Assembly: GCF_042242105.1 (NCBI RefSeq)
Contig: NC_092034.1
Coordinates: 15,137,644-15,201,643 of the forward strand
Direction: 5' to 3'
Length of the DNA stretch: 64,000 nt
From: Pempheris klunzingeri
Lineage: Eukaryota; Chordata; Actinopteri; Acropomatiformes; Pempheridae
Below the pieces are notes generated by a model, which was not told the DNA's origin, did not search any database, and worked only from the letters and a program-made list of their open reading frames with translations. The translations under genes and the position numbers were made by a program. Each line of letters starts with the position of its first letter. Within the stretch, counting starts at the first letter, position 1. Positions 1 through 64,000 of this stretch are shown piece after piece.

Positions 1-570
1 TTAAAAACATGAACATCCTGCTTGAGCTGATGGTGGGACAATCATAATAATGAATAAAACAGACTACAAAGATCACCTTCCACCGCTTATGCCAGTTATT
101 TAATACCTAGAAACTGAATAACAATGCATAACAGTTTGTAGTTTTTACAGTCATTACTTCTTTTTCAATCAGAGTCTAGAAAATATCAAAAACAAGATGA
201 AAAATGCCCATCAAAAGTTCCCAGGGCCCAAAATGATTTCTCCATGTCTTGTTTTGTCTGACCAACAGACCAAAACCTACAATATTTACTTTACTATGAT
301 TTTAAAATCAGAAAAAGCAGCCGGTCTTTACAATGGAGGAGCCAGAAGCGCGACCGCTGACCAAATTATGCTTGATGAGTTTTCTGCTGATTTAAATGAT
401 TGATCATGTAACTGTTTCAGCTCTAAATGCACCCATCAGTTCGATGTCCCTTGTCAAAATGAATGGTACAATTTAGACACATGTAAAATCATTCTGTACA
501 TTCAATAAACATGCAGGTACAGATGAAAGCTTAAAACTTGTCATGTGAAGACATTTGGCAGGAAGGATAC
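1..570 (-). other. drap1 intron 2, partial
   Basis: This AT-rich sequence follows the drap1 exon 2 donor on the minus strand. I searched both strands for the next histone-fold exon and saw none. No repeat is recognised. Confidence 0.6.
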
Positions 571-1274
571 AAATAATAACAGGTACTGCTGCAGCCACTT
601 TGCCTATTTCTTCATCTGTCTGCATAATCTTCTTAATCCTTGCCTGTAATGAGAAAAGGTTTAGTTTTACGTAGCTGTGCACAGTGAGTGATCATTTTGA
701 TTATAAATGCAGTTAAAGACAGCTTCCTGGGGGACAAAACCCAATTCCTGTTAACTAAAATGTCACCAAAATAGAGTACAACCCGTTTGTAAGCCGTCGG
801 ATCGCGATAAGGACTTTCATAGCATACATGGTTTAAACTCAGCCTTGAAGTCATCTTAATCAGATTGTGCATACCTTCACAGTTTTATAAATATCCACCT
901 ACTGACAACTGATTTCTTCAGATTTACAATGTTCATATTTACTTAGCTTGTCATGCTAAAAACAACGGTTATTAGTGGGCTCGCTGGCTAACGAGCGTCG
1001 CACGCCTGAAATGTAAAGTTAAGTTAGCTTGTTCAATGAAACCAACGACGTCAGTACAACATTATTAAAGTAATTTACATTTTAGTTATAAATAGCTTGC
1101 GCTCTCTAGTTTGCTTGTTAGCTCTCAAACAGGCCGAATCCCATTCAAGCTAGCAAAAGAAGTTAGCTTTCCATCACACAGTTTGCTACCGTTAGCTAGC
1201 CTTAACACCGGTTCGGCAAAGTTTAAACTTACCGGGGGGAATCTGGCGTTGTATTTCTTCTTTTTGCTGGGCAT
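571..1274 (-). CDS. drap1: DRAP1 (NC2-alpha), first two coding exons, gene continues off the left edge
   Basis: Negative cofactor 2 alpha is a histone-fold protein that dimerises with DR1 (NC2-beta), binds TBP on promoter DNA and blocks TFIIA/TFIIB entry. Coding exon 1 is 1233-1274 (14 codons, starting [12 protein letters not shown], lysine-rich). It ends at a GTAAGT donor in phase 0. Coding exon 2 is 571-643, with a good CAG acceptor. It encodes [20 protein letters not shown], the start of the histone fold, and ends in phase 1 at a GTATCC donor. These residues match vertebrate DRAP1 almost exactly. The remaining histone-fold and acidic C-terminal exons are not in 1-570, so they lie beyond the window. 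The gene is divergently arranged with c11orf68, as in mammals. Identification is seen in sequence; function is family knowledge. Confidence 0.93.
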
Positions 1275-1860
1275 AATTAATTTACCTGGATGGCTAACCT
1301 CAAATAAAACGCAATAAATCCTGGAGTATTATTCTATATCATACATAAATCACCTCCACCGCGCACACACTAGATAGCAGTAGCTAAGCGGCTAACTCAT
1401 TAGCTCGTCGTCGTCACTCGCTCCGTGTTTCCTGGCAGGTCAGCTCGGTTCCGCAGGGTCACAGCGCCGTCGGGTTGCCGCACACGACGTCCCGCAACTT
1501 GTACACAGGTATAGCGACCTTAAAATGTGAGACTGTTGCATTTGATATCTACGCAAAATAAAGGAAAATAATAAATGAACGCGTAACAGCTACTTGTACA
1601 TTTGCGGATATACACCCTCCGAGGAACCCGGTATATTGCCATGTAAGACTCACTGGATACTGGGTTAAATTCAGTAACTTAACTTATTACAGCTCAACAA
1701 ATACACCCCGTGCTATAGCGGGAGTGTATTTGAGTTAGGATTACTGTACAGCTTCATCTGTGCGCACAATTAATGTAGGGAACAAGTCATTTCCGAAGTG
1801 CTTTGATGCAGTCTGGAGGCGAGCCAGAGGAGTTTAACTGTCAGACACCGGGAAGCAGTT
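1275..1860. promoter_or_regulatory. drap1 / c11orf68 divergent promoter region
   Basis: About 0.6 kb separates the drap1 start codon from the probable first exon of c11orf68. The part at 1,360-1,510 is comparatively GC- and CpG-rich, as expected of a shared housekeeping promoter. The head-to-head order of these two genes is also found in mammals. No TATA box stands out. The assignment rests on gene order and composition. Confidence 0.6.
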
Positions 1861-1943
1861 TGTCCCCTCGGCCAGAGATCCAGAGCAGCACACCGCGCCT
1901 GTGCGGAACAGCAACGCAGGACAACAAACTTCAACATCTGCAG
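1861..1943 (+). other. c11orf68: probable 5'UTR exon of c11orf68
   Basis: A strong CAG|GTAGGC splice donor at 1943/1944 lies upstream of the acceptor of the coding exon (pyrimidine-rich tract ending CGACAG at 2443). This fits a non-coding first exon spliced to an exon beginning at 2444. The 5' end is not determinable, so the start is approximate. Confidence 0.45.
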
Positions 1944-2490
1944 GTAGGCTAAGGATCAGCGTCCATGGTTTGTGACTGTTGTGCTACAATCTCTGTTGAT
2001 CATGTGAAAATTGCGCATGTAATAACGTAGATTTGATGTAGAGCTGGCTGTGAATAATCTTCATATTTTTTTAAGAGTGAAAACATGGACGATTGGTGAA
2101 ATGGCTAGTTAGCCGACTAGCTAGCCGAGAGTGGAGACAAGCAGTTAAAATTTTTTCGATATTTTGCTCAATATGTGTGTTTAATTGCAGGCGAAATGTA
2201 GACGATACACATAAGAAAAAAAGACAGCAATTTAGTTTTGTTAGAAAGAATCGTTGGTGGACAAACGTTAGCTATTGTACAAGTGTTGCTAATGTAGCAT
2301 GCTAGCTAGCCGCGTTAGTAAACAGTCGCGAGCAGCCCAGCTGTCCACCTCTGGCTGGGTGCGGAAGCACCAGAAACCACCACAGAAGCTGCGCATGTGG
2401 TTTCAACACAGATGTGACAAATACACCTTCCTCTTTTCGACAGGACGGGCTCCAGGAGTTGTGTAACAGCAGCCCCACAGTGACAACATC

Positions 2491-3234
2491 ATGGAGGAGG
2501 AAGAGGCCCCCGTGGATGGCGAGGTGGAGACCCCCTTTGCGGCGGAGACCTATGCAGCCGAGGCCATGGCTGCAGACATGGACCCCTGGATTGTGTTTGA
2601 CTCGAGAAGAACTCCCAGATCCGAGTTCGACGGCTGGCTGGAGAGCAACAGGCCCTCACAAGTGTACAGATTTGGTGATGAGGAGTGTGGTGCTAGCCCA
2701 GTGGGGTGGATCGCCGTGCTGGGCACGAATCACTGCCCCACTGGGGGGGATGTTATGGGTCTCCAGGAGAGCTGGGAGAAACATTTAGCCAGCGGCCGGC
2801 CCGTCAGCTTCCAGGCCGTGAAGGAGCTGGCCCTGAACCACGGGGTGCTCACAGGCAAGTGGCTGATGCACTTGGACTCTGGTTTCAAGTTGGACCATGC
2901 CTGGGAGTGTGTGGCCAGAGCAGCCCTGGATGGAAAGATCTCACTAGTTAAAGTCAGTCCCCACAATCCCAGGGGAGAGGGCAAGCAGGTCATTTGTGCC
3001 TATAACCAGAACTTCACAGATGAGAGCGAGGTTATGAGGCTGGACTCTGTAATCCGTGCCACAGGGATCAAATGTCCTCTCTCATACAAGCCGGACGTGT
3101 ACACATACCTGGGAATCTACCGCAACAACCGCTGGAAGCTTTGTCCAACTATATATGAGAGCAAGTTTGACCTGGAGTGTGTGCCAAGGCGTTCCCACAT
3201 CGTCAACAAAGTCACCAATCTTGAGGTGACATAA
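2491..3234 (+). CDS. c11orf68: C11orf68 homologue (UPF0696 / DUF1917 / BLES03 family)
   Basis: This is an intact single-exon coding region of 247 aa. An acceptor at 2443 in the 5'UTR places it in the last exon. The start ATG follows ACATC and opens an acidic leader (MEEEEAPVDGEVETP). The body matches the vertebrate UPF0696 family, including the blocks DPWIVFDSRRTP, GKWLMHLDSGF, VICAYNQNFTDE and YLGIYRNNRWKLCPTIYES. The human family member has an eIF4E-like fold by structure, but its cellular role is not established. No signal peptide or membrane segment is visible. The neighbours drap1 (divergent) and rela (convergent) repeat the broad mammalian arrangement, which supports orthology. Confidence 0.92.
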   Translation: MEEEEAPVDGEVETPFAAETYAAEAMAADMDPWIVFDSRRTPRSEFDGWLESNRPSQVYRFGDEECGASPVGWIAVLGTNHCPTGGDVMGLQESWEKHLASGRPVSFQAVKELALNHGVLTGKWLMHLDSGFKLDHAWECVARAALDGKISLVKVSPHNPRGEGKQVICAYNQNFTDESEVMRLDSVIRATGIKCPLSYKPDVYTYLGIYRNNRWKLCPTIYESKFDLECVPRRSHIVNKVTNLEVT

Positions 3235-3710
3235 GCCTGTCAGAACAAGACGATAGTGACGCAGGAAGGGAAAATGAGGAGGCACCTGGTGATCCTGTGA
3301 GGCGGCTTGTGCAGTGTGACTCGCTGACTGAAAGCTTTTTAAAGTCAGTGTTTGGATTTTGAGCTCACATTCTTCCTTTTGGCAACAAAAGCACTAGATG
3401 TTATTTCAGTCTTGACTTCACATCCTGCAATATTTTCTATGTGACTCTTGATTGTTGTCACATTTTTTTGTATTGAATATATTGAGTATTTGTGTTTTTG
3501 AGGTTCCGCTTGTAACGCACTAACAATTAACCTGATTAACAGGCTGGCCATAGAAATCCTTGATTTGTCTGCACGTGTTCACAAGAAAATTTGCATTCAA
3601 TGAAGAATTTCTTTTTTACGGTGTACATTTGTTTGGCTTTTTTTTTTTTTTGGTTTGTGCTGAACCACGACAACAGAGTTGCCAAATAAATTCTACGTTT
3701 GAAGACCATC
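3235..3710 (+). other. c11orf68: c11orf68 3'UTR with polyadenylation signal
   Basis: Non-coding sequence follows the stop codon. A canonical AATAAA lies at 3685-3690, so cleavage is expected near 3,705-3,715. It contains a poly-T run at 3,640-3,651. Confidence 0.7.
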
Positions 3711-3711
3711 C

Positions 3712-4815
3712 AAATGTTGTGGTTTTTATTGCAAAGGAAAGTGTTTTGGAATTCTGACAATGAATCATTCAGTACAGCAAAAAAGGTGTTTTAGTACAAT
3801 CTGCGTTATCATACCAGTATAAAACAGCACAATTTCATCTCAAAGCATTTTTTTTTACTACAGAATAACAAACTGACCTACAGGTGTGAACCAGTAGAGT
3901 TAAAATGGAGGCGTTATTCATAACTGAGACCAGAGGAAATTATATCGCCACACAAAAACAGTAGATGTGATACAGCTCCATGAGTGATACATGGGTCTCT
4001 TGTACTCTTCTCTGCTATAAGCACGTACTTTGTAATGTTGCTTGTTTTATTGTTATTTACATGTAGACCTTCATTTGGTTCTTAACGCATACTATTGAGA
4101 CTTTAAGAAAAGGCACCTGTATAAGAAACTTGTTACAGTTACTGCTGTCCATCAAGAAAAAGTTCAAATAAGCCCTTAAGTATGAGAGTATTAAATTAAA
4201 AGGACAATGGGCCTAACTTACATAGACTTACCTCCAGATCTGGTTCAATGCGTACTGAGAATACCACCCTGCTCTGTTAAAAATAGGCAGACCCAATGTA
4301 GATATCACTTAAAGACAGTGACAACCACATAAACACGGAGCAGAGCTACCAAAATTACTAAAATGACAGTACGAAATCACGCGTAACCTTTTCCACTGAA
4401 AATGACCTCAAAAGGAAAACACTGAAACAGATGCCTTCAGAAAGGCTTTTTTAGAAAGCTTGGTGGAGGATTGTCTTCTAACATCAGGTCAGCACAGTGG
4501 CTGGAAAAGTTATGGATTGATGCTAAAAGCGAGCAAGGTTGATAAATTGTGATTATATAGTCCTGTGTTATATCTTTTGTTACTGTACATAAGGCCTGGA
4601 GAAACCCACTAACTGAATACTACAAAGAGTCTTTGCTGGCATTTCAGTGGGCATGTCCACTATAAGCAGTTCTGCTACATTCTGTCTCTTACAGCCCTTC
4701 ATATCCACCTTGTTTCCGTTTTTGTCTTTAGTAACAACAAAGGAGTTTAGTTCTGAAGGCTAAAGGAGCAAGTGGTCTATGTAAATGTGTCCGTGATGAA
4801 ATCACATGGACAAAC
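3712..4815 (-). other. rela: rela 3'UTR
   Basis: About 1.1 kb of non-coding sequence follows the rela stop codon on the minus strand. Reverse-complement AATAAA signals are seen at 3725-3730 and, as a possible proximal site, at 4046-4051. The distal signal lies only about 35 bases from the c11orf68 signal on the other strand, so the two transcripts probably meet or overlap tail to tail. Confidence 0.6.
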
Positions 4816-14404
<9,589 letters not shown>

Positions 14405-17222
14405 GGCTGTGTCCGAGTCCGACTCTGGCTTCGCCGTCAACACCGCCGTTTGTCTCTGCTTACTTTTTTTTTTTCAGCTAAAAGACGCTGCAAACACGGA
14501 CAGTATGGACTCTGAAAACTTCTTGACAGAGCCGTCCTGTCGCCTCCTTCGCTCCACCTACGTCTGTGTACCAGAGCGCACACACACACAGTGAAGCTGC
14601 ACGCACACATGACGCACGGCTTCCGGTAAGGACGCAGCGTGAGGGGCCGCCAGACTGCCGCACTGGCTTCTACCGGCAGCATGGGCACCATTTACAGCGG
14701 CTCTGAAGCACATGAAAATTCAACTTTAATGTCTTCCTTACACCCAGCAGATTATTTAATTATTATTATTGTTATTATGAGATTATTCTACCTATTAATT
14801 TCGTTTATTTATATCAAATGCAGTAGTAAATGATGCAGTTAATGAGTATACAATGCACACACGTTGTATTATACGTGCATGCAACGTATGCACAGTGTCT
14901 TTTGGGAATAAAATGAATGAGAAACTGCATTTGGATTTTTTGAATGGGGATTTCTGTCTCTTTAGTGTCGTCACAGTCTAAAAGTATTGCGTCACTGCAT
15001 CAAAAATATTACGTCAACTCCAACAAATGATATAAAAGCGAAACAAAACGGAATCCTGCTCAGAAGTGAAATTATTGCGTTTAACGTTGCGTTAACAAGT
15101 ATTTTAAACAGTAAAGTTGTTTAAAATACGTGTTAACGACGTTTCAAGTATGTTTTTTTTATTATGACTAGTGTCAAAATCTACCAAAATATTCAGCATA
15201 CTAATTAAATGAGGTAATGAAATGATCAGATATTCAAATGTAGGGGCTATATTGTACCCTCTGAAGAAAAAGCTGTTCAACATTTTAGCCTATCATGAAA
15301 GGTTTATACATGATTAGAGAAATTAGGGGGGCAGAGACAAGAAATGCATTCATTTCCTTTTTCTTTTTGTAATTCAGTTGAAAATCAATACATTCAGCCT
15401 ATATTCAAGGAAAACAAAGTAATTCTAAGTTATAGGAGCTATCGTAAAAGTGATATCGGGTTCCACAGCAGCTATTATTTTGAAGAGAAAAGTGTCGTGT
15501 TTCCGGTGCTGTCCTCTGACTTTAAGCAGCCGCACTCTTCCTCTGCAGTGCAACTTGCCACCGCCCACCCAAAACAGTGCGGAAATACCCAGATGACGCG
15601 CTTGAAAGGAAGAGAAAAATAAGTAGTGAGTGGGAGAGGCAATAACATAACTTCTGGCTTTAGTCATAACCAGAGGAGCCACCTCTGATCTGATCTATCA
15701 GTGGATCCTCAGGCTTTTCTCCTGTAAACACGCTGTTTCTTCCAGCTGTAGTTCTACTCTGAAGTTTTTAGGCCTGTCCTGAAACTGTCATTCACACACT
15801 GAACTAACCCTCCAGTTTCTGTTCTGTGGGCGGCCCACGCAAAAATCTCTGTCACAGATCTTGACCGATAAAAACACGCAGGGCTCCTACTTCTTTTTGA
15901 TTTATAGACTTAGACTTAGACTTCTTTTATGTAAATTTACATGTTACAGCAGCAACAATAGACAAGAAAGAGTGAATAAAAGCAACATTGGAAAATAAAG
16001 CAATAGCAAAATAAATATGTGTTGTGATGATAAATAAATATTTACACTGTGGATATCATTATTAGTTTTTTACTTTATTATTACTTTATTATTATTATTA
16101 TCACAAAATAATAATCCAAAACATTTCAGCAAGAAACTTCTCACTGTTAATGTTCAGATTCTAACCAGCAGAGGACGCTGCAGGTGAATAAATCAGGACC
16201 TGCTCTCTTTACTGCGCTTCTGTCCCCTGATAATAAGGAGTGACTGGGTCATAACTAGGTCTCTCTTTTCTGATCTTTTCCTCACTTTCCTTCACTTCAG
16301 CTTTTCTGTCCGTGACACTGGCTTATCAGTACCGAGGATATCTGCACAGAATCTCACTGTCATACAAGAGAACAGAAATCAGAACAGCTTGTTGCAAAAG
16401 ATAAATACCTTAAAGCATCATCATTATTATTATTATCATCGTTATTATTATTATTGTCGTTATTATTATTATTATTATTATTATTACCCAGAAACCTGTT
16501 GCAAAGACCCAGGCTTCATTGATGCATTCAAAGACTGTCGGATATCATAAGTACCAACTGAGAAAACAACAACAAAAAGTAATTAAGAGCGTATGAATTG
16601 TTCATTGCATTTTTATATTGGTGTCATTGTCGTACCAGATATAAAAGTAATGCCGGTTGCTAGGTTTGTGACTTCCAAAATGCTGACTGCACGCTGGTAA
16701 AAGCCTTAGCTTCCGGTGAACTGTGATCCGTCCATGTATTTTGTATTGTGCAACAATAAGCTTTGCATTAATAACAATGATAAAAGTAATAACTACTTTA
16801 CTTGTCTACAACTAGTTCCAAGAGATGAATGAATGGAAAGCGATGGCTGCATGCATGCATTCGGAAAGTAAGCGCATCGAAGTTCATTATTTAGGCAGAA
16901 AGTTGAAAGTTAATAAAGCTCTAGAAGACGCTGGTGAGAGAGTGGTGATTTTTCTGTAAAACAATTCATTGTGTAACTACCATCTGAAAAACACCGCTGA
17001 GGACCATTAAGGTCGAGGACTTTTACGGCCAATTAAAAGCTCTCCTCTTTTTTTGCTTCCTGTGATAGATGCCGGATTATCCGAGGGGCGTTGAATGCAG
17101 CATAATAGTCCTAAACGGGAGGCCCGTGAGTGGGAGGAGGTTGGCGGTGCGTTTGTGTGCAGTGAGGCGGTGCCTGCCCCGCCAGCTCCAGACTGCGGCG
17201 GGTAGAGCTGTTCGTTACAGAA
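14405..17222. other. rela / ppp1cb intergenic region with both promoters
   Basis: About 2.8 kb lies between two divergently transcribed genes. The rela promoter and 5'UTR fall in the GC-richer part at 14,405-14,690. The ppp1cb promoter and 5'UTR fall at about 16,680-17,222. Between them is AT-rich sequence with (ATT)n repeats and no convincing gene. A short element near 15,906 (GACTTA repeated) resembles the tail of a dispersed repeat but is not identified. Confidence 0.55.
16419..16487. repeat. (ATT)n microsatellite
   Basis: An imperfect trinucleotide array of ATT units, interrupted by CATC and GTCG. Confidence 0.85.
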
Positions 17223-33143
<15,921 letters not shown>

Positions 33144-33610
33144 AGAAGGACGGAGGGAGGAAGAGACAGAGAGGAGAGAGGGAGAGAGATGATTGTCTCC
33201 TGTTGGCTTTTCACTACACAAAATAAGTAAAAGCAACACTTGGCAGAGGAGAAAACAGATGACTATTTGAAAAGACACCCAACCCTGTCTTTAATTTTCA
33301 ATATTTTTTTCTGATCTCCCTCTGAACTGCTGTCACGCTCTCTTCTTCCTCAATGCTTTTTTTTTTTTCTCCGCATCTGTGTAACATTTTTAAAAACAAG
33401 TGTTAAAGGAAAAACGAGAAAACAATACAAAGGTGTCATTCTGTAGCATATCGGAGTGTTTTTTTTTTGTCTCTTTGTCCTTTTGCCTTTTATTTTCTTG
33501 ACAACAGAATGACAACTAGTTTAGTTTACCACATCTCCTTACTCCCCCGCCTATACAGGTGCAACAGGTATTAACGACGACTGCTGGGTTTTCAATAAAT
33601 AATACAGGAA
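33144..33610 (+). other. ppp1cb: ppp1cb 3'UTR with polyadenylation signal
   Basis: The UTR begins with a purine-rich stretch after the stop codon. AATAAA at 33594-33599 is the likely polyadenylation signal; a second AATAAA follows within 20 bases. Confidence 0.7.
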
Positions 33611-34104
33611 ATAAATGCTTCTGAATGCTCCGTGTGGTTCTTGGCTGAAATGGGACACAAACTTCATGTGTGCAGAACAACGAGCCTGATGGGAGGCTGG
33701 TGCTGCTGGTTTGACTACGTCAGGCTGATGTGATGTTAGCCAGCTCACGTGGCTCTTCACACATCTGGATGTTTGAAGAGCGGCTTCATACGGGTGCTGA
33801 AAAGGCTTAGATGTTGATGTGTCTAAGGTTTGGAAAGTGTTTGGAATTTGAAGAAAGTGCTTAAAGATTCCAATTGCAATAATACAATAAATCTGACTGA
33901 ATTGCTTTTAGATAAAAATAATAAGTTTTAAGCGTAATTAAGTTGAGTAGATGTCATTTACCACAGCTGTATGATACTGGAGAAGCTTGAATAAGAAAAA
34001 GGTGTAAGAACTCTGAAGAAGCTGGCTGACCTACTTAAACTCTAGTGAGTCCAGATTTTCACACAAATAACCATCTCCAACAACCACAGCTGGGTGTAAC
34101 CATC

Positions 34105-36663
34105 CATTTATTGACAGTCAGATCTACAAAGATACATCATGAACATGCACAGGCATGAATTCCCTTTACTGTAACTCAAGAGACGTGGTCTGGTAGTTCC
34201 TCTGTGTGTATGTGTGTGTGTGTGTTCAGCCAGCATCTACCTGTGGCAGAAGTGAGGAGCACGTGATGGATCACGTCAGGTATTTACGCTGTGGTGTCAG
34301 GTATCAATTCTGACACATTTGCAGTCAGAAACACTGGAGGCAGACAGCAGCTTGAATTTGCAGTCAGTCCGGCATGACGTGAACGCAACACGAGGCTTTT
34401 GGGTTTCATTAATATTAAGGCTGAGCATGACTGAACTGTTAGTGTACTGCACACTGCCTGAGAACTACCACAGTGGATCTGCTCCCTTTAGTCAGTCTAC
34501 ATTCTCAATACAGCTTTAGTTTAGAAGTTCAAAGGAAATTCGCAATAAACAAGAACAGAGTCTGAACTCTTCTGGCCCACGGTGGGAAGTCACACGTGGA
34601 TCCCCGTGTTAAACCACCACAACATGGTCTGTGTTCATCGATCGAAATATGGTCCATTTTAGTTTCCTACAGAAAAGATATTCAGATTTTAGTTGGCTTC
34701 AACTACAGCTGAACTTTGGAAGTGGTGGGAACTCGACGATGACACAACTATTTGCTTGTGTTGTGTTAACGTGTGTGTTCAGTTCAGAGTGAAAATCAGG
34801 ATCTCACGAGTCTGTGCGGCACAAATCAAGTCCCTCTGTCAGGAGTCTGCCCTTGATTCGTTTGAAGCAGCAGCTGTCACGACAAAAAGTTCCCATTCAC
34901 GTGTACATGGCGCCTCGCTCCGCACTCGCACTCTACATTTAGTTTCAGTTACTAACATTAGAAAACAAAACCCACTGAGTAATAATAAGCATAACCATGT
35001 TTTTTTAGCACTTGAGAAAAATCAATCAATCAGTCTACATAGACCGCTGCTGAGCTAAACATAGATATATATCTACATCGATCTGGAACGATAAGTTACT
35101 TATCCTTTACTAAACTTTTAACAGTAAGGAAATAAAAGGCTTTGACACATTGGTAGCAACGTCTAGTGGCCAACACAGTATCTATACAATACTAAACAGA
35201 AGAATCACTCAGCAGTTCTTTTTTAAACAATTACTCCATTTTCCACATGATTTGATTGTAATGGCTTACAGCAACGACCGCATCACCATGTTGATCCACT
35301 TAGTAACAAACAGCAGCTGCCAGTTGTTCTCGGGAGAGAGAGAGAGAGAGAGAGAGATTTGAAATAAACTGAGGTAAAGCTTCCTCTTGGGTGGAGCCAA
35401 GAGTTGCATCATAGCTTCTGTGCCAATGTACTCGACATGTCGATTGAAGAATGTTGTTCCTTACGTAATTTAAATTCTGGCATGTCACCAAAAAACAAAG
35501 TGTCAGCAGGTGCTGTGAGCTCCATTTCCTGTCGCTCTGTGGCATCCTGACACATCCCAGTGTCACAGCCTCCCGTGTTTTTTTAGTTTTTTAGCCGAGG
35601 GAGTGACATCTTTGGACCTGTAGGTGGCAGCTGTAGCCTTGATGCTGGGGAGACACAACTGATGCTGCAGGTTTGTGTTGTTGCGCTGAGGAGGAGGAGA
35701 CTGGGAGGTGAAGAAAAACTGGAATTGGCAAAAGGCCCCATGAGCATGGATGGACTGTGAGACAGTGGACACAGTCATGTTCAAGCCCCCCCCCAGCTCT
35801 CCTAGGGCAGGACACAGAAAGAGATAGAAAACAGCTACAAATGAAGACTTGTGGTTGTTCCTGTGTCTCTGTGTCCTGATGCTTGTGCCATGTTCAGTAA
35901 TCCATCCACGGCCATCAGACAGGTCATCATCCTTCCACTGGTACACTGGTACAGTACATTATGTCACAAATCATTTTTCTTTGTTCTACTTCTGTCACAT
36001 GGAGCTATCTTATTGGAAAACACTAAATAACTCCAGGGAGAAAAATACATCAGAAATACCTAAAGTAACTCATCTAAACAAAATGTAGATTCACTGTAAT
36101 CTTTCAAGCCGTCAGTCAAATAGAAAATCTGCCTCATATCAAAAGCCAAACAAATACGGTGTAAACAAGGCTCAACTGTGGCAAATACAAGTACCTGTCA
36201 CACATATTGTATTCTTGATTGCAGCATATGAAAAAGAATCAAGTCTTCCTAAGGTGTCCCTTTCACTACGCACGATCAGCTGTGGATAATGCCCTAAAAC
36301 TAACAAACCCAAATAGAAATACAACATAAAAGTCCAACAAAATCAATCCTGTGAGATCAAATCTATTGTAACCTCTGCTGAGGTTAGCAGCAGTCACAGT
36401 AAAAGTATTTCCCTTCCTCCTACTTTCAAAAGGAAATCTCGTCAGTCGTTGGTGGCCGATACCGCGTCATAGGCTGTGTTTTGACAGCGTCACACAGGCT
36501 CCTGGGTAGTCGAGGCTGTCATGCCGCGACGCGCACGGCGGCTGGCAGATGAATGGGAAACAAACAGGAGGGGCAGACTGCTGATGAACCATTTATCACA
36601 GGCTCCCCTCCAGGTGTGTGGAACTACTGTACAGTGTGTATGCAGTGCTGCATGTGTGTGTGA
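34105..36663 (-). other. slc29a2: probable long 3'UTR of slc29a2
   Basis: Downstream of the slc29a2 stop on the minus strand there is no other gene. A reverse-complement AATAAA occurs near 34,113, followed by the ppp1cb 3' end about 0.5 kb further on. A 2.5-kb 3'UTR ending there is plausible but not proven. A (GA)n run lies at 35,332-35,357. Confidence 0.4.
35332..35357. repeat. (GA)n microsatellite
   Basis: About 13 GA units. Confidence 0.9.
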
Positions 36664-39600
36664 CTAGACCAGAGCTCGGAGAGGGAAGGACAGGGCGGCT
36701 CCTATGGACAGGCCCAGGGCTAAGAAGAAAGTCATCAGGGCTCCTGCGGTCTCTGCGTCCTTCGGCTCCACCAGCCTGATGAGAGAGCGGGAGGGGACAG
36801 AGGCTCAGCCATGTAATCCACACTGGTGCTTCACAATCCACACACTTTTCTTTATGCTCTTCATGTTTTACCTCACCACTGTATCAATCAACTTGCTGTC
36901 ACACTTTAGTGAACATTCGGCCCTCTTTAGTTTCTGTGTGAGTTGTGCCATGTTGTCATGGAATGAGGGGGGATTTTGAACACACCTTGTTTGTGCATTT
37001 AAAGACAGAGAGATTTAAGAGTTGGTTGCTGCATAAGATGGCATTAATTTTTTCAACATATTGATATTACTGTATGTAATTACCTCGCTGTGCAGCAGTT
37101 TTCACATTTATGAGGCTAAACTATTTAGAAATTTCCCGTCAGATCAGTCTTAAATATGTCAGTAACAGAACAAGCATTTTCACCTACCATATACAGAGTG
37201 GGTGCTACTTGACTCACAGGCCTTCATCAGGCATTCATTTGTCTCTAACCTTTAACACCTGGATGTGCATTAAAATGTGTCATAAAATTTTGAAGGAAAT
37301 GTTAGCAGGCTACGTTAAAGCTTATGTTGCTGGAGCAACCTTGAACATTGCACGATGAGCTGAAACAGCCCGTGCTCCCAAACAACAACACACATAATCA
37401 CAACAGTGAATGTGTTTCCTGCTGTCAGATATAATCCCGGATGGAAAATGTGATGGTCATCAGAACAGCACTGACAGGCAGAACGTTCACTGCCAACATT
37501 CAACTGCAACCATGTTATGATAGAAACATTTTTGAAACAACATGAAAACAGCATCAGTGATGAACTGGTTTGTACTCACTGTGGTGCGTATGACATGGAA
37601 AGGCAAACAAAGTAGCCACTGGACAGAGAGAAGAGAGCCATGATGGCAGTGAAAGCCCCGTCGTGGGGGAAGTAGACAGGAAGGTAGGAGCGACTCTGGA
37701 CGTTACAGAGCATCAGCAGAGGGATGAACACCACCCTGCAGACGACTAGCAACGGGAACAGACGAGACTCTTTGCGGGGCTGCAGAGGAGACAGGGGGCG
37801 GGGGTTAAAAACAGGCAGAGTGACATGTGGATTTGGAACAGGTATGGAAAAAAACATGGATGACCCCAAATGGCTGCCACGGAACCTTGCCTTTAGCTTA
37901 AACTGCATAAACATTTTAAAAAGTTCAGTTTACACTAATTGTCAGAATTGTCTTAGTAGCAGCAAAGTGGAGGCAGGAGAAACACTGACACTCACCCAAT
38001 GTATGATGGTGGTGATGGTCCGACCGAGCCAGTCGTTGATGTTGAAAATCAAGAAGCAGCACACTGAGATGAAGAAGCGCTCTGAAGAGAGGACAAACAA
38101 CAGCAGGAACACAATCAGTGTTTGAGGGTACCGAAGTTTCCACCAGAGATGCACTGTAAATATAGAACTTGAGGGAGTGTATGTTGAATGGAGCTAAATC
38201 TAATCATTGAGCTCAACTGAGGCCAGGTCCTACCCCATTTGAGAACTGGGAATGATGTCCTGACATCTGCAGTGATAGCAGGGAAGACGGACAGAGTGAC
38301 TGTGAACACAAACGTCACACAGAACGCCATCACCCAGATCTGAAAATCAAAGACACTTTTGAATACTTAACATTTTGATACATTTAATGGAACTAAAATG
38401 TGACTCTCTCATATAAAATGGGACAGTTTTAGTAAATGTAAGAGTGCAAAGTCAAACCAGTGGGGTCACCTTTTTGAAGACTTCGATGACCGAGGCCTTG
38501 GCTTGTCCCTTCTCGTCCTGCTCCAGCACGAGGAAGGCACGCTTGGTCCCGTCTGAACTGGGGTCCGCCTCGGCCTCAGCTGGACCGCCACCAGCTGAGC
38601 CGTTAGCGTGGCCATTCAGCTTCCCGTTCTCCACGGTGCTCCTCTCTGCAATGCAGTGTATACCGTCGCACTCAAATTATTCAATCCTCATTGCAGATTA
38701 GGTGTATTGGCAAAAGTAGTAAAGCTCTCGTGATGATATAGAAATATATCATGTTCTCTCACAAAAGGTTTTATGTAATTTCACTGCTTAGACAAGTGAT
38801 GTGAAAAACCTGGGAAATAATGTGGAATCTCAAAAGGAATCTAGTTGTAGTCTTGTAAATAGTGACCATGAAAGATCCTGAGGCTGAGACGAAGACATGT
38901 GACACAGATGTGAGAGTCTTTTCAAAGTCTTCTTGTATATGGCAGGAATAATTTGCAATGGGGGTTGAATTATTTTAAGTGCAACTATAAATATTACTTC
39001 CACTTCTAACATATGAAAAATGTTATTGTGCTTGAAGGAAACATTTCAAATATGACGTCTGGTTAAGTGAATTATTTGAGAATGTGCACCTCTTTGGGCT
39101 TGTTTGTAGCATTTACAGGAAACACTAAGAGAGTGAGTGTGTGTGGGCCTCTGTGAGGATAACAGGCTCTGTCTTTGTCTGGGCACTGCCAGGACTCTAA
39201 GTGGATAAACAGAGGGTCAACTCACTTAACGAGATAATGTTCCACTGAATTGATTTGATTGAACCCGGCTGTCAAGGACAGAATCATGAACTCAGAGGAG
39301 CGGCACTCAGATGTTCACTCACTCTCAGACAAATGTTTGATGATCTTATTTCCACTGACTGTTAAAAGAGCTTGCACTTCAATATTTCAACACATAGCGA
39401 GAAGTGAGAGGAAAGACTGGAGCTAAAATCCCACCTTTCAGCAGCTCGTCTGTGGTGCCCGCCTCGTACTTGCTGCCTTTGTTCAGATGATACCGGGCAA
39501 ACTCCTGCATGGGAACACCAGACAACACAAATTAAGCGTTCCAACTTTCTGAGTTCTCTCTAAATTCAACATCAAAACAGTGTGGCAGTGAGGCCCAACA

Positions 39601-40212
39601 TAGTGAGGGATACTCTAGTTGAGGCTGAATGGATTATGGGTAACGTAGTCATGCAGAGCAGAGAGCTGACTGACCAGACGGGGCAGCAGGACGTAGCTGA
39701 AGAGTGTAACCAGCGTCCCTGCACATGGTGTGATGAAGTAACCCAACGCTGCTGACTCGGAGTCGGCATCACCTGAGTGGCAACCACACAAGTTAGAGGA
39801 CTAGGAATTCTGGGAGAGCAACATAAAAGACAAATGAAAACACTGTGCAGAGAGGACCCAACATCAGCTGTGTCTTTGAAATGTAGCACAGTGTGTTGTG
39901 TGGTGGGTGGCGTCATGCTGATTTGACTAGCTCAACATCCATTTGTCTGTTACTAGGCAACAAGGGATTAGGCACCCAATGGTGTTTTGTGTGTATGTGG
40001 GTGGCTCACTGCCAATGGCGGTCAGCATGGCGATGGCAGCGAAGGTCCCGGCGAGGCCCTGGCCGCTCATGAAGATGGCGCTGTACTTCTGGGGCAGCAG
40101 ACCGACCAGGCCAAACAGACTGCCCTGCAGCACGGCACCAAACGCTGCAGAGCGGAAGCATCCTTTAATTCAACAGCCTCTCACTCATTTACCTCACTTA
40201 CTTTAAAGGCGC

Positions 40213-40248
<36 letters not shown>

Positions 40249-42153
40249 ATACGACACACACACACAGTCACACTGACTTACAGTTGATAAACCAGATAGT
40301 CGCCATGGTGACAGAGAAGAAGCGGTCTTCCTCCATAGGCACTTTGACCAGCACTGCTGTGAGGATGAAGAGCAGCAGGATAAAAACCAGGCTACCAGCG
40401 ATGCGTATCGCCTCCGATATCCTGAAACAAGAAACACCAACAGTCAACAACAGTCATTTAACCAAGGACACACTCTACATCAAACTGGGAAAGATGTACA
40501 CCACAGAGGAAAATGTTGGTACGAGACACCGTCATCCATACAACTTTATAACAGCCAAGTTACAACAACGAACAAAGTCACAACTAACAAAGTTGACACC
40601 CTTCTTTGTATGGTTTACTAAAACCATGGCACCTATGGCATCCTCGGCCTCTGAATTTACATCTAACCCTGCCACTGACCTCTGGTAGAGGAAGGAGTTG
40701 AGCAGGGTGAATAGCAGCAGGGGCAGCTGGGATAGCAGGGTCATCCAGTTGTTGAAGTAGTACTCCTTGCGGATGATCACTGTGCCGTTGCTCCATTCTG
40801 TTGTGTTGAGACGACCTTGGAAATACTGCAAATCCAGAGGAAACGAGACACATGCTGGATGATGACTGTCAAATCATCCTGCACCCTTCCAATTCACACA
40901 AAGATGCAGCTTGATTTACAATGCTTCAATAGCAGCCAGCTAATTGCAACATACACTGTGGCTCTGGCACAGATCACAGTGGCCTACTATCAACATTTTC
41001 ATAATATCCAGCCAGCTGATTAGAACGGACAGTCTAGTGAAGAGGAAGTATCACAGTACTATAAGAATAGTGCTCTCATTTGGTTTGTTGCTTTAGATTA
41101 TCATTTGTTGTGATGTTGCTCCATGCTCTTATCAGTAAGCAGCTGAAAATAGCTCTGACTGTGAGGGGCCACTGCTTTCAGCAGGAATGAAAGTGCTCAT
41201 AAGGAGCTAGAGAGAATGTGAAAGGAGACTTCACCTCAACACGTGAACATGTGTGAGCATGCGGCGATTCACATGGTTACCCAAAGTCATATGATAGACT
41301 GTGTGGGTTTATAGGTGCCTAAGGGTCCTGACATTTAACGTCCAGACCTCATGTGATTCGCTAAGAAGTTTAAGAGGTGAACCACTGAAACAACAATTTC
41401 CCCACTTTAGAGAGTAACTTTTAGACGGATCTGATTGAGAAAATGATGAGACGCTATCATCTTATTGACAGTCATTTGTTTTTTTAAGCAATTAAACATT
41501 TAAGCAGAAGATACAGATAATGTGTCAGATCTGCTGTCTTCTCTTTGAGAGATTAAGTAACTGCCATGTTTTTACCAATGAGGCCGTCATGAAGAAATTC
41601 CATGGCAGCAACGTTCCAAGACCCAGAATGAAGAAGATGATCCCCACCAAGCAGCCCCTGTGGATGGAAATTAAACAGTGTTATTTGAAAAAGGACAACA
41701 GACCACAACTGATGGAAGTTAAGATCATCTTTGATATTTTCACAAAAATGAAATGCCATTGTTTGTGGCGGACTCCGCCATTCCCAAACTGTTTTCTAAC
41801 CACCTAACATACGTAACCCTCATTGTTTACTGTTCATGCTCCTACAGCCAGGACATAGCTGTACCACTTTACTAACTAACTACTGTAACAGATGCAGTGT
41901 TAAATTAAACTGCACTTGTTGTTAACACCAGTAACCAGTTTTGATTGTTCCAATTTGAAATCTCATAGAAAAGCAGTTTGAATTCATTCAGGAAATGAGA
42001 GGCTCTAAATTGCTACATCATTGCCTGTCAGCAACTAAGGAGGAACTGTCAACGGCGAAGACTAGGAAGTGGGAAGAGTTTTTTTTGTGTCTCCGTCTGT
42101 TTTTAACTCACCGGTCCTGCGGAGCATCTGTTCGTCCCTTCATCCTGATGGAG
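36664..42153 (-). CDS. slc29a2: Equilibrative nucleoside transporter 2
   Basis: Coding exons (minus strand, 5' to 3'): 42122-42153, 41576-41657, 40680-40825, 40282-40421, 40010-40144, 39675-39772, 39435-39504, 38470-38645, 38234-38339, 37996-38081, 37580-37779, 36664-36775. All phases agree, giving 1,383 nt = 460 aa, close to human ENT2 (456 aa). The start MKGRTDAPQDR resembles the ENT2 N-terminus, and the end GALMTFFLALGLSIGAALSF is ENT2-like. Family motifs are present: LGLGTLLPWNFF in TM1, GQGLAGTFAA in TM5, NDWLGR in TM8. Two N-glycosylation sequons lie in the first extracellular loop (Asn45, Asn51). A charged intracellular loop between TM6 and TM7 is encoded by 38470-38645. It is an 11-TM plasma-membrane facilitator of nucleosides and nucleobases. 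No breaks are seen. Confidence 0.95.
40211..40249. repeat. (CT)n microsatellite in slc29a2 intron
   Basis: An imperfect CT array between the fourth and fifth coding exons of slc29a2. Confidence 0.9.
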
Positions 42154-42169
42154 GAACACCTGGTGAAAC

Positions 42170-45100
42170 TGCGAGGGCAACAGGAGAGAAGAGAGGTCAG
42201 CTACATCTCCAGTGATTACACAGCAGAGGAGTTTGTTTTCTGGACACTTCTTTGCCAAGGGGTCGCTACTTAGAGGTGCAGGAATCCATTCACAGTCTAG
42301 CAAGAGGCCGCGAGAGGCTGGCAAGAGGCTGTCCAAAGAAATCCTACAGCACAGGAGTCTGATACATGTCTGGGAATCATGGAGGTCTTAAATCCTCGAC
42401 TTCTGGTACGTTACACAAACATTTGAGAATTAGAGTTAAATAAAATCTGTAACATGTTGTATAATGTGTTTCAGCCACTGGGAATAGCCGGAGTGTTTGT
42501 GACCAATCAATGGCCTGACTAAGTGCAGGTTCAATGATTTTCCATTGTGGTTTTGGCATTGGAACCAGCTCCCTGAGGCTAGGAAGAAATTCTATCCCTA
42601 TTTAATATGTACATTAGTCAGGAATCTGAGTCACTCCCTGTGTACACACAAACACTGCAACGCACTCGCACAAAAAACCTGCACAGTCACCAACAGGACT
42701 GAAATGGTTCTGACCTAAAAGCTACTCACAGCATTGCCACTGGCAGTACAGGGTATAGCTGCTCTGCTTGTTTTGACTTGTGTGGGGAAAGTCACATACA
42801 AGAGCTAGACTCACAGTTATCCTACTTTGCACTAGTTCCAAAAATACAGCTCATAAACATTCAAATCTTGCACAAATCCAGTGTGTTTTGCAGCTGTGGA
42901 GGAGGATGTGGCCTGGCCTGAACTGTTTTTTTCCACTGACGCCACTATATTTTGCACCGAGGCTTTTGGTTTCCAGTTGTTTGTCAGCGTTTGGTCTACT
43001 TCCCTGAACTCACCAACTGACACCTCCTCCCTCCTACGAACAAAGGCAGGCAGCACAGACACACAAAGACAGCCGCATCACATCAGAGACAGTCAAACAA
43101 ATCAGTTGAGTCAACATCTTTTCCACAGTTATGAATGTCACCATTTGTTTTCTATGAATCACAGTGTACACAGGGGCAACACCTGTCGACGTCTCTGTGT
43201 GACGGGACACTCCATGATCGGACATAGTTTTCAAAGCCCGCTGGCCACTAAACTGGCTTGGTTAATTGTCGTTACAGTCTAACTAGACAGGACATTTAGC
43301 GCAGCTTTGCAGAACTAATTAGAGCGAGCTAGTAAATCATGGACAAAGGTCAGAAAAAATGTGGCTGTGTTAGTTTTATCAAACATACTATGGAGAACAA
43401 TACCAGAGGGGAGGGGACAAGACTCCAGGGGGAACAGACAGATACAGTGCTTGGCTACAATGCAATTATCACTGAGTGCCTGCTGCTTCAAAGCTAAGCT
43501 AAGAAAAAGTATGGACCTGGCTGGATGCCTCCTGTTTGACGCTTCACATTAGGAGATCAAAGTCTGTTTTTCCATTAATAAGCTACCTGCAACAGAGTCC
43601 TTGAGTGTTAGAATTAAAGGTGAGCACACAGAGTAAGTAATGCAGATGAAGTATTTTGTGATCATTTTTGGTTTGAAAGAATTTTAAATGTTTGGGGATG
43701 ATAAATCTGTAGTTGAGTCTTTATAATCTGGCCTTGAAAATCTTGGACAAACAGCAAATAAGGTACCATCATTGCCACATTTCTAGTTGACATGAGATTT
43801 TAAGTTTTGCAAACTTTATTGATTTTCATTATATAAGGCTTGTGTTTAAATACATCCCACAGATCCACCAGAGCAGCCTTGAGTGCCAAATTAAAGTTCC
43901 ATTCTGGAGAACAGCTTTGGCTCAGACAGATTATTCTGTGAAAGGAGCACAGCCCTGGGACTTGCTACCTGGCCACTTGAAATTTGCTGTGAACTTCACC
44001 ACTTTTAAGAGAGCTACCAAATCCTGGTTAAATCAGCTACAAACCTGTACTCATATCCAGTTTCTAAATGTGTGATTCACTGCATCTTGCTGTACCCTTA
44101 CTGTTTTCATCTCTTTTCATGAAAGCACTAGATCCTATGATAATCAAATAAACCTTGAAGAAGTCAAGTTTATTCCCCTCACTAAAATGAGAGGAAAACA
44201 GCATGAGGCAAACTAAGAGAATTTATGTCACATTGTCCTCTGCACACTTGTGTTGTGGACAAGAACATTTTGCTTGTATCCTAACTGACTTCTAAAAGAA
44301 ACCAGTCAGACAAGTGGCAGGGGTTTGGTTTCTGTGTGTACGTAACAAGGACACCCTCAAGTCCACACAGCAAACACATCCAGAGGCCATCAAAGGTCAG
44401 GGCTCAATACAGACAGCAGACGTTGTAATCTCACCCAGAGCCCCATGTAAGCTACTTAAATTGTTTATGACCAGAAGCGTCCATTCTTGTTAAATACTAC
44501 AGAAACACATTTCGGTCCTTTTTCATATTACAAGCTTCTGTGTTTGATGGAGAGAAATAAACCTGATCTCCAAAGCCTTGTGTGGTTCCAGAGGGAGCTG
44601 CTCAAAATCTGAACACTGCAAGTTTGAAAATGAAAAAAGCTGCAGGTGTGTAGTTGGACAGAAGCGAGCTAATCAAACCTCGCTGTGCAGCCAACTCCTC
44701 ATTTCTGTTTGAGGCTAGTGGCTCGAGGCTACATTCGCCACAGGTACGGGAAGTACAAGGGAGAGTGCTGCCGAAAAATCTAAGGGAGGAGGACTTTAAC
44801 ATTCTGGTCTTTTTCTCCATCTTCTTTGAGTCTGAGGGGATTTCCACTCCCTCTTTCAGCAACAACATGCACAGGGCGGACAGGATAAGTGGCCTCATTG
44901 TTTGATGCTAAAAGACATCTCCCATATCATCTAGACAAACATGCAGAGCATGAGGAAAACTTCTAAGTACTGAGGGAACACTGCGGAGGGGTTTTACAAA
45001 CACTTCACTTCAAATCTAGCGGCTCTTTGGGGAGATTTAAACAGAGACACTGAGATCAGTCACTCCTACATTAAAACTATTATCTAAGGGGTTTTCTTCA

Positions 45101-46476
45101 GTGTTTTTCAGTTGGCGTGAGAATACCTCTCCTTTGCAGACATTGGTTGTTTAGCTTGAGGATACCTAAGAGGGCATTTAAGCTGGGGGCGGCGACAAAG
45201 TATGGAGACTAAACAGCCTTTCCTCTGGTCCCAGCAACACCAAAACACTACCTGTGTTTGTGTCTATTTTCATTTAGCAAAAGCCCTCATAAGTCTCCAC
45301 ACAACTTTAGTTCAATCATGCACAATCCATCCCAATATATATTTTACTATACGCACTCACGGTAATTAAATAACACACACACTCAGCTACTTCTTCTTTT
45401 TTCAGTGACAGAAATCAATTCATGTCTTTCCAGATCATTTCCTTTCCTGCTTGTACATAGAACTTTACTTCCCATATTAAGATGCAGGGGAACTACAAGC
45501 ATACACACTAAGTTATCTACTATGACTACACACACACACACACCCGCAGACTTTATCACAACACAAGCAGCTGCTTGTGAGCTGGGTTGACGTGGTATGA
45601 TTTGAACATCCACTGATGATGTCAAACAGCCACTGTTCACTAGGCAGACCTAGATGAAGGTGAGGAGGGATGTCAGACAATGGGTGTGTACTTAGAGATC
45701 ACATCAAAACCTCTGGACATCTGTTCAGCAGCAACAGAGCCAGTCCAGTCAAACCCTGGAAGGCTTTATTACTGAGTCACAGGAGATTACTGGCCTTTAC
45801 AATAATCCAGACTGAGTCACACCAACCATGTGTTCATCAGATGGCAGGAGCCGTGTAGATATCAACACCAGGAAAACAGACCAGATTAAGGTTAAGATCA
45901 ACAGCAATGTGACCTCAGGGCCTGACGGGTGTAGCGTTATAATGGTGATGTTGAATAAAGTCATTTCACTGTCTCACTTGGCAGCACACTACACCGTAAC
46001 TGACACCACAGACTGACCGTTGCTCAGCAACATGACTGAATATGAACGACCAAAAAGGGAAATTCCGTAAAATAGTATCTTTATCAAAACCAACGAAATT
46101 TGAGTTACATTTGGACATAGTGATGCACCTGTTCTGCTCTATGAAGAAGCACAAAAAGGCATCGAAGATAAGCACATAATATTAATTAAACCAGTAATAA
46201 CACGTTTATTCTGGGATTAAAGGCACCGTAGTAACTACGTTCATGATACAGTAGTTAACACTTCTTCAACGTCTAACGATACTGGACACGGAGGAAGAAA
46301 CACGACCCGCACCGTCATTTCATCACCCAGCCGACATGAAGTAAACACCAGCTCTCTCTTAAGACAATGGAAATAGCGTTTCATTATGAAACGCAGCGCT
46401 GCTGATGTATAACTACACCGCCATCTGTGAACATAACGTTAGTAAGTGCTAGCTAACGTGAGAGAGCCAGGCTCAC
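42170..46476 (-). other. slc29a2: slc29a2 5'UTR intron
   Basis: A 4.3-kb intron runs between a probable 5'UTR exon near 46.48 kb and the ATG exon, whose acceptor is at about 42,170. It contains one LINE tail fragment (separate entry). No other coding exon was recognised. Confidence 0.5.
43830..44155 (+). mobile_element. LINE 3' fragment (reverse transcriptase C-terminus)
   Basis: The reading frame at 43,842-44,075 contains ALAQTDYSVKGAQPWDLLP and then KRATKSWLNQLQ. This is the pattern of the extreme C-terminus of L2/CR1/Rex-type LINE ORF2 proteins, where a WN(S/L)LP block is followed by a K-x-W-L block. The rest of the element is absent, so it is a 5'-truncated relic lying inside the slc29a2 5' intron. 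Confidence 0.6.
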
Positions 46477-46650
46477 CTTGGAGAAAATGTTGGTCTTGTC
46501 ACTGTGTTTTCATCATGTTCCCACCGTTAACTCGAGCACTTGTGATATCCAAACGGTTCAAAATGATTCAGCGGGAGACAAATTAACAGCTTAAAGCCTC
46601 CGTCGTCCACACACGTGGCGGGAATGTACAAATGGCTCCGACAGTTTATG
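46477..46650 (-). promoter_or_regulatory. slc29a2: slc29a2 5'UTR exon and promoter region
   Basis: On the minus strand a clean AAG|GTGAGC donor ends at 46,477. The exon sits at the edge of a CpG-richer region at about 46,300-46,800. Its 5' end is not fixed, so the boundary is approximate. Assignment to slc29a2 rests on position. Confidence 0.45.
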
Positions 46651-48985
46651 AACCACCTCTGCGAGCCGTTTTTTACGTAGCGTCTTTCGTCACAGATGCA
46701 CAAGTGTCACAGCGAACTCAGAGCGGCAGAGCACTTCCGGTGTGGTGCCAGGTTTTGCGGCCCCGCCTGTTTGCGCTCCGCCTTCGCGGGCTTTTTGACA
46801 GCGGGCAGGTGGCCTGGAAATGCCGCGTGTGTCCGCCTTCATGGGCTGATGCACTCTGTAAATGTTACACTATAGCAGTCTGGAATTGGTTGGATGGATG
46901 AAAGCTTTTTTTCTTCTTTTCTCAACATTTAATATAAAAGGTAGAGTCATTCTGACTATTATATTTCCTTATAACATACAGTATGAAATTAGTGCTGTTT
47001 GCCAGATGCCTGATGGAAAAACCTACAGTATTTGACAATGCACACTAAAGAGGCCATTTTCACAGCAGACTGTCAAAGCAGAGAAAGCACAGGTGTAAAT
47101 AATAGTGTGAGCATTAGAGTCCCACTGGGATGTGTCAGTGTCAGTGAGTGAGCATGCACAACACCAGAGGCAGGCAGACACTCACACCTAACGGTGACTG
47201 AGCCACATGTCACTGTGGGAGGAAGCCAAAGAATCCAAAGAACGAGGCCCAAGGTTCAAACTGCAAGCCTTGAACCTTATTGTAGAGGAAACCAACACAT
47301 CTTCACGATAACCTCTCGGGGCTTATTGCTATCATTTCTAATTAATTATCTTTATTAATGGTGCTGCCCAACCCATATGTTAATACTGTCTGTTGTGTTA
47401 AGCAATGGTAATAAATAAGCACTGTGTGCTGTATGCAAGCAATGACTATTGTCAGTAATATAAAAGGTGTTACATGGCTGAAAGTGTTGTGGTCTGCTTT
47501 TTAGCATCCTCTGACTTCTCATATTGCACAAACTTTTATACTGTATTGGCATAATTCTAATTCACAATTTAATTTCTTATCACCAGTTACCAGTTAAGTA
47601 CACAACTGAACTATACATTTCATTTAACTAATTGCTTTGTTCATAACAAACAACCTCTACACTATAACGCTGTATATGTGCAGTCCAGCTTTGAACTCAG
47701 TGGAAAAAAAAATCTTGCACATCGACAGGTGTGTATGACCGTCATGTGAGATGAGATTTATTTCAAACGATTATTGAGGAAGTCTGAAAATAACACAGTT
47801 CTTATGTTTGTTCAAAGTGCTTAGTGTGGAGTCCAGGCAAAAAAGACAGCCAGTGTTTCATATGTTGTTTATATTTCTATATATTTTCTATGATCGTACA
47901 CAAATCACACAAAAACAACAGAAAACACAAGAGAGGCCAGATCAGTCTCAGTGACCCTGAGAGAACTGCTCTCTGTGCTGCTACCACTGAATGACTGGTG
48001 CACTTGGCCCTCTGCTGGTACAATGTGGGAGCTGGTCTCTCAGTGTCACTGTGAATTATGGATGGTTTAATCAGAATCATAATACCACTACTACTAACAA
48101 TCATATATAACAACATGTACACTCAGAGTGAGCTGTATTATATAATAATAAAAATAATAATGATACAAATGATTGGCTTTGGTATAATTGAACATTATTT
48201 ATGGCCCAGTGACAACTACATCATGTCTAAACGTTGATTCAGTTACAAAAATAATATCAAATGCTCAGCCTTTCTCAAAAACTAAGCACTGAACCAACTT
48301 GAAGCTTCTTGGATTTTCAACCCTTGTGATCCCTCACTCTCTGCAGATGTCAAAACCGCTGCTACACTTGCAGTGTGGAGAACATCTTTATCGTAAAGCC
48401 AACATGTATCAGAATGTGGATGATCCAGATGAAGGCCTTCACGTACCTTGGAAGCAGGTTAAGTTGTGCCAGAAATCCCAACTTCTCACTATAAAACTCA
48501 TGAAACACATGTAAACAATCATCAAATCATCATTTTTTCATCAATTTTTCTTCAAAAACAACTAACTAGAAATCAGAAGCCACTGAATCGCTGCAAATAA
48601 GAATGGTCTTGGAGAGAGAACATGCAATACTGTCTGTCCTCTGTGGAATACTTTTTTCTCACAACAGATCCTTCTTAATGAACTTTTCCTATGATGGATG
48701 TGTGAAAAGGTCATAAAAAGTCTTGCTGTAACCAAATGAACCTATTTTTTTGCACTGCAAAGTAATGTAATTCAAGGTTGACTGCATATAGGTGCCAAGT
48801 TGTAATTAATGGGAGTGAATGGACCACTATTGATTTGAATATATATTGTAGCTACCACCATAAGGATCTTATATAATGATGAGAATCCAATAGTTAGTGT
48901 TACATGCCAGGCTGAAAAGGGGGGTACAGTGCAGTTGTGTTTGTGTGTGTGTCTTTTCCTCCTGGTTTTCTCTCTCCTCCTCTGC
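46651..48985. other. intergenic, nothing recognised
   Basis: AT-rich sequence between slc29a2 and the map3k11-like gene. Only short unsupported reading frames occur; no repeat or RNA gene was recognised. Confidence 0.5.
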
Positions 48986-48989
48986 TCTC

Positions 48990-49440
48990 AGGTGCCATCA
49001 ACATGATTGGCCTGCACCTGTGTAGTGTGGGTACTTCCAGACTGGCCAATCACTGCCAGGGCTCTTATAAAAGGACTTTGCCTGCAGTGATCGTGTGGTC
49101 GACTGGAGCTGCTGGTTGTGTTGTTGAATGCTGCCGTTCAACTGGAGTTGCTTAAAGTTAATTAGGTTGGTGGAATGAGGGTGTGGATAGGTAAGATGGG
49201 GTATCCCATACATTTCTGACTCATGTAGGTCATATTGTCTAGAAACATTAGGTTTTAGGGTTGGTGCCACCTCTGTGTTTATATTTGGTTAAGCTTCTCT
49301 TTTTGATAAGTCAGGTTTTGTTTAAGTTTGTTTTCAAAACCAGGTTCTCTTCCTCCACACTTGTGAATTTTGTTTGTAGTTGTAGTCAATAAATCGTTGT
49401 TTTTGTGCCACACCTACTGACTCCATCTCTTTTGATTGTC
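48990..49440 (+). repeat. possible LTR-like or retroposed repeat
   Basis: A CCAATC motif, a TATAAAAG box near 49,066 and an AATAAATC signal near 49,388 are ordered as in a solo LTR or short retroposon. Termini and target duplication were not found, so the identity is uncertain. Confidence 0.25.
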
Positions 49441-49885
49441 ATGTTGATGTCTCCTTTCCATCCTTAACCATCTGTAACCGTTCGTATTTAGTATTTGGAA
49501 ATTACAGCTGGCGGTTGTAATGCACACTGGTGCTGTGATATAAACACAATGGCACTGAATGGCCCTCCATAGACTAATAACTCTTAACTATAACTGTACT
49601 CCTAGTGATGCAGGTCATCAGTGTGCAGCACTGAGCAGTTTGATATATGAATGGTGTTTGTGCTGTGCACAGGTGCCAAGTTAATGAAAGTTAATGGACT
49701 GCCATGCCTTCTAATGTATTATGAAACTGTTCATGTGATTATAATGAGGCTATGAGCAGTGTGCCGTATTGGGGATTTGCGCTGTATACCAAACTAGAAA
49801 TACAAGTGATGTAAATGGGATTATAGTAAAAGACACCAGACTCACAAAGAATTACACATAATTTGATATATCAATTGCCTTGTTA

Positions 49886-50147
49886 GGGCAGCACAGTAGT
49901 GTGGTTGTTAGCACTGAAGGTTCTAGGTTTGAATCCAGGTCTTTCTGTGTGGAGTTTGCATGTTCTCCCCGTACTTGTGTGGTTTCTCTCCGGGAGACAT
50001 GCAGGTTAACTGACTCTAAATTGTGCGGTGTGAATGGTTGTCTGTCTGTGTGTGTTGGCCCTGTAGTCCAGACCAGACCAGGGTGCTCCCCGCCTCTCAC
50101 CCAAAGTCAGCTGGCATTGGTTCCAACCCCTCACGACCCAGACGGAT
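49886..50147 (+). mobile_element. SINE-like dispersed repeat with tRNA-type promoter boxes
   Basis: The 5' part resembles a tRNA head: an A-box-like stretch near 49,898-49,914 and a B-box GGTTTGAATCC at 49926-49936. The body (GGAGTTTGCATGTTCTCCCC and following) is a repeat widely dispersed in fish genomes. It is degraded relative to the usual form. It is not a functional tRNA gene. Confidence 0.6.
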
Positions 50148-50681
50148 GTATACTAATGTATACTAATAAACTGTATAGACAATTGAATTGTCTTGTTCGC
50201 ATCAAAACTGCAGGTGCAAATAATTACCATTTCAGGTTTAACTTCTTAAATACGCAGATTTATGCAAATGTAATGCAACAAAAGCTTCTTCGGTTTTTAA
50301 TTCTGATTCCAGAACAGCTGAAAGTGGCAACACGGTGAGGTCAAAGGGATCAGCCAGTAATAACAGGATGTTTGTGAATCAGAAGGTGTGCTTGTGCCAC
50401 ACAAGAGGTCCTCTGGCCTGCAAGAGGACCATGTGAGTTGTAAACACTTACGATTTAGAGGTTCGTGGCTGAAGGGACTTCCTGCTTTGCTCTGTCATCA
50501 CACTGACAGTCCAAAGCAGAGCACAAGGCCACTTCCGTCTCGTAGACCTTACAGGAAGCACCACACAAAGTAGGCTGTTTGCAGGAAATGCAGTTATCAA
50601 CATTAAAATCAATCCCTTGTTTTAATGGCAAATGCAATATATGTATGCTGAGCATGTCTACACGATGAAGTGTAGCAAATA

Positions 50682-52266
50682 CAGTTAAGCCAGAAAGTAT
50701 TCATACCCCTGGCAAGTTTTGACTTAGTTACTTTTATTCAACCAGCAAGTTTTTTCTTGATTGGAAATGGCACAGGCGTCTCCCAGAAGATTATAAGACG
50801 ATGTACAAGAGGCATCATTGTGGAAAAAAATATTTCTCAGCTTTTATTTACATTTGAACAAAAAGTGGCATGTCCAAAATGATTCATACCCTTCTCTATA
50901 ATCAATAGAAAAGCCTTTATTGGCTATTACAGTAATCAAACGCTTCCTATAATTGCTGACCAGCTGCATGTCTCACTGGTATTTTTGCCCATTCATCTTA
51001 AGTGATGAGCTCCAACTCTTTCAGGTTGGAGGGTCTCCTTGCCATCACCCTGATCTTTAGCTCCCTCCACAGATTCTCAATTGGATTCAAGTCAGGACTC
51101 TGGCTGGACTACTGTCCGCTAACCATTTCTTCACCACTTTTGCTGTGTGTTTTGGGTCGTTGTCGTGCTGAAATGTCCACTGGTGCCCAAGGCCAAGTTT
51201 CTCTGCAGACTGCTTGATATTGTTGTTGAGAATCTTGATGTATTGCTCTTTTTTCATGGTGCTGTTTACTGTGATTAGGTTCCCTGGTCCATTGGCTGAA
51301 AACACCCCCAAAGCATTAGGTTCCCACCACCATGTTTGACAGTGAGGATGGTGTTCTTAGGGTTGAAGGCTTCTCCTTTTTTACGCCAAATGAAGGACAC
51401 ATCATTGTGGCCAAACAATTCAATTTTTGTTTCATCTGACCTTAAAACAGAAGACCAGAAGTCTTCTTCTTTGTCCAGATGAGCATTTGCAAAGGCCAAG
51501 CGGGCTTTTGTGTGCCTTATCTGGAGAAGTGGCGTCCTCCTTGGTCTGCGTCCGTGGAACCCAGCAGTGTGCAGGGTCCGTTGGACTGTCTGCCTTGAGA
51601 CGTTGCCACCAGCAGAGCCCAGATTCACCAGGATGGCCTTGGTGGTGATCCTGGGATTCTTTTTCACCTTTCTCACTATCCTCCTGGCCAGCACAGGTGT
51701 CACTTTTGGCTCCCGACCACGTCCTCTGAGATTTTCCACAGTGCGGAACGTCTTGTATTTTTTAATAATACTTTGCACTGTAGCCACTGGAACTTGAAAA
51801 CATTTAGATATGGCCTTATAGCCCTTTCCTGACTTGTGAGCAGCCGCAGGTCCTCAGTGAGCTCCTTTGTCTTAGCCATGACTGTCCACAAACCAACTGC
51901 AGAGAGCTGCTGTTTTTCACCTATTGAGTTGATTAAAACTGTTCCTGCTGCTGCTGTTCCCAATGAATCAGGGTAATTAGGATGCTTTAGAACAGCTTGG
52001 ACTATTTGGAATGGTATAGAACTTTGGATTTTCCCATTGACTGTGACAGTTTGCAAAGGGTATGAATAATTTTGGACATGCCACTTTTTGTTCAAATGTG
52101 AATAAAAGCTGAGAAATTTTTTTTCCACAATGATGCCTCTTGTACATCGTCTTATTATCTTCTGGGAGACGCCTGTGTCATTTCCAATCAAGTAAAAACT
52201 TGCTGGTTGAATAAAAGTAACTAAGTCAAAATTTGCCAGGAGTATGAAGAATTTCGGGCTTAACTG
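50682..52266 (-). mobile_element. full-length but inactive Tc1-like DNA transposon
   Basis: The 1,585-base element is bounded by TA duplications at 50680-50681 and 52267-52268. Terminal inverted repeats of about 210 bases (50682-50891 and 52058-52266) each carry an outer and an inner copy of an ATTCATACCC-type motif, the IR/DR layout of Sleeping Beauty-class elements. The transposase is on the minus strand and starts MAKTKELTEDLR. It includes SIIKKYKTFRTVENLRGRGR and the catalytic blocks SDETKIELFG and QHDNDPKHTAKVV. It is split across frames near 51,300 and 51,780, and further breaks follow the second catalytic block, so it is dead. Confidence 0.92.
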
Positions 52267-52268
52267 TA

Positions 52269-58165
<5,897 letters not shown>

Positions 58166-58793
58166 AGGTTGAGGGATATTCGTAGCAGATCTCCTTTCCT
58201 CCTCACCTACTGGATGCGTGTGGTGTAAACGTAAAGGGACCGTACTGTCTATGAACTGTGTTCTCCTCTTTCATGTACTTTTCATACAATGTTTTGTAGA
58301 TGTTGCTACTTGCCATCCAGTAGTCCCATTTTTCAATGCCCCCTTCTCTCCCTGTCCTCCAAACTCCACATTTTAGCAATAAAATCACTCCATAGATGCA
58401 TTGTCTTTTTAAAAAAATTTTTTAATTCCTTGTTTTATTTTTCATGCATCACTGATAATTGGCTAATTTGTTTAACACGTGTTGTTTTGTTTGTACAACG
58501 GTCAAAAAATTGTGGCTTATAGCCTGAGTCTCAATAGCGGCATCAGGATCAGTGCATCCCTACTCCTGACCCCAATCAGCCCTGTTGAGAAGCTTCTTCC
58601 CATCGGTGATGAGTGTTCTGTATAAATCAGTACTGATGTGGATATTCATGAGTAAACATTTCACCACTCTGTGTTCTGATCACTGATAACGGAGCTATTT
58701 CTGTGTTGACACACTGATTCAAGTGCAGCAGGCAGTGTTTCACAACCCGGACACTGTTTTTAAGTCTCATTATTGCTGCCTCATGTCCGTCAG

Positions 58794-61209
58794 TCCAAAC
58801 AGCGAGCCCCTTCATAGAGATCATCGAGCAGCCGAAGCAGAGGGGGATGAGGTTCAGGTATAAGTGTGAGGGGCGTTCAGCTGGCAGCATCCCCGGAGAG
58901 AAGAGCAACGACACCACGAAGACCCACCCAGCCATCAAGGTGAGCCGGATGCAGCTTTCCTCATGATTTTTTTTTTCAGTTTCTTGGCTTGTATTTTATT
59001 TTATTTTTTTTACATCAATGTTCCAAAAATTTGCTTTTCATTCCATGCTTGATTCGAGCCTTGCAGCGTTCCTTGTCTTTGTTTTTTTTTTTTGTTTTTT
59101 TTTTCGGGGTCGTCATCATGTGGCCAAAGTGTGGAATAAGTAGAGCAGCAAAGATTCTTTTGTTTCCCAGGTTAAGAATGAATCATTACTCAAGTTTACA
59201 GAAGATTTTTAAAAATGTCAAAGTGCCAACTCGTGCCAAAGTTTGGGGGCAAAGACAGTAAATGCATCATTTGCCTTCATTAGATACAGCATAACATCAC
59301 ATGAATGTATTGAAAATAGGTTCAAGTGTTAGCAATTAAGACATGCATACAATTTAAAAGAGTTTGATGTTTTGATAGATGGATGCACACTTTATTCTTC
59401 CTTTAGGAGAAATTCAGGTATCCAGTAGCTCCCACAGTCAACTGACAAACAATAGAATGTAGAAGTGATAAATAATGACAGACAGACAGCCGGACAGAGG
59501 GAGAGCGTGGGTGGGTCATGAGCCACAGCCCTCAGTTGAGGTGTTGTACAGTCAGTGATGGCTGTGGGGACAAAAGGATCCTCTGAACCACTCAGTCCTC
59601 ATCTGTATTCAGGGACCAGTCCACTTTGTTGTCCTGCTGCACATCTAAGTATTTGTAGGATTGCACCACATCCATGTCCTTTCCTCAAATGTTGACTGGG
59701 TGAGGTGGGGGTTTAGATCTACAACAGCCCATGACCGTCTCCTTGGTCTTGGAGGTGTTCAGTAGGAGGCCATTCCTCTCACTCCAGCCCCTAAAGGCTC
59801 TGACCAGGACCCTGCTTCCAGCCCTCTGAGGTGCTATTGAAACGGCCTCATTTGATCATTGAGCTATGACATATTGTTCCTGCAGGTGCACAACTACAAC
59901 GGCCCCCTGCGTGTCCGCATCTCCTTGGTGACGAAGAACGCACCGCACAAGCCCCACCCCCACGAATTAGTAGGGAAAGACTGCAAACATGGCTACTACG
60001 AGGCCGACCTGCAGGAGAGGAGAATACACAGGTAGATTTGCATTTACTTGGACATCACACTCTGTATCTCACACACTGTTGAGGAACTCAAAATGGATGA
60101 AGGAAACGATGCAAAAACGTGGGTTGATAGATATTCAGCTGAATAATAATCTGCCACGGCACCAAAGCAAGTAATAAAACTGTGCTCTCTAAGTGTTTTT
60201 TAGTTAAAAACTCAGAATACTCGTGATGAGAAGAGTCCAAATAACAGACACTAGGTGTGTTTAAAATGTGATCACCAGTGTGCTAAGGCAGTGCTTATTG
60301 GCAAAAATGAAATCTTAAGCCTGAGTGCATGGCAGTGCAGTACCTACGCTGTAATCTGGGCTGAAGTGCACCTCCTCATATCGTATAATCAACATCAGCT
60401 ATTATTAGTTAACTTAGGTTTGAGTTATAGAACTGTGAATTGGGCGTTTGGCCCCAGTTATTACAGCATTCAGCTTCACATAGAAAAGCTGAAACACAGA
60501 AGAAGTCATAATGTCAAATACTACTACTATTAATAGTGAACTAGAAAGTACGAGTACAGAAGGCTTCAGTGGTTTCTGTCTTTAGCTTTCAGACTTACAC
60601 TGCATCTGCTTTCAGTTTCCAGAACCTGGGCATACAGTGTGTGAAGAAGAAGGATGTGAACGAGGCCATCACTTGTAGGCTGCAGACTAATAACAACCCC
60701 TTCAGCAGTAAGTGGTCCTCCATAGAGAGGAGTGGACAACACAGAGCACTTTCTGTGTTGGTCACATCTGACATCAGAGTGTCCCTGAACGCCTCACTCA
60801 AATGGAAAGGCTGGAGCTTTACTGAACTACTACTGGTATTAAGAGAGAAATGACTTGATCACAGTCTCAGTAACCAGTAACCATATACTTTATACCATGT
60901 TTCTACTTTATACCAGAAGTGTAAATGCAGTTAGTGTAAGAACAGGAAGTGTAATGTGTCACTTTCACCCCAGGCTGATATTTAGATACTGAGAGCCTGC
61001 ATATGACAGGATGCAGAGCTGCTGTGTTGCCTGACTGTGCGCCCCGCCCTTTCCCCGCTGTGTCCTGGCTGCAGTTCCCGAGGCGAAGGTGTGGGAGGAG
61101 GAGTTTGACCTGAACTCAGTTCGGCTTTGCTTCCAGGCCTCCATCACTCTGCCTACAGGGGAGCTGTTTCCTCTGGAGCCGGTGGTGTCGCAGCCCATCT
61201 ACGACAACA
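58794..61209 (+). CDS. Rel homology DNA-binding domain exons (partial rela copy)
   Basis: Exons 58794-58939, 59886-60031, 60616-60707 and 61075-61209 have the same lengths (146, 146, 92, 135) and the same GT/AG sites and phases as rela exons 3-6. I saw no coding difference. They encode the complete DNA-binding half of the RHD (173 residues), including FRYKCEGRS and [13 protein letters not shown]. The dimerisation domain, NLS and activation domain are absent. Exon 1 is missing and the exon 2 remnant (about 58,565-58,583) has lost its splice donor (CTGTTGAG in place of CAGGTGAG), so the segment has no rela start. The first in-frame ATG is at 58,847, just before RFRYK. Unspliced, the frame ends 39 bases past exon 6. 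The segment is either a relic or internal exons of a chimeric gene (see the next entries). Confidence 0.75.
59389..59850 (-). mobile_element. LINE fragment (reverse transcriptase part) in intron of the rela copy
   Basis: On the minus strand the translation gives [26 protein letters not shown] and [10 protein letters not shown], with stops between them. These are the conserved blocks near the C-terminal end of the RT of L2/Rex1-type LINEs. The CTTTATTCTTCC...GAGAAATTC sequence at its left is a typical LINE tail. It is absent from the equivalent intron of the original rela, so it inserted after the duplication. Confidence 0.75.
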
Positions 61210-61632
61210 GTGAGTGGAGAACACACACACAAGCACATGCAGTGTGTTAGCGTTCAGTGGGTGCAGACCTTTGAATGCTCATATTGATACTTTAGGGTAA
61301 AAAGTGCTGATAGTGAATACTGTGCGTTCTTTAATGTCTTTTGAGTATTTCTTACACTCATTTTGCCCAAAAATCAGACGAGTTCAGTGGATCTTTGCTC
61401 ACTGTAAGCTGATAAACCTACAGTGGATTTTGGGGTTTGTGTGAACTCTATGTAGCCACACAGTTATTCAACATAAAGCTCACAAGTCTCTCAAAAACTC
61501 TTTGCATTAACTTCTCTTATCAGTGTGAAGGTATAAATGAGAAGTGGTCTCAGTAGTGATGATGCTTCTCTTTACTCTGTCATTCACCCCCCCCCCCGCC
61601 CCTCTGAAACTTTACCCTTGTGCTTTAACAAG
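61210..61632 (+). other. junction region between rela copy and FIIND-CARD gene
   Basis: Rela intron 6 homology runs to 61,432, after which unrelated sequence begins. A poly-C run is at 61,589-61,598. A pyrimidine-rich stretch ending AACAAG at 61,632 could serve as a splice acceptor for the exon at 61,633. Confidence 0.5.
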
Positions 61633-61649
61633 GGAGTTCTGGGTGGTTG

Positions 61650-63527
61650 ATGCTTGGAGCTCATAGCAGTGTAAAGGTAAGTGTTCTGTTTCTGATTTCT
61701 CCTCTTTGATATTGATTTTTGAAAAATAGCAGATCCAACGATTGCAGCAGCTTATAAAACAACCATGATGCTCCTATACAGGCCTCCGGCACTTGGACTA
61801 AACTTGATCCGAAAGTCAGTAGAGTGGATGGGGTTCGCACCTATAGGTAAAGATAATACCCTTTAGTGATAATTTAATGCATATTCCAGAACACAATTAA
61901 TCATTTCCCCTTTCTGGAAATCAGCCTCCAGTCTGAGGCAGGCAGCTATGAATGCACTGTGTCCACCCTGCGCTGGGTTTGTAAAGAAAGAACCAGCGTC
62001 AGGTACCAGTTTAGCTCGTGGGAGGAGCCCATGATGAGGCCTGCATGCATCGATTACATGCCAGCAGGACCCCTACTGGACATCACAGTCACAGCTGGGA
62101 AGATAGAGGAGCTGCATCTGCCTCACGGGGTCTGTATAGGTGAGTGGGCAGCTGATCACAGAGTGAGATGCAGGCTGGGAGGGCAGGACAGGAGGGGTTT
62201 CCCTCATCACTCAGTTTGTGCTCTGCAGATCAAAAGTCCGCCGTATCGGACATGTTCACAGTCCTGCACGTTGATACCTGCGGAGACGTCTTGGAGCTCG
62301 CGTCTGAAGTTACGTCGTCCCACGTCAAGTTGCTCCAGCCGACTTTCTCACCGATCGGCGTCATGATTCGGAAGAAGCTGGGGATTCCTTTTTACTATGA
62401 CGTGTTAATATACAAGACGAAGAAAGAGTTCCTCACGTTGGATGTTTACCTGGTGCCACACAATCCTGCTCTTCAACAGGTTTCCATTTCATTCACAATT
62501 GCAAGATGGAACACAAAAAAATGTCTCTCTGTCTTTGATTTTTTTTTTGCGGATCTTTTATCCTGTACTCTTTTTTTTCCCTGCAGGAAGTGGAAACAAA
62601 GCAGATGACTTTTGGATCAATAATAATCCCCAAACCAGGCCCAGACAAGTGCCTTCAAATGGGAGATCGTTTCTCACTCACCACAGACAAGGCAGAGGCG
62701 AACATTCAGCCCAGAGTATGTTTCAACAGTTCAAACACTCGCTATTAGAACTGTTCTTTTCTTTCATATAAACCCTGTTTCTAATGTTTTCAGACACGAG
62801 AGCTCAGGTATGATGGCAGAAATGTCTTTGAGGTGTTCTTCAGAGACGCAGACGGCGACTTCACCATCAGGCTCGAAAGTGAGAAAGACACAATCTGGAC
62901 CTGTACTATTCATAAAGGTCAGTGGTTTTTCAACAACTTTAAACTCATCGATCTGCAGCCCAATGAACCACCTTTGTCCTGCTTAGCTGAACATGCACAT
63001 CTGTGTGTTGTGAATCCAGTGGTGGGAAAAAAAAGACACTGACTCGGCACAGTTTCCACTTACTATAGTGTGTTTTATTGCAGGAGACTACCAAAATCAA
63101 AGCACCGATCAGACACAAGGTAAAAACACATAACAGGAACAAGTGTCAGATGACTTCATACATGTCAGCTTGCAGTATTCACCGTTCTTCCTGTTTACCC
63201 TCCACGGCAGCCTCGGGTGAGCATTTCGTGGATCTCCATCGGACGGCTCTGATAAACAGAGTGAAAGACACGGGACCCGTCCTGGATCGGCTCGTGGATA
63301 AGGGGCTGGTCTCAGACGAGAACTACAACGCGACGAGAGCTTTAAAAACCACACAAGACCAGATGAGGGACATCCACAGGTTTGTGACTGCAGCAGGCAC
63401 AACAGGCAAAGACGTCTTCTACGAAATCCTCAAAAGCACGAAGGCTACGAGGGCTCTTGTTGCCGAGCTCGAGAGAACAAACGTAAAAACAAGAGCTGTA
63501 GCTTTGGGCAGCCGGTCGCTGAGATGA
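61650..63527 (+). CDS. FIIND-CARD protein (NLRP1/CARD8-type), intact
   Basis: Exons 61650-61676, 61782-61846, 61925-62139, 62229-62479, 62587-62715, 62794-62917, 63084-63119 and 63211-63527. All phases agree, giving 1,164 nt = 387 aa from the ATG at 61,650. Residues about 12-142 are the ZU5 half (SGTWTKLDPK, SLQSEAGSYECTVSTLRWVC). Residues 143-275 are UPA (SPIGVMIRKKLGIPFYYDVL, EVFFRDADGDFTIRLES, IWTCTIHKG). Residues about 284-370 are the CARD (EHFVDLHRTALINRVKD). The candidate autoproteolysis site is Phe142-Ser143, with His116 and Glu125 upstream. Such proteins self-cleave and free a UPA-CARD fragment that assembles an inflammasome when the N-terminal part is degraded. No NACHT or LRR is encoded here, so the architecture resembles CARD8. 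The ATG context is weak (GGTTGATGC) and the first exon may be internal. Confidence 0.88.
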
Positions 63528-64000
63528 CAAGAACCAAAGCATGTGTGACATTTAAAGGGAACGTGGGAGAATACAATTAATGTAGTTTTTCTACTCAAGT
63601 TTTCATCTGACCTTTGCTATTTCTACTGCTTTTACTTTTTTTTTCATGGGTCGTCTATAAGTGTTGGAGGTGAAGAAGACGATGCTGGACAAAATGTGAT
63701 CCATTTAATGTTTATATACACTGGTCAGACAGCAAGGAGTCATTCATGTATACCATCATATATATATATATGTATAAAGAGGACTGGTGGGGATCATTTG
63801 CATAACCTGATTGCACATCGGACACCTCAGAGCGACTTCATCAGGGAAGCTGAGAGTGTGGAGGCCCTGGGAGGCGAGTGAGGGGAAGTAGATGTGGGGA
63901 TCCATTTTCCAGGTCTTGACTTCTCACCTGGAAACAAGGGAATGTTTTTTTTCAGGCTAAAATGTTTGTTGCAATACTCATTTCAACCACAAGAGGGCGC
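63528..64000 (+). other. 3' flank / 3'UTR of the FIIND-CARD gene
   Basis: Non-coding sequence follows the stop codon. No canonical AATAAA was seen before the window edge. A short (AT)n run lies at 63,760-63,770. No further gene is recognised. Confidence 0.5.

Follow-up and report, generated by a model that had tools for sequence, protein, structure and literature searches.

In the 64,000-nucleotide window of Pempheris klunzingeri DNA analyzed here, copied exons of rela, the gene for NF-kB p65, lie in frame 5′ of an intact FIIND-UPA-CARD region. Together with a truncated, inverted copy of an SH3-kinase gene (map3k; 53,081-58,100) that stands directly 5′ of the rela copy on the same strand, they translate, as a predicted join of 16 coding exons with GT-AG borders at all 15 introns, into a chain of 1,021 residues without a stop, in the predicted domain order SH3-pseudokinase (DFG to NFS)-RHD-FIIND-CARD. 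Reading from the sequence, we tentatively regard the locus as a single chimeric gene with about 16 coding exons, a close call, which would encode a FIIND-CARD sensor in which two integrated decoy domains replace the usual NACHT-LRR. The first-pass annotation had proposed a Rel-FIIND-CARD sensor; its reading frame stands, but the proposal was incomplete, since an inactivated MAP3K part, rather than Rel, is the most likely start of the chain. All genome searches and paralog comparisons refer to one 646-Mb fish genome.

Organization of the locus

The features of the locus, in window coordinates, are as follows.

8940-12549, minus strand: source stretch within the intact rela gene, from alignment to the copy
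52441-53080, plus strand: copy of the map3k 5′ flank and 5′ UTR region, a candidate promoter; 78-96% identity per 60-bp step to C23:15128150-15127219 minus, with many indels
53081-53816, plus strand: map3k-copy exon 1 (ATG, SH3, kinase N-lobe); open frame, 82% amino acid identity over 245 residues to the real exon 1
54288-54468, plus strand: map3k-copy exon 2, activation segment with DFG changed to NFS, from codon comparison with real map3k
56651-56799, plus strand: map3k-copy exon 3, kinase C-lobe; 1 amino acid difference in 49 from the real gene
57801-58100, plus strand: map3k-copy exons 4 and 5, made into one by retention of the intron between them, phase-1 donor at 58,100; aligned to C23:15104040-15103515
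58565-58584, plus strand: remnant of rela exon 2, donor GT changed to TT; homology to rela begins at 58,565
58794-58939, plus strand: rela-copy exon 3 (RHD, holds [11 protein letters not shown]); identical to 12,320-12,175 minus
59886-60031, plus strand: rela-copy exon 4; exon identical to source 11,475-11,330 minus, donor gtaggt weakened to gtagat
60616-60707, plus strand: rela-copy exon 5; exon and splice sites identical to source 9,756-9,665 minus
61075-61209, plus strand: rela-copy exon 6, phase-1 donor; exon and donor identical to source 9,297-9,163 minus
61633-61676, plus strand: FIIND-family entry exon f1, entered in phase 1 and left in phase 0; a 44-nt exon with AAG|GG in four of four paralogs compared
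61782-61846, plus strand: FIIND exon f2; matches in C3, C23, C8 and C21 paralogs
61925-62139, plus strand: FIIND exon f3 (ZU5); Pfam and open frame
62229-62479, plus strand: FIIND exon f4, with the predicted TF|S self-cleavage site; aligned to NLRP1 and CARD8
62587-62715, plus strand: UPA exon f5; Pfam and open frame
62794-62917, plus strand: UPA exon f6; Pfam and open frame
63084-63119, plus strand: linker exon f7; open frame
63211-63527, plus strand: final exon, with CARD (Pfam 5.2e-11, joined protein) and stop codon

The map3k-to-rela and rela-to-FIIND joins are both in phase 1. If phases are even, two new joins would agree in phase by chance about 1 time in 9, which counts against the reading we prefer.

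The rela copy

The source, a rela gene that looks complete, lies in the window too, on the minus strand (ATG at 12,949), and the copy is inverted relative to it. Exons 3-6 of the copy match the source at 519 of 519 nucleotides, with AG/GT borders at all four, bearing out the first-pass claim that these exons were copied and end in phase 1 at 61,209; homology to rela ends at 61,432. The copied segment corresponds to the p65 N-terminal Rel domain minus about 20 residues of exons 1-2, and RHD_DNA_bind is complete (profile 1-169 of 169) in a Pfam scan of the joined protein. A Rel/NF-kB transcription factor combines RHD-N with a dimerization domain; only exons 3-6 were copied, and, unlike RelA, the copy has no dimerization domain, nuclear signal or transactivation domain, so that a normal transcription factor role is impossible. 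Nor does it have an exon 1 or a usable exon 2 donor, and a foreign 5′ end is therefore needed. The exon 4 donor scores 2.3 against 6.1 in rela (simple matrix), which counts against our preferred reading. The 455-bp spacer at 58,111-58,564 has no match within the surrounding 128 kb.

The map3k copy

The map3k copy, absent from the first-pass annotation, could supply an in-frame 5′ end for the rela copy. It shares the SH3-kinase architecture of MAP3K9/10/11 (MLK). Its exons 1-3 are each 82-98% identical in amino acids to those of the true map3k, which lies on the same chromosome, and MAP3K9 is the closest solved kinase. The kinase half of exon 1 shows 6 nucleotide differences from real map3k in 135 codons, and dN/dS is 0.66 for the SH3 side. 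Across the 60 codons of exon 2, nine codon changes are non-synonymous and none is synonymous; the absence of synonymous change has a simulated P of 0.038, and the replacement excess is only modest. Eight of the nine fall between DFG and APE (26 codons; P 0.007). NFS and TMVGSR replace the DFG and STAGTY of an active MLK kinase; real map3k and three further MLK genes of this genome keep DFG.

The copy further differs from MLK proteins in its rewritten activation loop, its mostly deleted zipper and its absent 3′ half. Deletions of 50 and 165 bp in exons 4 and 5 take out the bulk of the leucine zipper. The longer one leaves the frame undisturbed, and after the shorter one the retained intron is open in frame. 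The lost zipper and the obligatory intron retention fit decay as well. Searches with the 3′ exons of real map3k (as open frames no shorter than 40 codons in 10.5 kb, including HKITVQASP) gave no match from 58,101 to 19.9 kb past the window, and a gene nested in a map3k intron was rejected on this ground.

The FIIND-UPA-CARD region

The exons at 61,633-63,527 are open to the stop codon, as first annotated, and the joined protein shows the ZU5-UPA then C-terminal CARD of a FIIND-CARD protein (Pfam FIIND 1.5e-37, UPA-FIIND 4.9e-23, CARD 5.2e-11). NLRP1 and CARD8 are the closest solved sequences to this part. Phe-296, Ser-297, His-252, His-270 and Glu-279 matter for self-cleavage in CARD8 (PMC3210808); the corresponding residues (F|S, two His, Glu) are kept in alignment to 6x6c and 7jkq. 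Pairwise dN/dS against three paralogs is 0.29-0.48, a value that reflects constraint on the paralogs too. Elsewhere in the genome, the best DNA matches to FIIND-CARD are only 67-85% identical, which makes recent conversion of this part unlikely.

The genome holds at least 33 exon-level FIIND matches; the regions examined cover all of these 33 but C21:20,153,478, two at C21:21,828 kb, C9:1,019,780 and C10:10,130,219. Exon f1 was compared in those four of the ten FIIND regions examined that have a tblastn match to f2, and the donor ahead of it is in phase 1 in all three paralogs read by eye. Because f1 is a conserved, phase-1-entered exon in four of four paralogs compared, the FIIND part of a fusion would be entered at the point usual for the family. 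This agrees with the suggestion, made in the first pass, that an acceptor ahead of 61,633 restores the phase; its alternative junction, 61,209 to 61,782, fails, being out of frame with a TAA after six codons. The f1 acceptor is the lowest-scoring of 15 (0.4; same simple matrix).

An NLR would carry NACHT and LRR. Queried by tblastn with the NACHT of one paralog, two pieces of LRR and one of PYD, the window and its flanks (9.9 kb to the left, 19.9 kb to the right; 32.4-53 kb covered) yielded no relic with an E of 1 or lower, and Pfam shows neither NACHT nor LRR in the joined protein.

Origin of the copies

Copy exons lie within tracts 97-99.6% identical to their sources, two of which, of 1.0 and 1.5 kb, reach about 99.5% identity, while adjoining introns are mostly unalignable; this conversion-like mosaic points to an old copy followed by later gene conversion. 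Between the high-identity tracts just two short stretches of intron can be aligned (66 bp at 82% and 43 bp at 88%; Fisher P 1e-13 vs the tracts). Global intron alignments give 78 and 81% over aligned positions and shuffled sequence gives 76 and 81%, so these percentages are no evidence; the alignment scores exceed all 40 shuffles. One recent duplication is disfavored by the two short alignable intron pieces and by parts of the map3k copy that are 83-90% alike. A simple inverted segmental duplication was rejected: the copy runs map3k-rela, the reverse of the source strand order (rela then map3k), which implies that two pieces were joined.

Alternative explanations

The main rival, a FIIND-CARD gene that stands by itself next to fragments in decay, is a serious possibility, if on balance a doubtful one. 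The region would then hold a separate, short CARD8-like gene, starting at the ATG at 61,650 (MLGAHSSVK-FIIND-CARD) or in an unseen 5′ exon, and the map3k and rela copies would be pseudogene fragments. An in-frame ATG in f1 occurs at this locus only (that codon is ATG in 0 of the 4 paralogs compared), and the weak f1 acceptor, the destroyed rela exon 2 donor, and a map3k copy that lacks DFG and most of its zipper and requires a retained intron all suit such a gene. However, in the paralogs f1 has the form of an internal exon, and its AAG|GG border is preserved at this locus; TTGATGC is a poor context for an ATG; and only nine residues would precede f2, so that the short protein would have almost no bait. 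Further, 1,021 open codons, coding indels that are in frame on net and unchanged Rel exons are unexpected of dead fragments; a truly decayed FIIND fragment of this genome, at C4:11,357,480, shows stops.

It is also conceivable, but improbable, that a map3k-rela-FIIND-CARD transcript is made and serves no sensor role, drifting neutrally and tidied only by conversion from rela and map3k. The high-identity tracts include introns, and conversion (or recent re-copying), rather than selection, therefore explains most of the identity. Yet the differences within the Rel tracts avoid exons (0 of 14; P = 0.005, or 0.033 without five at a tract edge), and the FIIND-CARD part, unlikely to have been converted recently given the distance of its best other matches, is intact. 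An assembly error due to the inverted repeats is very improbable: the tracts at about 99.5% identity may mislead assemblers, but the contig spans 18.65 Mb with no N in the stretches examined, and the copies are set apart from the sources by deletions of their own, a 5-bp gap, introns that cannot be aligned and nine changed codons that the sources lack.

Possible function and relation to known sensors

FIIND-CARD proteins sense attack on their own N-terminus, NLRP1 by way of short protease-site mimics. To our knowledge, no animal FIIND-CARD protein carries whole copied target domains, and a literature search found none. If the locus is one chimeric gene, a map3k-type 5′ end would drive a transcript joining the SH3-pseudokinase exons, RelA RHD exons 3-6 and FIIND-UPA-CARD. 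The FIIND would cut itself at TF|SPIG, with both halves remaining together; a pathogen protease might then cut the RHD, or an effector mark the MAP3K or RelA part for destruction, and the N-terminal half would be degraded. The freed UPA-CARD could seed an inflammasome, as happens with NLRP1 and CARD8, and gene conversion with rela would hold the bait identical to the true target.

The bait role suggested in the first pass gains support from the copied p65 Rel domain, in which the KC-EGRSA stretch, the p65 site cut by the fish-pathogen toxin AIP56, is intact. Both AIP56 and NleC cut sea bass p65Rel (Met1-Arg188) made by in-vitro translation, at Cys39-Glu40 (PMC3585134). The broader proposal is a new animal sensor class whose bait is two whole, signaling-dead copies of host components, one of a MAP3K and one of the DNA-binding domain of RelA, and in which conversion holds the RelA bait to the sequence of the real target so that a RelA-attacking enzyme such as AIP56 must attack the alarm too; it seems to us rather unlikely. 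If true, an entire attacked domain would be carried in the sensor and renewed from the target gene by conversion, p65-cutting toxins would be expected to trip it, and exon shuffling at the conserved phase-1 entry exon could swap NACHT-LRR for new bait.

Such a protein would be to animals what the integrated decoy is to plants. Integrated decoys, in plant NLRs and in NLRP1B (described in PMC11781737), fuse a copy of an effector target to a sensor, as the predicted chimera would; the present case, a genomic reading frame, would differ in placing whole copied target domains in an animal FIIND-CARD protein. With NLRP1 and CARD8 the locus shares ZU5-UPA, the F|S site, the His and Glu residues important in CARD8 and the following CARD, whereas their N-terminus is PYD-NACHT-LRR or a disordered stretch and that of the predicted chimera SH3-pseudokinase-RHD. 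The same genome has NACHT-LRR-FIIND genes at C3:1.39 Mb, C23:4.78 Mb and C21:22.09 Mb. They have NACHT and LRR open frames upstream (by eye), unlike the locus described here, and share with it matches to f1 to f5 and CARD in the same order, the phase-1 entry and weak f4 donors.

Structure and frame of the predicted fusion

The coordinates of the first-pass annotation are borne out in the window (C23:15,137,644-15,201,643): the copied rela exons 3-6 are in frame with the FIIND-CARD exons on the plus strand, and the acceptor is at 61,633. Conceptual translation of these exons together with a truncated map3k copy further upstream (53,081-58,100) gives a joined protein of 1,021 residues, in which SH3, protein kinase, RHD_DNA_bind, FIIND, UPA-FIIND and CARD all exceed Pfam cut-offs, RHD_DNA_bind being covered at 169/169 profile positions; Abi_alpha and Agenet fell below the cut-offs. 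Genome-wide searches covered a single genome, the 646-Mb assembly, and there an RHD query matched only the true rela and the window copy at ≥89% identity, with the remaining matches at ≤68%.

Source genes, copies and high-identity tracts
4,820 (approximate stop) to 12,949 (ATG), minus: intact rela, in the same window as its copy
58,565-61,432, plus: rela copy, 5' end inside rela exon 2, 3' end in intron 6
58,565-58,961: rela tract 1, 7 mismatches in 397 against rela
59,814-60,060: rela tract 2, 2 mismatches and a 5-bp gap against rela
60,430-61,432: rela tract 3, 5 mismatches in 1,003 against rela
Exon 1 at C23:15,127,218, minus: true map3k, left of the window
From 52,441 (5' flank), plus: map3k copy, exons 1, 2 and 3, exons 4 and 5 fused

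A rela-type start is impossible for the rela copy because exons 1 and 2 are missing, the donor of the partial exon 2 having changed from GT to TT. Directly upstream on the same strand lies the second inverted copy, of an MLK-type map3k, whose first exon carries the SH3 domain and the kinase N-lobe. Its exon-5 donor at 58,100 is the same as in the true gene, and its phase, 1, matches that of the rela exon-3 acceptor. A 50-bp deletion removed a donor and so fused exons 4 and 5, with the intron between them now read as open frame, and an in-frame 165-bp deletion took most of the leucine zipper. Nothing similar to the later exons of true map3k, which include HKITVQASP, was found downstream of the copy. 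Intron 1 is about 18 kb in true map3k (C23:15126408-15108538) and about 0.5 kb in the copy, the stretch compared there being window 53870-54160. A transposon-like element at 50679-52269, labelled Tc1 by eye, has inverted termini about 215 bp long that are 95% identical; it lies immediately to the left of 52,441, the boundary of the map3k copy, and may have had a part in the rearrangement.

Origin and maintenance of the copies

Outside the three tracts, the intron sequence of the rela copy is mostly unalignable. Whole-intron global alignments scored above shuffled sequence, but only short intron pieces are usable because the identities were no better than shuffled; two such pieces remain alike, one of 66 bp (82% identity) and one of 43 bp (88%), and the contrast with the tracts is strong (P 1e-13). 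The simplest account of this pattern would be an inverted copy of old date, parts of which gene conversion has recently overwritten, although a second, recent copying event may instead lie behind the high-identity tracts. The map3k copy is likewise uneven, with 7 mismatches in about 1.5 kb at 56,595-58,110, about 90% identity over exon 2 with its flanks, and about 83% over the 5' flank and SH3 side.

These copies probably form one chimeric gene with the FIIND-CARD exons; the main rival reading takes them as decaying fragments beside a separate FIIND-CARD gene. None of the 14 differences in the rela tracts falls within the 519 exon bases (P = 0.005, or 0.033 with five outer-edge differences dropped, positions being treated as independent in both). 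In map3k-copy exon 2, 9 of 60 codons are changed, all nine non-synonymously, and eight lie between DFG and APE (P 0.007); DFG has become NFS and STAGTY has become TMVGSR, while DFG is kept in true map3k and three other MLK genes of the genome. When 14 substitutions were placed at random in this exon, 3.8% of trials gave no synonymous codon and 2.0% neither a synonymous codon nor a stop. The pattern hints, modestly, at selection for a silenced kinase. Against the single-gene reading count the weaker exon-4 donor of the rela copy and the fast evolution of the map3k-copy SH3 side (dN/dS 0.66). The zipper loss and the retained intron, which are compatible with decay as well, also count against it.

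The FIIND-CARD cassette

The alignment of the window FIIND with those of NLRP1 and CARD8 extends across the putative self-cleavage site, PTF|SPIG here, compared with PSF|SP in NLRP1 and PSF|SL in CARD8. Equivalents of CARD8 His-252, His-270 and Glu-279, for which a role in function is described (PMC3210808), are kept by alignment. Its dN/dS is 0.29-0.48 in pairs with three paralogs (237-313 codons), values that reflect both partners. By contrast, a FIIND fragment on C4 (C4:11357480-11358457) is decayed and contains stop codons, and no exon f1, f2 or f3 was detected in it. The f4 donor is weak in the window gene, as in paralogs.

The 44-nt entry exon, f1, has the lowest-scoring of 15 acceptors (0.4 on a simple matrix). 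It is nevertheless present, with equal length and an AG|GG border, in 4/4 paralogs (C3, C23, C8, C21), the comparison set being the four of ten fetched FIIND regions in which f2 was found. Its phases, 1 in and 0 out, are set by f2, and a phase-1 donor precedes it in all three of these genes that were read by eye (C3, C23, C21). Rela exon 6 has the phase that the FIIND cassette awaits. An in-frame ATG at 61,650 occurs only in the window copy among the paralogs compared.

By eye, NACHT and LRR open frames lie upstream of FIIND in three of the four paralogs; the C8 gene (C8:22172000-22181900) instead has five PYD-like frames, partly in duplicated units. Fish NLRP1 is described as NACHT-LRR-FIIND-CARD (PMC9978379). 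The window gene differs in that no NACHT, LRR or PYD relic was found around it, so the usual sensor part is absent here. In the C21 paralog (C21:22080500-22090400), the NACHT-type frame carries a long acidic EYDQND repeat (by eye).

A possible integrated decoy

NLRP1-type sensors are described as firing once their N-terminal half has been cut or degraded and the C-terminal CARD part comes free (PMC7857732, PMC11781737). The RHD of the window gene is the domain cut in p65 by bacterial proteases: p65Rel of sea bass is reported to be cleaved at Cys39-Glu40 both by NleC and by AIP56, which comes from the fish pathogen Photobacterium damselae piscicida, with in-vitro translated Met1-Arg188 serving as substrate (PMC3585134), and Salmonella GtgA is reported to cut NF-kB subunits too (PMC6166728). 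The rela copy retains an 11-residue protein segment and has neither dimerisation nor activation domains; with these missing, and with no DFG in the kinase, signalling is expected from neither part. Two immune-pathway proteins set as dead copies on a degradation-triggered CARD would have the appearance of an integrated decoy, and we infer a sensor in which cutting or degradation of the RHD/kinase half would release the CARD part by NLRP1-type logic. Within open-licence literature, we found no paper that deals with both FIIND and a Rel homology domain, and no fusion of this kind is described in the titles and abstract openings of papers on related topics, such as FIIND in teleosts or domain shuffling.

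Other FIIND genes and neighbours

An array of nine FIIND matches with near-equal scores lies at C21:20138414-20204745, with open frames of 590 to 4,196 codons. Two of the nine were inspected by eye, and both have CARD-like ends; one (L008) has an N-terminus with numerous tandem repeats of the EEEKETPVYGSYKVVEETRAENIK type, and the N-terminus of the other (L021) is short. The array possibly encodes proteins resembling CARD8 whose repeat baits vary in length. Downstream of the window's CARD gene, at 68,900-72,600 on the window scale, are two near-identical immunoglobulin-like open frames (by eye).
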